A stretch of DNA of 64,000 bases from Flavobacteriaceae bacterium F08102 (GTDB taxonomy: Bacteria > Bacteroidota > Bacteroidia > Flavobacteriales > Flavobacteriaceae): NCBI GenBank assembly GCA_023015935.1, contig JALKAY010000008.1:62001-126000 (forward strand). The letters run 5' to 3'. Under the pieces are notes generated by a model. That model searched no databases and was not told where the DNA came from. It worked only from the letters and a program-made list of their open reading frames with translations. The position numbers and the translations under genes were made by a program. Position 1 is the first letter of the stretch. Each line of letters starts with the position of its first letter. Positions 1 through 64,000 of this stretch are shown here, piece after piece.

Positions 1-743
1 TAGGACAAGGATCCCAATATTCAGCAGAAAATGTAATTAGCAACGGAAAACAACTTATTTACAATGCCACACAAATGGCAAACCCTGACAAAATAGCCTA
101 TAATACATTAACCATTCCACGCGGTGGTCAGTTTTATGTAAAATTAAATGATGGAACAAGAGTTTGGCTAAATTCTGAAAGTAAATTGAAATACCCAACA
201 ACTTTTACTAAAGGAGAACCCCGAAAAGTTGAATTGCTCTATGGAGAAGCCTATTTTGAAGTATCTCCTAGTACGTTACACAAGGGGGCTTCTTTCCAAG
301 TATTTTCAAGTGACCAAAAAATAGAAGTGCTCGGTACTGAATTCAACGTAAAAGCCTATCGTGAAGAATCAGATACCTATACGACCTTGGTGGGAGGAAA
401 AGTAGTTATTAATACCAAAGAGCAGGAACAGATTTTGATACCTAACCAGCGTGCTACGGTACAAAATGGAAAAGTTGTCCATGTGGAGAATGTTGATGTG
501 GAAGATATTATTTCTTGGAAAGATGGAATATTTGCTTTTAAAAATTTATCGTTAAAAGAAATAATGAAAGTACTTTCTCGATGGTACGATGTTGAAGTTT
601 CTTTTACTAATTCAAGTTTAAAACAAGTCGAATTTAATGGTAAATTAAAAAAGAATCTCAGTATTGAAGAGATTATGAATACCATTAAACGCACCAATCA
701 TATCGATTATAAAATTGTAGACAAAACAATTATTTTTATGTAA
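1..743 (+). CDS. FecR-family anti-sigma factor, 5'-truncated by window edge
   Basis: The frame is open from position 3 with no start codon before the window edge, so this is the C-terminal part of a longer protein; the ATG at 75 is internal. The visible part has the FecR core (the IPRGGQFYVKLNDGTRVWLN stretch near position 105), the usual periplasmic sensor module of iron- or glycan-linked anti-sigma factors. A C-terminal DUF4974-like segment follows, with the pattern LSLKEIMKVLSRWYDVEVSF. Family members hold an ECF sigma factor at the inner membrane and release it when the STN domain of a partner TonB receptor signals. The next gene encodes exactly such an STN-containing SusC receptor, so the pairing is strongly suggested. 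The sigma factor should lie just outside the left edge. Confidence 0.9.
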   Translation, partial: GQGSQYSAENVISNGKQLIYNATQMANPDKIAYNTLTIPRGGQFYVKLNDGTRVWLNSESKLKYPTTFTKGEPRKVELLYGEAYFEVSPSTLHKGASFQVFSSDQKIEVLGTEFNVKAYREESDTYTTLVGGKVVINTKEQEQILIPNQRATVQNGKVVHVENVDVEDIISWKDGIFAFKNLSLKEIMKVLSRWYDVEVSFTNSSLKQVEFNGKLKKNLSIEEIMNTIKRTNHIDYKIVDKTIIFM

Positions 744-834
744 AAAAAATGGGGATTGGTTCATATTTCTCACGACACAAACCAAAAACCCCAAGTTATA
801 TTAATTAAATCAAGTTTAACTAACATTCAAATTT

Positions 835-3800
835 ATGGAAAATAAATTTATGAACACTTTTTTCTTTAGAAGAAGGAAGCTATTCAAAACGCTTATGAAG
901 ACCTTTATCTTATTATTTTGCACTTCGGTTTTTAGTTTTTCGGCAGAAAATCTACTCTCTCAAAATGTAAAAATAAAATTCGAAACGGACAGAACACTGT
1001 CTATTGATGAGGTTTTTGACGTTATAAAAAATCAAACTGATTACACGTTTATTTACCGGTCAGACCTCTTTAAAAATTCTCCAAAAATTTCTGTAAAAAA
1101 AGGCGTTATTAGAGCCAATAAATTATTGGGGTATACCTTATCTGGCTATAATTTAAAATTTGATATTTCAAAAAATAACACCATTGTCATTGAAGATGAC
1201 AAGCAGGTTATCGAAAATCGAAAATTGCGTCAGCAACCAATTACAGGGAAAGTTATAGATGAATATGGAGAACCTATGCCTGGTGTTGCTATTATCCTCA
1301 AAGGTACCACCATTGGTACTACTACTGATTTTGATGGAAATTACAGTATCAACGCAAAATCAGGAGATGTTCTTGTAGTTTCATTTATAGGATACAATAC
1401 CCAATCTATTCCAGTTAAGAATGATATGGTAATCAATATTGCCATGACAGTTGACTTGAACCAGCTAGAAGAAGTCGTGATCTCTACTGGATATCAAAAA
1501 ATCTCAAAAGAAAGAGCTACAGGTTCTTATGAAACTGTAGCAAAAGCCCAACTTGAGAAACCATCTTCAAGTATCGCCGAACGTTTAGTTGGGATGGTTG
1601 CCGGGGTTCAAACTACCACAAATGCAAATGGAAACATAGAATTCCAAATTCGTGGAAAATCGAGTTTATTTGCTGATGCACAACCTTTAATCGTATTAGA
1701 TGGTTTTCCTATTGAAGGTGGTTTTGAAACCATTAACCCTAATGATGTAGAAAGCATCACCGTATTAAAAGATGCTGCCGCAGCCTCTATTTGGGGAGCT
1801 AAATCAGCCAATGGTGTAATTGTAATTGTTACCAAAAAAGCAAAAAAAGGAAGAACAAATGTTTCTATTTCGTCATTTGTGAAAACTTCAAGTAAATTGG
1901 ATTTAGACTATGTCTTGAGTAGAGCAAACGCTGCAGAAACCATGGAATATGAACAACGTGCCTTTGACTCTGATTTCTTTAAAGGGTTAATTGGTGGTCC
2001 ACCAGATGTAGGTAGAAACTACATTAGAAGACCCTATTCGCAAGCCATTACAGCCATGAACGAAGCGAGATTAGGGCATATAACAGCAGCCGAAAGAGAT
2101 GCAACATTGAATCGACTAAGAGGCTTAGATAATACAAGTCAAATTGAAGATTATCTTCTTGCTGTACCATTGACTAAGCAATACAACATCAATATTTCAG
2201 GGGGAAATGAAAAAATGACCAACAGTCTTTCTTTATTGTTTGAAGATAGCAATACCTATTTTCAAGGGGATGACTCAAAGAAATATTTATTAAACTATTC
2301 AAATAGTGTTAGCCTAGCAAAACCTCTTCGTTTTGATTTTGGAGCGATGATGCAATTAAATGATATTACGACTAATTCAGGTAGCAATATGTTAGGTACG
2401 ATCAGATCTTTAGCACCCTGGGATATGTTGGTAAATCCAGATGGAAGTTTAACAGATATGTCTTACTTGAACTATTATATGCCTAATTTTAATGCAGAAG
2501 TTCCTCGAGAGAGTTTCCCTTATGCAGACTGGTCATATAACCCAATCACTGAGATTAACAATCAAGACCGTAATACGAAGCGTATCAATGCACGTGTACA
2601 GGCTGGTTTAACCTTAGATATACTCGATGGATTAAAAATCTCTTCAAAAATTCAATATGAATTAATTGACACCCAGGTGAATAATTATTATAATGAAAAC
2701 ACCTTTTTTGTACGAAAATTTGTCAATGAGTATTCTGGACCAGAATGGCAAGATGGTGGAATTCCAACACAACTTGTTCCAAGTGGTGGAATGTTAGATC
2801 AAAGTAAAAATAGTGTTACTGCTTATAACTTTAGAAATCAATTAAACTTTGATAAGATATTTGCAGACAAACATCAAATAAATTTTGTAGCAGGTACAGA
2901 AATTTCAAATCGCGTTTTTGAATCTACTAACTTTCCAAGAGCCTTTGGTTATGATAGAGAAACTTTGGAGAGTAGTCCAATTTTAGGAGATGAATTAAGT
3001 GGACAAACCTGGTTCAAAGGAAGAACTAACAGTAGTCTTTTACGTGGTCAATACTCATTTTCTGAAAACACGGTACGTTTTTTCTCCATGTATGGTAATT
3101 TAGGGTATACCTATAATAACAAATACACCATTACGGGTAGCTATAGAACAGATGCCTCTAATGTTATTTCAGAAGATCCAAAATATAGATACAACCCATT
3201 CTGGTCAGTAGGATTTGGCTGGCAATTAGGAAAAGAAGATTTTATGCAGGATGTAAATTGGGTTGATCGTTTAACGGTTAGAGGGACGTATGGTGCGAAT
3301 GGTAATATTGATCGTTCAACATCATTTAAACCCTTAATTAATTTAGGTTCTGCGGTAGATAATGTAACGGGCGAAAACACGGCTACAATTTCGAGTTATG
3401 GAAATCCAACCTTACGCTGGGAAAAAACATATTCAACCAATGTAGGAATTGATTTCTCTTTATTTAATAGAGGTTTATACGGAACCATTGATGTATATCA
3501 TAAAAATGGAATCGACCTCATTGTAGATCAGTCTATTTCAGCTGTCAATGGTACAACCAGTCAAAAATTCAACAATGGTGAAATGGTGAATAAAGGTGTT
3601 GAAGTAACGTTAGGGACTGTTTTACCGATTAAAGGAGATGATATTGTATGGTCAGGTAGTCTTAACTATGCCCATAACGATAATAAAATTACAAGCTTCT
3701 TTAAATCAAGCTATCAATCTTATGATTTATATGGTGGACCAACAAGATCTTATGTTGAAGGAGAAAATGCAAATTCATTATGGTCATATGTATATACAGG

Positions 3801-4413
3801 CTTAACCAATGTTGGTTCCGATGCTAATCCTGTATTAGTCCCTTCTGTACAAGGCGACAACGGTACACAATCTCCTATACTCACGTGGGTGCCTGGTGAA
3901 GCGCGAAATTACATGGAAAATCAAGGAACTACAGTGGCTCCTACCATCTTGGGAATGCGAAATTCATTTAAAATTTACAATTTTGACTTGTCTTTCATTT
4001 TAACCGCAAAGTTTGGACACGTATTTAGAAGACAGAGCTTTAACTATTCTGCCGTTACTGGAGGAAATACCATGGTAAATTCTGCCTATCGCGAGGTAGC
4101 CAACAGCGATCCAAGTGAAATGATTCCAATTCCAGACGAACAGCCTCGTTATTATTTCTATGATCGATTCTATCCTTATATGAGTTATTTAACAGAAGAT
4201 GCTGGACATATTAGATTTCAAGAAATTAACTTAAATTATTCCTTACCTGCTAAAATTACAAATAAGCTAGGAGTAAATTCACTAAACATTTTTGCACAAG
4301 CTAATAATGTTGGAACTATTCTATTTAATGACTACGGAGAAGATCCTGAATTCCCTAAACAGTCTATTAAACCACAGACAAGCTTAACTTTTGGAATTCA
4401 GTTAAATTTTTAA
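835..4413 (+). CDS. SusC/RagA-type TonB-linked outer-membrane receptor with STN signalling domain
   Basis: A 1192-residue outer-membrane receptor. After a signal region (about residues 15-43) there is an STN (secretin/TonB short N-terminal) domain around residues 45-115, which contacts FecR-type anti-sigma factors. A carboxypeptidase-regulatory-like domain (GKVIDEYGEPMPGVAI) spans about 135-215. The TonB plug follows, with LIVLDGFPIEGG and SITVLKDAAAASIWGAKSANG, typical of SusC. The rest is the beta barrel, ending in an aromatic C-terminus (LTFGIQLNF) as expected for outer-membrane insertion. The partner SusD begins 8 bases downstream. The pair takes up an oligomer, peptide or glycan; the substrate cannot be read from sequence, since no carbohydrate-active enzyme is adjacent. 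STN plus upstream FecR implies trans-envelope sigma regulation. Confidence 0.95.
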   Translation: MENKFMNTFFFRRRKLFKTLMKTFILLFCTSVFSFSAENLLSQNVKIKFETDRTLSIDEVFDVIKNQTDYTFIYRSDLFKNSPKISVKKGVIRANKLLGYTLSGYNLKFDISKNNTIVIEDDKQVIENRKLRQQPITGKVIDEYGEPMPGVAIILKGTTIGTTTDFDGNYSINAKSGDVLVVSFIGYNTQSIPVKNDMVINIAMTVDLNQLEEVVISTGYQKISKERATGSYETVAKAQLEKPSSSIAERLVGMVAGVQTTTNANGNIEFQIRGKSSLFADAQPLIVLDGFPIEGGFETINPNDVESITVLKDAAAASIWGAKSANGVIVIVTKKAKKGRTNVSISSFVKTSSKLDLDYVLSRANAAETMEYEQRAFDSDFFKGLIGGPPDVGRNYIRRPYSQAITAMNEARLGHITAAERDATLNRLRGLDNTSQIEDYLLAVPLTKQYNINISGGNEKMTNSLSLLFEDSNTYFQGDDSKKYLLNYSNSVSLAKPLRFDFGAMMQLNDITTNSGSNMLGTIRSLAPWDMLVNPDGSLTDMSYLNYYMPNFNAEVPRESFPYADWSYNPITEINNQDRNTKRINARVQAGLTLDILDGLKISSKIQYELIDTQVNNYYNENTFFVRKFVNEYSGPEWQDGGIPTQLVPSGGMLDQSKNSVTAYNFRNQLNFDKIFADKHQINFVAGTEISNRVFESTNFPRAFGYDRETLESSPILGDELSGQTWFKGRTNSSLLRGQYSFSENTVRFFSMYGNLGYTYNNKYTITGSYRTDASNVISEDPKYRYNPFWSVGFGWQLGKEDFMQDVNWVDRLTVRGTYGANGNIDRSTSFKPLINLGSAVDNVTGENTATISSYGNPTLRWEKTYSTNVGIDFSLFNRGLYGTIDVYHKNGIDLIVDQSISAVNGTTSQKFNNGEMVNKGVEVTLGTVLPIKGDDIVWSGSLNYAHNDNKITSFFKSSYQSYDLYGGPTRSYVEGENANSLWSYVYTGLTNVGSDANPVLVPSVQGDNGTQSPILTWVPGEARNYMENQGTTVAPTILGMRNSFKIYNFDLSFILTAKFGHVFRRQSFNYSAVTGGNTMVNSAYREVANSDPSEMIPIPDEQPRYYFYDRFYPYMSYLTEDAGHIRFQEINLNYSLPAKITNKLGVNSLNIFAQANNVGTILFNDYGEDPEFPKQSIKPQTSLTFGIQLNF

Positions 4414-4421
4414 ATACTAAA

Positions 4422-5951
4422 ATGATGAAACTTTATAAATATATATTTTCAATAGTACTAATGACAGGGTTCATTAGTTGTGACAGCTTCTTAGATGAGC
4501 GTCCGTCAAAAAGCACCTCGATAGTACCAGAAACATTGGAACATCTAGAAGCCTTATTAAATCGATATTCTACGTTTGCTTCTGAGCCTTCTAATGAATT
4601 AATATTCAGTACTGATGACTATGGGTTTAATACAGACCTTTATGATGCATCCTCATCAACCTATGGAACAACTGAGTTAACCTATGGTACTTGGGATGTT
4701 GATATCGCCCAAACCGTAACGGGAAGAATATTTTGGCCTACGGAATGGAGAAAAATTTTCACCGCTAATTTGGTGCTGGAAAATTTAGGAAAGGTTTCAG
4801 GTGATCCTGCTAAAAAAGAACAAATTAAAGCAGAATGCCATTTTATTCGCGCATATAGTTATTTTGAAATGGCAATGGTATATTGTTTGCCATACACAGA
4901 AGCGAATAAAGGTGAACTTGGATTACCTCTAAAACAAGCGACTAGTTTTGAAGAGAATATAGCACGTGCAACTTTAGAAGAAACGTATGCCTTTATTGAA
5001 GCAGATCTACAAGAAGCCTTTAAGTTAACAGCTTCTTTTGATCAAGTAAATAACCTAAACCATTCGTGGAGAGCAAGTACTGCAGCAGTAAACAGTTTCG
5101 CCGCAAGATACTATCTTTCTTTAAACGATTATGAAAAGGCACAAACCTATGCGCAAAAGGCACTTGATGAATATGACGGCTTAAGAAACTACAATACGGA
5201 TATGCGTTATTCTGATCTTCCTTCAGATGTTACTATTTTTAACCCTGATCAAACACAATTCACCATTTTATATCCGTACACACATGATCTCAGAACGTTT
5301 GAAGACCGTTTTGAATTTGGTGAAACGTATTATTATAGAGAATTATCGAATGCAGGATGGAAATATTGGCCATCAGAAGAATTACTTAACTTATATGATA
5401 AAACTAATGATTTACGATACAAATATCATATTGTAGAAGGCTATTCTTATGATCGAGGTGCAAAAAATCCTGCTTTTGATTATCCCGGATATATTTACCA
5501 CTTCAAAAGTGAAATACCTATGGGGCCCTCTGTACCTGAAATGATTTTAACGAAAGCCGAAGCACAAATCAGACAAGGTGCATGGCAAGATGGAATTCAA
5601 ACGGTAAATCAATTAAGAGTTGCTAGAATGGATATGAATGCAGCCCCTAGTGATATCTATTTAAGTGCTGTATCACAAGCTGATGCACTTACAAAGGTTC
5701 TCAATGAGCGAAGAAGAGAATTACCTATAGCACGAAGATGGTTTGATTTAAGACGTTATAATAATAATGAAGATCCTTCTGATGATGTAGTGGTAACGCG
5801 AACTTTCTATCCATTTAATGCAAATACCATTTTGGGACAAGAAGCTCCAATAACGTATACCCTGGAGAAAAATTCCAGACGTTATGCTTTCCCAATTCCG
5901 AATACTGATATTATTGCATCAGGAGGGGTTTTACAACAAAACACTTACTAA
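4422..5951 (+). CDS. SusD/RagB-family nutrient-binding outer-membrane lipoprotein
   Basis: A 509-residue lipoprotein with a lipobox ending at Cys20 (GFISCDSF). It has SusD-family features: an N-terminal DSFLDERPSKS segment, a helical TPR-like core (IKAECHFIRAYSYFEMAMVY) and the C-terminal block LNERRRELPIARRWFDLRRY that is diagnostic of the family. It sits on the cell surface as the lid of the SusC barrel encoded just upstream, and captures the substrate. Translational coupling with susC is likely because only 8 bases separate them. The ligand is unknown. A strong hairpin terminator lies downstream, so FecR-SusC-SusD may form one transcription unit. Confidence 0.93.
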   Translation: MMKLYKYIFSIVLMTGFISCDSFLDERPSKSTSIVPETLEHLEALLNRYSTFASEPSNELIFSTDDYGFNTDLYDASSSTYGTTELTYGTWDVDIAQTVTGRIFWPTEWRKIFTANLVLENLGKVSGDPAKKEQIKAECHFIRAYSYFEMAMVYCLPYTEANKGELGLPLKQATSFEENIARATLEETYAFIEADLQEAFKLTASFDQVNNLNHSWRASTAAVNSFAARYYLSLNDYEKAQTYAQKALDEYDGLRNYNTDMRYSDLPSDVTIFNPDQTQFTILYPYTHDLRTFEDRFEFGETYYYRELSNAGWKYWPSEELLNLYDKTNDLRYKYHIVEGYSYDRGAKNPAFDYPGYIYHFKSEIPMGPSVPEMILTKAEAQIRQGAWQDGIQTVNQLRVARMDMNAAPSDIYLSAVSQADALTKVLNERRRELPIARRWFDLRRYNNNEDPSDDVVVTRTFYPFNANTILGQEAPITYTLEKNSRRYAFPIPNTDIIASGGVLQQNTY

Positions 5952-5965
5952 TCTGATGATGGTTA

Positions 5966-6001
5966 AATCTACCCTCTAACGAAAGAGGGTAGATTATTTT
6001 A
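5966..6001 (+). terminator. Intrinsic terminator after susD
   Basis: A perfect 12-bp stem (AATCTACCCTCT / AGAGGGTAGATT) with a 6-base AACGAA loop is followed by ATTTTAATG. It lies 15 bases after the susD stop, consistent with termination before the TlpA-like genes. Confidence 0.75.
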
Positions 6002-6071
6002 ATGAAAAAACAATGTCTTCGCTACCTAGGAGATATACAGCAACTGCATGTTATTTTAATTAGCCTACCAT

Positions 6072-7274
6072 ATGAAATTTTCAATAAAACAACTCTCCAT
6101 TATTACTCTTATCACCTTTTCTTTAACGTCGTGTCAAACTGCAGAAAAAAAAACAGGAAACAATGGAATCTACACCGTTATAGGTGAAATCAAAGGGCTT
6201 AATGGAAATTTATATTACCGAAATCCAGAAAAACAATATACCAGAGAATACCCTTCTGATTCAGTCATTGTAACCAACGGTAAATTCTCATTTACCGACT
6301 CTATTTCAAAACTTACTTTACTTCGATTTTACACGAACTTAAGATCTAAAAAAGACCATCTTTACAAAATTGCTAAAGGAGGCGGGTATTATCCTGTAAA
6401 ATCCATGTACCTAATGCTTTATGCATTTCCTGGAGCAAAGATAACCGTAACCGGAGAAGCCACCGACTTTATGAATGCCTACCCTAGTGGAGACGTATAT
6501 AACGACGGACTTGCAGAAATCAATAAACTCATTTTTCCAACCATCAACCAAGCTGCGAATTTATCGGTTAAGGCCTCTTTTGAAACTGACGAAATTAAAA
6601 TTCAACAACTTAAAAAACAAGCCGACAGTATAAATTCACTTGGCCAAGCTGCACAATTAGCCTACATAGAAAATCACCCTAATTCCTTAGCTGCACTTTG
6701 GTATTTAGAAGATATGATTATGCGACGACAAATATCAGACGAAAAGGCCACCACGATTTTCCATAACTTTTCTAAAGATTTAGCAACTACAGAAACCTAT
6801 GGCAGTGTCGCATCAAGAATTAAAGGAATTGAAGCTACTAAAGAAGGAATGCCAGTTCCTACCATTAAAACTAACGCTACCGTTGATGGAAAAGAATTTG
6901 ATATTAGCTCGTTAAAAGGAAAATATGTGTTGATTGATTTTTGGGGAACTTGGTGTGGTCCATGTGTAGCAGAAATGCCACGGGTCAAAGCATTTCAAGA
7001 AAAATATAAAGATCAATTGGTCGTATTGGGAATTAACTCTGGAGATAGCAAAGAGCAAATGGTTAAATTTCTTGAAAAGAATGGATATACTTGGCAACAA
7101 TTAATGAGTGATAAAGCGAATACAAGTGACAATTTTGTCAATCGCTTTAATGTAAAAGGATTTCCAACAAAATTTATTCTTGACAAAGATGGAACGATTG
7201 TAAAACGATATTTAGGTTCTGGAGAAGAAGCTTTCAAGTTATTGGAAGAACTAATGCAAAGTGATTCAAAATAA
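6072..7274 (+). CDS. TlpA-like thioredoxin-fold lipoprotein
   Basis: A 400-residue lipoprotein (lipobox LTSCQ, Cys21). The N-terminal half resembles the DUF4369-type domain common in Bacteroidota TlpA proteins (VIGEIKGLNGNLYYRN). The C-terminal third is an AhpC/TSA-TlpA thioredoxin domain with WGTWCGPC (Cys295 and Cys298) and the cis-proline segment GFPTKFILD. Family members are envelope-anchored thiol-disulfide oxidoreductases. It follows a susD terminator, and a second homologous gene lies downstream. Location beside a SusCD pair is common for this family, but the redox client is unknown. A different frame opens at 6002, but it lacks the lipoprotein signal and is not used. Confidence 0.88.
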   Translation: MKFSIKQLSIITLITFSLTSCQTAEKKTGNNGIYTVIGEIKGLNGNLYYRNPEKQYTREYPSDSVIVTNGKFSFTDSISKLTLLRFYTNLRSKKDHLYKIAKGGGYYPVKSMYLMLYAFPGAKITVTGEATDFMNAYPSGDVYNDGLAEINKLIFPTINQAANLSVKASFETDEIKIQQLKKQADSINSLGQAAQLAYIENHPNSLAALWYLEDMIMRRQISDEKATTIFHNFSKDLATTETYGSVASRIKGIEATKEGMPVPTIKTNATVDGKEFDISSLKGKYVLIDFWGTWCGPCVAEMPRVKAFQEKYKDQLVVLGINSGDSKEQMVKFLEKNGYTWQQLMSDKANTSDNFVNRFNVKGFPTKFILDKDGTIVKRYLGSGEEAFKLLEELMQSDSK

Positions 7275-7427
7275 AATGCGTTTTCATTTATATTCATTTT
7301 AATATCTAAACATATTAACCTACCTTAACAAGGTAATAAACAAAATACTGAACTCCAATTAATCATGAAAATTCCCTTAGAATTCATAGTCTTCCTATTA
7401 TAAAAACAACAAAAATTGAACCGTCCA

Positions 7428-8630
7428 ATGAAAAATTTATCACCTTTTTTAATAGCCGTAATCCTGGTACTTACCACGTACAGTTGCCAAGAAAAAGATT
7501 CTGCTGAAGCAGGTTTTACTATTGATGGAACCATTAATGGTTTAGATCAAGGGTGGGCCTATCTCTTCGCTAACAATTTTACCGATAGAACAAGTAATAC
7601 TCTTTTAGACAGTACTAAAATTGAAAATGGAATTTTTCGATTTAGCGGAAGAATAGCACACAGAGATATGGTTTATATACGACTTAATAATAATTACACC
7701 GGACGTTTCTTCATAGAAAACAGTCCCATAAAATTAAAAATCGATCTCGATAAAGCAGATAAATACGGTGAATTTGAACCAGAAGTTTATGGTTCTAAGT
7801 CTAATGACAGTATGAAAATAGCTGCTGCGCAATTAAATAAAGTCTACAGGGCTGAAAAATACAAGGTACTCGATGAGACTAGAGAAGCTTTTCAGAAAGC
7901 TAGACTGGAAAAAAACGACAGCCTGATAGAAGTTTTTAGACAAAAAATGTCAAATCCAACCTATAAAAGGTTGAGTGTTGAACGTCAAAAAGAATTCAAA
8001 GCAGCCAAAATTGCATACATGATGGCACATCCTAACTCACCAATCGCGATTAATATCTTAGGATTTCAATTTAGCGAAAGTCGTATGAACAAAGAAGAAA
8101 TGGAAAAAATGCTCGACATCATTGGTGGAGATGCAAAAAACACCGCTTTTTATGACTATTATACTACTACGTATGACCAAATATATAAATCATTAGGAGT
8201 TGGAGCCACAGCGCCAGATTTCACTTTAACAAAACTTGATGGAACCCCGCTTACACTTTCTAAAGTGGATGCTAAATTTAAACTTGTTGATTTTTGGGCA
8301 AGTTGGTGTGGGCCCTGTCGCGCTTCTTTTCCGCACTTAAAAGAACTTTATAAAAAATATAAGAAAGATGGTTTTGAAATTGTGGGTATTGGCACTGCAG
8401 ATGAAAAGGAAAAATGGGCAAAAGCCATTGAAGAAGATCAAACACCATGGAATCATGTCTATGACGAAAGTGATAATGAAGGAAAGAACATGTATGGGGA
8501 AATTTCAAAAAAGTACAGTGTCCCTTTTTTACCAACCACATTTTTGGTAGATGCCAACAATTCAATTTTACTAAGAAACCCTAGTCCAAAACAATTAGAT
8601 CTTAAATTAGAAGAACTTTTTGGACATTAA
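7428..8630 (+). CDS. TlpA-like thioredoxin-fold lipoprotein, second copy
   Basis: A 400-residue paralogue of the preceding gene. The start is placed at the ATG at 7428 rather than the in-frame TTG at 7416, because the signal peptide then reads MKNLSPFLIAVILVL with lipobox Cys20 (TTYSCQ). An N-terminal DUF4369-like domain (DGTINGLDQGWAYLF) is followed by a helical linker rich in Lys/Glu. The thioredoxin domain has WASWCGPC (Cys294, Cys297) and PFLPTTFLVD. It probably reduces or isomerises disulfides in envelope proteins. It lies 150 bases after the first copy, so the pair arose by duplication or serves the same redox route as the DsbD gene downstream. Only the CxxC active site supports the chemistry. 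Confidence 0.88.
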   Translation: MKNLSPFLIAVILVLTTYSCQEKDSAEAGFTIDGTINGLDQGWAYLFANNFTDRTSNTLLDSTKIENGIFRFSGRIAHRDMVYIRLNNNYTGRFFIENSPIKLKIDLDKADKYGEFEPEVYGSKSNDSMKIAAAQLNKVYRAEKYKVLDETREAFQKARLEKNDSLIEVFRQKMSNPTYKRLSVERQKEFKAAKIAYMMAHPNSPIAINILGFQFSESRMNKEEMEKMLDIIGGDAKNTAFYDYYTTTYDQIYKSLGVGATAPDFTLTKLDGTPLTLSKVDAKFKLVDFWASWCGPCRASFPHLKELYKKYKKDGFEIVGIGTADEKEKWAKAIEEDQTPWNHVYDESDNEGKNMYGEISKKYSVPFLPTTFLVDANNSILLRNPSPKQLDLKLEELFGH

Positions 8631-8967
8631 AAACTTCATGACTCTCCTTCTAAATAAGCAAAGAAGTCATTATGTTATTTATTTGAATTAGTTGTTAAAA
8701 ACATCTTAGTTAATCCTAAGGTGTTTTTATTATAAATCTCATGATGGGACGATAAAAACAATTTCAAATGACACTATTTTCAAGAAGAAAAAGCATGTAT
8801 TTAAGAATCAATAATTTATCTAATTTTAACGCATTTTTAGGGAAAAATCCTCAGTAAATTCTTTGATTAATTCCTATTTTAGCAAAACTTTAACAGCCCC
8901 CTTCTAGTGGTTAGAAGGATTTATTACGTCTAAAGAACAAAACATAACAATTAAACAACAAATTCAC
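8631..8967. other. Gene-free stretch with terminator and probable leader
   Basis: No convincing coding frame was seen. It contains the terminator at 8697-8729 and the upstream region of the DsbD-alpha-like gene. An approximate promoter-like string (CTTTGATTAATTCCTATTTTAG, near 8861) lies about 100 bases before the start, but it does not fully match TAnnTTTG. Confidence 0.5.
8697..8729 (+). terminator. Intrinsic terminator after second TlpA-like gene
   Basis: An 11-bp stem with one G-T wobble (AAACATCTTAG / CTAAGGTGTTT), a 6-base loop TTAATC and a following T run. It lies about 70 bases after the stop. Confidence 0.7.
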
Positions 8968-9417
8968 ATGAAAAAAATCGTCCTACTTTTAATTTTAGCC
9001 CTTGGGGTTAATCAACTTCAAGCCCAAATTTTGAAACCAGTAAAATGGAAAACATCCGTGGTTAAAATTAATGATACTGATTATGATTTAGTTGCAACGG
9101 CAACGATCGATGAAGGATGGCATTTATATTCTCAAGTAATTCCTGAAGGAGATGGACCTATTCCAACAACCTTTACTTTTGAAGCTAATAATGCATATCA
9201 AAAAAGAGGGAACACAAAAGAGGGTGAAGGACATATCGTAAATGACCCTGTGTTTAATATGAAAATTAAATTTTTTGAAAATAAAGCAGAATTTAAACAA
9301 CGTATTCGCCTAAAGAATAAAATTGATGTGATCAACGGCGTGGTTAATTTTATGGTTTGTAATGACTCAAACTGTTTGCCTCCAACTGAAGTTGATTTGA
9401 GTTTTGCCATTAAATAA
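8968..9417 (+). CDS. Stand-alone DsbD-alpha-like secreted protein
   Basis: A 149-residue protein with a signal peptide (MKKIVLLLILALGVNQLQAQ). The mature part resembles only the N-terminal periplasmic domain of DsbD: PVKWKTSV, EGWHLYSQVIPEGDGPIPTTF and a C-terminal cysteine pair in VCNDSNCLPP. It lies 27 bases before a complete DsbD whose N-terminus matches the same pattern (PVKWTTSV, YHMYSQNIDGENPIPTTF), so it looks like a tandem duplicate of that domain. In DsbD this domain receives electrons from the C-terminal thioredoxin domain and passes them to periplasmic clients. A soluble copy could act as a diffusible relay, though this is inference. Confidence 0.85.
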   Translation: MKKIVLLLILALGVNQLQAQILKPVKWKTSVVKINDTDYDLVATATIDEGWHLYSQVIPEGDGPIPTTFTFEANNAYQKRGNTKEGEGHIVNDPVFNMKIKFFENKAEFKQRIRLKNKIDVINGVVNFMVCNDSNCLPPTEVDLSFAIK

Positions 9418-9444
9418 ATTCCTATTACAACCTAACGTTACTAT

Positions 9445-11454
9445 ATGAAAAATCGAATCATTCTTACCCTTCTTGGGGTACTATGCTTTTCTATTAGTCA
9501 AGCCCAATTAGTTGATCCTGTAAAATGGACTACTTCCGTTGAAAAAGTAAAAGATAACAATGGAAATATCGTAAAAGATCAGTACATTTTAGTTGCTACA
9601 GCAACGATGGAGGGCAACTATCACATGTACTCTCAAAACATAGATGGAGAAAATCCAATACCAACAACATTTATTTTCGACACAAATTCCGATTATGAAG
9701 TTATTGGTAATACACTCGAAGAAGAGGGACATACCGAAAAAGTACCTGTGTTTGACAACAGAGAAATTAAATACTTTGCAGGAACGGCCAGTTTCAGACA
9801 ACAAATTAAAGTATTAAATGATGAACTCTCTGTAATCAATGCCGAAGTTGAGTATATGGCATGTGATGATACAAGTTGTACACCACCAACGATTAAAGAC
9901 CTAGTCTTTACCATTAAAAGTGGTGGTGCAGCAAAGGTTGATGCACAATCAGATGAAGATGCTAGAATTGAAGCTGCTACGGCTTCAGGTGACGACATGG
10001 ATTCTGATAATTCTAACCGAAGCCTTTGGGCTATTTTTATTATCTCCTTTCTTTCTGGATTTGCAGCCTTGTTAACACCTTGTGTTTTTCCAATGATTCC
10101 AATGACAGTAAGTTTCTTTACCAAACAAAGTAAAACAAAAGCTGCAGGAATTAAGAACGCAATTATTTACGGACTTTCTATCATCATTATTTATGTATTT
10201 TTAGGATGGATTGTCTCACAAGTGTTTGGAGCAGATGCACTTAATGCCTTAGCAACTAATGTTTGGTTTAACACCATATTCTTCCTATTACTTATTATTT
10301 TTGGGGTATCTTTTTTAGGTGCCTTTGAAATCACCCTACCGAGTTCTTGGGGAACAAAAATTGATAACCAAGCCGATCGTGGAGGAATCATAGGAATCTT
10401 TTTTATGGCGCTAGCTTTGGCAATTGTATCCTTTTCATGTACAGGTCCTATCGTAGGAACTTTATTAGTAGAAGCTGCTTCTAAAGGTGGAATGGCACCC
10501 CTCATTGGGATGTTCGGCTTTTCTTTAGCCATTGCCCTACCCTTTACTTTATTTGCCGCTTTTCCTGGATGGTTAAATTCTATGCCAAAATCAGGTGGAT
10601 GGTTAAATACCGTTAAAGTGGTACTCGGTTTTCTTGAAATTGCCTTCGCCTTTAAATTCTTATCTCAAGCCGATTTAGTATTGCAATTGCACTTGCTAGA
10701 ACGTGAGGTGTTTATTGCGATTTGGATAGCTATATTTGGTACCTTAACATTATATCTATTTGGTAAAATTAAATTACCACATGACAGTCCGTTATCGCAT
10801 ATCTCTGTAGGAAGATTAAGTCTTGGACTTATCACTTTATCCTTTACCTTTTATATGATTCCTGGTCTTTGGGGAGCACCGTTGAAATTAATCTCTGCGT
10901 TTCCACCACCACAACATTATAGTGAATCACCATATGGCGTTGGTTTCACCAAGCTTGGCGGAGGCGGAGGTGGTGCCGTGAGTGAAATTCCTGATGGTGC
11001 CCATTTATTACCACCTCATGATATTTTAGCATTTGATGATTATGATAAAGGATTGGCTTATGCTAAGAAAGTTGGGAAACCCGTAATGATAGATTTTACC
11101 GGACATTCATGCGTAAATTGCCGAAAAATGGAAAATAATGTATGGATAGATGAAGGTATCTTAAATATGCTGAAAAATGATGTTGTATTAATTTCCCTTT
11201 ATGTTGATGAAGAAAATCCATTCCCTGAAGGTGTAGAACCACCTGAATCGAAACTTCGTCCTGGGAAGAAATTGAAAACAATCAGTCAAAAATGGGTGGA
11301 ATTACAAACCCTAAAATACAAAACCAATACCCAACCCTTCTATGTCTTAATGGACCACGATGAAGAGAATCTAATCAAACCACGTGGATATACACCCGAT
11401 ATTATGGAGTATAAAAACTGGTTGAAAGAAGGTATTAGTAATTTCAAAAAATAA
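9445..11454 (+). CDS. dsbD: Thiol:disulfide interchange protein, DsbD family
   Basis: A 669-residue three-part reductase. A signal peptide (1-20) is followed by the alpha domain (about 21-160, cysteine pair MACDDTSC). The membrane core has eight or so helices with the paired redox cysteines Cys213 (TPCVFPMIP) and Cys332 (SFSCTGPIVG). The C-terminal thioredoxin domain has GHSCVNCRKM (Cys556, Cys559). The protein carries electrons from cytoplasmic thioredoxin across the inner membrane to envelope thiol proteins, plausibly the TlpA lipoproteins encoded nearby. A glycine-rich linker near residue 510 precedes the C-terminal domain. A clear terminator follows the gene. Confidence 0.93.
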   Translation: MKNRIILTLLGVLCFSISQAQLVDPVKWTTSVEKVKDNNGNIVKDQYILVATATMEGNYHMYSQNIDGENPIPTTFIFDTNSDYEVIGNTLEEEGHTEKVPVFDNREIKYFAGTASFRQQIKVLNDELSVINAEVEYMACDDTSCTPPTIKDLVFTIKSGGAAKVDAQSDEDARIEAATASGDDMDSDNSNRSLWAIFIISFLSGFAALLTPCVFPMIPMTVSFFTKQSKTKAAGIKNAIIYGLSIIIIYVFLGWIVSQVFGADALNALATNVWFNTIFFLLLIIFGVSFLGAFEITLPSSWGTKIDNQADRGGIIGIFFMALALAIVSFSCTGPIVGTLLVEAASKGGMAPLIGMFGFSLAIALPFTLFAAFPGWLNSMPKSGGWLNTVKVVLGFLEIAFAFKFLSQADLVLQLHLLEREVFIAIWIAIFGTLTLYLFGKIKLPHDSPLSHISVGRLSLGLITLSFTFYMIPGLWGAPLKLISAFPPPQHYSESPYGVGFTKLGGGGGGAVSEIPDGAHLLPPHDILAFDDYDKGLAYAKKVGKPVMIDFTGHSCVNCRKMENNVWIDEGILNMLKNDVVLISLYVDEENPFPEGVEPPESKLRPGKKLKTISQKWVELQTLKYKTNTQPFYVLMDHDEENLIKPRGYTPDIMEYKNWLKEGISNFKK

Positions 11455-11486
11455 CGTTTACGAAGATTTTATTTGTTTGAAATATA

Positions 11487-11517
11487 AACGCCCCACTTTT
11501 GCGGGGCGTTTTTTTTT
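11487..11517. terminator. Strong intrinsic terminator after dsbD
   Basis: An 8-bp GC-rich stem (AACGCCCC / GGGGCGTT) with loop ACTTTTGC and a run of nine T. It separates dsbD from the decaying peptide locus. Confidence 0.85.
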
Positions 11518-11691
11518 CGTGTATTTAAAATAGTAGTTCTCGAGAGGAGAAAATTACTAGAATAAAGCACTAGTAATTTTTTATTTACCTTTATTAGCTT
11601 TGCATACGCTATTTGATATTCCTCCATAGTCATCGGATTTTTACCAGTACGACATTCTATCCTTAACTATTTAACGGGATTAATAGGGAAT

Positions 11692-11913
11692 TCAGAGACG
11701 CGTCTTCGTCCGATATTGCTCATTGATAACCTCTAAAATTAAGCCCGGCAATCCGCCGTACTTCGCAGGACCATTACTTAGTGGAATTTCAGGAGTATAC
11801 CATGCCGTGGTAGAAATGATTTTATCCACATCATAATACTCAAAGCCACCACCTTCTTTTGGTTTGGCCCGACGGATAGTTTGAACTTCATCATACGTTG
11901 CTTTATGACAGGT
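11692..11913 (-). pseudogene. GLPGLI-family gene fragment (3' half, broken)
   Basis: Reading the minus strand gives about 70 codons that match the diagnostic end of GLPGLI proteins: CHKATYDEV, then ISTTAWYTPEIPLSNGP, KYGGLPGLILEV. The intact copy at 18106 has the same landmarks (CYKATF, TTAWYTPQIPISNGP, MYGGLPGLILEV). The frame ends early at a TGA shortly after LILEV, whereas intact members continue about 50 residues more. There is no signal peptide or N-terminal half; the frame runs instead straight into a C39 peptidase fragment. It is best read as a deletion-derived relic. The stretch 11518-11691 shows nothing else recognisable. Confidence 0.85.
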
Positions 11914-12099
11914 ATGAAAGCCAATTTTTTCAGCAGCTTCACTTAGACCTAATAGACTACTCCCTTAACGGGTAGTTTCAGCGTAATCGCGTAGTGGGGC
12001 CGTATGAATAGATTTTCCATAATATTTAGCAATGATTTTTAGGCAGGTCGGGCCACAATCTTTTTGGTCGGCTTGTTTGAAATGAGGAAATTTTAACAA
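11914..12099 (-). pseudogene. Remnant of C39 peptidase-domain ABC exporter (N-terminus only)
   Basis: The minus strand from TTG 12099 reads LLKFPHFKQADQKDCGPTCL, then KIIAKYYGKSI, LRDYAETTR, stop, GSSLLGLSEAAEKIGF. This is the N-terminal C39 peptidase domain of double-glycine leader-processing exporters, with the catalytic Cys in DCGPTC. One in-frame TAA at 11965-11967 replaces the Glu normally found in TTREG, a single-base nonsense change. The remaining domain (catalytic His), membrane part and ATPase are gone: after IGFHT the frame continues into a GLPGLI fragment. The remnant starts 2 bases after the GLPGLI gene at 12102, so the exporter was once co-transcribed with it and with the leader peptide gene upstream. 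Confidence 0.82.
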
Positions 12100-12101
12100 A
12101 A

Positions 12102-12869
12102 TTATCTCTTCAATCCAACAGCTTTCTCGTACTCTTCTAAACTAATTGCTTTGCCCGATTTAGGAGGTTTAATTTTAACAGGCTTAACAGGGTTTAAAAC
12201 AATTTCGGTACAAACCAATTTAAATTCTTTATTAAATTCAATTTCTAAAATTAAGCCTGGTAAGCCACCATAATTCCTTGGACCATTACTTATGGGGATT
12301 TTTGGCGTATACCAAACAGTAGTTTTTATTGTATCTCTATGCGTAATTGTATTAAACCCCCCTTCTCCATCTGGCATTTTATCATCATAAACATATATAT
12401 CAAAAAGTGTTGCTTTATTGCAAATATAGTTTCCTATTTTTTTTATATCAGGTGCTAAACTCCACTCAAATGTTTGCATTGAATCTTTCACTAAAAATTG
12501 TGCACCGTCAAAATCAATTTTATTAATGAATGAACCTTCTTGTAAGTTTTTATAATAAATATCTGTTATATATTGAACATTGTTTTCTTTAAGTTTAAGG
12601 GTGTTAAGTTCTTTGTAAATTGATTCATTGGTAGTGAAAATTAGTTGATATGTCCTTTCATAAAGATTTTTAAAAGAAATTAAGGCATTTTGTAGCAATT
12701 CACGACGTTCAAGACTAGTTTTAGGGTCATTAATGGCATCGTCATATTTTTTCGAATTATATATCCCTTCATAGACAACTTGACCCTCAAAAGATTGAAA
12801 AGCATAATTTTTTTGAGTTAAAATAACTGCTAAGAATGTGAGGCATATTAATTTTATTGAGGATTTCAT
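12102..12869 (-). CDS. GLPGLI family protein
   Basis: A 255-residue secreted protein with a signal peptide (MKSSIKLICLTFLAVILTQ, cut near AFQ). It contains the family signature SNGPRNYGGLPGLILEIEF together with upstream landmarks GNYICNKATLFD and WYTPKIPIS. The family is confined largely to Bacteroidota and has no firmly established function; members often sit next to outer-membrane beta-barrel receptors, as here (15197-17914). It lies downstream of the cysteine-rich peptide gene, separated by a hairpin, and immediately upstream of the exporter remnant. A role in export, folding or immunity of the peptide is possible but unproven. Confidence 0.88.
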   Translation of the reverse strand: MKSSIKLICLTFLAVILTQKNYAFQSFEGQVVYEGIYNSKKYDDAINDPKTSLERRELLQNALISFKNLYERTYQLIFTTNESIYKELNTLKLKENNVQYITDIYYKNLQEGSFINKIDFDGAQFLVKDSMQTFEWSLAPDIKKIGNYICNKATLFDIYVYDDKMPDGEGGFNTITHRDTIKTTVWYTPKIPISNGPRNYGGLPGLILEIEFNKEFKLVCTEIVLNPVKPVKIKPPKSGKAISLEEYEKAVGLKR

Positions 12870-12884
12870 GGATTCACTATTTAA

Positions 12885-12916
12885 AACCTCTTTATAAAGG
12901 ATGATATAAAGAGGTT
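12885..12916 (-). terminator. Hairpin (attenuator-like terminator) between peptide gene and GLPGLI gene
   Basis: A perfect 12-bp stem (AACCTCTTTATA / TATAAAGAGGTT) with an 8-base loop is followed on the minus strand by TTTTAAATAG, 15 bases before the GLPGLI start. Such partial terminators often sit after a small structural peptide gene, so the peptide mRNA exceeds that of downstream genes. That role is inferred. Confidence 0.65.
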
Positions 12917-13038
12917 GTTTATAATTTTAAAATTTCATTTGTAATATAATAAATATTATTAGGATTCCTGGATTTCTAATTGAAACTATACGTAAAGTTT
13001 TAAAATAATAGGCTCAATAACAATCAGAACGTGTATAT

Positions 13039-13230
13039 TTAAGGAAACACATGTGTACACACATTAAAGACCTGCCCAAAATTCGGTTTACATTTTTTGC
13101 ATAAAAGATGATCACATTCACCAGCATTATTGCACCTGGAACCACATTCATGGAAGTTTCCTCCATTTATCTTTTTAAGTTCGTCTTTATTTAAAAACTT
13201 AAGGGTTCTAAGGGTTTTTATTTTTTTCAT
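13039..13230 (-). CDS. Double-glycine leader peptide with six-cysteine core (bacteriocin-like)
   Basis: A 63-residue peptide. The leader of about 24 residues ends LNKDELKKINGG, the hydrophobic-spaced double-glycine form cut by C39 peptidase exporters. The 39-residue core has six cysteines at 29, 33, 39, 44, 47 and 58 (spacing C-3-C-5-C-4-C-2-C-10-C), enough for three disulfides. The neighbouring VKOR/thioredoxin fusion is a fitting disulfide former, and a C39 exporter remnant lies downstream. The spacing resembles small knottin-like inhibitors such as the potato carboxypeptidase inhibitor (C-3-C-5-C-5-C-2-C-6-C), but similarity at this length is only suggestive. Function could be antibacterial, protease-inhibiting or signalling. 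Confidence 0.8.
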   Translation of the reverse strand: MKKIKTLRTLKFLNKDELKKINGGNFHECGSRCNNAGECDHLLCKKCKPNFGQVFNVCTHVFP

Positions 13231-13315
13231 AATTTATAATATTAAATGAATTTTAATTCCCTCTGACATTTAAAGACACCCGAGGTTTATGTCCAACTCT
13301 CGCGAAAAGATATTA

Positions 13316-14953
13316 TTAATTCTGAACTACTTCTTTTTTAACTATGTTACTTTGTCTAATTATAAAATCCTTGTCGTCCAGAAGGTCTTTAATAAAAAGA
13401 ATTAAGTCTTCCCGATCATAAGTGTCAGGGTATTGTTGTTGACCAACAATAAGAGCGGGCGTAAATAACAATTCATTTTTTATATTTTCCTTGAATTGCT
13501 TTTTAAATATTTTTCCAATTTTAGGTATTACTTCAGCTGCACCAAAATTTAAATTCCATTCTTCCATATTTTTAGTGTTAAACCAAATACCCAAGGCATT
13601 CATAAATTTATTTTGTCCTTCTTGAAAATAAATTTCCAGTAATCTATGATGCAAGAATTTTGATTTCTCTTCAGGTTCTTGAAAATTATAATTAAAACGA
13701 ATATTTACCCTAAGGTCATCGGTATATTTATCTAAGATTTTTTCGAGCTGCCCGTGCATCTTAATACAGTGCCCACAAAATGGATTGGTAACCAACGTAA
13801 GTTTTAATTGGGCATCACCATTACCAACATAGATTTCTGAATCTAAAGTGTCATAATTATAACTTTTAGAATCTAGTAATGCCAGCTTAAATAAATCATA
13901 ATTTCGCTTAAAACGTAAAGACGTAATTTCAGATGATTTGAGTCTAAAATATGATTTTATTTTAGGTTTTAACATAAGCCAAACCATAACGACAACTGAA
14001 AATCCAAGCAAAAATGAAAACAAAGAAATGCCATTGAAAACCAATGTTCTAAATGACCCAAAATTTGAAAATGTTACCATTTCTAAAACTAATAGACCAG
14101 CAATCAATAAGCATATGGTACACCATTTCTTTTCTACCTGCCATTGATAATACAATGAATATAGTATCACTGGCAAGCCCAATAATGTGGTGATCAAAGA
14201 ATAGTTAATGAAATTTTCAAAATCATTTGACCTACTCATTAAAAATAACCCAATAAGTTGTCCAAAAAAGAAGATTACGCTTAAATCACTCAAGCCTATA
14301 TTCGAAAATAATTTTGTTCCTTTTGAAGTAATTACAGACTCACAACTCGATTTTAGAGAAGCTCCTGATCCGCATACAGCGGATGCAAATGATGAATCAA
14401 CCCCAAATTCTTGTTTTAAGACCTCAAGGGTTAAAAACACGCCCGACAAGCTCAGAAATAAAATTAACATCGGAGTAATCGCAAATTGCATTGGGATTCC
14501 AACTCCTAAAATTGATAGGAGAATAAAACTGACACCAATAATATAGGGGGTTGCATTTTTTTTTGGAGCAACGATTTCAGTTTTGTCAGTTTGCTCAACA
14601 ACCAAAACAATATTCTTACAGAGGTTTAAAAATTCCGCTTCCGTATAGGATTGCTTTTTGTTTTTCTTTTTATAACTAAATTTGTTATTTATTTTCTCAA
14701 CAAAAGCCAAAAACGGGGCTTCTTTTTCGGCTTGTAAAAGAGCAACAAAACGATCAGGTAAATACTCAATTTGCTCATTCTCTATTTTAACGGCCAGATT
14801 GTCTATTTTAAAAAAACTCAACGTATCACTAAATGCATATAGTGACGGAAAATCGGGATGCGTTTCGACTTGAAATTTAAATTCATCAAAATCAATCTTG
14901 ATTTTTTCCTTTTTCAAATAAGAAATGATAAAGTCAAATTGGTTGGTTTTCAT
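13316..14953 (-). CDS. C39-like / VKOR / thioredoxin fusion, probable disulfide-forming membrane protein
   Basis: A 545-residue fusion. Residues 1-125 resemble a C39-peptidase-like fold without the catalytic Cys (THPDFPSLYAFSDTLSFFKI). Residues 135-330 form a VKOR membrane domain with loop cysteines Cys194 and Cys204 and the active pair CTIC (Cys278, Cys281). The C-terminal thioredoxin/DsbA-like domain has NPFCGHCIKMH (Cys393, Cys396). Known VKOR fusions reoxidise a thioredoxin-like partner with quinone to create disulfides outside the membrane. It lies 85 bases upstream of the six-cysteine peptide and on the same strand, so the peptide is the obvious client. The dead C39-like domain may bind the double-glycine leader; this is inference. 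Confidence 0.87.
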   Translation of the reverse strand: MKTNQFDFIISYLKKEKIKIDFDEFKFQVETHPDFPSLYAFSDTLSFFKIDNLAVKIENEQIEYLPDRFVALLQAEKEAPFLAFVEKINNKFSYKKKNKKQSYTEAEFLNLCKNIVLVVEQTDKTEIVAPKKNATPYIIGVSFILLSILGVGIPMQFAITPMLILFLSLSGVFLTLEVLKQEFGVDSSFASAVCGSGASLKSSCESVITSKGTKLFSNIGLSDLSVIFFFGQLIGLFLMSRSNDFENFINYSLITTLLGLPVILYSLYYQWQVEKKWCTICLLIAGLLVLEMVTFSNFGSFRTLVFNGISLFSFLLGFSVVVMVWLMLKPKIKSYFRLKSSEITSLRFKRNYDLFKLALLDSKSYNYDTLDSEIYVGNGDAQLKLTLVTNPFCGHCIKMHGQLEKILDKYTDDLRVNIRFNYNFQEPEEKSKFLHHRLLEIYFQEGQNKFMNALGIWFNTKNMEEWNLNFGAAEVIPKIGKIFKKQFKENIKNELLFTPALIVGQQQYPDTYDREDLILFIKDLLDDKDFIIRQSNIVKKEVVQN

Positions 14954-15196
14954 AATTCAAACGACCTATAGTTTTGAGACTGATAAAATTATGTGCTATA
15001 TTATATACAGTGGTATATTTTTAGTATATTAAAAGTGTACTTATACTATACTTACAAATGGGCAAAAAATTGTTTATTTGAATTAATCCTTAATCGAACG
15101 TGAAGTTTAAAACAGGTGGTTTAAGAAAATTTTATCATTTACTATGTGATTAAATAAATTGAACGTTGTAAATTTCAAAGGTCAACCAGTTTTATA

Positions 15197-17914
15197 ATGA
15201 GTAGATTTAAAATTTTCTTTTTTTTACTTTTCATCTCTACTATCACCTTCTCCCAAGTCAAAGTAACCGGCATGGTTAAGGACAGCATAGGCAACCCCTT
15301 GAACCTTGCCAATGTGATTGCGGTAAATCAAGACTCAAAAGCGATCGAATCCTACAACATCACCAATGCCAAAGGAGTCTATACATTAAACCTCGCGAAA
15401 AACACGGCATATAAACTCAGTGTGAGTTTTATTGGCATGAAAACTATACAATATGAGCTAACCACCCAAGAAGTTGCCATTAATAAAGATTTTCAATTAG
15501 AGGAAGATGCAGGAGCCTTGGATGAAGTAGCGATAACCTATAAAATTCCCTTAAAGATTAGCGGGGATACCTTAATTTATGATGCTGATTCATTTAAAAA
15601 CTCAACAGATAAAAAATTAGAGGATGTGTTAAAAAACATGCCCGGTTTCGAGGTTACAAAGGATGGAGATATAAAATTTGAGGGTAAAAAGATCACGACT
15701 ATCACCGTTGAAGGAAAACGTTTTTTTGATGGGAGTAGTAAATTAGCTTCCAAAAATATTCCCGCTGGGGTGTTAGACAAAATTGAAGTCCTAAAAAACC
15801 ACGATAACATTTCTCAGCTTAGTGGAGTACGCGATAACAGTGAAAATATCGCCATTAACATAAAGCTAAAGGAAGGGAAAAAGAATTTTTGGTTTGGAGA
15901 TCTTATGGCTGGTGGTGGACCAGATGAACGCTATATACTTCATCCAAAATTATTTTATTACAGTCCTAAAAAAAGCATCAATGTGATCACCGATTTTAAC
16001 AACATCGGGGAAGCACCTTTAAGCGCTAGTGATCTGTCTCGTTTTTCAGGACGGCTTCATCGTATTCATCAAAATAGTGGGACCCAATTTAATGTAGAGT
16101 CCCCGAACACTGAATCGCTATCATTGAGAAATAACCGTGCAAAGGGGATCGATACAAAATTTGCAGCTGCAAACTTGAACGTGGCTCCTACGGGTATCTG
16201 GGATCTAAGTGGCTTCGCCATTTATTCAGGATCTAGAGTTAATACCCAAGAAAACAGTTTTAGGCAGTTTTTTCAATCGGAGAATACACCTAATCCACCC
16301 GACGATGAAAGCATCACAAATAGAGCACATCAAAAAAGTGATATGGGGATTTTTAAAATATCTTCTACCTATAAACCTAATAGTAACAATCAATTAGATT
16401 ATAATGGCTTTGCTCGAATCTCAAAAACAAGTCTCGATAAAAGCTATTTTTCCTCCGTTTTACAAGATATTAACGAAAAAAATACCCAAGATCCGTATAA
16501 AATTACTCAAGGCCTTGATTATTATTACACGCTCAATGAACGCAATGTTTTTGCTTTTGAATCTCAATACCTCCTACAACGTGAAGACCCTTTCTACAAT
16601 GCAATTTTAACGCAACAGAGTATGTTCTCTTTTGCAGATAATTTGGGATTAGATCAAAATCAAGGTTCCTATAATATAAATCAAGACCAATTGGTTAAAA
16701 CCAATAAGTTTGATGCTACCTTAAATTACTGGTATGTGATCAATAGAAAGAGTAACCTGAATTTCACCTTGGGAACACTCTTGAGTGCACAACAATTCAA
16801 TTCAAGTATATATCAAATTCTTGACAATGGCAGTGTCTATGAGTTGAATCCGCCGCAAGGGGACCTAAACAATGATATTAGTTACCATTTTAATGATGTT
16901 TACCTTGGGCTTCATTACCGAATAAAAATGGGTGTGTTTACGATTGCCCCGGGTATTTCGGTACATTCATATCTTTCTAAGAATAAACAATTCAATGCTA
17001 CTTCTCAGTTTGATTTTATACGTGTATTACCGGATTTCAATATGAATATCCAATTAAAAAGTACAGAGACTATTCGATTTGATTACCGTATAAAAACTCA
17101 GTTTACGAATGTCAATCAATTGGCTGAAGGACTCGTATTAAACAATTATAATGCCTTGTATTTAGGAAACCGAGATTTGGAAAATACGTTGGCACATACA
17201 CTCAGCCTAAGCTATACCAATCAGATAAATCTCTTAAATCGATATCGAAATACCACCATAAACGCCTCCGTGAATTATTTAAAAACCACCGAAGCCATTC
17301 GCAACAGTATCGATCCTGAAGGGATTTTACAAGTAGCAACTCCATTCAACTCAAACTTTGAAGATGAGGGGCTGACGGGTAACCTTCAATTAACTAGAGC
17401 TATTTGGAAGTTGAGAGCGGTTGTTGGCGGTGTGTTTTCGTACAGTAAATACGATCAGATTTATGAGAATATTGTAAGTACGAATGAATCATTTATTCAG
17501 TCCTATAATTTTGGATTAAAAACCAATTTTTACCGTGAAAAATTCCCCAACATAGAAGTTGGATATAATCACTCAATAAACACCTACAATCAAGGCTTAT
17601 CTAATCCGAAATACATTACCGACAGTCCGTATGCAAACATAGAGGCAGCGTTCTTAAAAGGATTTATCTTTAAGGCCGATTATGCCTATACGAATTATAA
17701 AAACGAGTCCACTAGTTTAAATACCTACAGTTTTTTAAATGCCAGTTTAAGTTATCAACATCTAAAAAGCCAATGGGAATACAGCCTTACGGCGAGCAAT
17801 TTACTTAATACACGCTCTTTGAATACCAATATGTCAAATGACTTTTTTGTAAGCACTAATCAGTATTTCATCCAACCACGGGTCATCACAATAGGCATAA
17901 AATATAATCTGTAA
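15197..17914 (+). CDS. Outer-membrane beta-barrel receptor-like protein with carboxypeptidase-regulatory domain
   Basis: A 905-residue protein with a signal peptide (MSRFKIFFFLLFISTITFSQ). A carboxypeptidase-regulatory-like domain (KVTGMVKDSIGNPLNLANVI) spans about 21-105, then a plug-like region (DADSFKNSTDKKLEDVLKNM, ITVEGKRFF) about 120-225, and a long beta barrel of the OMP_b-brl type ending in ITIGIKYNL. No clear TonB box was seen. Such proteins are frequent partners of GLPGLI proteins in Bacteroidota, and here one GLPGLI gene follows on the same strand and another lies on the divergent arm. It may carry or secrete the cysteine-rich peptide across the outer membrane, or be its receptor; both are speculative. 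Confidence 0.85.
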   Translation: MSRFKIFFFLLFISTITFSQVKVTGMVKDSIGNPLNLANVIAVNQDSKAIESYNITNAKGVYTLNLAKNTAYKLSVSFIGMKTIQYELTTQEVAINKDFQLEEDAGALDEVAITYKIPLKISGDTLIYDADSFKNSTDKKLEDVLKNMPGFEVTKDGDIKFEGKKITTITVEGKRFFDGSSKLASKNIPAGVLDKIEVLKNHDNISQLSGVRDNSENIAINIKLKEGKKNFWFGDLMAGGGPDERYILHPKLFYYSPKKSINVITDFNNIGEAPLSASDLSRFSGRLHRIHQNSGTQFNVESPNTESLSLRNNRAKGIDTKFAAANLNVAPTGIWDLSGFAIYSGSRVNTQENSFRQFFQSENTPNPPDDESITNRAHQKSDMGIFKISSTYKPNSNNQLDYNGFARISKTSLDKSYFSSVLQDINEKNTQDPYKITQGLDYYYTLNERNVFAFESQYLLQREDPFYNAILTQQSMFSFADNLGLDQNQGSYNINQDQLVKTNKFDATLNYWYVINRKSNLNFTLGTLLSAQQFNSSIYQILDNGSVYELNPPQGDLNNDISYHFNDVYLGLHYRIKMGVFTIAPGISVHSYLSKNKQFNATSQFDFIRVLPDFNMNIQLKSTETIRFDYRIKTQFTNVNQLAEGLVLNNYNALYLGNRDLENTLAHTLSLSYTNQINLLNRYRNTTINASVNYLKTTEAIRNSIDPEGILQVATPFNSNFEDEGLTGNLQLTRAIWKLRAVVGGVFSYSKYDQIYENIVSTNESFIQSYNFGLKTNFYREKFPNIEVGYNHSINTYNQGLSNPKYITDSPYANIEAAFLKGFIFKADYAYTNYKNESTSLNTYSFLNASLSYQHLKSQWEYSLTASNLLNTRSLNTNMSNDFFVSTNQYFIQPRVITIGIKYNL

Positions 17915-18105
17915 TAAATTCTATTTCGCCCCCCTCCTCTACTGTTTTCGATTATTTTATTACGGATAATTCACTTTTTTCAATCGAATGATGATTAAAA
18001 GGTTATTTTTGATAGAATTTTGCTTTTTTATCGCGTATTATCCAATAAACAGGAGGCTTTTAAAAGTAGAAATAGTGTGTAATTGTTTCAATTAATTTTT
18101 TCTAA

Positions 18106-18882
18106 ATGAGAAAGTCCGTTATGCTAATATTCCTTTTTTCACCACTTGGTCTAATAGCCCAAGATTTTCAAGGATATGTCACGTACAAGACTGTGTTTTT
18201 CAGTAAAGGATTCGAAAAAGCAACTAAAGACACTACAAAAACACTTTTACAACGTCAACAATTTGAAGGACAAATACGATTTCTTAAAGCGATGGGAAGT
18301 CAGTATACCTTAATTTTTGATCCCTCCACTTCGATTTATACAGAAAATAAAAAGCTGATGTTGGATACGAAAGGAGTTCCATTAATTCCAGATGATCCTA
18401 AAAAAATATATAAAAACTTAGAAGAAAACTACTATAAGATTAAAATGGATCTTGCGGGGAATCGTTATTTAATTAAAGACTCGTTAAAAACCTATGAATG
18501 GAGTTTAGTTCCTGGTCAAAAAAACATAAAGGGGTTTACCTGTTATAAGGCCACTTTTACGGATGAAGTAGTGGTAGCTTCAAGGCCAAAGCAAGAAGAA
18601 GATGGTAGCTTCACCAATGAGCCTGTTAAAAGAAACGTCATTACCACTGCATGGTACACCCCTCAGATTCCGATAAGCAATGGTCCAAAGATGTATGGTG
18701 GCCTGCCTGGTCTTATCCTAGAAGTTAATTTGACGGGAGGTATTATCGATAATACCTTTTTAGCGACAGACATCGTAATAAATCCAAAGAAAAAGCTAAA
18801 AATAACCGCTCCAAAAGGGGAAAAAGTTCTGACAGAACAAGAATTCAAAAATAAGATTAACCCTAAAAGAAATACCGATTAA
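18106..18882 (+). CDS. GLPGLI family protein
   Basis: A 258-residue secreted protein with a short signal peptide (MRKSVMLIFLFSPLGLIAQ). It has the landmarks FTCYKATF, TTAWYTPQIPISNGP and MYGGLPGLILEV, matching the copy at 12102 and the fragment at 11692. It lies 191 bases after the beta-barrel receptor gene on the same strand, so they probably form a unit. The C-terminus is Lys-rich (PKKKLKITAPKGEKVLTEQE). Function of the family is not established. Three copies in 7 kb point to local duplication within one functional locus. Confidence 0.88.
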   Translation: MRKSVMLIFLFSPLGLIAQDFQGYVTYKTVFFSKGFEKATKDTTKTLLQRQQFEGQIRFLKAMGSQYTLIFDPSTSIYTENKKLMLDTKGVPLIPDDPKKIYKNLEENYYKIKMDLAGNRYLIKDSLKTYEWSLVPGQKNIKGFTCYKATFTDEVVVASRPKQEEDGSFTNEPVKRNVITTAWYTPQIPISNGPKMYGGLPGLILEVNLTGGIIDNTFLATDIVINPKKKLKITAPKGEKVLTEQEFKNKINPKRNTD

Positions 18883-19256
18883 ACACCTTTAAGTATAAGG
18901 GTATTTTGACAATGATCCATCCAAAATCAGATATTGGTTATCAATAAACATACGATACAGTAGAGGTGATTTATCAGGACATTGTAAGTGCCATTGGAAT
19001 TTTACTTGCACTAATTTATCCTACTATACAATCATTAACAAATTTTGTGCAATCGTTGTAACATTCTCGGTTGGAAGTACAGATGAAACCAATAATTAAG
19101 TACTACGAAGCGCAACTTTAAGTAGTAACACTGTGCTATAAATGATAAATTATTATCCAAAAATGAGGAATTATCCCTAATACCATCGATTGCTTTTACG
19201 TTAGCTTTACCCATATAAAAAAGTACTAAAACATAACCTAATTTAACAGAAATCGA
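18883..19256. other. Gene-free stretch, possibly decayed coding DNA
   Basis: No gene is supported. A 37-codon open stretch (plus strand, about 18960-19060, containing QDIVSAIGILLALIYPTIQS) has a coding-like composition but no start or family match that I recognise. It may be a relic. Confidence 0.4.
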
Positions 19257-20408
19257 ATGAAAAAAATACTAGTAGGTTTGATGGGAATTGCCTTTCTTAT
19301 CAGTTCTTGTCAAGAAACGAAAACGAAACCCGTTTCTAAAAAAATTACCGTAAAGGGACACATCAAATTTGCGGATGCAGACGATCAATTTGGAATTAAT
19401 CTTACGAGAAGAAACGTAGACAACGAATACGAAACGGTCAAAGAAATCACTTTAGACGAAAATAATAATTATCGTTTCGAGATCGAAGTGGATCAACCAA
19501 AATATTACACTTTAGATGTATACAAACAACAACGCGTCGAGTTTTATGCCGATGATGAAGATTTGACTATTGATTTTAGAGGTATTGATACCGCTAAAAT
19601 AAAAATAAAAAACCCTCCACATGTTCACATACAAGGTGGAGTAAAAAACAATGTGCTAAACGCAGTTCATTTTGCTAACTATCAAAATTATCAAGGCATG
19701 ATAGCCGTAGGAAAACAACAGTATAATGCATCCTTATCTAATAGCCAAGCTTGGAAAGATTATGCTGCTGGATTATGGGATGTACTATCCGAAGCACACG
19801 ATCGGGATATAAAGAATCTTATCGCTATGTACAAGGATTATCCTACCGTAATCAAGGTCTTAGAAACCTTAAACTGGAAACGTGATAAAGAGTTTATGAT
19901 GGCCGAGTATGAACGCTTAGCCAATAAATATCCCGAAGACGAATACATTCAAAATTCAGCTTCTAAACTCATTGCTCAAGTCGAAGGATTTGAAAAGACC
20001 AAAATTGGAACGGTGGCTCCAGATTTCACCTTACCTGACATCAATGGAAAAAAAGTAAGCCTAAGTTCAACCCGAGGTAAGTATGTACTCATTGATTTTT
20101 GGGCCTCATGGTGCGGACCTTGTAGAGCTGAGGCTCCTAATGTCCACAAACAGTATGAACTCTATAAAGATAAAGGCTTTGAAGTGGTCAGTGTTTCTAT
20201 CGATAAAAAAATGGATGCTTGGAAAAAAGCTGTTAAAGAAGATAATACTTCTGGAATTTTATTAATCGCTCAGGATTCAAAACAACTCCAGTTGGATTAT
20301 TCTTTTTCTGGAATCCCTTATATGGTCTTATTAGACAAAGATGGCAAAGTAATGGCGAAAAACCTACGTGGTGAAGCTTTAGCTAATAAACTCAAAGAAC
20401 TGTTCTAA
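19257..20408 (+). CDS. TlpA-like thioredoxin-fold lipoprotein, third copy
   Basis: A 383-residue lipoprotein (LISSCQE, lipobox Cys18). The N-terminal half is a beta-rich domain of DUF4369-like layout (VKGHIKFADADDQFGINL). The C-terminal thioredoxin domain has WASWCGPCRAE (Cys286, Cys289) and the cis-Pro segment SGIPYMVLLD. It is probably an envelope thiol-disulfide oxidoreductase fed by DsbD. It stands alone between the GLPGLI locus and a terminator. It might help shuffle disulfides in the cysteine-rich peptide, but TlpA proteins are too common in this group for that to be more than a guess. Confidence 0.88.
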   Translation: MKKILVGLMGIAFLISSCQETKTKPVSKKITVKGHIKFADADDQFGINLTRRNVDNEYETVKEITLDENNNYRFEIEVDQPKYYTLDVYKQQRVEFYADDEDLTIDFRGIDTAKIKIKNPPHVHIQGGVKNNVLNAVHFANYQNYQGMIAVGKQQYNASLSNSQAWKDYAAGLWDVLSEAHDRDIKNLIAMYKDYPTVIKVLETLNWKRDKEFMMAEYERLANKYPEDEYIQNSASKLIAQVEGFEKTKIGTVAPDFTLPDINGKKVSLSSTRGKYVLIDFWASWCGPCRAEAPNVHKQYELYKDKGFEVVSVSIDKKMDAWKKAVKEDNTSGILLIAQDSKQLQLDYSFSGIPYMVLLDKDGKVMAKNLRGEALANKLKELF

Positions 20409-20432
20409 GACAGAATTAGTGATATTAGTTAT

Positions 20433-20466
20433 AAATGCGTTAGGGTTTTACCTAACGCATTTTTTA
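20433..20466. terminator. Bidirectional intrinsic terminator
   Basis: A perfect 12-bp stem (AAATGCGTTAGG / CCTAACGCATTT) with a 6-base loop and T-rich flank sits between convergent genes ending at 20408 and 20535. Confidence 0.85.
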
Positions 20467-20534
20467 GTTACTAACTGGTAGATTTGGTCAGGATGTTAGC
20501 TGTACTATCAAGATTAAACCATCCTCCTTATTAC

Positions 20535-21032
20535 TTATTTTTTTGTTGTAATAATTATCGCTCCATTTGGGGCATTGTACTTTTTTATTGCCGCCTCGTC
20601 TTTTAAAACATGAATCGACTCAATAGTCGTCGGATCTAAGGCATTCATAATTTCGGTGGTCTCTATCTCCCCATCAATAATAATCAAAGGATTCTTATTC
20701 CCTTTTTCTGAACTATTTTTAAAGGTAGTTAAATTGTCATCCTTAGAAAGTTCATTTTTTTTTGACTTAATCAAAATGACACCGTTTGGCGCATTGTATG
20801 CTGATTTTGCCTTCTCCCCTTTTACTACATCCATACTTGCAATTTTATCCGCATTCAACAAGGCAAGCACCGAGTAATCTACTTTGACACCATCAATGTA
20901 TACGTCTGGTTTCGCCTCGGCCTTAAACTTCACATTCAGTTGATCTTTTACATTTGTTGTCGTTGTTGTTCCCTGGGCATAGCTACAAAGTAAACCAACG
21001 AACATAGCGATAATTGTACATGTTTTTTTCAT
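20535..21032 (-). CDS. Secreted protein with two TonB-plug-like repeats
   Basis: A 165-residue protein with a signal peptide (MKKTCTIIAMFVGLLCSYAQ). It carries two copies of the short SusC-plug element: DVVKGEKAKSAYNAPNGVIL and, about 75 residues later, HVLKDEAAIKKYNAPNGAII. In full receptors this segment is the core of the plug, but no barrel or TonB box is present, so it cannot be a transporter. Similar small plug-repeat proteins occur near ECF sigma/anti-sigma genes in Bacteroidota, and here it lies 38 bases downstream of such a pair on the same strand. A role as a secreted binding or signalling partner is possible. No function is established. Confidence 0.75.
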   Translation of the reverse strand: MKKTCTIIAMFVGLLCSYAQGTTTTTNVKDQLNVKFKAEAKPDVYIDGVKVDYSVLALLNADKIASMDVVKGEKAKSAYNAPNGVILIKSKKNELSKDDNLTTFKNSSEKGNKNPLIIIDGEIETTEIMNALDPTTIESIHVLKDEAAIKKYNAPNGAIIITTKK

Positions 21033-21070
21033 AAATAAATTGTTTAAGATCGTATTAAATTAAATTAAAA

Positions 21071-21502
21071 TTAATCAGTGATTTTTTCTGATAAATAGAT
21101 TACAATAAGCTCATCCTCATAAAGAATTTTAGGCTTATCAATTGATGCTGAATTCTTTCGTGTCAAAGAAAGGGCTTCTTGCCACAAAGCCTCTTTTTGT
21201 GCTAGTGATTGTCCCTTATTCATCTGAGTTCCTATGCCAATAGTTATCATTAAGAGAATCGAAGCAGCAATTCCCCATTTTTTCCATTGTACATTTGAGC
21301 GTACTGCTTTCTTTTGTACAACGCCTTCCCAAACTTTCTCTTCAAGTGTTGATGGAATATCTACCCGTTGCTGTTTTGCAAAAGAAGCAACCGCTTCTAA
21401 TCCATTGTCTTGTAATAACGCTTGTTCATATAAATAACGTTCTTCTTCAAGACTTGTGGTTCCTGCGAAGTATTTCTTTATTAAAATTTCGTCTTGTTCC
21501 AT
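21071..21502 (-). CDS. Probable anti-sigma factor (single-pass membrane protein)
   Basis: A 143-residue protein. The start is placed at ATG 21502 (MEQDEILIKKYFAG), one base after the sigma-factor stop; a longer in-frame start at 21565 would lie inside the sigma gene. The N-terminal part is cytoplasmic, with an EEERYLYEQ stretch; one membrane helix (WGIAASILLMITIGIG) sits near residues 78-95, followed by a short periplasmic tail. This layout, and its position directly behind an ECF sigma gene, are typical of Bacteroidota anti-sigma factors. No FecR domain is present. The client signal is unknown. Confidence 0.75.
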   Translation of the reverse strand: MEQDEILIKKYFAGTTSLEEERYLYEQALLQDNGLEAVASFAKQQRVDIPSTLEEKVWEGVVQKKAVRSNVQWKKWGIAASILLMITIGIGTQMNKGQSLAQKEALWQEALSLTRKNSASIDKPKILYEDELIVIYLSEKITD

Positions 21503-21503
21503 G

Positions 21504-22001
21504 TTAGTTATATGTTTTTTGTAAAGCCAAAGCGATAGTTTGTCGAGCTCGCGAAACCAAAACACGAATATGCGCTACCTTCAATTGGGTTAATTCTGAT
21601 ATTTCATCATAGTCCAATTCATCAACAAGACGCAAAATAATCACTTCTCGTTGCTGTACTGGTAAAGTACGTATTATAGTCAAAACATGGTTCGAAAGTT
21701 CTTCTACCAAAAACTGTTCATGCCCAGAAACTGACTGGAGTGTGGAGAGTTCATAAGAATCTCTCACCATGGTAGGTTTCTTTTTCTTTACTAAGTCCAA
21801 ACAGTAATTTTTTGCTGTTAATAAGGCGAATCCATTTACATTTGGATGCGTATTCAGTTGGTTACGTACCCTCCAAAGTTTTATCATTATTTCTTGAATG
21901 GCGTCTTCTGCTTCATTAGTATCGCCAAGATATCGCATAACTAATGGATACATCTTGGTTGACAAAGGAAGAATACGCTCTTTAAACTTTTTTACATCCA
22001 T
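21504..22001 (-). CDS. RNA polymerase ECF sigma-70 factor
   Basis: A 165-residue ECF sigma factor. Region 2 contains MRYLGDTNEAEDAIQEIMIK and KLWRVRNQL; region 4 contains LPVQQREVIILRLVDELDYD and the helix-turn-helix ISELTQLKVAHIRVLVSRAR. It is first in a minus-strand unit with the anti-sigma gene (1-base gap) and the plug-repeat protein. The likely regulon includes its own operon. Length and motifs match the usual ECF family. Confidence 0.92.
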   Translation of the reverse strand: MDVKKFKERILPLSTKMYPLVMRYLGDTNEAEDAIQEIMIKLWRVRNQLNTHPNVNGFALLTAKNYCLDLVKKKKPTMVRDSYELSTLQSVSGHEQFLVEELSNHVLTIIRTLPVQQREVIILRLVDELDYDEISELTQLKVAHIRVLVSRARQTIALALQKTYN

Positions 22002-22192
22002 GGGTTAACTAAGTAACGAGATTCAATAAAAAGTATAACGAAAATCCATCTTTTCTTTTAAAATTCATAAAATTTAAAAACAAATAAAGCAAAAAAAACC
22101 TGTGTTCTATCTATAATTATCTACAAGAACGACCTTCAAATAATGCGAAAGAGAGGACTTAAAATCAATTAAATTACAAAAAGAAAAAATGA

Positions 22193-22372
22193 TTATGTAT
22201 CGTATAACAAACTCAGAACGAGCATAAGGGTACTGATCGTCCACACAACAAAAGCAAAATATTTTGCAGGTTTCGATTTTGTTTTAAATCCGTAAACTAA
22301 TGAAATCAATCCTAGCATATATCCAAAGCTACTCACAAAATAGAGGGCAAATAATACGGGATTTTCTGGCAT
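22193..22372 (-). CDS. Small two-helix membrane protein
   Basis: A 59-residue protein translated from ATG 22372 to TAA 22193. It has two hydrophobic helices (ALYFVSSFGYMLGLISLVYG and FAFVVWTISTLMLVLSLLY) joined by a short basic loop (KTKSKPAK). It starts 14 bases after the PaiB-like gene on the same strand, suggesting co-transcription. I do not recognise the family. The helix-basic loop-helix layout and correct spacing make a real small gene more likely than chance. Confidence 0.6.
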   Translation of the reverse strand: MPENPVLFALYFVSSFGYMLGLISLVYGFKTKSKPAKYFAFVVWTISTLMLVLSLLYDT

Positions 22373-22385
22373 GGTCTGTTTTTAA

Positions 22386-23000
22386 TTATGATCGGGTGTT
22401 TTTCATCGCTTTAGCGATGTCTATACTTTTCGAATTGGGGCATTTTTCTAATGCTGAAATAATTTGAGTTTTCTCTTTTGCTGTTCTCGTTTGTGATAGT
22501 TTATAAGCCGCTTGTATGTCGGTTATTTTGAGCTTGAACCCTAGAATACCTCGGACTTGATCAAGGGTTTTTGCTGATAAATTATCGAGGCTAATAGGCT
22601 GCTCCATCGTGGCTTCATACTTAGTAACCAAGGTGTCTAAACTCGCTAATAACTCCTGTTCATCCAACACTTCAATAGAACCATACACGTGAACAGCAAT
22701 ATAATTCCACGTTGGTACTTCTTCTGTATCATACCAGGAGGAAGAAACATAGGCATCAGGTCCAGAAAAGATCGCTAAGACTTCTGCGGTTGATCCAAAA
22801 CTAGCTCCCTGCGGATTTGCCTTTGAAATATGGCCAACCAAATACTGCTGTCCGTTAGCTTCTTCTACTAATTCCATTGGGATATGGGTACCTAGTAGTT
22901 TTCCACCAGATTGATTGATTAAAATCCCAAAGCTATTGGCATGTAAAAATTGCTTGATTTCCGCTTGATTGAGGTTGTGATAATAAGACGGGATATACAT
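22386..23000 (-). CDS. PaiB-like FMN-binding regulator family protein
   Basis: A 204-residue protein; the start is placed at the ATG at 23000 (MYIPSYYHNL), matching the family start, rather than 24 bases upstream. It has the split-barrel flavin-binding fold of the PaiB family: FGILINQSGGKLLGTHIPM, then LVGHISKANPQ, and the typical VSSSWYDTEEVPTWNYIAVH block. PaiB was described in Bacillus as a negative regulator of sporulation and protease genes; in most other bacteria the role is unknown and may be enzymatic. It appears to be co-transcribed with a small membrane protein downstream. Confidence 0.88.
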   Translation of the reverse strand: MYIPSYYHNLNQAEIKQFLHANSFGILINQSGGKLLGTHIPMELVEEANGQQYLVGHISKANPQGASFGSTAEVLAIFSGPDAYVSSSWYDTEEVPTWNYIAVHVYGSIEVLDEQELLASLDTLVTKYEATMEQPISLDNLSAKTLDQVRGILGFKLKITDIQAAYKLSQTRTAKEKTQIISALEKCPNSKSIDIAKAMKNTRS

Positions 23001-23112
23001 AGTTCTAGTTCGTTCAGGGAGCAATTTAAGAAATTTATTAGGTACAATGGAAGATTTTTTGGGAAGTGCCGCCCTCTATTGTATTTCACTCGCAATGAAC
23101 TTGATAGTAGAA

Positions 23113-23186
23113 CGTCATTACGAGCAGCAGCCTCTAGGAATCGAGAAATCGATGTAGGTAATCTCATGAACATTCCTTCAGAATGA
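23113..23186. repeat. Probable interspersed intergenic repeat
   Basis: The string CGTCATTACGAGCAGCAG, followed by GGTAATCTCATGAACATTCC, closely follows the pattern of short repeats found in many bacterial intergenic regions (CGTCATTGCGAGC ... GGCAATCTCATGAA). It lies in the gene-free stretch 23001-23315, which otherwise shows nothing. Only one copy is in this window. Confidence 0.45.
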
Positions 23187-23315
23187 AATGATTAACGATG
23201 GTGAATCGTTGCTAAATTGCACAAGTAAGGTGTTGTGAAGTTTGCAACTTCATAGCACGGCCGTTTCTTTGATTTATTTTGCTTATCCAAAAACAAACTG
23301 ACGATAAACTCAAAG

Positions 23316-23777
23316 TTAGATCCAAAACGTATCTTCCGTATTTTCTACAAACGAAAGATCCTCATGAATTTCAGCAATTTTACTGAGTTGTTCTGGACTC
23401 GCAACTTCTTGAATTTCATTAAATAATTGACGTTCCTCAAAACGTATATGCTGTTCAAGTTCCTCTTCAATATGTGTGAGTACCGAAGTCAAATTACTTG
23501 TTTTTTGAAAAAGTCGAACGAGTCGACGATGCGCTGCTTGCGCTCTCATTACGCTTTCATGGGCATCCCCCAAAATAGGAAAAATATACGTTTCTTCTAA
23601 CTTAAAATGAGGTAGTAAATAATTGATAAAAAACCAATCTACATACCTCTTTATTCGGTCATTGGATATGTTTTTCGAAAATCCTTTGCGAATTTTCCAA
23701 GCAAGGAGTAAACCGTGATGATGATCACGGCTAAGTCCTTGTAAGGCTATATTTCGTTTAATTGGATTCGTTTTCAT
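23316..23777 (-). CDS. Hemerythrin HHE-domain protein
   Basis: A 153-residue protein. The start is set at the ATG at 23777 (MKTNPIKRNI), just beyond the RIC gene stop; an in-frame ATG at 23804 would overlap that gene. Four-helix di-iron ligands are visible: LSRDHHHGLLLAW, PHFKLEETYIFP, AHRRLVRLF and EQHIRFEERQLFNEI. The fold binds O2 or NO, or works in iron-sulfur repair. It is the last gene in the Rrf2-hemoglobin-RIC set, so a nitrosative or oxidative stress role is likely. Confidence 0.88.
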   Translation of the reverse strand: MKTNPIKRNIALQGLSRDHHHGLLLAWKIRKGFSKNISNDRIKRYVDWFFINYLLPHFKLEETYIFPILGDAHESVMRAQAAHRRLVRLFQKTSNLTSVLTHIEEELEQHIRFEERQLFNEIQEVASPEQLSKIAEIHEDLSFVENTEDTFWI

Positions 23778-23791
23778 TGGTTTACCACAGT

Positions 23792-24517
23792 CTATTGAAC
23801 CCATTTCTTTTCTAATACAGCAGCCTGAGGAAAAAGAATATTATTTTCTAAATGAATGTGCGTGTGTAAATCTTCTTCAAAATCCTTTAATAAATCATAG
23901 GTTACCTTATACGTATTACAAGCATCCACTGGAGGTGTAAACCCCTGGGAGAGTTCACTCATTTTCTCAAAGCGTTCTCCTTCATCTTCATGTTCTCGCA
24001 TCATCATCTCAATGGGATTAGAAACCGTACCAAAATGAGGTTTAGCGATAGGGGTTTCTTCTCTATTAGCCATTTCCAATTTTTTGATAAATGGAAATAA
24101 GATCAGTTCTTCTTTTTTCATATGTGCAGTAAACTCACCCGCTGAAACTTCAAATAAAGCCATAATTTCTTTGAGTTCAGGGTGATGTTGCCCGTGTACT
24201 TTCACAATTTTTGCTAAATATTGTTTTAACACAGGAATTTGCTTTTCTACATAATGGTGGTGTTTTTTGACAATATAATCAGCTAATACATCTAACGGCC
24301 ACGTATTAAAATCTTGTAAAGAATCAACTCGTTCAGTTTCAACAGCTTCTAATTCCTTTAAAATTTGAGACGGATCTAAGGCATTTTGTTCACAAACTTC
24401 CGTAAGACGTCGGTTGCCTTTACAACAAAAGTCAATACCAAATCGACTAAATACCTGCGCGGTTCTGAAATCATCGGCGACAATTTCTCCAATATTTTGA
24501 TCTAAATATTTTTTCAT
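23792..24517 (-). CDS. ric: Iron-sulfur cluster repair di-iron protein (RIC/YtfE/ScdA)
   Basis: A 241-residue protein with the two-domain layout of RIC proteins. The N-terminal ScdA domain has FGIDFCCKGNRRL (a CCxG motif), and the C-terminal hemerythrin-like domain has HHHYVEKQIP, HGQHHPEL, HMKKEELILFPF, REHEDEGERF and HIHLENNILFP, supplying the His/Glu di-iron ligands. RIC proteins restore iron-sulfur clusters damaged by nitric oxide or peroxide in the cytoplasm. It sits 10 bases after a membrane protein gene and is followed by a separate hemerythrin. A leading Rrf2 regulator with iron-sulfur-type cysteines fits control by NO. Confidence 0.93.
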   Translation of the reverse strand: MKKYLDQNIGEIVADDFRTAQVFSRFGIDFCCKGNRRLTEVCEQNALDPSQILKELEAVETERVDSLQDFNTWPLDVLADYIVKKHHHYVEKQIPVLKQYLAKIVKVHGQHHPELKEIMALFEVSAGEFTAHMKKEELILFPFIKKLEMANREETPIAKPHFGTVSNPIEMMMREHEDEGERFEKMSELSQGFTPPVDACNTYKVTYDLLKDFEEDLHTHIHLENNILFPQAAVLEKKWVQ

Positions 24518-24527
24518 ACTATATCGT

Positions 24528-25010
24528 TTAAATAGGTTTATAGTTTAGCATAATTCTATTCGCTTGCTCTTTTAATTTTCGTGTAAACAATCCTCCCAAC
24601 CAACTAAGCAACGTTAGTTTTATAACTTCAAGAAAAACGTAATACACGTGTAAATTCGATGGCTCTAAAGTGTTTCCTTGAATCAGTTGTTCTGCGCGTA
24701 TATCCAACGCTGGTAATAACCAAATTCGCTGTAATAATAAAATTGCGAACAACCCAAATATCAATCGAGTTGTTGATTTTAAAATAGGCAAACTTTGACG
24801 TATACGACAGGCTAAAACAACGATAAATAGCACCCATTCAACGGTACTTAACGCATTGAATACTAACCGACCGATCCCAAGACCTAAAGGGATGGTAATT
24901 CCTGGAGCCTGAAATTTTAACCAAGCCTCCATAAAACTAATCGCTCCTACAAAACCAATCCATATAAAAATGGCCGCCATTTGAACTACTATTTTAACAT
25001 CTATTTTCAT
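24528..25010 (-). CDS. Four-helix membrane protein in nitrosative-stress operon
   Basis: A 160-residue integral membrane protein with four predicted helices: about 8-26 (VQMAAIFIWIGFVGAIS), 43-65, 84-102 (LIFGLFAILLLQRIWLL) and 125-145 (YYVFLEVIKLTLLSWLGG). I do not recognise a characterised family. It lies 4 bases after the truncated hemoglobin gene and 10 bases before ric, so it is surely in the same operon. It could have a part in NO handling or quinone-linked respiration, but no motif shows this. Confidence 0.7.
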   Translation of the reverse strand: MKIDVKIVVQMAAIFIWIGFVGAISFMEAWLKFQAPGITIPLGLGIGRLVFNALSTVEWVLFIVVLACRIRQSLPILKSTTRLIFGLFAILLLQRIWLLPALDIRAEQLIQGNTLEPSNLHVYYVFLEVIKLTLLSWLGGLFTRKLKEQANRIMLNYKPI

Positions 25011-25014
25011 GTAC

Positions 25015-25398
25015 TTAATTTTGTCGTTGCTCTGCTAAAGCAGCCAATTTATAAGAAAACATCATTGCCATTTTATTGGCTCTATCTATCGCTTCAAGTG
25101 CTTTTGCACCCTCAAAATTTTCATGTACCGTTTGATTAAAAAGCGCTACCCAAATTTCAAAATGTTCTTGTCCAATGGGCAAATCAATGTGTACAGGGAA
25201 CGGAGCTCCCTTATATGTATGTTCTTGTAAAAGTATAGTTTGCCAAAAACGAACCATTTTTTCTAAATGATAAGGCCATTTACCCTTAATTACTGCGTTG
25301 AAAATGGGAGCTAAAACTTCATTTAACCGTACTTTATCATAAAATTCGCAAACCAGAATTTTTATATCTGATAAATTTGTAATATCCTTTTTATTCAT
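25015..25398 (-). CDS. Group III truncated hemoglobin
   Basis: A 127-residue globin of the short 2-on-2 type. Group III hallmarks include EFYDKVRLNEVLAPIF (A/B helix), HLEKMVRFWQTILLQ and PVHIDLPIGQEHFEIWVALF, the last containing the likely proximal His. Such hemoglobins bind O2 and NO; roles in NO detoxification or peroxide chemistry are proposed. It is located between the Rrf2 regulator (104 bases upstream) and ric, which supports a nitrosative-stress role. Confidence 0.88.
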   Translation of the reverse strand: MNKKDITNLSDIKILVCEFYDKVRLNEVLAPIFNAVIKGKWPYHLEKMVRFWQTILLQEHTYKGAPFPVHIDLPIGQEHFEIWVALFNQTVHENFEGAKALEAIDRANKMAMMFSYKLAALAEQRQN

Positions 25399-25502
25399 CG
25401 TATAGTGTGCTCATTTAAAAAGATTCACTCCACTTATTCAGCTATCCACTCAAAATAAATGAGATTAGGATCTTTTTATCTTTTTATAATGTAAATTTTT
25501 AT

Positions 25503-25937
25503 TTATCGTTTTAACCAGGTTAATCCAGTTTCTAATCCAGTAGCCAATTCATATAAATTGGTCCCTTCTAACATGGCGCTCAAATTATTGCGTATGTCGA
25601 CAAATTTGTCGTGCATTGGACAGGGTTTATCTTCATTACACTTGGGTAAGCCAAGGGCACATCCCCTATATATAGAATCCCCATCAATCGCATATACAAT
25701 TTGACTAAGAGTAATCTTTGCCAATTGCTCTTGGGCAATTTTAAATCCACCATTAGGCCCCTTAACCGACCCAAGAATATGCTCCTTTACAAGTTTTTGT
25801 AAAATTTTAGCCGTAAAAGCCATTGGAGAATCAATTTCTTCAGCAATTTCTTTTAAACTTACGCGACGTTCTTGCAACGATTGCATTGCAACAAATAAGG
25901 TAGCTTTGATTCCGTACTCACATGCTTTAGAAAACAT
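25503..25937 (-). CDS. Rrf2-family transcriptional regulator (NsrR/IscR-like)
   Basis: A 144-residue winged-helix regulator. The helix-turn-helix is at about 25-50 (SLKEIAEEIDSPMAFTAKIL), followed by the wing (SVKGPNGGFKIA). Three cysteines, RGCALGLPKCNEDKPCPMH, match the [Fe-S] ligand loop of IscR/NsrR-type members. With truncated hemoglobin, RIC and hemerythrin downstream, an NO- or cluster-status sensor is the best reading. Its promoter region carries a palindrome over the -33 element, consistent with autorepression. Confidence 0.9.
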   Translation of the reverse strand: MFSKACEYGIKATLFVAMQSLQERRVSLKEIAEEIDSPMAFTAKILQKLVKEHILGSVKGPNGGFKIAQEQLAKITLSQIVYAIDGDSIYRGCALGLPKCNEDKPCPMHDKFVDIRNNLSAMLEGTNLYELATGLETGLTWLKR

Positions 25938-25956
25938 TATTCTACTTTTTAGGGTA

Positions 25957-25998
25957 CAAAGATATTCAAAAATTTAAATTCGGACAAAATTATCCGAA
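25957..25998 (-). promoter_or_regulatory. Promoter and probable operator of the Rrf2 gene
   Basis: On the minus strand, TTTG (25985-25988) and TATCTTTG (25957-25964) are separated by exactly 20 bases, a good match to Bacteroidota promoters (TTTG, about 19-21 bases, TAnnTTTG). A 20-base imperfect palindrome, TTCGGACAAAATTATCCGAA at 25979-25998 (16 of 20 positions symmetric, perfect 6-bp arms), covers the -33 element. That placement is what is expected for a repressor site. Confidence 0.7.
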
Positions 25999-26068
25999 AA
26001 TAATATTGATGGATTTACACTGACAGGAAATTGAAGTGAATTAATCGAGAAGAGAAATTAATGAAAGA

Positions 26069-27418
26069 TTATTTTTTATTTCGTTTATTATAATTCTTAT
26101 CCCCTCTTGTTTTAGGCTTTTTGTATTTCTTTTCAATTTTTCGTTTATAAGATCCTCCTAAATTTATTTTTTGATTTTTCAAACTTTTTTCATGAAATCC
26201 AGCATTCTTTGTCGGATTTCTTTCAATTTGACGATCGTCTACCGCATTGGGATCTACTGGTTCTTCAGAAGGCAATAATCGCTTCGAAATTTCAACAGAC
26301 TCAGGAAATGGCAATTCTGGAATTTTCATCCCCATTAAGGCTTCGATATCTTCTTTAAAAGAAACTTCTCTATCGGTATAAAATAAAATCGCATGTCCTT
26401 CTTGCTCTGCTCTACCTGTTCGACCAATTCGATGCATATAGTTTTCAGCAAAACGCGGAGTATCCATATTGATGACATGAGAAATTTTGTCTAAATCTAA
26501 ACCCCGTGACATAATATCCGTACTAACTAATATACGCACACTACCTGCGTTAAAATTGTCAATGGCTCGAATTCGATAATTTTGAGATTTATTGGAATGA
26601 ATAACCGCAATATCCCCCATAAAATCGGATTCTAATTCACTATAAACTCGATCTGTGTTACGTTTATTCGCAACAAAAATAAGCACTTTTTCCATCGACT
26701 CATCGACCAAAAGATGGCGTAATAGATTTACTTTTGTATAGAAATTGGGAACGGAATACGTACGTTGTTCAATATTTGCTAAAGGTGTTCCACTCACGGC
26801 AATCGTAATTGTTTCGGCATTTCTAAAGAATTGTTGAATTAACGTGTCAACCTCTTCTGTCATGGTTGCTGAAAATAAAATATGCTGCCGTTTAACAGGA
26901 ATTAGCTCAAAGAGGTTGGTCAATTGAAACCGAAACCCTAAATCAAGCATAATATCAACTTCATCAATGACTAACTTTTTAATGTTCTTTAATTGAAGTG
27001 CTCTACTTAACACTAAATCATATAATCGACCAGGAGTAGCCACAATAATATCTGTTCCTTGGACGACCATTTGTTTTTGCATATTCATATTGACTCCACC
27101 ATAAATGGCTTGTACACGAATATTCAGATATTTTCCAAACTTTTCGATTTCCTCAGTAGTCTGAATAGCCAATTCACGTGTAGGAACTAAAATAAGAACC
27201 CGTGGGTGAATCTCTTTTGAAAACTTTAAATCTTGCAAAATGGGTAACATATAAGCAAAGGTTTTCCCTGTACCAGTCTGCGCAATTCCAACTACATCTC
27301 TCCCACTTCGAATCACAGGAAAAGCCTCTACTTGGATGGGCGTTGGTTTTTCATACCCCAAATCGGCTATAGCATACTGTAGTTGTTTTGAAATAGTAAA
27401 GTCGTCGAAAGTTTCCAT
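26069..27418 (-). CDS. DEAD-box family ATP-dependent RNA helicase
   Basis: A 449-residue helicase; the start is placed at ATG 27418 (METFDDFTIS), since the extra upstream residues look like leader sequence. Motifs in order: Q motif (EKPTPIQVEAFPVI), I (AQTGTGKT), Ia (PTRELAIQ), Ib (TPGRL), II (DEVD, a variant of DEAD), III (SAT), V (STDIMSRGLD) and VI (HRIGRTGRA). The C-terminal tail is Lys/Arg/Asn rich and probably binds RNA. It acts in rRNA or mRNA unwinding in the cytoplasm. It has no operon partner here; a repeat island lies upstream. Confidence 0.93.
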   Translation of the reverse strand: METFDDFTISKQLQYAIADLGYEKPTPIQVEAFPVIRSGRDVVGIAQTGTGKTFAYMLPILQDLKFSKEIHPRVLILVPTRELAIQTTEEIEKFGKYLNIRVQAIYGGVNMNMQKQMVVQGTDIIVATPGRLYDLVLSRALQLKNIKKLVIDEVDIMLDLGFRFQLTNLFELIPVKRQHILFSATMTEEVDTLIQQFFRNAETITIAVSGTPLANIEQRTYSVPNFYTKVNLLRHLLVDESMEKVLIFVANKRNTDRVYSELESDFMGDIAVIHSNKSQNYRIRAIDNFNAGSVRILVSTDIMSRGLDLDKISHVINMDTPRFAENYMHRIGRTGRAEQEGHAILFYTDREVSFKEDIEALMGMKIPELPFPESVEISKRLLPSEEPVDPNAVDDRQIERNPTKNAGFHEKSLKNQKINLGGSYKRKIEKKYKKPKTRGDKNYNKRNKK

Positions 27419-27469
27419 GCCTGTAATTTGCTGTAAAAATAGGCATAATAAACGGAATTCATAGAGCAA

Positions 27470-28633
27470 GGCGTATTCAGTCTACAGTATTCAGTGTACA
27501 GTCTGCAGTCTTCAGTCTTCAGTCAATATTTACTATAATAACTCGTACTATTAAAACGTATCTATTCGTGAAATACGAACGCAGCTCCTTTTATTCGTGG
27601 AATACTGCGTACCGCTGCGCAACACATTCGTGTTAAAGAAAACCAACGCACCAGCTGCCCCCTCTCTAAAATTCGTCTACAAGACTCATTTTGGTCGTTC
27701 GGCCCTGTGTCTGAAAGATTTTTCCGAAGGAAAAACTTGTGTTCTTTGTGGGAATCTTCACAAAGAAGCGCTACCTCCTAGTGCGCCTTAGCTTCGCTGA
27801 TTATTTTCCGCTTTCGCGCCAGCTGGCTCTTTCACTTAAAAGGTCTACTAGACCTTTTCTAAACGTTCGGCCCTGTTTTTGATATTGTTATTTTGTTCCA
27901 AAATACCAATCAAAAATCTTCTCGTTTTAATAGTTGTGGTAAAAAAAGCATAACTATTTTCTATTATTCTTTTTTGCATTGCCAAAAAAGAAACAAAATA
28001 GTCTAGGGCTGCCTAAGTCTTCGCTAAAATTCTAAGCCTCGACCTGATGGCTTAAGAACTCATGGGCTCCGTTTCACTCGCCCACTCAAACAACTCAAGC
28101 CTAAAAATCAGGTCTTGCGGTTGAATTTTTACGCAAATCCTTAGGAGGCCCACTCCAAACCATGACAATTTCTTGTAAAAGAACGTAGCGTGTTTTATTT
28201 GTGAAATCCACTTTTGCGAAGCAAAAAAATCTGTGAAATAAAACCATCCCTATTCAACAAACTTATTCGTGTCAATTAGTGTAAAAACCCAACCCGTTTT
28301 TCCTGCGGAAAAACTTGTGACCCTTGTGGGAATCTCCATAAAGAGGCTCCAAAAACCCGTGGCCTTTGCGGTAAAAACACACATCAGCGTCTTCAGTCTA
28401 CAGTCTTCAGTCAATATTTAAAATCATAACTCGTACTATTAAAAACGTAGCGATTCGTGCAATACGAGCGCAGCTCCCGTTTATTCGTGGAATACTGCGT
28501 ACCGCTGAGAAAAAATCCGTGTTCATTAGTGACAAAAAAAAATCCCATAGGAAAAAACATTGCACCCCGTGGGAATCTCCATAAAGAGGCTCCAAGAACT
28601 CGTGGCCGTTGTGGTAAAACACGCACCCCTCCT
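27470..28633. repeat. Gene-free island of diverged intergenic repeats
   Basis: About 1.1 kb without a credible gene. A segment of about 110 bases occurs twice in direct orientation (about 27511-27619 and 28398-28509): both read CTTCAGTCAATATTTA, ACTCGTACTATTAAAA, CGCAGCTCC and ATTCGTGGAATACTGCGTAC. A second unit, GTGGGAATCTCCATAAAGAG, occurs near 28326 and 28570, with a diverged copy near 27748. A CAGT-rich microsatellite (27488-27525) starts the first copy. A third block (27960-28190) has the look of a flavobacterial intergenic element (AAAAAAGAAACAAAATAGTC, TAGGGCTGCCTAAG). Short open frames here overlap each other on both strands and follow the repeats. Confidence 0.75.
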
Positions 28634-29641
28634 TTATCGAATCATCACCATAAAATCGACCAACTTCGCCGCGAGATTTGCCGTAAGGCGATCGTGATCA
28701 AACGAAGGATTTAATTCAGCAATATCACAGGCAATCACCTTCTTTGTTTCAAATAAAAAACGCAACATCTTATAAACAAAATGAGGTGTAAATCCTAACG
28801 GTGACGGTGCACTAACCCCTGGAGCAAACGCCGATGAAAATCCATCCATATCAATGGTAATATAGAGATAATCATTATTCGCTACAAACAATTTTAATCG
28901 TTCTTGTAAACCATGTATTGCAGCTGAATAAGATTCACATTCATCACTGAGCGCATAAGAAACTCCGTGCTTTTCTGCTATCTCAAAAAGTTCTTTAGTA
29001 TTCGATTGACGCTGAATACCAATAGCAAAGTAATCAATCGTTTCACCTTGTTTTTTATATTCGTTTATCAATTGATTAAACGGTGTTCCTGAATTGGGCA
29101 ATTCTTCTACTGGACGCAAATCAAAATGCGCATCAAAATTAATAATCCCTACCCTACCTGGCTTGTTTATTGCCGCGAGTCCCTCTTTAATTCCCTTATA
29201 CGATCCGTATGCCATATCATGGCCGCCACCTATAGCAATAGGAAAAATTCCACGTTCTATAAGTACACTAAGCGCTTGAGCATACATGGTCTGAGCAACT
29301 TCCATCTGCTGGTCAAGACAAACCACATTACCTACATCAACCACTGTTTTATGGTAAAAATGGATAGGTAATTTCGCTAAACGTTCCCGCAATTCTTCAG
29401 GTCCCCCAACCGCTCCAATCCGCCCTAAATTTCGCTGAACTCCTGCATCACATGCATACCCTATCAACGCAATATCAATATTGGTTTGCGCTCCAATTGA
29501 CATCAGGTTTGTTAGCTGAATTTCTTGATGCCAATATTGATTTCCAATGGCTGGATTACTCGGTCTACCCGTCCAACTTTCTTTTTTAGGTGCTTGATAG
29601 CACACTTTTCCTCGAAACGTATCTAAATTAAATTTAATCAT
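28634..29641 (-). CDS. hutG: Formimidoylglutamase
   Basis: A 335-residue arginase-family hydrolase. Metal ligands appear in GGGHDMAYG, DAHFDLR and DMDGFSSAFAPGVSAP, the expected Mn-binding blocks. Together with hutI, hutU and hutH directly upstream it completes histidine breakdown, hydrolysing N-formimino-L-glutamate to glutamate and formamide. It begins 2 bases after the hutI stop. Agmatinase, a paralogue at 49329, has a different ligand context (DAHADLRPEY, DLDALDPS), which separates the two functions. Confidence 0.9.
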   Translation of the reverse strand: MIKFNLDTFRGKVCYQAPKKESWTGRPSNPAIGNQYWHQEIQLTNLMSIGAQTNIDIALIGYACDAGVQRNLGRIGAVGGPEELRERLAKLPIHFYHKTVVDVGNVVCLDQQMEVAQTMYAQALSVLIERGIFPIAIGGGHDMAYGSYKGIKEGLAAINKPGRVGIINFDAHFDLRPVEELPNSGTPFNQLINEYKKQGETIDYFAIGIQRQSNTKELFEIAEKHGVSYALSDECESYSAAIHGLQERLKLFVANNDYLYITIDMDGFSSAFAPGVSAPSPLGFTPHFVYKMLRFLFETKKVIACDIAELNPSFDHDRLTANLAAKLVDFMVMIR

Positions 29642-29643
29642 AA

Positions 29644-30882
29644 CTAATGAATAGGCAATCCGTTAACATATACAACGTCAATTTTATTTTCACCAAATGA
29701 ATAAGGTATTTCGGCATAGGATGGTATGGGGCTCGTCACAATAAAATTTGCGCTTTTACCAACTGTAATACTTCCTACTTCATCTGATAAATCCATCGCA
29801 TAAGCCCCATTTATGGTTGCCGCATTAATGGCTTCTTCTGGGGTCATATTCATTTTAATACAAGCTGTTGCTACTACAAAATTCATATTTCCTGAAGGAC
29901 AAGACCCAGGATTATAATCCGTAGCAAGGGCTAACGGTAGCCCCGCATCCAACATCTTTCTAGCTGGTGTATAAGGAATACTTAAAAAATACGAACAGCC
30001 TGGAAGTGCCACTGGCATGGTGTTTGTCCCTTTTAAAGCATCTATATCTTCGGGGCGCATTACTTCTAAATGATCTACAGATAAGGCGTTGTGTTCTATA
30101 CCTGCTTGTACCCCACCTATGGCATTAAATTGGTTCACGTGAATTTTGGGTACCAAACCATACTTTTTCCCTGCATTTAGTATAAAATGGGTATCGTCTA
30201 CAGAAAAATAGCCTTCTTCGCAAAAAATATCAACAAAAGAAGCAAGTTTTTCGGAGGCTATCTGTGGCATAATTTCATCTGCCAACAGTGTTAAATAACC
30301 TTGTTTATCTTTTTTATATGTAGCAGGTATAGCATGTGCACCTAAAAAGGTAGATTTAACAGGAATCGGATAATTTTCACGAATTCGTTTTATGACTCGT
30401 AACATCTTTAATTCGGCCTCTAAGGTCAACCCATATCCTGATTTAATTTCTAATGCCCCAGTCCCCATTCGCATGACAGATGCAACGCGTTTAGTCGCTT
30501 GTTCATACAATTCTTCTTCAGAAGTTTCCTGTAATTTTGTTGCTGAATTTAATATTCCGCCACCTCTATTGGCAATTTCTTCATACGACAAGCCATTAAT
30601 TCGATCTACAAACTCACCTTCTCGATTCCCAGCATAGACTATATGGGTATGTGAATCACACCACGTAGGTAAGATCATTTTACCAGTTACATCAATAATT
30701 TGATCAAATTCGCCAATGGGACAATTATCCATCGAGCCATAGCCCTTTATTCGTCCGTCTTCCACGCTTAAGTATGCATTTTCGATTTGTGGTAATACCT
30801 TCATATCATTTCCTGCTACGTAAGGAATATTTGTTTCCCGTACTTGAAGTAAGGCCTTGATATTTTTAAACAATAATTTCAT
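29644..30882 (-). CDS. hutI: Imidazolonepropionase
   Basis: A 412-residue amidohydrolase-fold enzyme. The first metal motif reads CDSHTHIVYAGNREGEF and the catalytic region ALEIKSGYGL, LGAHAIP, HVNQFNAIGG; DYNPGSCPSGNM is the typical C-terminal block. It hydrolyses imidazolone-5-propionate to formiminoglutamate in the cytoplasm. It shares one base with the hutU stop and lies 2 bases before hutG, so the genes are translationally coupled. Confidence 0.95.
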   Translation of the reverse strand: MKLLFKNIKALLQVRETNIPYVAGNDMKVLPQIENAYLSVEDGRIKGYGSMDNCPIGEFDQIIDVTGKMILPTWCDSHTHIVYAGNREGEFVDRINGLSYEEIANRGGGILNSATKLQETSEEELYEQATKRVASVMRMGTGALEIKSGYGLTLEAELKMLRVIKRIRENYPIPVKSTFLGAHAIPATYKKDKQGYLTLLADEIMPQIASEKLASFVDIFCEEGYFSVDDTHFILNAGKKYGLVPKIHVNQFNAIGGVQAGIEHNALSVDHLEVMRPEDIDALKGTNTMPVALPGCSYFLSIPYTPARKMLDAGLPLALATDYNPGSCPSGNMNFVVATACIKMNMTPEEAINAATINGAYAMDLSDEVGSITVGKSANFIVTSPIPSYAEIPYSFGENKIDVVYVNGLPIH

Positions 30883-32879
30883 TAAAACAGTGAATTTAAG
30901 AGTTCATCATCTACCATATTAGGTAAAGTTACTTTTAATTTTGGACTTCTTTCCATTTCTCGTTTAATGGCAAATATTGCCTCGTCATTACGTGCCCAAC
31001 TTCTTCTGGCAATTCCGTTATTTACATCGTAGAAAAGCATCGATTTTAAACGAGCACTCGCTTCAGCACTTCCGTCTAGTACGAGTCCAAAGCCCCCATT
31101 CATCACTTCACCCCATCCTACTCCACCGCCATTGTGAATAGAAACCCAAGTTGCCCCTCTAAAACTATCACCAATTACATTGTGAATGGACATATCTGCG
31201 GTAAACTTACTACCATCATAAATGTTTGAGGTTTCCCGATATGGAGAATCCGTACCACTCACATCGTGATGATCTCTACCAATCACCACAGGACCAATTT
31301 TACCAGCTGCAATGGCCTTATTAAAAGCCTCAGCAATTTTACTTCTACCTTCTGCATCAGCATATAAAATACGGGCTTGCGAACCCACTACCAATTTATT
31401 CTTTTTCGCATCATTAATCCACGTGATATTATCCTGCATTTGCAATTTAATCTCTGCAGGAGCAGTAGCTATCATCTCTGTTAGAACTTCCGCTGCAAGT
31501 TGATCTGTATAATCTAAATCTGCTGATTTACCCGTAGTACACACCCATCGGAAAGGACCAAATCCATAATCAAAACACATAGGACCTAGAATATCTTGCA
31601 CGTAAGATGGGTATTTAAAGTCGACTTTGTTGGCTGCCATCACATCAGCACCTGCACGGGATGCTTCAAGTAAAAAAGCATTCCCATAATCAAAAAAGTA
31701 CGTACCTTTTGCTGTGTGTTTGTTTATTGCATTTGCATGACGACGTAATGAATCTTGAACCGCTTTTTTAAATGTTTCAGGATCCTTTCGGATCATTTCA
31801 TTGGCTTCCTCGTAGGACAATCCTACAGGGTAATACCCTCCTGTCCAAGGTATATGTAATGAGGTTTGATCAGAACCCACGTGAATAAATAAATCTTCTT
31901 CATAAAACTGCTCCCATACATCTACTACATTTCCAATATACGCAATAGACACTACTTCTTCATTCGCTTGGGCCTTTTTCACACGCGAAATCAAGGCATC
32001 CATAGAATCTATTAACTCATCAACCCAACCTTGTTCATATCTTTTTTGAGCGGCTTTCGGATTTACTTCTGCACATACTGTTATACAACGCGCAATATTT
32101 CCTGCTTTGGGTTGAGCCCCACTCATCCCTCCTAATCCAGCCGTTAAAAATAACTTCCCTTTTGGTTCTTCACCAGGACCAAGAATTTTCCGAAAAGCAT
32201 TCATTACCGTAATCGTCGTACCATGTACAATCCCTTGAGGTCCGATATACATATAAGAACCCGCCGTCATTTGTCCATATTGAGTCACCCCTAACGCGTT
32301 ATATCTTTCCCAATCATCTGGACGTGAATAATTAGGAATCATCAAGCCATTGGTTACTACCACCCTAGGCGCTTGTGGTGATGAAGGGAAAAGCCCCATC
32401 GGATGTCCCGAATACATATGTAAAGTCTGCTCATCTGTCATGGTGGCAAGGTATTGCATAGTCAGTAAATACTGTGCCCAATTTTGAAAGACTGCTCCAT
32501 TCCCTCCATACGTAATTAATTCTTCTGGATGTTGTGCTACAGCTGGATCGAGATTATTTTGAATCATCACCATAATCGCAGCCGCTTGAAGTGATTGACT
32601 TGGATACTCACTAATTGGTCGTGCATACAATGCATAATCAGGTTTGAATCGGTACATGTATATTCTTCCAAAATTCTTTAATTCCTCAGCAAATTCTTTC
32701 GCCAATTCATCATGCCATTCCGATGGAAAATAGCGTAAAGCATTACGAATAGCTAAGGCCTTTTCTTCTAAAGTAAGGATGTCTTTTCGCTTAGGAGCGC
32801 GGTTAGCATGCGCTGGATATGGTTTGGGTTTGGGTAAAACATCAGGAATTCCCTGAAGAATTTGTTCTTTAAAATTCAT
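30882..32879 (-). CDS. hutU: Urocanate hydratase
   Basis: A 665-residue urocanase, the second step of histidine catabolism, adding water to urocanate with tightly bound NAD. Conserved blocks include TYGGNGAVFQNWAQYLLTM, GGMSGAQPKAGN, GRDHHDVSGTDSPYRET and HNGGGVGWGEVMNGGFG. It is longer than the Pseudomonas enzyme (about 557 residues), as is common for a subgroup of urocanases. It starts 2 bases after hutH and overlaps hutI by one base. Confidence 0.96.
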   Translation of the reverse strand: MNFKEQILQGIPDVLPKPKPYPAHANRAPKRKDILTLEEKALAIRNALRYFPSEWHDELAKEFAEELKNFGRIYMYRFKPDYALYARPISEYPSQSLQAAAIMVMIQNNLDPAVAQHPEELITYGGNGAVFQNWAQYLLTMQYLATMTDEQTLHMYSGHPMGLFPSSPQAPRVVVTNGLMIPNYSRPDDWERYNALGVTQYGQMTAGSYMYIGPQGIVHGTTITVMNAFRKILGPGEEPKGKLFLTAGLGGMSGAQPKAGNIARCITVCAEVNPKAAQKRYEQGWVDELIDSMDALISRVKKAQANEEVVSIAYIGNVVDVWEQFYEEDLFIHVGSDQTSLHIPWTGGYYPVGLSYEEANEMIRKDPETFKKAVQDSLRRHANAINKHTAKGTYFFDYGNAFLLEASRAGADVMAANKVDFKYPSYVQDILGPMCFDYGFGPFRWVCTTGKSADLDYTDQLAAEVLTEMIATAPAEIKLQMQDNITWINDAKKNKLVVGSQARILYADAEGRSKIAEAFNKAIAAGKIGPVVIGRDHHDVSGTDSPYRETSNIYDGSKFTADMSIHNVIGDSFRGATWVSIHNGGGVGWGEVMNGGFGLVLDGSAEASARLKSMLFYDVNNGIARRSWARNDEAIFAIKREMERSPKLKVTLPNMVDDELLNSLF

Positions 32880-32881
32880 GG

Positions 32882-34381
32882 TTAAGAAGTTTGAGTATGA
32901 ATAGATCTAGTTCGCACCAATTCAATCATGGCATTAATATCATCTTTTAAAATTCGATCGTTTTCGAGTTTTGCTACTTTAGAGCGAATTAGCTTGAAAT
33001 TATCTTCAAGAATATCTGAAAACGTATGTGGTCTTCTAAATTCCATCGCTTGGGTAGCATACATTAATTCAATAGCGAGTATTTTTTCTAAATTACCAAG
33101 AATTTGATTGAATTGTCTCCCTGATATACTTCCCATAGAAACGTGATCTTCTTGCCCAAGCGAGGTAGGAATACTATCTGCAGAAGGCGGAAAACAAAGC
33201 GATTTATTTTCTGTTACCAAGGCTGCTGTGGTATACTGTGGAATCATATAACCAGAATTTAAACCGCCAGCCTCAGTTAATAATCGAGGTAAGCCATACT
33301 TTCCTTCAAGTAATAAATAACACCGTCTGTCTGAGATATTACCTAATTCAGCGGCTGCAATAGATACGTAATCTAAGACCATTGCTAAAGGTTGACCGTG
33401 AAAATTACCACCCGATATGGCTTCCGTTTCACTTAACACTATCGGATTGTCCGTCACCGAATTCATTTCTATTTCAACCAATTCTTCTAAGTGATCATAA
33501 GCGTTACGTGAGGCTCCGTGAACTTGCGGAATACAACGCATGGAGTACGGATCTTGAACGCGTTCGCAAGTTTCATGAGACGTAATATTTTCTGAATCTT
33601 TAAAAAGCCTTCTCATTCGTTTTGCCACGTGAAGATTCCCTTTAAACGGTCTTATTTCATGTAAAGCTTCTTTAAAAGGAGAAGCGCTTCCGCGGTATCC
33701 CTCAATACTCATCGCTCCAGCAACATCAGCTAAATCGAGCAAATAGTTCATTTTGTCTAACCCTATGATGGCATGGGCCAAAATAAACTGTGTACCATTA
33801 ATCAATGCAAGCCCTTCTTTAGCAGCTAATTTAATTGGAGAAAGACCGTGTTGTTCAAGTATTTTTTTCGCCGGAATAATTTGCTCATTTTGCCAAAATT
33901 CTCCTTCCCCAAGCAAGGGTAAAAAAAGATGAGATAAAGGGGCAAGATCACCTGAAGCCCCCACAGATCCTTGACAAGGTACCACCGGTAACAAATCATT
34001 ATGAATAAAATATAAAATGCGCTCTATTACTTCTAAGCGAATACCTGAATACCCTTTACATAAGGCATGAACTTTACAAATCATCATAATCTTAGAAAGC
34101 GATGCATCAATTGGATCACCAACTCCTACGGCGTGTGTCATTAATAAATTCTCTTGTAATTGACTGGTTTCAGCAGCTGATATTTGCACATCACACAGTG
34201 GACCAAACCCTGTATTGATTCCGTATACTGCACGGTCTGAACTCGCCATTTTCTCTACCATAGCTCTACACGAATTAATACGTTCTAAAGCCTCAGTGGG
34301 TATTTCTGCTTGAAGACTGCCATTGGCAATGGCAAGGACTTTGTCAACGGTAAGATGGTCAATGCCGTAGTAAAATTTCAT
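32882..34381 (-). CDS. hutH: Histidine ammonia-lyase
   Basis: A 499-residue lyase. The Ala142-Ser143-Gly144 triad (GSVGASGDLAPLSH) forms the self-made MIO electrophile. Other signatures are YGINTGFGPLCD, LINGTQFILAHA and SVTDNPIVL. It deaminates histidine to urocanate and is the first gene of the minus-strand hut operon. A LysR gene is divergent, 81 bases away, and is the natural regulator candidate. Confidence 0.97.
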   Translation of the reverse strand: MKFYYGIDHLTVDKVLAIANGSLQAEIPTEALERINSCRAMVEKMASSDRAVYGINTGFGPLCDVQISAAETSQLQENLLMTHAVGVGDPIDASLSKIMMICKVHALCKGYSGIRLEVIERILYFIHNDLLPVVPCQGSVGASGDLAPLSHLFLPLLGEGEFWQNEQIIPAKKILEQHGLSPIKLAAKEGLALINGTQFILAHAIIGLDKMNYLLDLADVAGAMSIEGYRGSASPFKEALHEIRPFKGNLHVAKRMRRLFKDSENITSHETCERVQDPYSMRCIPQVHGASRNAYDHLEELVEIEMNSVTDNPIVLSETEAISGGNFHGQPLAMVLDYVSIAAAELGNISDRRCYLLLEGKYGLPRLLTEAGGLNSGYMIPQYTTAALVTENKSLCFPPSADSIPTSLGQEDHVSMGSISGRQFNQILGNLEKILAIELMYATQAMEFRRPHTFSDILEDNFKLIRSKVAKLENDRILKDDINAMIELVRTRSIHTQTS

Positions 34382-34391
34382 TGCGTTTATT

Positions 34392-34424
34392 TTTGTGGTT
34401 TATACAAAGTTATGCCTATTTTTG
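34392..34424. promoter_or_regulatory. Divergent hutH / LysR control region
   Basis: Plus strand: TTTG (34392-34395), 21 bases, TATTTTTG (34417-34424), a good promoter for the LysR gene. Minus strand: TAACTTTG (34405-34412 as CAAAGTTA) is a -7 match for hutH, although its -33 partner is unclear. The promoters overlap, so one regulator bound here could affect both genes. Confidence 0.6.
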
Positions 34425-34462
34425 ATATCTAATAAGACCAATTATGTTAATAATTGATAACT

Positions 34463-35341
34463 ATGAGTAATCAAATATCCAATCGTCATTTACAGTATTT
34501 TATGACGGTAGCTGAAGAGCTGCACTTTAGAAAAGCCGCTGAACGCCTTTTTATATCCCAGCCTGGACTTAGTAGACAAATCAAACAATTGGAATCATCT
34601 TTAGGTTTTGCACTCTTTGAGCGTCATAATCGCAAAGTAAAATTAACCCAATCCGGTGCCTATTTAAAAAATGAATTAGCCGTTCACTTCCAAAATCTCG
34701 AGCATGTGATTAATCACGCTAAGTTATTGGCAGAGGGCATACAAGGCGATTTGTCATTTGGCTATGTAGGATCAGCCATGCAACAACTTATACCTGATCT
34801 CATGCTAAAATTTAGAAAGGAACACCCTAAAGTTTCTTTTAATTTACGTGAAATGGATAATCAAAAACAAATTGAAGAACTCCTTTCACGAAAGATCGAT
34901 ATAGGATTCGTACGAATGGAGCGCGTACCACGAGGAATAGAAATTAAACCCGTTGTACAAGAACCTTTTTGCCTTGTTTTACCCAAAAACCACCCACTAG
35001 ATGTATCTAATTTTACCAATTTATCACAGTGTAAAGAAGAACAATTTATTCTGTTTGATCCAGAATACAGTGCCTCCTATTTTGAACAAGTAATGCAAAT
35101 TTTTGACGACAGCGGCTTTACCCCATTGGTAAGTCACAATACCATCCATGCCAGCTCCATTTTTAAATTGGTAGAAAATCACTTTGGACTCTCTATTGTA
35201 CCTCAATCCTTACAAAATGGATACAATATGAATATTAAATTTATTCCTCTTGATAACATCGCGCAACGTACGGTATTATCAATAGTCTGGAACCAACAAA
35301 ACAGGAATCCAATCCTCCAAAACTTTCTGAAATTAGTGTGA
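34463..35341 (+). CDS. LysR-family transcriptional regulator
   Basis: A 292-residue regulator; the start is the ATG at 34463, as the upstream in-frame codon at 34454 is TTG. The N-terminal helix-turn-helix reads LQYFMTVAEELHFRKAAERL and LFISQPGLSRQIKQLE; the remainder is the periplasmic-binding-like effector domain. It is divergent from hutH by 81 bases, which points to control of histidine catabolism, probably with urocanate or histidine as effector. The effector is inferred from position only. Confidence 0.9.
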   Translation: MSNQISNRHLQYFMTVAEELHFRKAAERLFISQPGLSRQIKQLESSLGFALFERHNRKVKLTQSGAYLKNELAVHFQNLEHVINHAKLLAEGIQGDLSFGYVGSAMQQLIPDLMLKFRKEHPKVSFNLREMDNQKQIEELLSRKIDIGFVRMERVPRGIEIKPVVQEPFCLVLPKNHPLDVSNFTNLSQCKEEQFILFDPEYSASYFEQVMQIFDDSGFTPLVSHNTIHASSIFKLVENHFGLSIVPQSLQNGYNMNIKFIPLDNIAQRTVLSIVWNQQNRNPILQNFLKLV

Positions 35342-35427
35342 TTTTTTGCTAATTACGCGAATCAAACAATCCTAACCCTCTATAAATAAAAGACTTTCTT
35401 CATTTAACAATTCTTTAACACTTGTTA

Positions 35428-35459
35428 GTTCGGTTACTTCCGAACCAATCGTACATTTG
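35428..35459 (+). promoter_or_regulatory. Promoter and probable operator of the efflux operon
   Basis: An inverted repeat GTTCGGTTACTTCCGAAC (perfect 6-bp arms, 6-base centre; 35428-35445) lies just upstream of a -7 element TACATTTG (35452-35459), 14 bases before the regulator start. This is a plausible site for autoregulation by the first gene product. Confidence 0.6.
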
Positions 35460-35473
35460 TCAAAAATTTACAA

Positions 35474-35977
35474 ATGGAAGAAAGCAGAAATAAACAAAAA
35501 TGCCAACTCGTTGAGAAGCTGGGAGTCCATTTAGAGCAAACAGAACAAATTGCCCCTCTTGCGGGAAGGATTATGGCTTATTGTATTTTAACTGGAAAAC
35601 GCGGGGTCTCATTTGAGGATTTAGTCCAGAATTTATGTGCTAGTAAAAGCACTATCTCAACACATCTAAATCATTTACAGAGTTTAAACAAGCTCCAATA
35701 TTTCACAAAAACAGGCGATCGCAAAAAGTATTTTGTAATCAACCCGAACACCATTAAACAAAACATTGATAGAATGATTGAAAAATGGGAAACAGAACGA
35801 AAATTACATCAGGAAATACGCCTCTATAAAGAACAAATTAACCAATCAGAAAATGTGGACCCAGAGGCTAAATTTGACCTTGAACTTCACAACAATTTTA
35901 TTAAATTTTTAAACCAAGCAATTAATTCAATTAAAGAGTTTAAGGAAACGACCTTCAATTCTACATCACAAAACTAA
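35474..35977 (+). CDS. MarR/GbsR-type transcriptional regulator
   Basis: A 167-residue winged-helix protein. The DNA-binding part reads GVSFEDLVQNLCASKSTIST, then HLNHLQSLNKLQYFTKTGDR, the helix-turn-helix and wing of the GbsR branch of the MarR family. A charged coiled region follows. It lies 8 bases before the RND adaptor gene, so it is the first gene of the efflux operon and probably represses it. A palindrome overlaps its promoter. A TetR regulator closes the same operon, so control may be double. Confidence 0.85.
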   Translation: MEESRNKQKCQLVEKLGVHLEQTEQIAPLAGRIMAYCILTGKRGVSFEDLVQNLCASKSTISTHLNHLQSLNKLQYFTKTGDRKKYFVINPNTIKQNIDRMIEKWETERKLHQEIRLYKEQINQSENVDPEAKFDLELHNNFIKFLNQAINSIKEFKETTFNSTSQN

Positions 35978-35985
35978 AAGTACTT

Positions 35986-37110
35986 ATGAAAAAAATCAGC
36001 ACTTATGCAGTGATAGCCAATGCTATACTTATGCTTTCGATTATAAGTTGTGGAGATCCAAAACCACAAGCTTCAATGCAAGCTCCACCTCCAACCCTTC
36101 CGGTGGTAAAAGTTGAAAAAAGAGATTTAGTTTCATATCTCAATTTTCCAGCCCGTATTGAAGGAGAAGTAAACAGTGAGGTTCGTCCTAAAGTTTCAGG
36201 ATATATTAAAAAAGTCCACGTTACCGAAGGAACCACGGTTAAGCAAGGTCAACTCCTATTTAGCTTAGAGACCAATTCGTTAAGTGAACAAGCCAATGCA
36301 GCAAAAGCTGCCGTAAATGCTGCACAGGTAGAAGTGAATCGATTAATTCCACTCGTTGAAAAAAACATCATTAGTGCAGTACAATTGGAAACTGCTAAGG
36401 CACAATTAGCACAAGCAAAAGCGAATTATCAAAGTGTTTCTGCAAATATATCCTATGCAAATGTGAAAAGCCCCGTAGACGGTGTGGTTGGTTCTATAAA
36501 TTATAGAAAAGGCGCACTGGTAAGTGCTCAAGACCCTTCTCCTTTAACCAGTGTATCTTCTATCAAACAGGTATACGCCTATTTTTCAATGAATGAAAAG
36601 GATTATATAGATTTTATCGCAGCTGCTGAGGGTAACACGCTTAAAGAGAAGATTAAAAAATTCCCTAAAGTAAAATTACAGTTGGTAAATGGTTCAACAT
36701 ATCCTCACGAAGGGGTTATTGAAACCATTGCCGGTGATATTAACAAACATACAGGTACAATAAGTTTTAGAGCCAAATTTGACAATAAAGAAGGCTTATT
36801 GCGAAATGGAAGTAGCGGCGTGGTCCTAGTTCCTCAACTACATAAAGATGCAACAGTAATTCCTGTGCAATCAACTTTCGAGCAACAAGGAAAACACCTT
36901 GTCTATGTTATAGAAGACAACACATTAGTGCCCCAAACGGTTGAAGTAATTACTTCGGCTAATCAACTTTACGCTATTCAATCTGGACTTTCAGAAGGTC
37001 AGACCATCTTAGCAAAGGGCTTTAATAAAGTTCGGTCTGGAGCTAAAATTACTCCAAAGCCAATTTCATTAGACAGCATCATAAATTCTTTTAATGTCAT
37101 TTTTAAATAA
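35986..37110 (+). CDS. RND efflux periplasmic adaptor lipoprotein
   Basis: A 374-residue membrane-fusion protein with a lipobox at Cys22 (LSIISCGDP). The barrel-sandwich lipoyl motif reads VRPKVSGYIKKVHVTEGTTV and the second half VKSPVDGVVGSINYRKGALV; between them lies the alpha-hairpin that meets the outer-membrane channel (ANAAKAAVNAAQVEVNRL). It links the inner-membrane pump and the TolC-like channel encoded directly downstream. Confidence 0.93.
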   Translation: MKKISTYAVIANAILMLSIISCGDPKPQASMQAPPPTLPVVKVEKRDLVSYLNFPARIEGEVNSEVRPKVSGYIKKVHVTEGTTVKQGQLLFSLETNSLSEQANAAKAAVNAAQVEVNRLIPLVEKNIISAVQLETAKAQLAQAKANYQSVSANISYANVKSPVDGVVGSINYRKGALVSAQDPSPLTSVSSIKQVYAYFSMNEKDYIDFIAAAEGNTLKEKIKKFPKVKLQLVNGSTYPHEGVIETIAGDINKHTGTISFRAKFDNKEGLLRNGSSGVVLVPQLHKDATVIPVQSTFEQQGKHLVYVIEDNTLVPQTVEVITSANQLYAIQSGLSEGQTILAKGFNKVRSGAKITPKPISLDSIINSFNVIFK

Positions 37111-37118
37111 CAGCAACC

Positions 37119-40100
37119 ATGCTTAAAAAATTTATTGAAAGACCTGTTCTTTCGACCGTTATTTCTATTATTATAGTTATTCTGGGGTTCTTAGCTTTAA
37201 ATCAACTACCTGTAACGCAATATCCTGATATTGCCCCTCCAACGGTACAGGTTACCGCATCATACCCTGGAGCAAATGCAGAAACTATTCTTGAAAGCGT
37301 TATCGTTCCAATTGAAGAACAAATTAATGGCGTAGAAGGAATGACCTATATGACCTCTTCGGCCAGTAATAATGGAAGCGCTACAATTCAAGTCTTTTTT
37401 GAACAAGGCTATGATCCTGATATTGCTGCTGTTAATGTTCAAAATAGAGTATCACGCGCCTCTTCGCTATTACCTTCTGAGGTAACAAGAGCTGGAATAA
37501 TTACAGCGAAACAACAAAATTCTGCCTTATTATATGCAGCATTGTATTCAACCAACCCAGCATATGATGATACTTTTATTCAAAACTATTTAAATATCAA
37601 TGTAAAACCTGAATTACAACGGGTCAATGGTGTCGGAGCAATTAATGTTTTTGGAGCGAAAGATTATTCAATGAGAATTTGGTTGGATCCTGCAAAAATG
37701 GCAGCTTATCAATTAGAACCCAATGATGTAACAAACGCTATTAACGAGCAAAGTTTAGAAGCAACTGCGGGTTCTTTGGGACAAAATTCAGGCCAATCAT
37801 TTGAATATGTAATTAAATATAAAGGACGTTATAACAGTACTAAAGAATATGAAAATATTGTTATAAAAGCCTTAGGAAACGGGCAATTTCTTCGAGTGAA
37901 GGATGTAGCAAAAGTTGAATTAGATGCCTTCTCTTACTCTTCAGTGTCTCGAAGTAACGGTAATCCTGCCTTGAATTTTGGAGTTTTTCAAACACCTGGT
38001 TCAAATGCTCAGGTGATTATTGAAAACATCTATAAAAAATTAGAAGAATTAAAAGCTGACTTTCCTGAGGGGATAGATTATTTGGTTAATTATGACACCA
38101 ATAAATTTTTAACGTCATCTATTGAAAAGGTAAAAAGCACCCTAATTGAAGCATTCTTATTGGTATTCTTGGTTGTATTTGTCTTCTTACAAGATTTAAA
38201 ATCGACCTTAATTCCAGCCATTGCCGTGCCCGTATCAATCATCGGAACCTTTTTCTTTTTAAACCTATTTGGATATTCAATTAATCTTTTGACCTTATTC
38301 GCCTTGATTTTGGCTATTGGTATTGTTGTCGATGATGCAATTGTTGTCGTCGAAGCGGTTCATGCAAAGTTAGAAAATGGGTATAAAAGTGCGAAAAAAG
38401 CCTCAATAAGTGCGATGAGTGAAATAAGCAGTGCCATTATTTCTATTACACTCGTAATGATGGCTGTGTTTGTTCCAATTACGTTTATTAAAGGACCATC
38501 GGGTGTTTTCTACGAACAATTTGGAGTAACTTTGATGATTGCTATTGCCATTTCTGCCCTCAATGCATTAACCCTTACCCCTGCCCTCTGTGCACTCTTT
38601 TTAAAACCGCACAAGGAGCATGAAGATAGAAAGAAAAGTGTATTACAACGTTTTTACGGAGCCTTTAATGTGGCATTTACAGCGACAAGTCAAAAGTATG
38701 TACAAGCTGTTGGCGGATTACTTAAACGAAAATGGCTAGTCATTGGATTTCTAATTTTGAGTGTATTAAGTATTGTTTGGACGAGTAAAAGTTTACCTAC
38801 GGGATTTGTCCCTTCTGAAGATCGAGGCGTAATATTTATGAATGCTGAATTACCTCCAGGATCTTCTCTTGATCGCACCTTTGAAGTAAATAATCAACTG
38901 TATAAAACCATCAAAGGAATTAAAGGAATTAAAGGAGCTTCTTTTATCAGCGGTAGAAACTTTTTTGCAGGGGCTGGTAGTTCAAATGCTATGGGCTTTA
39001 TCATACTAGATTCTTGGGAAGAACGTGAAAGTGATGATGAATCAGTCAATGCAATTATCGGACAATTAATGCAACGAACTGCATCAATCCCCGATGCTCG
39101 AATCATCTTTTTTACACCGCCTAGTGTTCCTGGATTTGGAAGTGCTGACGGATTTGAAATGCGATTGTTAGATCGCGCTGCACATCCTTTAACAGAATTA
39201 GATGCTACGGCTAAAGAATTTGTTGGGCTATTAAACCAACAACCTGAAATTGCCTTTGCTTCTAACTCTTTTAATACCGGTTTCCCTCAATTAAAATTAG
39301 ACATAAACGTAGAGCTCGCTAAAGAAGCAGGCGTTTCTACAAACGCTATCCTATCCGCATTACAAGGATATATAGGGGGGCGATATGCTGCCGATTTTAC
39401 AAAATTTGGAAAACAATTTAGAGTATTTGTTCAAGCATTACCTGAAGATCGAATTAATGAAGAAAGCTTAAATAAAATGTTTGTGAGAACAGCTACGGGT
39501 GATATGGCTCCATTAGCACAATTCATTCAACTTGAACGTGTATATGGACCACAAACGGTGAGCCGATTTAACTTGTTTAACGCCGTTACAATTAATGGTT
39601 CTATGGCTCCTGGATATAGTTCTGGTGACGCAATTGCGAAAATAAATGCATTGGCTAAAGAACATTTGCCTAAAGGATATGCTATTGCATACTCTGGAAT
39701 TACAAGAGAAGAAATCGCTTCGGCTGGTCAATCTACCATTATCTTTTTGATCAGTATCTTATTTGTGTATTTCTTTCTAGCCGCTCAATATGAAAGCTAT
39801 TTATTGCCTCTATCCGTGATTTTATCGTTACCAGTAGGTGTAGCAGGCGCTTATTTAACCACCTATTTAACTGGATTAGAAAATAACATTTATTTTCAAA
39901 TTGCCTTAATTATGTTACTTGGTTTATTGGCTAAAAATGCCATTCTTATTGTTGAATTTGCTATTCAACGACGAAAACACGGATTGTCATTAATGGATGC
40001 AGCTATTGAAGGTTCGAAAGTGCGTTTACGGCCAATCTTAATGACTTCATTTGCCTTTATTTTGGGGTTACTCCCCTTAGTACTAGCCAAAGGAGTCGGT

Positions 40101-40274
40101 GCTGCTGGTAACAATTCAATTGGTACTGGTGCCGCAGGTGGTTTATTAATAGGAACCATTTTAGGAGTTTTTGTCATCCCAATTCTCTTTGTCATTTTTC
40201 AATGGTTACAAGAGAAAATTACCGGAGTACCCTTTGATAACACTGAAGTTGATTCTACAAAAATTACTGAATAA
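37119..40274 (+). CDS. RND multidrug efflux pump, HAE1 (AcrB-like) family
   Basis: A 1051-residue inner-membrane transporter with two repeated halves of six membrane helices and large periplasmic loops. The proton-relay Asp pair is in GIVVDDAIVVVEAVHAKLEN. The N-terminus RPVLSTVISIIIVILG and the C-terminal repeat AKNAILIVEFAIQRRK, RLRPILMTSFAF are diagnostic of HAE1 pumps. It expels drugs, dyes, bile-like detergents or metabolites using proton motive force. The stop overlaps the next start (TAATG). Confidence 0.95.
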   Translation: MLKKFIERPVLSTVISIIIVILGFLALNQLPVTQYPDIAPPTVQVTASYPGANAETILESVIVPIEEQINGVEGMTYMTSSASNNGSATIQVFFEQGYDPDIAAVNVQNRVSRASSLLPSEVTRAGIITAKQQNSALLYAALYSTNPAYDDTFIQNYLNINVKPELQRVNGVGAINVFGAKDYSMRIWLDPAKMAAYQLEPNDVTNAINEQSLEATAGSLGQNSGQSFEYVIKYKGRYNSTKEYENIVIKALGNGQFLRVKDVAKVELDAFSYSSVSRSNGNPALNFGVFQTPGSNAQVIIENIYKKLEELKADFPEGIDYLVNYDTNKFLTSSIEKVKSTLIEAFLLVFLVVFVFLQDLKSTLIPAIAVPVSIIGTFFFLNLFGYSINLLTLFALILAIGIVVDDAIVVVEAVHAKLENGYKSAKKASISAMSEISSAIISITLVMMAVFVPITFIKGPSGVFYEQFGVTLMIAIAISALNALTLTPALCALFLKPHKEHEDRKKSVLQRFYGAFNVAFTATSQKYVQAVGGLLKRKWLVIGFLILSVLSIVWTSKSLPTGFVPSEDRGVIFMNAELPPGSSLDRTFEVNNQLYKTIKGIKGIKGASFISGRNFFAGAGSSNAMGFIILDSWEERESDDESVNAIIGQLMQRTASIPDARIIFFTPPSVPGFGSADGFEMRLLDRAAHPLTELDATAKEFVGLLNQQPEIAFASNSFNTGFPQLKLDINVELAKEAGVSTNAILSALQGYIGGRYAADFTKFGKQFRVFVQALPEDRINEESLNKMFVRTATGDMAPLAQFIQLERVYGPQTVSRFNLFNAVTINGSMAPGYSSGDAIAKINALAKEHLPKGYAIAYSGITREEIASAGQSTIIFLISILFVYFFLAAQYESYLLPLSVILSLPVGVAGAYLTTYLTGLENNIYFQIALIMLLGLLAKNAILIVEFAIQRRKHGLSLMDAAIEGSKVRLRPILMTSFAFILGLLPLVLAKGVGAAGNNSIGTGAAGGLLIGTILGVFVIPILFVIFQWLQEKITGVPFDNTEVDSTKITE

Positions 40275-41677
40275 TGAAAAACATGAAATTTATTCAATAT
40301 CCGTTTGTCATTTTCATGGCATTGCTATTGAGCTCTTGCTTTGTCGCAAAAGATTATACAAGACCAATCCTTGAAGAGACTAACCATTTATATAGAGATG
40401 TTTCTACTACAGATTCAACTTCTGTTGCAGATATTTCTTGGGACCAACTTTTTACCGACCCCTATTTAAAAGGGTACATTAAAGAAGGTTTAGAAAATAA
40501 TCTTGATATTCGCGTTGCCATCCAGCAAATTGCGGCTGCTGAAGCCTATTTAAAACAAGGGAAAGCTGGTTATTTACCAACGCTAAATGCGAAAGCAACA
40601 CTTACCCATCAAGAATTAAGTGCGCATAGTCAATTTGGAAGTTTTTTATCCAATCGGTCTACAGACCAATACGACTTATCCGCCAACTTATCTTGGGAAG
40701 CCGATATTTGGGGTAAAATTAGAAGTAGTAAACGATCGTTTCAAGCTAAATATTTACAAAGTATCTCTGCTCATCAATTGGTCAAGACTAATTTAATTTC
40801 ATCTATTGCAACAACCTATTATAGATTGGTTGCCTTGGACGCTAAATTAGGGGTGATTAATACAACCATAGAAAATAGAGCCAAGAGCATTGAAATCATT
40901 AAGGCGTTGAAAGAAAGTGGCCAAGTTACCCAAGTAGCGGTTGATCAATACATTGCCCAGTATAAAAATGCACAAGCACTTAAAGTGGATCTCGAAACAG
41001 AAATATTTACGGTAGAAAACACCATGAGTATTCTGTTGGGCAAAGGTCCACAAGCAATAAAACGATCTATCCTTGACAACCAAGTGATCCCTCGTCAAGT
41101 AGCCGTAGGATACCCAGCTACACTTTTGAGTAATCGTCCGGATGTCATGTCGGCCGAATACGAATTAATTTCCGCATTTGAATTGACCAATGTTGCGAGA
41201 AGTGAATTTTATCCTTCGCTTACCTTGACGGCTTCTGGTGGATTTCAAAGTCTAGAAATAGACCAATGGATTAACGCCAATTCTCTTTTCGCAAATCTCA
41301 TTGGAGGTTTGACACAACCGCTGTTTAATCAACGAAAAATTAGAACAAAACACGAGGTTGCTCTAGCTCAACAAGAACAGGCACTTTTAAATTTTAAACA
41401 AAAATTGCTCATTGCAGGAAAGGAAGTTTCGGATGCTTTATACACACAAAAAGCGGAAGCTGAAAAATTTAACTATCGACAAGCTGAAGTAGAAGCTTTA
41501 CGAAATGCTGAGCTAAATTCAGAAATATTATTAAACAATGGATATCTTACCTATTTAGATGTCTTAACTGCTAGACAGAGTGCCTTAAACGCTGAATTGT
41601 TGGTTATCGAAAGTAAATTACAACAATTGTTAAGTGTAGTTAATATCTATGAAGCACTCGGTGGAGGGTGGCAGTAA
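40274..41677 (+). CDS. TolC/NodT-family outer-membrane efflux lipoprotein
   Basis: A 467-residue outer-membrane factor with a lipobox at Cys22 (LLLSSCFVAKDY) and the NodT-type start DYTRPILEETNHLYR. Two OEP repeats are visible (LEADIWGKI-like SWEADIWGKIRSSKRSFQAK and LSNRPDVMSAEYELISAFEL). It forms the trimeric exit duct for the pump. Translation is coupled to the pump gene by a one-base overlap. Confidence 0.92.
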   Translation: MKNMKFIQYPFVIFMALLLSSCFVAKDYTRPILEETNHLYRDVSTTDSTSVADISWDQLFTDPYLKGYIKEGLENNLDIRVAIQQIAAAEAYLKQGKAGYLPTLNAKATLTHQELSAHSQFGSFLSNRSTDQYDLSANLSWEADIWGKIRSSKRSFQAKYLQSISAHQLVKTNLISSIATTYYRLVALDAKLGVINTTIENRAKSIEIIKALKESGQVTQVAVDQYIAQYKNAQALKVDLETEIFTVENTMSILLGKGPQAIKRSILDNQVIPRQVAVGYPATLLSNRPDVMSAEYELISAFELTNVARSEFYPSLTLTASGGFQSLEIDQWINANSLFANLIGGLTQPLFNQRKIRTKHEVALAQQEQALLNFKQKLLIAGKEVSDALYTQKAEAEKFNYRQAEVEALRNAELNSEILLNNGYLTYLDVLTARQSALNAELLVIESKLQQLLSVVNIYEALGGGWQ

Positions 41678-41688
41678 ATTAAAAATAG

Positions 41689-42297
41689 ATGGACAAGAAA
41701 AATGATATATTAAAATGCTCTATTGAGAATTTCACTCAATTCGGAAGTAAGTCCTTTACCTTACAAGATTTATCCGAACAAATGGGCATTTCAAAAAAAA
41801 CAATATATCATTACTTTAATAGTAAAGAAGATTTGGTTACCCAAAGCGTAACAACCTTATTGGAGAACTATCAAAAAGACATTGACTCCATCATAAAGAG
41901 CTGTTCAGATCCAATTGAATGTGTTATATTAATTTATAAAAGAGGGTTTGAAATTATCAGTAATTTCAAACCCTCTTTTCTCTATGGTTTAAAAAAATAT
42001 TACCCTAAAGCAAATAATGTATTTGAAAACTTTAGAACCCACCTCACATATACCATTACCTACAATTTGTTGATTAAAGCACAACAACAGGGCATTATAC
42101 GTCCAAAAATCGATGTACATTTAGTCTGCACTTTACATTTTACACGTATCGACACAATGGTCTTTAAAAACGACAATCTATTTGATACTTATTCTATTCA
42201 AACCATCCTATACTATTTAATTAATTGTAATTTAAAAGGTCTCGTTTGTGATGGCTATCATTCAGCATTATTAGACGACACTTGCACGAAGAAATAA
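41689..42297 (+). CDS. TetR-family transcriptional regulator
   Basis: A 202-residue regulator. The N-terminal helix-turn-helix is LQDLSEQMGISKKTIYHYFN; the C-terminal domain is a ligand-binding helical bundle. It lies 11 bases after the efflux channel gene, so it is in the same operon, and probably responds to pump substrates. The coding sequence contains a perfect 19-bp inverted repeat (41938-41979). Confidence 0.88.
   Translation: MDKKNDILKCSIENFTQFGSKSFTLQDLSEQMGISKKTIYHYFNSKEDLVTQSVTTLLENYQKDIDSIIKSCSDPIECVILIYKRGFEIISNFKPSFLYGLKKYYPKANNVFENFRTHLTYTITYNLLIKAQQQGIIRPKIDVHLVCTLHFTRIDTMVFKNDNLFDTYSIQTILYYLINCNLKGLVCDGYHSALLDDTCTKK
41938..41979. repeat. Perfect 19-bp inverted repeat inside the TetR gene
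   Basis: AAAAGAGGGTTTGAAATTA (41938-41956), loop TCAG, TAATTTCAAACCCTCTTTT (41961-41979). The stem is perfect and ends in a T run, so in RNA it has the shape of an intrinsic terminator, yet it lies in the middle of an apparently intact coding sequence (encoding YKRGFEIISNFKPSF). Confidence 0.8.
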
Positions 42298-42330
42298 TTT
42301 AATCCAATTCGCAACTCCGCTAAATGGGTT

Positions 42331-42789
42331 TTATTTATTTTTAATCGGGACAATCAATACGGGTACTTCGCTGTGCTTTACAATTTTAGCAGCAATATTC
42401 CCCATTATTAAATTTTCAAAGCCACTATGACTATGCGAACCAATAACCAACAAGTTGCATTTTGCCTCATTGACATAATCCAATATAGCGGTATGTGTTT
42501 CACCAAACAATACGTTTGTCTTAATTGTTTGATCTCCTAAGAAATTCACCGTAGCCTGCAAGAATTTTTCTGATTCTACCTTAAAATTGTCAACAAGACT
42601 TCCTTGACCTGTAGTGAGATATCCCTCATATCCCATTATAGGATCATAATTTCGGATATAAAAAGATGCGCCATAAATAGTGTGTACTAAGGTTACTTCC
42701 GCATTTAATAATTTAGCATATTCATATCCTGTTTTTGCAATGATTTCAGCCGCTGGACTTGTGTCTAATGCAATACATATTTTTTTCAT
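42331..42789 (-). CDS. Universal stress protein, UspA family
   Basis: A 152-residue protein; the start is ATG 42789 (MKKICIALDTSPAAE), since the upstream in-frame extension is not part of the family. Near the C-terminus GSHSHSGFENLIMGN and VPVLIVP give the ATP-binding G-2x-G-9x-G(S/T)-type motif of Usp proteins. It is cytoplasmic and linked to stress, energy limitation or hypoxia. Neighbours include a SpoIIAA-like protein and a Crp/Fnr regulator. Confidence 0.85.
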   Translation of the reverse strand: MKKICIALDTSPAAEIIAKTGYEYAKLLNAEVTLVHTIYGASFYIRNYDPIMGYEGYLTTGQGSLVDNFKVESEKFLQATVNFLGDQTIKTNVLFGETHTAILDYVNEAKCNLLVIGSHSHSGFENLIMGNIAAKIVKHSEVPVLIVPIKNK

Positions 42790-42993
42790 AATACATCTTT
42801 TTACTACGTATTCTAAAATGACCATTCACAGTGTATGGAAAGCTATTTTGGTCATATCCTAACTAGGTTAAAGATATTGAAAATAAAATATATATGAAAA
42901 TTTAACATCTACAATAAACCAACCTATAACTTGGTAAAATCTCAGGTAAAGCTAGTTACTTCACTTACTATATTTTCAAAACAGGTCTATGAA

Positions 42994-43392
42994 TTATGAA
43001 CTTAGTGCACCTTCTTCACCGATAAATTTATACGCTTCTTCCATTTCAGAAATATCGAAATACTTTTCACTGCGTTGTTTACCTGAACCTTCAAAAAACA
43101 AATTGTCTATCGGTAAAACCATTTTTAACGCTTTTGAATGAGATACCACCGCTAAATGCCCAAGCTCTTTATAATTCTTAAAAATCCACAAAGTATCCTC
43201 AAAAAACGCTTTAACACTACTTTTGAACAGTTCCATTTCATCGAGTTTGACCAAAATATTCACTGTTTTATATCCTACATTTAATTTTTCATTGAACAAT
43301 GCTTGACAATACTTTTCATCTGCCTCTGTAAAACCGCCTTTTACTTCTAAGGCTAACATATTACTTTTAAATTCCTTAAGTTGTGTTACCAT
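42994..43392 (-). CDS. SpoIIAA-like (STAS-fold) protein
   Basis: A 132-residue soluble protein matching the SpoIIAA-like family: LALEVKGGFTEADEKYCQAL at the N-terminus, VNILVKLDEM in the core and the end YFDISEMEEAYKFI. These STAS-related proteins are widespread with no fixed role and may be anti-sigma-antagonist-like or lipid binding. It is between uspA and a membrane protein on the same strand. Confidence 0.75.
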   Translation of the reverse strand: MVTQLKEFKSNMLALEVKGGFTEADEKYCQALFNEKLNVGYKTVNILVKLDEMELFKSSVKAFFEDTLWIFKNYKELGHLAVVSHSKALKMVLPIDNLFFEGSGKQRSEKYFDISEMEEAYKFIGEEGALSS

Positions 43393-43472
43393 AATTTATC
43401 TTTTCAATTTATTATATCCATAGAAATTGCCCCATATGCATATCACATGTTGTCATTAAGTAAAACGCTTTT

Positions 43473-43964
43473 CTAATGATGTAATTTATTTGTGTTCGAA
43501 TGAACAGACGACGAAGAAGCAATAAGTCCAAACAACGCAGTAGCCGCCATATATTCAAAGCCTGACGATAAGGCTATTTCTAAAATCGTCATACTCGACC
43601 CATTGGTTTCAGTAGTTTTAGCAACCGCCAAATCAGCTTGATTTGACAAGAAAAATAGAATGATTGTGGGAATAAACAAGACGCAAAAGTAAAATCCTGT
43701 ACGAAGACACATAAAGAACGAATCGATAAGTAATAAAGGGGTGTCCTTTACATGTTGATAATCCCAAATTACAAAAAACATAGCACCGATAACAAAGACC
43801 CCATTAATGGCTCGAAACGGCGTTGATTGATAAATTCCAAAAAGTCTTAAAATGAGTGCGAATACGATACAAGTCAGATACAGTATCCCCCCATGAAACC
43901 ATGAAAATTGGTTTTGACTCCAACGTTCACGATGAAATAAATAGTGTTTTTTAGTAGAATCCAT
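43473..43964 (-). CDS. Four-helix membrane protein of unknown family
   Basis: A 163-residue integral membrane protein with four predicted helices: about 26-43 (GILYLTCIVFALILRLFG), 51-66, 85-106 (FYFCVLFIPTIILFFLS) and 133-150. The ends are polar. I do not recognise the family. Its promoter side carries one of two near-identical palindromic 20-mers (44012-44031). It may belong to the same stress unit as the SpoIIAA-like and Usp genes. Confidence 0.55.
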   Translation of the reverse strand: MDSTKKHYLFHRERWSQNQFSWFHGGILYLTCIVFALILRLFGIYQSTPFRAINGVFVIGAMFFVIWDYQHVKDTPLLLIDSFFMCLRTGFYFCVLFIPTIILFFLSNQADLAVAKTTETNGSSMTILEIALSSGFEYMAATALFGLIASSSSVHSNTNKLHH

Positions 43965-44417
43965 ATAATATTCATTTATATTTTAGTAAAATTAAGGTCA
44001 CCTTAGCTATGTGAAAACTACTATAGTAGCACTATGAGAAAGATTATAATTACCTAGTATATACCTTACCAGAATAAAAATGGAGCAATAATATACTGCC
44101 CCATTTAACATCAAACATAAAACCCCTTTTTCATAACAATTCTATCAAAATCACCACAGGATATCTAGTGATATACACTTTACAAAGTCTTCTCAAAGTG
44201 CACTCCACACGAAGAATCTGTAGCTATATCCATTTCATAAACCTTGTTTAAATGGGTTTAAAATTTCTTTTATCCCTGTTTTCAAGTTTCAAGGGTAAAA
44301 TTAGGGCGAGTTAAAAAATCTGAAAACTACTTTAGTAGCATTCGTCGGCTAGGTAAAGATGACTAAAAATTAATTGATAAAATGCCCCCTATCAAGAACC
44401 CTCATCGCGAAATCAAG
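43965..44417. other. Gene-free stretch with paired palindromic 20-mers
   Basis: No coding frame is supported. Two copies of TGAAAACTACTWTAGTAGCA occur at 44012-44031 and 44321-44340 (19 of 20 identical). The core CTACTATAGTAG of the first is a perfect 12-bp palindrome; the second has one change at its centre (CTACTTTAGTAG). They lie between the membrane protein start and the Crp/Fnr gene end. Confidence 0.7.
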
Positions 44418-45125
44418 CTATGGAAGGTGTTTTTCCTCTGCAATGGCAAGAAGTAATTCAATGTTACTTACATCAATCCGCTTGCGCTTTACCTTAATTG
44501 CTCCACATTTTTTAAGTTCTTGAATATGACGATTCACAACAGCACGGGTAGTCCCAATAAGGCTCGCAATTTCATCGTTGGGGAGATTGTTGATGAGTTC
44601 TAATTCTTTTGTTTTTTCATTTATGTGTTTGAGCAACAAATTAGACAACCTTGTCAAGGTGTTATGTAATGAAATATCGGTAACTTCATCTTCTAACATG
44701 CGCATTTGTTTTCCCAAATATTTTAGAATTAACATATTCATATCTGGATACAATTGAAGGCATTTGCGCAAGTGTTCTATAGGAATATTGAGCAGTTCAA
44801 CATCATCGATTGTTTCCCAATTAATTTCGTGTTTTTCATCATCTAAAATATTCATGATATCAAAAACATCGCCACCCGCTAACATAAAAATAGTATAGGC
44901 TTTTCCAGTAATTGGGTTTATTTGAAAAACTTTTAATCTACCACTAATAATAAAATGTATATGATTATTTACTTCAGTACTTGATTTATACGTTCCTGCA
45001 GGCCAATGTTCTGAATTCATATAAGATAAAAGGTCACGAATCTCAACTTGGCCTAATTTGTTTTCAAAAAATGAAAACTTCAATTCTTCAAAAAATCGAA
45101 TATAATGTGGATTCTCGGGTGACAT
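44418..45125 (-). CDS. Crp/Fnr-family transcriptional regulator
   Basis: A 235-residue regulator; the start is placed at ATG 45125 (MSPENPHYIRFFEELK) because the upstream extension does not fit the family. A cyclic-nucleotide-binding-like beta roll (HFIISGRLKVFQINPITGKA) is followed by the dimer helix and the helix-turn-helix DEIASLIGTTRAVVNRHIQE. No N-terminal cysteine cluster for an FNR iron-sulfur centre was seen. The divergent APC permease gene is a possible target, as are the stress genes further along its own strand. Confidence 0.88.
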   Translation of the reverse strand: MSPENPHYIRFFEELKFSFFENKLGQVEIRDLLSYMNSEHWPAGTYKSSTEVNNHIHFIISGRLKVFQINPITGKAYTIFMLAGGDVFDIMNILDDEKHEINWETIDDVELLNIPIEHLRKCLQLYPDMNMLILKYLGKQMRMLEDEVTDISLHNTLTRLSNLLLKHINEKTKELELINNLPNDEIASLIGTTRAVVNRHIQELKKCGAIKVKRKRIDVSNIELLLAIAEEKHLP

Positions 45126-45391
45126 CTTCCTGTTTGATGCGTTAAAAATAAGAATATTTATGGTCTTTTTCCCTTCATCAGCACATTTTAACAAGCAATT
45201 AATACATGAAAAATAAAAAAACAATTGATCTGTCAATAGAATTATTTCATAATAATGTGAAATTCGTTAATGCGATGATTAATTTAACTTTACAGGTTGC
45301 TATTTGAAAAACCACCTTCCTATTTTACGTATAAAAGACCGCATAAAAAACAAAAAAAAACTTCAATCTGTTAACAATTAGCTTTAATCTA

Positions 45392-45399
45392 TAACTTTG
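45392..45399 (+). promoter_or_regulatory. Possible -7 element upstream of APC permease
   Basis: TAACTTTG matches TAnnTTTG and lies 20 bases before the permease ATG at 45420. No good -33 TTG at the usual distance was found, so confidence is low. Confidence 0.35.
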
Positions 45400-45419
45400 T
45401 GCTAACGTTTATATCTCAC

Positions 45420-47150
45420 ATGAAGAAAAAACTCAACGAATTAGCCGCTACTTCAATTTGCGGAAATGATATTAGTTCTTCTTGTCTTTACGTATCGGCT
45501 TTAGCAATTGTTTATGCTGGTCAATACGCTTGGCTATCTCTTTTAATCGTCTCTGGAGTACTCTTTATCTTTCGCAAAATTTATGGAGAAGTCGTAGGAG
45601 CCTTACCATTAAATGGAGGGGCATACAATGCCTTATTAAACACCACCCGAAAAACTACGGCTTCATTTGCCGCTTCACTCACCGTCTTGTCCTATATGGC
45701 AACAGCTGTAATTTCTGCAAGTGAAGCGATTAAGTATGTACATAATTTAGCTCCAAGTATCCCGATAGTTCCTGCTACTATTGGCTTACTTTTTTTATTT
45801 ATGGCTTTAGTCATTGGTGGAATTAGTGAATCTTCAAAGGTGGCCACCATCATTTTTATTTTTCATCTGACCTCCTTAGCAGTTCTTTGTATTTTCTGTA
45901 TGTATTTTTTTAGTCAACACGGACTATCAACATTAATAGAGAATTTTAATCGCCCGGTTTCTGGAGGCATTTTATCGGCTTTGTTCTTTGGTTTTGCGGC
46001 AGCAATGCTGGGGATTAGCGGATTTGAAAGCTCTGCAAATTATGTAGAAGAGCAAGCGCCTGGGGTTTTCCCAAAAACCTTAAAAAACATGTGGATTATT
46101 GTAACCGTATTCAATCCTCTACTCGCTTTTCTAGCCTTAGCCATTTTACCAATGGGAATTATTCATGATAATCCTGACACTTTATTATCGTATATGGGGC
46201 AAACCGCAGGTGGAAACGTTTTATTTTACTTAATTGCTATTGATGCGACCTTAGTACTAAGCGGAGCTGTGTTAACTTCGTTTGTTGGGGTGGGTGGACT
46301 GGTAGAACGAATGGCTTTAGATAGAATTTTACCCAAATTTTTATTAAAACGCAATACAAGAGGAACTCCACATTTTATTTTTATTGTATTCTTCGCCCTC
46401 TGCACTTCAATCCTTATTTTAACTGAAGGTGAATTAAGTGCCTTAGCAGGCGTTTATACCATCGCTTTTTTAGGTGTAATGATTTTATTTGGAATAGGAA
46501 ATATGCTCTTAAAAATAAATCGCAAAAATCTTCCTCGGCCAGAACGCGTTAGCTGGGTGGCTCTTATTGTTGCAATTCTGAGTATTGCAGTTGCCTTAAC
46601 GGGTAATATCATGATGAATCCATCCTACTTAATGATATTTATGGAATACCTAATTCCAACCATAACCATTGTTGGGTTTATGCTATATCGTACACGTGTA
46701 CTAAAAACTATCCTTTGGATTTTAGATTATATAACCCCAAATCAACCCGCTCTTTTCTATGGGACCAACGTAAATATAAACAGAGCCATCTTTAAAATAA
46801 ATTCACAACAGTTTGTTTTTTTTACCAATCACGACGATGTGGCAACCATTAACAAAGTGATTAATTATATTATAAAAAATGAAAATACTCGACGTTTAAA
46901 AATTGTTTCGGTCGTAAATGAAGCACATCAAGTTCAAACTAATTTACAAAATGATGTCTCTGTTTTAAATCGCGCTTATCCTAATATAGACATCGAATTT
47001 GTCATAGAAGAAGGCACTTTTTGTCCAGATAAAATTAAAGAATTATCAAAGCGATGGAACATCCCCATAAATTTTATGTTTATTGGATCTCCCGGAGACA
47101 CATTTCCTTTCAAACTAGAAGAATTAGGAGAAGTACGGTTAATCATCTAA
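45420..47150 (+). CDS. APC-family amino-acid permease with Usp-like C-terminal domain
   Basis: A 576-residue inner-membrane protein. The start is ATG 45420 (MKKKLNELAATSICGNDISS), as the alternative at 45399 is GTG. About twelve membrane helices cover residues 25-425, with APC signatures such as LPLNGGAYNALLNTTRK in the first third and GFESSANYVEEQAPGVFPKT in the centre. The C-terminal 110 residues form a soluble domain of alpha/beta pattern like a UspA fold (FVFFTNHDDVATINKVINYI), a probable regulatory tail. The substrate is unknown. It is divergent from the Crp/Fnr gene. Confidence 0.88.
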   Translation: MKKKLNELAATSICGNDISSSCLYVSALAIVYAGQYAWLSLLIVSGVLFIFRKIYGEVVGALPLNGGAYNALLNTTRKTTASFAASLTVLSYMATAVISASEAIKYVHNLAPSIPIVPATIGLLFLFMALVIGGISESSKVATIIFIFHLTSLAVLCIFCMYFFSQHGLSTLIENFNRPVSGGILSALFFGFAAAMLGISGFESSANYVEEQAPGVFPKTLKNMWIIVTVFNPLLAFLALAILPMGIIHDNPDTLLSYMGQTAGGNVLFYLIAIDATLVLSGAVLTSFVGVGGLVERMALDRILPKFLLKRNTRGTPHFIFIVFFALCTSILILTEGELSALAGVYTIAFLGVMILFGIGNMLLKINRKNLPRPERVSWVALIVAILSIAVALTGNIMMNPSYLMIFMEYLIPTITIVGFMLYRTRVLKTILWILDYITPNQPALFYGTNVNINRAIFKINSQQFVFFTNHDDVATINKVINYIIKNENTRRLKIVSVVNEAHQVQTNLQNDVSVLNRAYPNIDIEFVIEEGTFCPDKIKELSKRWNIPINFMFIGSPGDTFPFKLEELGEVRLII

Positions 47151-47183
47151 AAGCAACATCCACTCAACACTTAATTTCATAAC

Positions 47184-48101
47184 TTACTTTTTAAACCGCT
47201 CAAATAAGATTAGCTTTTTTTTCGAATTGATAAAATATACGCCTGTAAGTAATACCACAGCTGCAAGGATAGACTGGACTGTAATTATTTCACCTAAAAA
47301 ATACCACCCTAAGACTAAGGCTACAAGCGGATTGACATAAGTAGAAGTAGCCACCTTTTCTGGTGATACAAATTTGAGTAAATAATTAAATGCTGTAAAG
47401 GCTACAATGGATCCAAACAATACCAATAACAGCATCGAAATTTGAACATCACTAGACCAATCAGAAGGCAAAACCCACGTTTCTCCAAAAACGAAACTTC
47501 CTAGGAATAACATGGCACCTCCACTGAGCATTTGATATCCCGTATTAACAAAGAAATTTTTTGGTAGATCTGCCCTAGAAACGAATATACTTCCATATCC
47601 CCAACAAAACATACACACAAAGATCATAAACATTCCGAGAACAGAATTTTCTTGATTAAGAACTTGTTTTTGACTCACCAATAAATATATTCCAATAAAT
47701 CCCAAAAGCACACCTATCATAGACATCCAACGGATTCGCTTCCCTTGAAAAACACGCATTAACAAAAGAACAATGAGCGGTTGAGCTGATATTTCTAACG
47801 CAGCAAATCCACTATCAACATATTTTAATGCCCAAACAACAAATCCATTTCCTATGGTTAGAAATAAAAATCCGGCAATAATTGTATTTACAAATTGCTT
47901 TCTCGTCAATTTTAGGGATATCCCCATGAATTTAGCAATGATAAAAATCAAAATTCCCGCCGTAAAAAAACGAATCCCTGCTAACATAAAAGGAGCCAAT
48001 TCGGTAACGGCAATTTTATTCAATAAATACGTAGATCCCCAAATTACATAAATGGAAAAGAATGAAAGGATAACGAGACTTGATTTGGGTTGATTTTTCA
48101 T
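47184..48101 (-). CDS. EamA/DMT-family transporter
   Basis: A 305-residue protein with ten predicted helices in two EamA repeats (FFSIYVIWGSTYLLNKIA and FMIFVCMFCWGYGSIFVSRA). The start is ATG 48101, because the upstream in-frame codon is TTG. Family members export amino acids, purines or other metabolites. It converges with the APC permease (33 bases between stops). The substrate cannot be told from sequence. Confidence 0.9.
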   Translation of the reverse strand: MKNQPKSSLVILSFFSIYVIWGSTYLLNKIAVTELAPFMLAGIRFFTAGILIFIIAKFMGISLKLTRKQFVNTIIAGFLFLTIGNGFVVWALKYVDSGFAALEISAQPLIVLLLMRVFQGKRIRWMSMIGVLLGFIGIYLLVSQKQVLNQENSVLGMFMIFVCMFCWGYGSIFVSRADLPKNFFVNTGYQMLSGGAMLFLGSFVFGETWVLPSDWSSDVQISMLLLVLFGSIVAFTAFNYLLKFVSPEKVATSTYVNPLVALVLGWYFLGEIITVQSILAAVVLLTGVYFINSKKKLILFERFKK

Positions 48102-48307
48102 CAATTATTGGGATAATTAAAAATGAGATAAAAACAGAACGAAACAACACCTTTTAGAAATATACTCGCTGTTTACTTCTGGTATGCTACGGAAAAGGCT
48201 ATTAAATTTTAATCTCAACGAGCCTTCATTTGTAGCATGATGCAAATGTATGGGAATAAATTAAAACAACTCTATTTGAAAAAATAAATTAGCCCAATAT
48301 TTCATAA

Positions 48308-48354
48308 AACAACCTATAACCATCCGACTTAAGAACAACAGGTTATAGGTTGTT
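48308..48354 (-). terminator. Inverted repeat downstream of the polyamine operon
   Basis: Perfect 14-bp arms AACAACCTATAACC (48308-48321) and GGTTATAGGTTGTT (48341-48354) enclose a 19-base loop. It lies 11 bases after the end of the deoxyhypusine-synthase-like gene and is followed on the minus strand by GTTTTATG, a weak T run. It may be a terminator or an RNA 3' stability element. Confidence 0.6.
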
Positions 48355-48364
48355 CAATACCATC

Positions 48365-49339
48365 TTACATCCCTAATAAATAGGCAAAGATTAGCGGTGC
48401 AACAATGGTTGCATCACTTTCAATGATAAATTTTGGCGTATCCATGGCTAATTTTCCCCATGTAATCTTCTCATTTGGAACAGCTCCTGAATACGAACCA
48501 TAGCTCGTAGTTGAATCACTGATTTGGCAAAAATAACTCCAAAACGGTGTGTCTTCTCGCTCCATATCCTGCGTAAGCATAGGCACTACACAAATAGGAA
48601 AATCTCCTGCAATTCCTCCTCCTATCTGGAAGAAACCTACCCCATTTTGAGAATTTTCTGTATACCAATCAGCTAAGAACGTCATATACTCAATTCCCGA
48701 TTTTACCGTACTTGCTTTGAGTTCTCCTTTAAGTACATAACTGGCAAATATATTTCCCATGGTACTATCCTCCCACCCTGGAACCACTATTGGCAGGTTT
48801 TTTTCAGCTGCTGCATACATCCATGAGTTTTTTAAATCAATTTCATAATACTGTTCTAACACGCCTGAAAGTAAAAGCTTATACATAAACTCATGCGGGA
48901 AATAGCGTTCACCTTTATCATCGGCAGCCTTCCAAATTTTATACATGTGCTCTTGTAAACGTCTAAAAGCCTCCTCTTCAGGAATACAGGTATCCGTAAC
49001 TCGATTCAAACCTTTTTCAAGCAAATCCCATTCATCCTGAGGGGTTAAATCTCGATAGTTAGGTACGCGCTTATAATGTGAATGCGCCACCAAATTCATA
49101 ACATCTTCTTCTAAATTAGCCCCTGTACTTGAAATAATATGTACCTTATCTTGACGGATTATTTCTGCAAATATTTTTCCAATTTCAGCGGTACTCATCG
49201 CCCCAGCCAATGACACTAACATCTTGCTGCCTTCATTTAACTTGGTTTCATACCCCTTTGCAGCATCAACCAACGATGCTGCATTAAAGTGTAAATAATA
49301 ATTTTCTATAAATGTGCTTATCGCGCCTTTAGTATTCAT
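48365..49339 (-). CDS. Deoxyhypusine synthase-like polyamine enzyme
   Basis: A 324-residue enzyme; the start is ATG 49339 (MNTKGAISTFIENYYLHF), overlapping the agmatinase stop by 11 bases. It has the deoxyhypusine synthase fold: LAGAMSTAEIGKI, IISSTGANLEEDV, GGGIAGDFPICV, and WGKLAM with the catalytic Lys (Lys296) that forms the enamine intermediate. Bacteria lack eIF5A, so such enzymes instead probably transfer an aminobutyl group to a small amine, for example to make homospermidine from putrescine. The operon with arginine decarboxylase and agmatinase supports a polyamine product. The exact product is unproven. Confidence 0.88.
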   Translation of the reverse strand: MNTKGAISTFIENYYLHFNAASLVDAAKGYETKLNEGSKMLVSLAGAMSTAEIGKIFAEIIRQDKVHIISSTGANLEEDVMNLVAHSHYKRVPNYRDLTPQDEWDLLEKGLNRVTDTCIPEEEAFRRLQEHMYKIWKAADDKGERYFPHEFMYKLLLSGVLEQYYEIDLKNSWMYAAAEKNLPIVVPGWEDSTMGNIFASYVLKGELKASTVKSGIEYMTFLADWYTENSQNGVGFFQIGGGIAGDFPICVVPMLTQDMEREDTPFWSYFCQISDSTTSYGSYSGAVPNEKITWGKLAMDTPKFIIESDATIVAPLIFAYLLGM

Positions 49340-50264
49340 CTTCATCAAATTTAGAAATGTTCTTTTTTTGTCGTTCTGCGTCATACGAATAATCATATGC
49401 TTCGTCTGAATCTTGATCCATAAATTTATAACTCAACATTTTGTAATACAGTTTCGCTGCAACAAAGTCAGAGGCTTTTTCCTGTGGATTTGGACAAAGC
49501 TCTACAATATCAAAACCCACAACATTTTTTTCTTTAAATACTTTTGCTAAAAACGTCAAGGTTTCATACCACAACATACCACCGGGTTCTGGAGTTCCAG
49601 TTGATGGTAATATCGATGGATCGAGTGCGTCTAAATCAAAGGTGATAAATACTTGGTCAGTCATTAAGTCTATGGCAGCATCCATCCAACTATCATCTTC
49701 AATCATTTCATGAGCGAAAAATGTTTTATCCAAATCCATGCTTGTCTTTTCAATACTGTCCATAGATCGAATCCCAACTTGAATTAAATTGGTTTGTTGA
49801 CTCGCTTCAAAAACAGCACAAGCGTGATTATACGGTGTTCCTTCATATTCAGGGCGTAAATCTGCATGTGCATCAATTTGGAGTACGGTTAAATTGTCAA
49901 AACTCTCATTAAAAGCTCTGATACTCCCTATAGAAAGAGAATGTTCACCTCCAACCAAAGTCACGAACTTATTCTTTGACAAAAAATGTTTGGTCATTTT
50001 ATGAACTTCATTTACCATAGCTTCGGGACTCTTATTTTCAATGACAGGATCCGCTAAATACACCCCTTGTTTATACACTTCTGAATCGGTTTCTATATCG
50101 TATAATTCCATATTTTCAGAAGCCTCCAAAAACGCTTGTGGACCTTTATCTGCACCTTTTTGCCATGTACTTGTTCCGTCATAAGGAACAGGTATAAGCA
50201 CAATCTTTGAATTTTCTAATTTCGCATAATCTTCAGGAATACCTGCATAGGATTTAGTTTTCAT
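49329..50264 (-). CDS. speB: Agmatinase
   Basis: A 311-residue arginase-family enzyme. Metal-binding motifs: GGEHSLSIG, DAHADLRPEYEG and FDLDALDPSILPSTGTPEPG. It cleaves agmatine to putrescine and urea in the cytoplasm. It overlaps the arginine decarboxylase gene by 11 bases and the downstream enzyme by 11 bases, so the three are tightly coupled. A formimidoylglutamase reading is rejected in view of this context. Confidence 0.93.
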   Translation of the reverse strand: MKTKSYAGIPEDYAKLENSKIVLIPVPYDGTSTWQKGADKGPQAFLEASENMELYDIETDSEVYKQGVYLADPVIENKSPEAMVNEVHKMTKHFLSKNKFVTLVGGEHSLSIGSIRAFNESFDNLTVLQIDAHADLRPEYEGTPYNHACAVFEASQQTNLIQVGIRSMDSIEKTSMDLDKTFFAHEMIEDDSWMDAAIDLMTDQVFITFDLDALDPSILPSTGTPEPGGMLWYETLTFLAKVFKEKNVVGFDIVELCPNPQEKASDFVAAKLYYKMLSYKFMDQDSDEAYDYSYDAERQKKNISKFDEDEY

Positions 50265-51651
50265 AACCTAAAATTTTTAATAAATCTTCACTTTTTTGTT
50301 GTTCGCTAAATACAGAGGTTTTCATATTGCCGTCTTCATCCAAATCGATTAAGATATGTTTAGGGGTAGGAATAAGACAATGTTGAAGCCCTCCAAATCC
50401 TCCAATAGTTTCTTGATAAGCTCCTGTATTAAAAAATCCAATATACAAAGGTTTATCTTTATGGTACTTTGGTAAATATATGGCGTTCATATGTTGTTCA
50501 CTATTGTAATAATCATCGCTGTCACAAGTCAATCCACCCAATAAAACACGTTCATAAGTATCGTTCCATCGATTAATTGGCAACATAATAAAACGCTTAT
50601 TGATAGTCCACGTATCTGGTAGCGTAGTAATAAAGGAAGAGTCGATCATATTCCACTTTTCACGATCATTTTGTTGCTTTTGATACAGTACTTCATAAAT
50701 AGCACCTGCACTTTCTCCTACCGTAAAGCTTCCAAATTCTGTAAAAAGGTCAGGAACTTCTACATCTGCCTCTTCACAGGTAAGTTTAATTTGATTCATG
50801 ATCTCATCAATCATGTATGCATAATCAAACTCAAAGCCCAACGAATTTTTAATCGGAAAACCACCACCAATATTTAAACTGTTCAAGCTTGGACATACCT
50901 TTTTTAAATTGACATATACCTTTAAACACTTTTGTAGCTCATTCCAATAATACGCATTATCACGAATCCCCGTGTTAATGAAAAAATGAAGCATTTTAAG
51001 TGTAACCTTAGGATTATCCTTTATTTTTTTAAGATAAAAAGGCACAATGTTTTTATAGCCAATGCCAAGACGTGATGTATAAAACTCAAATTTAGGTTCT
51101 TCTTCAGAGGCTATGCGAATTCCAATTTGATAACGATCATTTATCTCGTCTGAAAGAAGATCAATCTCCTCATAATTATCAATAATGGGGATACAATTCT
51201 TTTGTCCGTTATTAATTAAACGAGCAATATTAGTAATGTACTGTGCACGTTTAAAACCATTACATATCACAAAGGAATTTTCATTAATCTTGCCTTCTCT
51301 TTTTAAACTTTCTACAATATCAATATCAAATGCGGAAGAGGTTTCAATATGAATATCATTTTGAAAGGTCTCATCCATCACAAATTTAAAATGAGAACTT
51401 TTGGTACAATAGCAATAATAATAATCACCTGCATAATTATTTTTAATTTTTGCCTCTTCAAACCAAGCCTTTGCCCTACGTATATTGGCAGAAATTTGTG
51501 GTAAATACGTAAATTTTAATGGAGTCCCGTAGGTGTCAATCAAGGCTTTCAAATCAATATCGTGAAAACGTAAAAATGAATCCTTTAATTTAAATTCTTC
51601 TTGAGGAAATTCAAAAGTTTGATTGATTAAATCAATGTATTTTGTATTCAT
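50254..51651 (-). CDS. Arginine decarboxylase, PLP-dependent (fold III)
   Basis: A 465-residue decarboxylase with PLP-binding Lys in YYYCYCTKSSHFKFV, the HIETSSAFDIDI block, SLNIGGGFPIKNSLGF (phosphate-binding loop) and EFGSFTVGESAG. It is shorter than the E. coli biosynthetic SpeA (658 residues), resembling the Bacteroidota/Campylobacter-like lineage. It makes agmatine from arginine as the first step of putrescine synthesis. First in the polyamine operon; a long leader lies upstream. Confidence 0.88.
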   Translation of the reverse strand: MNTKYIDLINQTFEFPQEEFKLKDSFLRFHDIDLKALIDTYGTPLKFTYLPQISANIRRAKAWFEEAKIKNNYAGDYYYCYCTKSSHFKFVMDETFQNDIHIETSSAFDIDIVESLKREGKINENSFVICNGFKRAQYITNIARLINNGQKNCIPIIDNYEEIDLLSDEINDRYQIGIRIASEEEPKFEFYTSRLGIGYKNIVPFYLKKIKDNPKVTLKMLHFFINTGIRDNAYYWNELQKCLKVYVNLKKVCPSLNSLNIGGGFPIKNSLGFEFDYAYMIDEIMNQIKLTCEEADVEVPDLFTEFGSFTVGESAGAIYEVLYQKQQNDREKWNMIDSSFITTLPDTWTINKRFIMLPINRWNDTYERVLLGGLTCDSDDYYNSEQHMNAIYLPKYHKDKPLYIGFFNTGAYQETIGGFGGLQHCLIPTPKHILIDLDEDGNMKTSVFSEQQKSEDLLKILGYEN

Positions 51652-52286
51652 AATAAGGTATAATAATCTATATAAATTTCAATAAATAGGTGTATAAAAA
51701 AACGAGATATTGAAATCTACTATAAAATTACCTTAAAAGGAACAGGAAATACACGTACCGTTTTGGTCACTGGTAGACCATGTAATTGGGAGGAAGATAG
51801 CTCTAAATTTCGGTCGCTCATATCGTGAACCGCTTTTGAAAACAACTTCCATATTTTCAAAAGCCCGAAGGTATAAACACGTTTCAATTTGTTCAGCTAT
51901 AAGTATTTGACATACTTAATTGTTGGTACAAAAGAAGTATAAAATTTTGAAAAATTACTGTTTTTATCTATTTTTTTTAATTAATTAATTTTTCGCTTAA
52001 CGCGGATAGTTCCTCATGTGTTTTAGCTAAATGACTTTTTTGAAAATAGAAGCATGTCAACCCTGTGCCTTTTCTAATTAATATTTAGCGTATTTGCCTT
52101 ATTGAGCTCTTTAAACAATTTATTCAGCAGGCCTATTGAATATCGAAAAGCTCGATTTGAACTTATAAAAGCTAAAAATTCTTAGGTACACATTAAACGT
52201 TTTGCAATTATGGACTGCTTTTGATATTAAAAATACTTGCATTTTTGCATCCAAGGAATTTGGCAAACAGTCATCTTCCAATGCCT
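51652..52286. other. Long gene-free leader region before the polyamine operon
   Basis: No credible gene; a 79-codon minus-strand frame at 52120 overlaps the end of the flavoprotein gene and has no family features. About 180 bases upstream of the decarboxylase start is a perfect 11-bp inverted repeat, GCTTTTGAAAA (51832-51842) and TTTTCAAAAGC (51854-51864), with an 11-base loop. It could be the terminator of the gene upstream or part of an RNA leader. The remainder is AT-rich. Confidence 0.5.
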
Positions 52287-54485
52287 TTAATAGCAATCTG
52301 ATTTTATTTGCTTTTTTTCTATGTAATAATTCACTGGATGTAACCCTTGATTTTGGCAAATCGTTTCAAGACATTGTAAAACTCCCATGTACATGTTTAA
52401 CGAACCACAAATCATCAATACACCTTTTTCTTTGAGTATGTCTGCAATAAATTTTTCATCTTGAGCTATTTTATGCTGAACATAACCATTCTGAGCTTCC
52501 CGAGAAAATACGGTAACCAAACGAAAAAGTTGTTTAGTTTTAAGCACTTCATTCAATTGATCAGCGTATAACTGAAATGATTTTTTTTCTTTTAACCCTA
52601 AATACAAATGTACCTTGCATTTAGGTTTGTTTTCATAAAGCATCCCCAAAAATGGGGCAATACCTGTTCCGTTGGCAATCATTACGACTTCCCTAGCTGA
52701 TTTTGGAAAACGAAAGGCTGGATTAGCTATGATGCGTCCTTTAAGTATTTCACCTTTTTTTAGTTTGTATAAATAACCAGACCCCATTCCATTAAAGTGG
52801 TGCTTAACACTTAATTGAATCCCAGATTCAACGCGGCCAATAGAATAGAGCCGCTCTCTATGGTCATTTAAAGGGTGGATGGCAAAGAGATCACCAGAAT
52901 GGAAGGATAGGGATTTACGTGATTTTATACGAAGTAAAAATGTATCTTCAAGCCCCCCGCTAGGTGGCCACTTTTTTTGAATCTCAAATTCAGTCAATTT
53001 TGCAGGAGTTCTGCATAAATCCTTCGTCGAAAGTGTTAGTCTTAAGTTCATTAATTGCTGCCAAGTAGCAACCCATTGTTCAAAAGATTCTTGGGATTTA
53101 TCATGTATCGTATAAACATCTAAAAGCGGTTTTAATCGCCGATCTAAAAATGCCTGATGTACATCAAAAGCATATTTACAATAATTTTCATAGGCATATG
53201 AACCAAAACCTACCACTGAAAACGTACACGATTCGGGTAATTCATGTTGCGACAAAATATGCAAAAATTTATGCGCACTTTGAGGAGCTTCCCCTTGTCC
53301 ATAGGTCGAGGTAAAAACAATAAACTGTTCTGCAGCTTCGAACCTTTGAAACTCATTCATAAACGCTAAATACACAGATTGGTTGGCATTGATCAGTGCT
53401 TGTTGAAAAGCAGATGCAAAGGCTTTTGTAGTTCCCATTTCTGACCCTACTAAGAGTATGTATTTTGCTTTATCAGGATCAATATTGTTTTGGACCTTAC
53501 TATTTTTTTTACGTTTTAAGCTCATCGAAAATCCTGAATAAACAAAAAACAACAAGGCCACACAGCTCATTCCTAAACTTAGTGCCCACCATGTATTCCC
53601 TTTACCTGTATGAAGCTGAAGACTTATGGAAGCGAGTACAGATGAAATAGGAATCGGTTGTTCACTAATGATTGTACCATCATATTGATCAATCAGAAGA
53701 GACCTGTGGTGTAAATCAACTGTATAATAATCCATTCGATCCTCAGAAAACGGAAACTCAACCGATTTCACATCCGATAATTTTAGCCTTTTAAACACTT
53801 CTAAATCGGCTAATGCCATTTTAGGTATCTCTGCGGGATCTTCCTTAGGGTATACATGTTGAATTTTTTCCTGAGGAATTAGCTCAAAACGGACCATAGA
53901 CAAATACACACCTGTCAAACTCACAATAAAAATGGGAAGAAGACTTATCCTTCCTAAGTAAACGTGATAAAATTGGGCGAAATTTTCATAAACAATCTTC
54001 GAAAAAAAGCGTTTCCAGCCCCCCTGCCGTTTAACAAGTAAAAAGAGGCCGGTGATAGTAATCAAACTGAGTAAAAACGAGGTCAAACCAACAAAAAATC
54101 GTCCAATTCCTTTTAAAAACAAAGAACGATGCAAGCTGGTTATCATTTGAAAAAAGGGTGATTTTTCTTTTTTTTCTCCTAAAAACTCACCCGTTATCGG
54201 ATTAAAATAGCCTTCAAGGATTTGCCCACCGTCCGTTATTACAGAAGCTATCAAAAAATCATTTTCATCAACAGTAAACGAAATAATCTCATCATAGGAT
54301 TGATGCATCACTCCTAATGTTTCAGCAAGTGAAATCGCATTAAAATTAGCAGCTTTATACGGTTTTAATTGATCTGAAACAGGTTCAATGGAAAGAAGTA
54401 ATCCTGTAACTGCAGCTAATACAACAAAAAGACTAGACGCAACTGCCAGACTAAGGTGACTATATCTCCAAATTGAACGAACCAT
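52287..54485 (-). CDS. PepSY membrane domain - flavodoxin - NADPH reductase fusion
   Basis: A 732-residue protein. Residues 1-345 form a PepSY-associated membrane module (four main helices; PITGEFLGEKKEKSPFFQMI and HRSLFLKGIGRFFVG) with periplasmic PepSY segments. Residues about 365-510 form a flavodoxin-like domain (LLVGSEMGTTKAFASAFQQA; FTSTYGQGEAP). Residues 530-732 form a ferredoxin-reductase-type FAD/NADPH domain (RLYSIGRVES, GTGIAPFLGM, VLMICGSLNMYMGVLQ). The layout fits transfer of electrons from NADPH across the inner membrane, for ferric iron or heme iron. It lies in the heme locus on the strand opposite hmuR-hmuY. Confidence 0.88.
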   Translation of the reverse strand: MVRSIWRYSHLSLAVASSLFVVLAAVTGLLLSIEPVSDQLKPYKAANFNAISLAETLGVMHQSYDEIISFTVDENDFLIASVITDGGQILEGYFNPITGEFLGEKKEKSPFFQMITSLHRSLFLKGIGRFFVGLTSFLLSLITITGLFLLVKRQGGWKRFFSKIVYENFAQFYHVYLGRISLLPIFIVSLTGVYLSMVRFELIPQEKIQHVYPKEDPAEIPKMALADLEVFKRLKLSDVKSVEFPFSEDRMDYYTVDLHHRSLLIDQYDGTIISEQPIPISSVLASISLQLHTGKGNTWWALSLGMSCVALLFFVYSGFSMSLKRKKNSKVQNNIDPDKAKYILLVGSEMGTTKAFASAFQQALINANQSVYLAFMNEFQRFEAAEQFIVFTSTYGQGEAPQSAHKFLHILSQHELPESCTFSVVGFGSYAYENYCKYAFDVHQAFLDRRLKPLLDVYTIHDKSQESFEQWVATWQQLMNLRLTLSTKDLCRTPAKLTEFEIQKKWPPSGGLEDTFLLRIKSRKSLSFHSGDLFAIHPLNDHRERLYSIGRVESGIQLSVKHHFNGMGSGYLYKLKKGEILKGRIIANPAFRFPKSAREVVMIANGTGIAPFLGMLYENKPKCKVHLYLGLKEKKSFQLYADQLNEVLKTKQLFRLVTVFSREAQNGYVQHKIAQDEKFIADILKEKGVLMICGSLNMYMGVLQCLETICQNQGLHPVNYYIEKKQIKSDCY

Positions 54486-54497
54486 AATCTGGATTCG

Positions 54498-54983
54498 TTA
54501 ATTGGGTATCATTCGCACATAACGAATATAACCAGTCCCCTCTTTTTTACTATTCACATTCGCCGTAGTTAATTCAAACTCTACATCAGAAATATAGTAT
54601 TTTTGATCCTCAACAGCAGTTTCAAATCTAATTTTATACCCCGCATTTAATTTGGAGTCCTCAATTTCAAAGAGGTGAATACTACGAGCTCCACCGGCTA
54701 TAGTTTCACCTGTTATGGCATCAATATCATTGCGTACTTTTCCATAATAATCCCACCAAGCTGTAATATCGTGATACCACTCTTTATCATCTCCTTGAAC
54801 ATATAGCGTTTTATTATAGGTACCATCCGGATTTAAAAGAGAAATCACCACATAGGCTCCCTCACCAGCATAATTTGTCATTTGAATCATACATTTATAC
54901 CGCGTCTTTTGTTGCTTTGAGGTAAAGCCCATCGTGCAAACGATAAAGAGCCCTATGAATAGATTTGATTTTATGAGTGACAT
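54498..54983 (-). CDS. DUF2271-family secreted protein
   Basis: A 161-residue protein with a signal peptide (SNLFIGLFIVCTMGF). The mature part has the DUF2271 pattern: YVVISLLNPDGTYNKTLYVQ, EWYHDITAWWDYYGK, and IDAITGETIAGGARSIHLFE. Family members are regularly found beside PepSY reductases in iron/heme loci. It lies 12 bases before the PepSY-flavoprotein gene, so the two are probably co-transcribed and work together in the periplasm. The molecular role is not known. Confidence 0.85.
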   Translation of the reverse strand: MSLIKSNLFIGLFIVCTMGFTSKQQKTRYKCMIQMTNYAGEGAYVVISLLNPDGTYNKTLYVQGDDKEWYHDITAWWDYYGKVRNDIDAITGETIAGGARSIHLFEIEDSKLNAGYKIRFETAVEDQKYYISDVEFELTTANVNSKKEGTGYIRYVRMIPN

Positions 54984-54992
54984 TTTAATGTA

Positions 54993-56468
54993 TTATTTTA
55001 AAAAAGAAATAGAAATTTGTTTATCCTGTAATACTTCATTTTCTTGGGCTAAATCAAAGGCCGTTTCTTCAAACTCTGTACGAACTGATTTATCAGCTCC
55101 AAGTTTGATTAAATGTTTTAACAAAACATCGTCCTTGGCTTCCATAGCTGCTTTGTGTAAAGGGGTTAAGCCTTCCTGGTTTTTCTCATTAATTGAGCTA
55201 CATAATTCTGCAACGCGATTAAGAAGATTTAGATTGTTCTTTGAAACAGCTAAATGGAATAAGGTATTCCCATTTGCTTGTTTTTCTGTCATACGTACTC
55301 CGTGTTCGCTTAGGATACGAATCTTTTCTTCAAATTCATTTGCTTTAGCTTCACTATAGGATGCAATAAGGTATGCGGCTAGCGAATTCCCCGCTGCATC
55401 CAATTGCTGGACATTGCCGCCTTGTTGTAATAAAAATTCGACTACCGCTGGCGATTGATATTGGATAGCCAAAGCCAGTGGAGATACGCCTTTTTTATTA
55501 AGTACATTGATGTTTTTAACCTCCGGTAATACCGCCTTTATAATTTCTAAGGTATTTCCTTTGACCAGCGAATGAAAAGGTGTATTGCCTTCTTCATCTT
55601 GACTATTGATAGAAACCCCCTCCTTAAGGAGGAATTGAATCAAGGCTAAATCACCATTTTCAGCAACGAGATGTAAGGCATTCTGTTTTGCATTATTTTT
55701 AACATCTAAGGCTAACCCTAAGCGCTTCAAATACGTGTATATATCAAGGTTAGGCTTACTAGTTCGCGATTTCTTACTCGCAAAAATTACCGCCATTTCC
55801 TCTGGAGTAATTCCCTTTGCTAAAAATGCTTCTAATATTTCAACCTTTCTCGAAGTAGCCGCATACGCAAAAACACCATTTCCTTCGGCATCTTTATCCT
55901 TTAAACTAAGTCCATGAGAAATAAAATAGGGGAGTACATCAAAATTAGTGTCATGAGGAGCAGCTAATAATAAGGCATTAGCTCCTTTAGGAGTTAGATC
56001 CTTTTGTAAACTAGCACCATGTGAAATACATAGATCATAAACTTCCGTATTCTTTTGTCCTGTTGATGCGGCAAAATTCAACACCGTATACCCTTTATCA
56101 TCCTTAAGATTCATGCTGCCCCCCTTCTCTATTAACAGCTTCATCAAGGGGATATTGCCTTTATAAGCTGCCCAAAAGACATAGGTTCTACCATCATGGG
56201 TTAATTTATTTACATCATTTCCATCGTGACTCAATACGTATGCTAAGGTCTCCAAAGGCGCATTTTCTAGAATTGCATACACCATTGGATCAAAACTATT
56301 TGCATTTAATTCACTTAAATCATGCTTGGCATTTAATCCTTTTTTGACCTCCTCAATACTGGTGTTTGGATTCCAAAAAGAACGCTCTAAAAAGAGATTG
56401 CTTTCTTGTGCTACCAATGGTGTATAAACACCACTGGCAACCAAGAGGGCAATGATGAAATTTTTCAT
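54993..56468 (-). CDS. Ankyrin-repeat secreted protein
   Basis: A 491-residue protein with a signal peptide (MKNFIIALLVASGVYTPLVAQ). About 12 ankyrin repeats fill most of the mature protein, for example GYTVLNFAASTGQKNTEVYD, AKQNALHLVAENGDLALIQF and GLTPLHKAAMEAKDDVLLKH. Ankyrin domains bind protein partners; here the protein is in the periplasm. It sits 9 bases before the DUF2271 gene and 5 bases after the DUF6607-like gene. Ankyrin proteins in similar heme loci have been linked to catalase or heme protein protection, but this is not shown here. Confidence 0.87.
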   Translation of the reverse strand: MKNFIIALLVASGVYTPLVAQESNLFLERSFWNPNTSIEEVKKGLNAKHDLSELNANSFDPMVYAILENAPLETLAYVLSHDGNDVNKLTHDGRTYVFWAAYKGNIPLMKLLIEKGGSMNLKDDKGYTVLNFAASTGQKNTEVYDLCISHGASLQKDLTPKGANALLLAAPHDTNFDVLPYFISHGLSLKDKDAEGNGVFAYAATSRKVEILEAFLAKGITPEEMAVIFASKKSRTSKPNLDIYTYLKRLGLALDVKNNAKQNALHLVAENGDLALIQFLLKEGVSINSQDEEGNTPFHSLVKGNTLEIIKAVLPEVKNINVLNKKGVSPLALAIQYQSPAVVEFLLQQGGNVQQLDAAGNSLAAYLIASYSEAKANEFEEKIRILSEHGVRMTEKQANGNTLFHLAVSKNNLNLLNRVAELCSSINEKNQEGLTPLHKAAMEAKDDVLLKHLIKLGADKSVRTEFEETAFDLAQENEVLQDKQISISFLK

Positions 56469-56473
56469 AACAT

Positions 56474-57376
56474 CTAACGTAAAAAAGATTCTATAATAGT
56501 TGAAACAGCTTCATTACTCGTATTTTGAATGTCGGTAGGAAGGTATTTAAAAAGCGGTTTGTTGTCTACTTTTTCGGCTAAATTTAAATCAACATGACGT
56601 CTAAATACCTCCTCCCATTTAGCTCGTACAACAGCCCACTTCTCACTGTTTTTTTCCCAATATTCATGTGCTGCTTTACCTTTTTCATCAGCAACCCGGG
56701 TATAAATATTAGTTCCCTTTTCTCTTGCTAAAACCAAATCCTTTTGTCCGAGTTTTCTAACAACTTTATCATTGTCTTGATCGTGAATCCAACCATCTTC
56801 GGTGATTTCGTGTTTATTCGTTCGCAACAATATATTGTAATCATTTCGTTGTGTGTATTCTCGACGTGCAAGTGGGGCTGGCGTGGTGTTTTCCCATCTA
56901 CTTTTTCCGTCTACATGTACCCAAGTAGCACTTCCTTCATAACGAGGACTATCATCTATTTGATATACTTTTTGGGTCCACTGCCCTCGAACTTCCTCCT
57001 TCGGAAGTGATTTATAGGACCATTTATTATCCCCCTCATATATATAAAAATCCGTATTTTCATATAACCAATCTTGGCGCCAGTGTTTAATCACTTGTTG
57101 TGCATTTGGGGGACCAACAATTAACAAATGTTGCAAAACAATTTTGTCTTCTTCATCTACTAAAACTTTTACCACTTCAAGTCCCTTATCGTGTTTTACC
57201 TCAGAAGGACGATAATTTTCATCCGTACTATACGAAAAAGTTTCTGCAAAATTAAAACTTACTTCAAAGCATCCTGCCATTTGTAAGATAGCCGCTCGAT
57301 CGAGTTCTTTTTTAGTTTGTGAATTCATAGCGATAGTACACAGTAACATAACTGTGGTTAACATTGATTTTTTCAT
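56474..57376 (-). CDS. DUF6607-like secreted protein
   Basis: A 300-residue protein with a signal peptide (MKKSMLTTVMLLCTIAMNSQ). The mature part has a lipocalin-like look with repeated aromatic strands: MAGCFEVSFNFAETFSYS, VIKHWRQDWLYENTDFYIYE, TQKVYQIDDSPRYEGSATWV and REYTQRNDYNILLRTNKHEI. This matches my memory of the DUF6607 family, which is common in Bacteroidota; assignment is from pattern only. It is the first gene of the minus-strand heme-locus operon, with a -7 element TAGATTTG (57407-57414) upstream. Function unknown; heme or siderophore binding is a possibility. Confidence 0.7.
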   Translation of the reverse strand: MKKSMLTTVMLLCTIAMNSQTKKELDRAAILQMAGCFEVSFNFAETFSYSTDENYRPSEVKHDKGLEVVKVLVDEEDKIVLQHLLIVGPPNAQQVIKHWRQDWLYENTDFYIYEGDNKWSYKSLPKEEVRGQWTQKVYQIDDSPRYEGSATWVHVDGKSRWENTTPAPLARREYTQRNDYNILLRTNKHEITEDGWIHDQDNDKVVRKLGQKDLVLAREKGTNIYTRVADEKGKAAHEYWEKNSEKWAVVRAKWEEVFRRHVDLNLAEKVDNKPLFKYLPTDIQNTSNEAVSTIIESFLR

Positions 57377-57406
57377 TATTTAGAATGATTATAATTAATT
57401 GACGGG

Positions 57407-57414
57407 CAAATCTA
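57407..57414 (-). promoter_or_regulatory. Possible -7 promoter element upstream of DUF6607-like gene
   Basis: On the minus strand TAGATTTG matches TAnnTTTG, 31 bases before the start. A -33 TTG at the normal distance was not seen, so this is a weak call. Confidence 0.4.
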
Positions 57415-57628
57415 TTAAGAATTAATCTAAATAAAAATTAAAAAACAGAGAAATTTCGATTTTTTATGGGAAAATTTTTCTAGAAAATTGACAGGGAACT
57501 ATACGTGGTTATTACAGACGATTTAACAAACAATGAAGGTGGATGAATGCTCCTCATTACAGATTCTATAAGAGTAAATTAGCTTATTAGACAGCCGTAT
57601 TCACCTTACCGATACAAAAAAGAATGGC

Positions 57629-58513
57629 TTAACTCATAACACTCATTACATACTGCTTTGGGGTAGTACCAAATTTCTTTTTAAATGCAGCGATAAAATG
57701 ACTTGCTGTACTATACCCAACTTGGAGACTAATTTCAGAGACATTTTGATTTTCTTCCAACAATAATTTACGCGCGTATTCTAGTTTATAGTCGAGCAAA
57801 AAATTAAAAACACTGTCTCCATAAATATGCTTAAAGCCCTCTTTCAATTTGGCAAGACTCAATCCAACCTGATCAGCTAATTCTTGTAATCCTGGTGGCT
57901 CTGCTAAATTTTCAATCACAATTTTTTTAGCTAACCTAATTTTTTCAACATTCTTTTCATTGTTTAAAAAAGGACAGTGTTGCCCTTGATCATCGGTTTG
58001 ATTAAAATATAAGCTCAACAATTCATATACCTTAGCACGCGTATACAATACTTCTAATGAAGTGTGCATTTGCTCGTTATACATTTGATTTAAGACCACA
58101 AGTTCATTTGGACTCAATGCCTTATCTGCATAGTACTTATTATTCTTATTTTCTTCTGAAAGAAAAGGTAACAACCCCGAAACCTGTGTGAAAAAAGAGT
58201 GAAATATTTCTATCCCTACAATTAAGGTAATAAACTTTGAATGCGCTCCGAGGGTTAAATCCATCGGTAAATGTTGATTAGGATTGTAGAGCAACAACGA
58301 TTTTTCTGGACTAACATCAATTCCATAATGCGGTCCAAATTGTAACCTCGCAGAACCTTCTAAACAAAAGTGAAATTGAATAAAGGAACTTGTTATTTCT
58401 TTTTTATAAGAGAAACTAGTATTCTTTAGGTTGGATATTTTTAGGACTTTAAAATTTGTTTCTATCCCAATTTCGACAACCCCTTGACCGTTATTATTTT
58501 CTACATCAGACAT
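57629..58513 (-). CDS. AraC-family transcriptional regulator
   Basis: A 294-residue regulator. The C-terminal AraC domain has two helix-turn-helix units (GLQELADQVGLSLAKLKEGF and NVSEISLQVGYSTASHFIAA) and ends FKKKFGTTPKQYV. The N-terminal sensor part resembles that of PchR-type regulators of iron acquisition (FIQFHFCLEGSARLQFGPHY). It is divergent from the heme receptor gene by 155 bases and lies upstream of the PepSY set, so it probably regulates the locus in response to iron or heme. Confidence 0.9.
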   Translation of the reverse strand: MSDVENNNGQGVVEIGIETNFKVLKISNLKNTSFSYKKEITSSFIQFHFCLEGSARLQFGPHYGIDVSPEKSLLLYNPNQHLPMDLTLGAHSKFITLIVGIEIFHSFFTQVSGLLPFLSEENKNNKYYADKALSPNELVVLNQMYNEQMHTSLEVLYTRAKVYELLSLYFNQTDDQGQHCPFLNNEKNVEKIRLAKKIVIENLAEPPGLQELADQVGLSLAKLKEGFKHIYGDSVFNFLLDYKLEYARKLLLEENQNVSEISLQVGYSTASHFIAAFKKKFGTTPKQYVMSVMS

Positions 58514-58626
58514 AATTATAGGTATACATGAATTAACAGACCTTCTTTAACATCGTATAAATATAGAGTTTTCAAAAAATAAAATAAAACTCCTCAGCGA
58601 CACTAATAATTCTTTAAGCGTTATTT

Positions 58627-58652
58627 TTTGTTTAAAACACAGTCTATATTTG
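58627..58652 (+). promoter_or_regulatory. Probable promoter of the heme receptor gene
   Basis: TATATTTG (58645-58652) is a perfect TAnnTTTG -7 element 16 bases before the start. TTTG at 58627-58630 lies only 14 bases upstream of it, shorter than usual, so the -33 part is uncertain and an activator such as the divergent AraC protein may be needed. Confidence 0.5.
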
Positions 58653-58668
58653 CGCAAAAATATCGAGA

Positions 58669-60747
58669 ATGATTATAAATAGAAACATATTTGTCATTTA
58701 TTTTTTCCTGTTCTTTTCTGTTTACAGTCAAGCTCAGCATTCTTCAAGTCAAGACACAATACTACCCGTTCATTTAGAGGAAGTTATGGTAACTGCTACC
58801 AAGAGTGTTCGTCAACTTTCTGCCTTACCACTCCCAGTACAACTAATTTCTAAAAGAGAGATTCAAGGTATAAACGCAATTAGAATGACTGATTTATTGA
58901 ATGAAACCACTGGACTCACTACGGTTTCTGACTTTGGTGGCGGTCAAGGAATTCAAATGCAAGGTTTAGATGCTCAGCACACCCTTATTTTAATAGACGG
59001 GTTACCGTTAATTGGACGTGCAGCGGGGACTTTTGACCTCAATCGGCTAGCGGTTGGTAATATTGAACAAGTAGAAATAGTCAAAGGTGCTTCTTCAAGT
59101 CTTTATGGTAGTGAAGCCTTGGCGGGCGTTATTAATCTCATAAGTAAGAAGAGTGAAATTGGGTTTCACGGAAATATTGGTTATCGCCTTGCTACATTTA
59201 ATACACAAGACGCTCAAGCAAATATCTCGTATGCAACGAAAAAATTTGACATCTCTGTTTTTGCAAATCGCTTGTCAAGTGATGGGTATGATTTAAAAAA
59301 TGATCCAGAAATACCTACCGTCTCACCCTACGAAAACCAAACTTTTTCTACAGCACTCAATTATCAATTAAACAAAAATTCAAAACTTCATCTCACAGGG
59401 CGAGTTTTTGATCAACGTCAAGATTATATCGGATATAATGACCTCGCCGGAGAAACAAACATCGACGAATGGAATGTGTCTGGAAAATTTAAGCATACCT
59501 TTAATAATCAATGGGAAACGTCGGCTGAAGTATACATTACTAGGTACTATAGCACCGAATATTTAAACGAAGAAACTGGGACTAATTTTTCAGAAAGCGA
59601 TTATGATCAACGGCTAATTCGCCCCGAAATTAAACTCGCCTATTCACCCAAAAGAGGACAGTCATTTATAGGAGGGCTCGGATATAATCACGAAACGCTT
59701 CAACGAACAGATTTTTCAAAACAACCTGAATTTAATGCTCCTTATATCTATGCACAATATGACGGAAAACTCTCTGATCGCTTAAACATTATTGCAGGAG
59801 CGCGCTACGACATGCACAGTGAGTATACCTCTCAATTAAGTCCAAAACTCGCATTGCGATACGTCTTATCTAATCTTGTCTCATTGAAAGGCTCTGTAGG
59901 ATACGGATTTAAAGCTCCTGACTTTAGACAACTCTATTTCGATTTCAGTAATGGGATTGTTGGATATACCGTATTAGGATACAATGCTGTTGCTGATGCC
60001 ATAGCGAGATTAAATAACAACGGAGAAATTGCAAATCAAATTATTCCCGTATCCACCTTTAATGAAAATTTAAAGCCCGAAAATTCTATCAGTTACAATA
60101 TAGGTGCTGATTTCAGACTTAACAACAATCTGAAAATTAACCTTAATCTATTTAGGAATAATATTAATCACTTAATTGACACACAAATTATTGCAACGAA
60201 AACAAATGGACAAAGTGTTTTTAGTTACACCAATGTAAACAAAGTATATACCCAGGGGTTTGAGATAAATAGTAACTGGCAAATGAACGAAGCCTTAAAA
60301 ATAAGTGCTGGATATCAACTCTTGTACGCCAAAGACAAAGACGCTGTAAATGCCTTTAAAAATGGAGCTGTATTCGCGCGCGAAAATGCATCTTCTCCTT
60401 CCTTTCAACTACAATCTGATGATTATTTCGGCCTCTATAATCGCTCTAGACACATGGCAAATATCAAATTGTTTTACCAGTATAAACCATGGAAAATTGA
60501 CGGAAATATTCGAACTACCTATCGAAGTACCTACGGTCAATTTGATGGAAATGGAAATGGCTATTTAGATAAATACGACCCCATGGTTGATGGCTATGTC
60601 TTAACGGACATCGCTATAAACAAATCAATATACAAACACTACCGACTCTCAGTTGGAGTAAACAATGTATTCAATTATAAAGACCGTCAACATATAACAA
60701 ATATACCTGGTAGTCTATTTTACACTAAACTTAATATTCAATTTTAA
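58669..60747 (+). CDS. TonB-dependent heme receptor, HmuR-like
   Basis: A 692-residue receptor with a signal peptide (about 1-22), a TonB-box-like and plug segment (HLEEVMVTATKSVRQLSALP; HTLILIDGLPLIGRAAGTFD; SSSLYGSEALAGVINLISKK), and a barrel ending SLFYTKLNIQF. Without an adjacent SusD it is of the siderophore/heme type. The gene 11 bases downstream encodes an HmuY-like heme-binding lipoprotein, so heme is the probable ligand. AraC control from the divergent gene and a promoter -7 element fit iron-responsive expression. Confidence 0.88.
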   Translation: MIINRNIFVIYFFLFFSVYSQAQHSSSQDTILPVHLEEVMVTATKSVRQLSALPLPVQLISKREIQGINAIRMTDLLNETTGLTTVSDFGGGQGIQMQGLDAQHTLILIDGLPLIGRAAGTFDLNRLAVGNIEQVEIVKGASSSLYGSEALAGVINLISKKSEIGFHGNIGYRLATFNTQDAQANISYATKKFDISVFANRLSSDGYDLKNDPEIPTVSPYENQTFSTALNYQLNKNSKLHLTGRVFDQRQDYIGYNDLAGETNIDEWNVSGKFKHTFNNQWETSAEVYITRYYSTEYLNEETGTNFSESDYDQRLIRPEIKLAYSPKRGQSFIGGLGYNHETLQRTDFSKQPEFNAPYIYAQYDGKLSDRLNIIAGARYDMHSEYTSQLSPKLALRYVLSNLVSLKGSVGYGFKAPDFRQLYFDFSNGIVGYTVLGYNAVADAIARLNNNGEIANQIIPVSTFNENLKPENSISYNIGADFRLNNNLKINLNLFRNNINHLIDTQIIATKTNGQSVFSYTNVNKVYTQGFEINSNWQMNEALKISAGYQLLYAKDKDAVNAFKNGAVFARENASSPSFQLQSDDYFGLYNRSRHMANIKLFYQYKPWKIDGNIRTTYRSTYGQFDGNGNGYLDKYDPMVDGYVLTDIAINKSIYKHYRLSVGVNNVFNYKDRQHITNIPGSLFYTKLNIQF

Positions 60748-60757
60748 ATACATTTAC

Positions 60758-61381
60758 ATGAAATCTTTTAAATTTTTATACCTCTTTGCATTCATCTTTT
60801 TAGCATCTTGTTCATCTGATGATGATGCACCAAAATTAACCATTGAAGCAAATTTAGTTTCTAATTTACATGCCCCACAAGAAGGTGGTAGAGGAACACC
60901 TGTTTCTGGAGCTTTTACAAAGTTCTCGTTTGCAACCGGTTCAATTACGACCGATGATATCAATTGGGATATCGCATTTAGAGGAACTACCATAATTGTA
61001 AATGGTGGCGAAAGTTTAGGAACCATTGACGAACCTGCTCGTACGGGTAATGCTTCAATTTATATTGCATCAGGCTCTATGGCAACGGTAAAAACAGTTG
61101 ATGAAAGCCAATTAATTCAAGATAGCAAAACCAGCTATGCAATCAAACCAGGAAGTGATAACGGATGGTATAATTACGCAGGAGACCCAACCCATGTAAT
61201 CAGCCCTATCCCCGGAAAAATCTTGGTAATTAAAACAACTGCAGGCACCTATGCAAAAGTGGAAATATTAAGCTATTACAAAGATGCTCCAGCCAATCCT
61301 GATGCATTTACGGATCCAGATTCATACTATACCTTTAATTATGTTTATCAACCTAATGTTGGAGTAAAAACCTTTGAATAA
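60758..61381 (+). CDS. HmuY-family heme-binding lipoprotein
   Basis: A 207-residue lipoprotein (lipobox FLASCSSD, Cys18) with HmuY landmarks NWDIAFRGTTIIVNGG and GKILVIKTTAGTYAKVEILS followed by YYKDAP. HmuY proteins lift heme from host or environmental hemoproteins and hand it to the TonB receptor. In Porphyromonas HmuY two His bind the heme; related proteins use Met. Here Met108 and His146 lie in the corresponding loops at similar distance (38 against 32), so a mixed Met/His or other pair is possible; this is a by-eye inference. Confidence 0.88.
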   Translation: MKSFKFLYLFAFIFLASCSSDDDAPKLTIEANLVSNLHAPQEGGRGTPVSGAFTKFSFATGSITTDDINWDIAFRGTTIIVNGGESLGTIDEPARTGNASIYIASGSMATVKTVDESQLIQDSKTSYAIKPGSDNGWYNYAGDPTHVISPIPGKILVIKTTAGTYAKVEILSYYKDAPANPDAFTDPDSYYTFNYVYQPNVGVKTFE

Positions 61382-61405
61382 ACCACTAACATTTATTTTT
61401 ACTAT

Positions 61406-61445
61406 AAAGGCGAAAGAATCACGGTCATGATTCTTTCGCCTTTTT
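61406..61445. terminator. Strong bidirectional terminator after the HmuY-like gene
   Basis: A perfect 16-bp stem (AAAGGCGAAAGAATCA / TGATTCTTTCGCCTTT) with a 6-base loop, then T-rich sequence. It lies 24 bases after the stop and before the convergent gene ending at 61508. Confidence 0.88.
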
Positions 61446-61507
61446 AAATGATTCCTCTTTCATCACGTTTTTTTGTTCCAACTAAATATGGTCCTGTGAC
61501 CACCCTG

Positions 61508-61933
61508 TTAATTTCTTTTATTTCTGAAATCATTTTTCATAATCTCCTGATCAATAACCCCTCCCCTTACTCTAAGTAAATGGCGTAAACGCTGCTTTTG
61601 ACGCTCAGTTAAAGTAGCCCGAAAATCATCAGTCCTCCTTTGTAAAGCTTCTTTATTCTTAGCTAAAATCAACTTTTGTCGCTTCGTTAATGAAGCCAAA
61701 ATTGCTTCCCTTTTTTCCCTTGGGGACAAGCGATTATTCCGCAAAATATTCCATTGTGGCTTCGTCAAAGAAGCTTTAAACAAAGCTCTATTTTCCTTAA
61801 GCTGATCCTTTTGAGCTTGTAACAATTCCTTTTGTTTGGGCGTTAATTTCAATTGCTCCTCTTGCGCGTACCCAGAAAACAATCCGAAAACCATCAGGAA
61901 AATTATAGACAAGTACGTTATTTTTGTTTTCAT
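61508..61933 (-). CDS. CpxP/Spy-like periplasmic protein
   Basis: A 141-residue protein; the start is ATG 61933 (MKTKITYLSIIFLMVFGLFS), giving a clean signal peptide ending at GYAQ. The mature part is almost wholly helical, with repeated LTxxQ-type motifs (KLTPKQKELL, SLTKPQWNIL, SLTKRQKLIL, TLTERQKQRL) like CpxP/Spy envelope-stress proteins. It follows an ECF sigma/anti-sigma pair on the same strand, so it may be part of that envelope stress response. It is very rich in Lys and Arg. Confidence 0.78.
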   Translation of the reverse strand: MKTKITYLSIIFLMVFGLFSGYAQEEQLKLTPKQKELLQAQKDQLKENRALFKASLTKPQWNILRNNRLSPREKREAILASLTKRQKLILAKNKEALQRRTDDFRATLTERQKQRLRHLLRVRGGVIDQEIMKNDFRNKRN

Positions 61934-61976
61934 TTCGCGTTCTTTATACGGTTTAGAAAAATTATTCAGTTTTATA

Positions 61977-62561
61977 TTATTCAAAGTTTTGAGATTCACT
62001 AGGTTCTATGTCCTCTAGCGTTATTTCATTTAAAAAATCCTCAACATCACTATCTGATAAAAATAAGGATTCAAGCGTTTCATCATTGGGGTCAATTATT
62101 GGGATGGCACTTTCTAAAACCATATTTTCTAGTAAATAATCATCAATGATTGCATCAAATTTAGCATCTTCTATAAATAATGAACTTAAAAGCATTTTAG
62201 ACGCATCACTTTCATTAACTAATGATTTAGCAAGTTGATCTTGAATTAACTGTCCTTTGCTGTACGTAAATATTCCTACGCTTAGTGCAATCAAAATCGC
62301 GATGGAAGCTGCGATAGTTAGCAACCATTTTTTATCAAAGGTAGACTCCTTACGCGCTTGTAATTTAGCATGGATCGCATTTTTATTATGTTCAAAATAA
62401 TCCTCTGGAATCTCAAAACCCAATGATGTTTTATGTTTTTGCTCAGACTCATCTGCATATAACCTTGCCTGAAGCTGCTTTTGCATTTCAGCGAAATAGT
62501 TCACTGGATGCGTTAACCCAAGTTGTTCTTTATGAAGCTCTTTTTTATCTGAAGTATTCAT
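61977..62561 (-). CDS. Probable anti-sigma factor
   Basis: A 194-residue protein. The cytoplasmic N-terminal 105 residues hold FEIPEDYFEHNKNAIHAKLQ, a motif common in Bacteroidota anti-sigma proteins; one membrane helix (WLLTIAASIAILIALSVGIF) lies near 104-125, followed by an acidic periplasmic tail (DDETLESLFLSDSDVEDFL). It starts 2 bases after the sigma-factor stop. It probably holds the sigma factor at the membrane until an envelope signal appears. Confidence 0.78.
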   Translation of the reverse strand: MNTSDKKELHKEQLGLTHPVNYFAEMQKQLQARLYADESEQKHKTSLGFEIPEDYFEHNKNAIHAKLQARKESTFDKKWLLTIAASIAILIALSVGIFTYSKGQLIQDQLAKSLVNESDASKMLLSSLFIEDAKFDAIIDDYLLENMVLESAIPIIDPNDETLESLFLSDSDVEDFLNEITLEDIEPSESQNFE

Positions 62562-62563
62562 AT

Positions 62564-63151
62564 CTACATCAATTGATTTACAAGAAAACGTTCCACTTTT
62601 TTTATCGCGATATAATAAGAAGCCTTTAGAGCACCTTCACTAGTTCCTAAGATCTCAGAAATTTCTCTAAATTTTAAATCATCAAAATATTTCATTTGAA
62701 AAACTTCTCGTTGTTTTTTGGGTAAAGTGAGTAGGGCTTTGTGTAATTTTAATTGAATTTCACTTCCCACAAAATGTACATCCTCTTCCAATCGATCTAA
62801 CAAAACCTGATTAATTTCGGACGAACTCAGCATTTTCTTCGTATTCCTTTTATTTAACACATTAATTGACTCCCTATACGCAATCGTATACATCCAAGTT
62901 CGCAATTTACAATCACCACGAAAACGATCAATATTTTTAAATACTTTAATAAAGGTATTCTGCAAAACATCATCTGCATCTTCATGAATCAATACAATTT
63001 TACGTATATACCAGTACAGCTCTTTCTGGTATCTGTTCAATAAGGTTTTGAAAGCCATTTCTTTGGTTGCTTCATTACGCAACTCATCAAGTAAAGCTTG
63101 ATCTGTTAAGTTCTCGGTAGGCTCCTTATCTTTCTGATACGCTAAATGCAT
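62564..63151 (-). CDS. RNA polymerase ECF sigma-70 factor
   Basis: A 195-residue sigma factor: region 2 has IVLIHEDADDVLQNTFIKVF and DCKLRTWMYTIAYRES; region 4 has LTLPKKQREVFQMKYFDDL and the helix-turn-helix REISEILGTSEGALKASYYI. It heads a three-gene unit with the anti-sigma and CpxP-like genes. This class in Bacteroidota often senses envelope or protein-folding stress. It differs in sequence from the sigma factor at 21504. Confidence 0.93.
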   Translation of the reverse strand: MHLAYQKDKEPTENLTDQALLDELRNEATKEMAFKTLLNRYQKELYWYIRKIVLIHEDADDVLQNTFIKVFKNIDRFRGDCKLRTWMYTIAYRESINVLNKRNTKKMLSSSEINQVLLDRLEEDVHFVGSEIQLKLHKALLTLPKKQREVFQMKYFDDLKFREISEILGTSEGALKASYYIAIKKVERFLVNQLM

Positions 63152-63259
63152 TTGACTTTTTTTAATCCTTTTAAGAAATTCGTAAATACGCTATTCTTAG
63201 ACTATCAGTATTCCAAAAAGATTAATGATGGTCAAAAAAATATAGAAAACCGCTTAATT

Positions 63260-63979
63260 TTAAAACAATCGCTCTTGCTTTGTATAGATCACCTCGTTTA
63301 AAATAGACGCTCTATTCGACATTTTTTTTGCATTTAACACATCCGTATGTACAGACCTTGCCAATAAGTCATCTACCCCATCATATGCAGATAGTGCATT
63401 TTTGAATTGCGCCTCTGTGCCCAAATTAAAATAATAGGAACTATCTTGCGGGTGCACCATGATTGGCATTCGTTTACCCACATTGTGAATAAGGGCTAGT
63501 TGCTCATTTGCTTTCGTCGTTAATATTGAACATGTTTTATGTCCAGCTTGCAATGTATAATATCCGAGTAACCCAAACAAAGCGTAGTTTGGTCTATACA
63601 ATAAGTAAGGAATGTGTTGATTTGCCCCTTTATGTGGTTCATAGAATCCGCTGACAATAACCAAACACTTGTGGTGTAAAACTGCTTCAGTTTTCCATTT
63701 TGCCGCCTTTATACTAAACAAACTATCATCTCGTGTATTTAACACCGATCCTCCTTTTTGTTTCCAATAGGTTTTGAGATCATCACAGTACGGAGGAGCA
63801 ACAGACCACGTAGCGAGTTCTACTTCATGTGGATTATCCTCAGTAATTATCATAACCGTACCCCGATCAAACCCATTTAAATGATAATACGCAGGTACCA
63901 AATCAAAACGCAAATCGACATGAAACGTCTGTTGAATTTTCTTTTTATCACGTTCTGTTTGTTTAATATGATAACACAT
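63260..63979 (-). CDS. SOS-response-associated peptidase (YedK/HMCES family)
   Basis: A 239-residue protein. The catalytic Cys2 follows the initiating Met (MCYHIKQTE). NTRDDSLF replaces the usual NARAE-type block, with Asn binding the abasic site; GFYEPHK has the catalytic Glu; and HNVGKRMPIMVHP supplies the C-terminal conserved His/Arg region. Members form a stable thiazolidine crosslink with abasic sites in single-stranded DNA and shield them. It is complete, ending 21 bases before the window edge. The insertion near GANQHIPYLLYRP is typical of the family. Confidence 0.92.
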   Translation of the reverse strand: MCYHIKQTERDKKKIQQTFHVDLRFDLVPAYYHLNGFDRGTVMIITEDNPHEVELATWSVAPPYCDDLKTYWKQKGGSVLNTRDDSLFSIKAAKWKTEAVLHHKCLVIVSGFYEPHKGANQHIPYLLYRPNYALFGLLGYYTLQAGHKTCSILTTKANEQLALIHNVGKRMPIMVHPQDSSYYFNLGTEAQFKNALSAYDGVDDLLARSVHTDVLNAKKMSNRASILNEVIYTKQERLF

Positions 63980-64000
63980 TCTTTTTAAACTGGTAAAATG

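Follow-up and report, generated by a model that had tools for sequence, protein, structure and literature searches.

A locus at positions 11692-18882 of the window (by which we mean the whole 64-kb stretch of DNA that was analysed) is probably a decayed copy of a Bacteroidota gene module for the production of double-glycine (GG) peptides with disulfide bonds. At the head of its minus-strand genes lies a gene for a fusion protein in which a C39-like domain without its catalytic residues is joined to a VKOR core and a DsbA-like domain. This combination of a putative pseudo-protease docking domain with a VKOR machine is new relative to the initial annotation of the locus.

Layout of the locus

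Every part named in the initial annotation was found at 11692-18882 in the open reading frame (ORF) list and by Pfam and NCBIfam searches, and the family assignments agree with it. On the minus strand, the order of transcription runs from a 545-aa fusion protein (14953-13316; Pfam VKOR, 3.7e-11, and Thioredoxin_4, 1.4e-7) through a 63-aa GG precursor (13230-13039; an ORF with the GG-leader pattern) and a GLPGLI protein, here called w1 (12869-12102; TIGR01200, 1.2e-45; with a signal-peptide-like start and a modelled fold resembling those of LolA and RseB), to the remnant of an exporter C39 domain (11908..12099; Pfam, 2.6e-9; 44 aa open at 12099-11965) and a 3′ piece of another GLPGLI gene (11692..11940; TIGR01200 match at 11713-11940), which the start given in the initial annotation also covers. 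On the plus strand, divergent from the fusion, lie a 905-aa outer-membrane barrel (15197-17914; Pfam CarbopepD_reg_2, a CarboxypepD_reg domain, and OMP_b-brl_3) and, 191 bp behind it, a further GLPGLI protein, w2 (18106-18882; TIGR01200, 3.7e-43).

A search for terminator-like sites found five, against 4.6 expected from shuffles; these include a 12-bp inverted repeat between the peptide and w1 (12885..12916, not assigned to a strand), which may be a chance occurrence. GC content is 0.28-0.32 in 1-kb intervals from 12.0 to 15.5 kb and 0.34-0.38 in most flanking intervals, with 17.5-18.5 kb as an exception at 0.32. Thiol-redox genes were also observed on both sides of the locus, namely a DsbD-like gene (9445-11454) and an AhpC/TSA-type, TlpA-like gene (19257-20408), both recognised by Pfam, and two further ORFs within 6072-8630 appear thioredoxin-like on reading their sequence.

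Domain structure of the fusion protein

The fusion begins with a pseudo-C39 domain (residues ~1-122), has six hydrophobic helices with a VKOR core at ~158-302 (Cys 194, 204, 278 and 281), and ends with a DsbA/ScsC-like domain (~360-530) that carries CGHC at 393-396. Its AlphaFold model (pLDDT 89) consists of three known parts. The N-terminal domain adopts the C39 fold, with matches to the C39 domain of PCAT1 (Z 14.0), to a leader-bound GG-protease (Z 12.8) and to the ComA protease (Z 12.4); the core matches VKOR at Z 13.9, and the C-terminal domain matches DsbA/ScsC at Z 15.9. Among sequence searches, Pfam gave no C39 match for the N-terminal domain, and phmmer with the VKOR core found no match in the PDB; the four-helix core, the loop Cys pair and the CXXC motif that characterise the VKOR family are all present. 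When 46 fusion N-terminal domains were compared as a profile with 50 exporter C39 domains, the match had 94% probability (E 2.5e-8), so that by fold and by profile comparison the N-terminal domain is a C39 domain.

The catalytic residues of this domain have been lost. The catalytic Cys is absent, 32/46 N-terminal domains have no Cys at all, and none of the alignment columns of the 46 domains shows a conserved His at the catalytic position, the sole His column above half being located elsewhere. Six Cys are invariant in 46/46 aligned fusions, and the window's fusion retains all six.

The fusion recurs with GG peptides and C39 exporters

We found the fusion in 11/60 nearest-relative genomes (the source genome included), in 67 loci of named Bacteroidota records, in 42/395 genomes of a phylum sample (E 1e-15 or better) and in 18/100 genomes of family f5, with some of the matches in the phylum sample and in family f5 being partial. 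Family f5 is taken as Weeksellaceae, since its locus L224 falls inside the Chryseobacterium clade on the VKOR tree. An intact version of the window's locus was not found, and the nearest fusions are ~36% identical. The 67 loci, and a second set of 20 further fusion loci drawn from the matches in the phylum sample and family f5 (L227 holds the same protein as L093; 39 other such loci lie outside the counts), were compared with 80 sampled GLPGLI loci and with 20 control regions placed by hand in 15 sampled genomes, one of these regions containing a VKOR fusion and another a barrel paired with GLPGLI. The VKOR fusion in the control set lies at L202:18594-20000 (genome G192), and L238 shows it together with a second one 2 kb on.

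By a strict count, exporters with the C39 motif are present at 29/67 and 13/20 fusion loci, compared with 0/20 controls and 1/80 GLPGLI loci. A looser count, which admits some ABC proteins without the C39 motif, gives 34/67 and 13/20 fusion loci, 1/20 controls and 2/80 GLPGLI loci. HlyD is found at 27/67 and 12/20 fusion loci and at 0/20 controls, and GG peptides with at least two Cys at 28/67 VKOR loci, 0/20 controls and 5/80 GLPGLI loci. More than half of the 67 fusion loci thus lack an exporter by the strict count, and 39/67 lack a Cys peptide by the pattern used; at some loci, short contigs and the strictness of the pattern account for the missing genes. Together, the 87 loci and the window contain 64 distinct matches to the GG pattern, a few of which are likely false (such as a ribosomal-protein-like ORF in L066 with 0 Cys). 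At least two core Cys are present in 55 of the matches, and the number of Cys is even in 43/55.

Among same-strand neighbours within 4.5 kb at the 87 loci, clustered and named by the Pfam matches of their members except for 'TlpA-like', which is a local profile, the most frequent are the C39 exporter (41), HlyD (31) and TlpA-like proteins (20), followed by DUF6625 (19), GLPGLI (11) and DUF6734 (7). The DUF6625 and DUF6734 proteins that recur beside the fusion (for example L059:12337-13527 and L042:11654-13015) are possible peptide modification enzymes. These counts support the view that the fusion, Cys-rich GG peptides, the C39 exporter and HlyD form a recurring Bacteroidota module, and thus the association of peptide, disulfide-forming fusion and exporter that had been proposed from this single locus.

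Peptide and exporter remnant in the window

The precursor in the window has a 24-aa leader, ending ...LNKDELKKINGG (GG), and a core of 39 aa with six Cys; it is the sole match to the GG-leader pattern in the whole 64 kb. Its matches to known precursor families stay below the cut-offs, with 18.5 bits against a curated 25 for TIGR04149, the radical-SAM-modified RiPP precursor family (E 0.0013), and 0.0095 for Bacteriocin_IIc in Pfam. No full-length homologue of the peptide was found in 199 family genomes; 6 others match it, mainly in the leader and at E 1.8e-4 or weaker.

Of the exporter's C39 domain, ~60 residues remain, with 76-79% identity to the best-matching exporters, and the rest of the gene is missing. 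After one internal nonsense codon, the frame runs straight into the GLPGLI fragment, so that the C39 and TIGR01200 matches share some positions where the two pieces meet. Searched genome-wide, the C39 domain was recovered in the window's remnant only, and no substitute exporter of this kind turned up. As the remnant is broken and is the genome's sole C39 match, the exporter is dead here: in this genome it is a pseudogene. The peptide therefore probably no longer leaves the cell by its own route.

GLPGLI proteins near the fusion

Both w1 and w2 exceed the curated cut-off of TIGR01200 (156.1 and 147.9 bits, against 50), and matches to the family occur in 43 of 148 genomes sampled from the phylum, 36 of them above the cut-off. 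At the 80 sampled GLPGLI loci, of which 23 come from two genomes of family f5 (G053 and G040), the VKOR fusion is never present (0/80), but at 51/80 a same-strand barrel is found no more than 300 bp away. The pairing with the barrel is uneven, with 51/57 loci outside these two genomes and 0/23 inside them, and four of the five loci with a Cys GG peptide belong to one f5 genome. It follows that GLPGLI is a family of its own, for which the barrel is a common partner outside family f5.

Seen from the side of the fusion, the relationship is different. GLPGLI genes lie within 10 kb of it at 9/50 loci, when 0.95 are expected from 197 GLPGLI genes, and 0/200,000 simulated sets reached nine linked loci; this null model used the 50 of the 67 VKOR loci with the longest flanks and rounded genome sizes, left the window outside the count, and scored GLPGLI by a local profile, which TIGR01200 confirmed at L043, L059, L074 and for the four genes of L103. 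Seven of the nine linked loci are from Weeksellaceae (7/9 loci of Weeksellaceae), and five of these seven have near-identical neighbourhoods; outside Weeksellaceae the count is 2/41, with 0.44 expected (P 0.07). The GLPGLI gene abuts the fusion at 7/67 loci (L043, L074, L075, L078, L083, L094 and L103) and at 3/20 later ones (L224, L226 and L237, all of family f5). The richest locus, L103 from Bacteroidales, has the fusion and an exporter together with GG peptides, four GLPGLI genes and three barrel-like genes; a radical SAM gene (L103:17868-19370) adjoins that for the C39 exporter. On the VKOR tree, linkage to GLPGLI has to be gained or lost five times, four or more of these changes being forced. 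The link between GLPGLI and the fusion is thus real, but it is partial and mostly confined to Weeksellaceae. Of the co-occurrence that the initial annotation had proposed to look for across genomes, the part concerning peptide, fusion and exporter was found, and that concerning GLPGLI was found mainly in Weeksellaceae. Likewise, the proposed place of GLPGLI in a peptide pathway is partly supported by its excess near the fusion and is not supported as a general statement about the family.

Two ways of giving GLPGLI a uniform role in these loci were rejected. A Cys conserved in 92/124 GLPGLI sequences could have made the protein a general redox client, but it is absent from the five aligned VKOR-linked copies of Weeksellaceae. 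Nor is there a single specialised clade for peptide loci, as the VKOR-linked copies are scattered over several places in the tree.

The model of w1 (pLDDT 80) matches the N-terminal domain of PNGase F-II at Z 15.8, and the next matches are RseB (up to 9.9), ependymin-related protein, VioE and LolA (up to 9.0). A fold shared with LolA and RseB demonstrates neither common family nor common function, and from the model it is a fair guess that GLPGLI is a periplasmic carrier or chaperone.

For the window itself, it is quite conceivable, if somewhat short of probable, that the GLPGLI copies are accidental neighbours, that is, local paralogues which spread into a decaying peptide locus. In the sampled GLPGLI tree, w1 and w2 form one clade with a lone copy from the same genome, L009 (SH-aLRT 99), which indicates that the window's GLPGLI neighbours arose from local paralogues, and the fragment behind the exporter remnant is nearest to w2 (61% over 66 aa). 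The same genome also has paralogous barrel/GLPGLI neighbours without a peptide at L010 and L011, and the exporter is dead. What this explanation accounts for less well is the operon-like position of w1, which lies between peptide and exporter and whose stop codon is 2 bp before the presumed TTG start of the C39 remnant; similar placements of GLPGLI also occur elsewhere on the VKOR tree.

The same position of w1, along with the excess of GLPGLI near the fusion, the ten loci in which the genes abut, the richness of L103, the repeated changes on the VKOR tree and the LolA/RseB-like fold of its model, could instead mean that GLPGLI takes an active part in the pathway, alone or together with the barrel, and acts as carrier for the oxidised peptide or for an outer-membrane partner. 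The concentration of Cys GG peptides at GLPGLI loci of one f5 genome, in a family where GLPGLI has no adjacent barrel at any of the 23 loci of G053 and G040, points in this direction too. However, we regard this as rather doubtful, given that the fusion is missing from all random GLPGLI loci, that the figures outside Weeksellaceae are weak, and that the conserved Cys is missing from the five aligned Weeksellaceae copies. Furthermore, in the 10 other genomes nearest to this one, none of the 12 loci has a GLPGLI by phmmer, and the one match that a profile search of these loci gave is weak (E 3.6e-4) and lies at L033's far end.

The barrel was tried as a gene of the peptide module and rejected, since it is not enriched at VKOR loci (2/67 strong and 6/67 weak matches) over controls (2/20 strong, 1/20 weak). 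Its Plug domain remains below the Pfam cut-off for a TonB-dependent receptor (17.0 bits against 23.9). The suggestion that a receptor-like barrel passes the peptide across the outer membrane therefore finds no backing in these counts, and the larger claim of a pathway with GLPGLI and receptor can apply to some lineages at most, with GLPGLI the stronger candidate of the two. Two other arrangements of these genes were observed. One is a protein of Epilithonimonas bovis (L042:6558-8141) in which GLPGLI is joined to a CarboxypepD_reg domain, the type found at the barrel's N-terminus; its locus also encodes a lantibiotic dehydratase and two GG peptides with Cys. The other, in the genome of the window, is a further GLPGLI remnant that contains a stop (L011:9734-13017) and lies next to a different barrel.

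Predicted orientation of the fusion in the membrane

Bacteria are usually assumed to form disulfides in the periplasm, and a disulfide-forming domain in the reducing cytoplasm is unusual. The fusion has one helix more than ordinary VKOR-DsbA proteins, and with six helices the C39-like domain, all VKOR cysteines and the DsbA-like domain come to share one side of the membrane. Within 15 residues of the helix ends, this active-site side carries a mean of 14.2 K+R, versus 1.6 on the other side, with the same direction in 46/46 fusions, which share ancestry; a fixed-loop count gives 17.8 versus 1.3. Among 13 ordinary VKORs from the same phylum, which include near-copies (~8 are independent), the active-site side is charge-rich in 1/13 and the other side is richer in 12/13 when the Cys loop and CXXC are kept on one side. 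The lone exception, at L246 (ORF 1483-1968, minus strand), is a single-domain VKOR with an apparently inverted charge pattern, and it seems to carry an extra first helix.

Under the positive-inside rule, which is statistical, the reversed charge pattern predicts that the active site of the fusion is cytoplasmic, and on sequence grounds it seems to face that side. As leaders exist only in the cytoplasm, such an orientation fits a leader-binding domain, and it would mean that disulfides may form on leader-bound precursors before export. The usual periplasmic location of DsbA-like domains would favour a different reading, in which the fusion works in the periplasm like an ordinary VKOR-DsbA, oxidises peptides after export, and has a C39-like domain that is vestigial or binds something else. 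This appears unlikely, even though PMC12453122 reports a clostridial VKOR-DsbA fusion that rescues disulfide formation in the periplasm of E. coli, for the charge pattern is reversed in all the fusions, the six helices put all soluble parts on one side, and a leader-binding fold outside would be without a target, the leader being cut on the cytoplasmic side. Our tentative view, held at slightly less than even confidence, is that cytoplasm-facing VKOR-DsbA proteins use a dead leader-recognition domain as a dock to oxidise precursors before they reach the C39 exporter (PCAT), and that LolA-like GLPGLI proteins joined this system in several lineages.

Proposed pathway

In the module of which the window's locus is probably a decayed member, the catalytically dead C39 domain of the fusion would bind the GG leader, and the DsbA-like domain, most probably facing the cytoplasm, would oxidise the cysteines of the core. 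The VKOR core would recharge the DsbA-like domain through membrane quinone. The PCAT would then remove the leader and export the folded peptide with HlyD, with an outer-membrane channel for export presumably encoded elsewhere. GLPGLI, which has come to lie next to peptide genes on several occasions, may chaperone the peptide or an outer-membrane partner. What the computation establishes is the linkage of the genes, the domain folds, the lost catalytic residues and the decayed exporter; leader binding, the cytoplasmic orientation, peptide oxidation, the use of quinone and the function of the peptide are inferred from these.

Comparison with known systems

Export of class II microcins and bacteriocins such as colicin V by PCATs resembles the module in its GG leader, and relatives of the window's locus likewise have a C39-ABC exporter and an HlyD-type adaptor. 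What differs here is the dedicated pseudo-C39/VKOR/DsbA fusion and, in the window, the dead exporter, while the activity of the peptide is a prediction. Bacterial VKOR-DsbA fusions, such as those of Synechococcus and clostridia, share the loop Cys pair, the CXXC motif and a fused DsbA/Trx-type domain, but the fusion described here has an extra helix before the core, a pseudo-C39 domain and a predicted inverted orientation. The VKOR of Aeropyrum pernix, in work attributed to Hibender et al. 2017, reportedly acts in two compartments and would be a precedent for disulfide formation in both; we know of no C39 domain or peptide client in that case. GLPGLI proteins (TIGR01200 / Porph_ging) and the N-terminal domain of PNGase F-II are the known counterparts of w1 and w2, by the curated cut-offs and the fold match given above, although w1 and w2 have no glycanase domain and sit beside a barrel or a peptide locus.

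The C39-like domain (CLD) of HlyB is likewise an inactive C39 fold without the catalytic Cys, and PMC8277102 reports that it tethers the substrate; in our case, however, the domain is joined to an oxidase rather than an ABC transporter, and the putative clients have GG leaders. PCAT clusters in Bacteroidales have been described (PMC10352776), and the accessible portion of that paper has no mention of VKOR, vitamin K, thioredoxin, disulfide or GLPGLI. Similarly, PMC4555120 does not mention C39, peptidase or fusion. A VKOR fusion with a C39-type domain was not encountered in the literature searched, which excluded most subscription papers, and in those searched sources, as far as their text was accessible, GLPGLI was not tied to peptides.

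Implications

The GLPGLI family gains a fold class, together with a client that can be tested in some lineages but is not a general one. For genome miners, the fusion may serve as a marker gene, being present in 42/395 genomes of the phylum sample. If this widespread fusion with a leader-docking domain does oxidise peptides inside the cell, it would add an extra step to the biosynthesis of double-glycine peptides.
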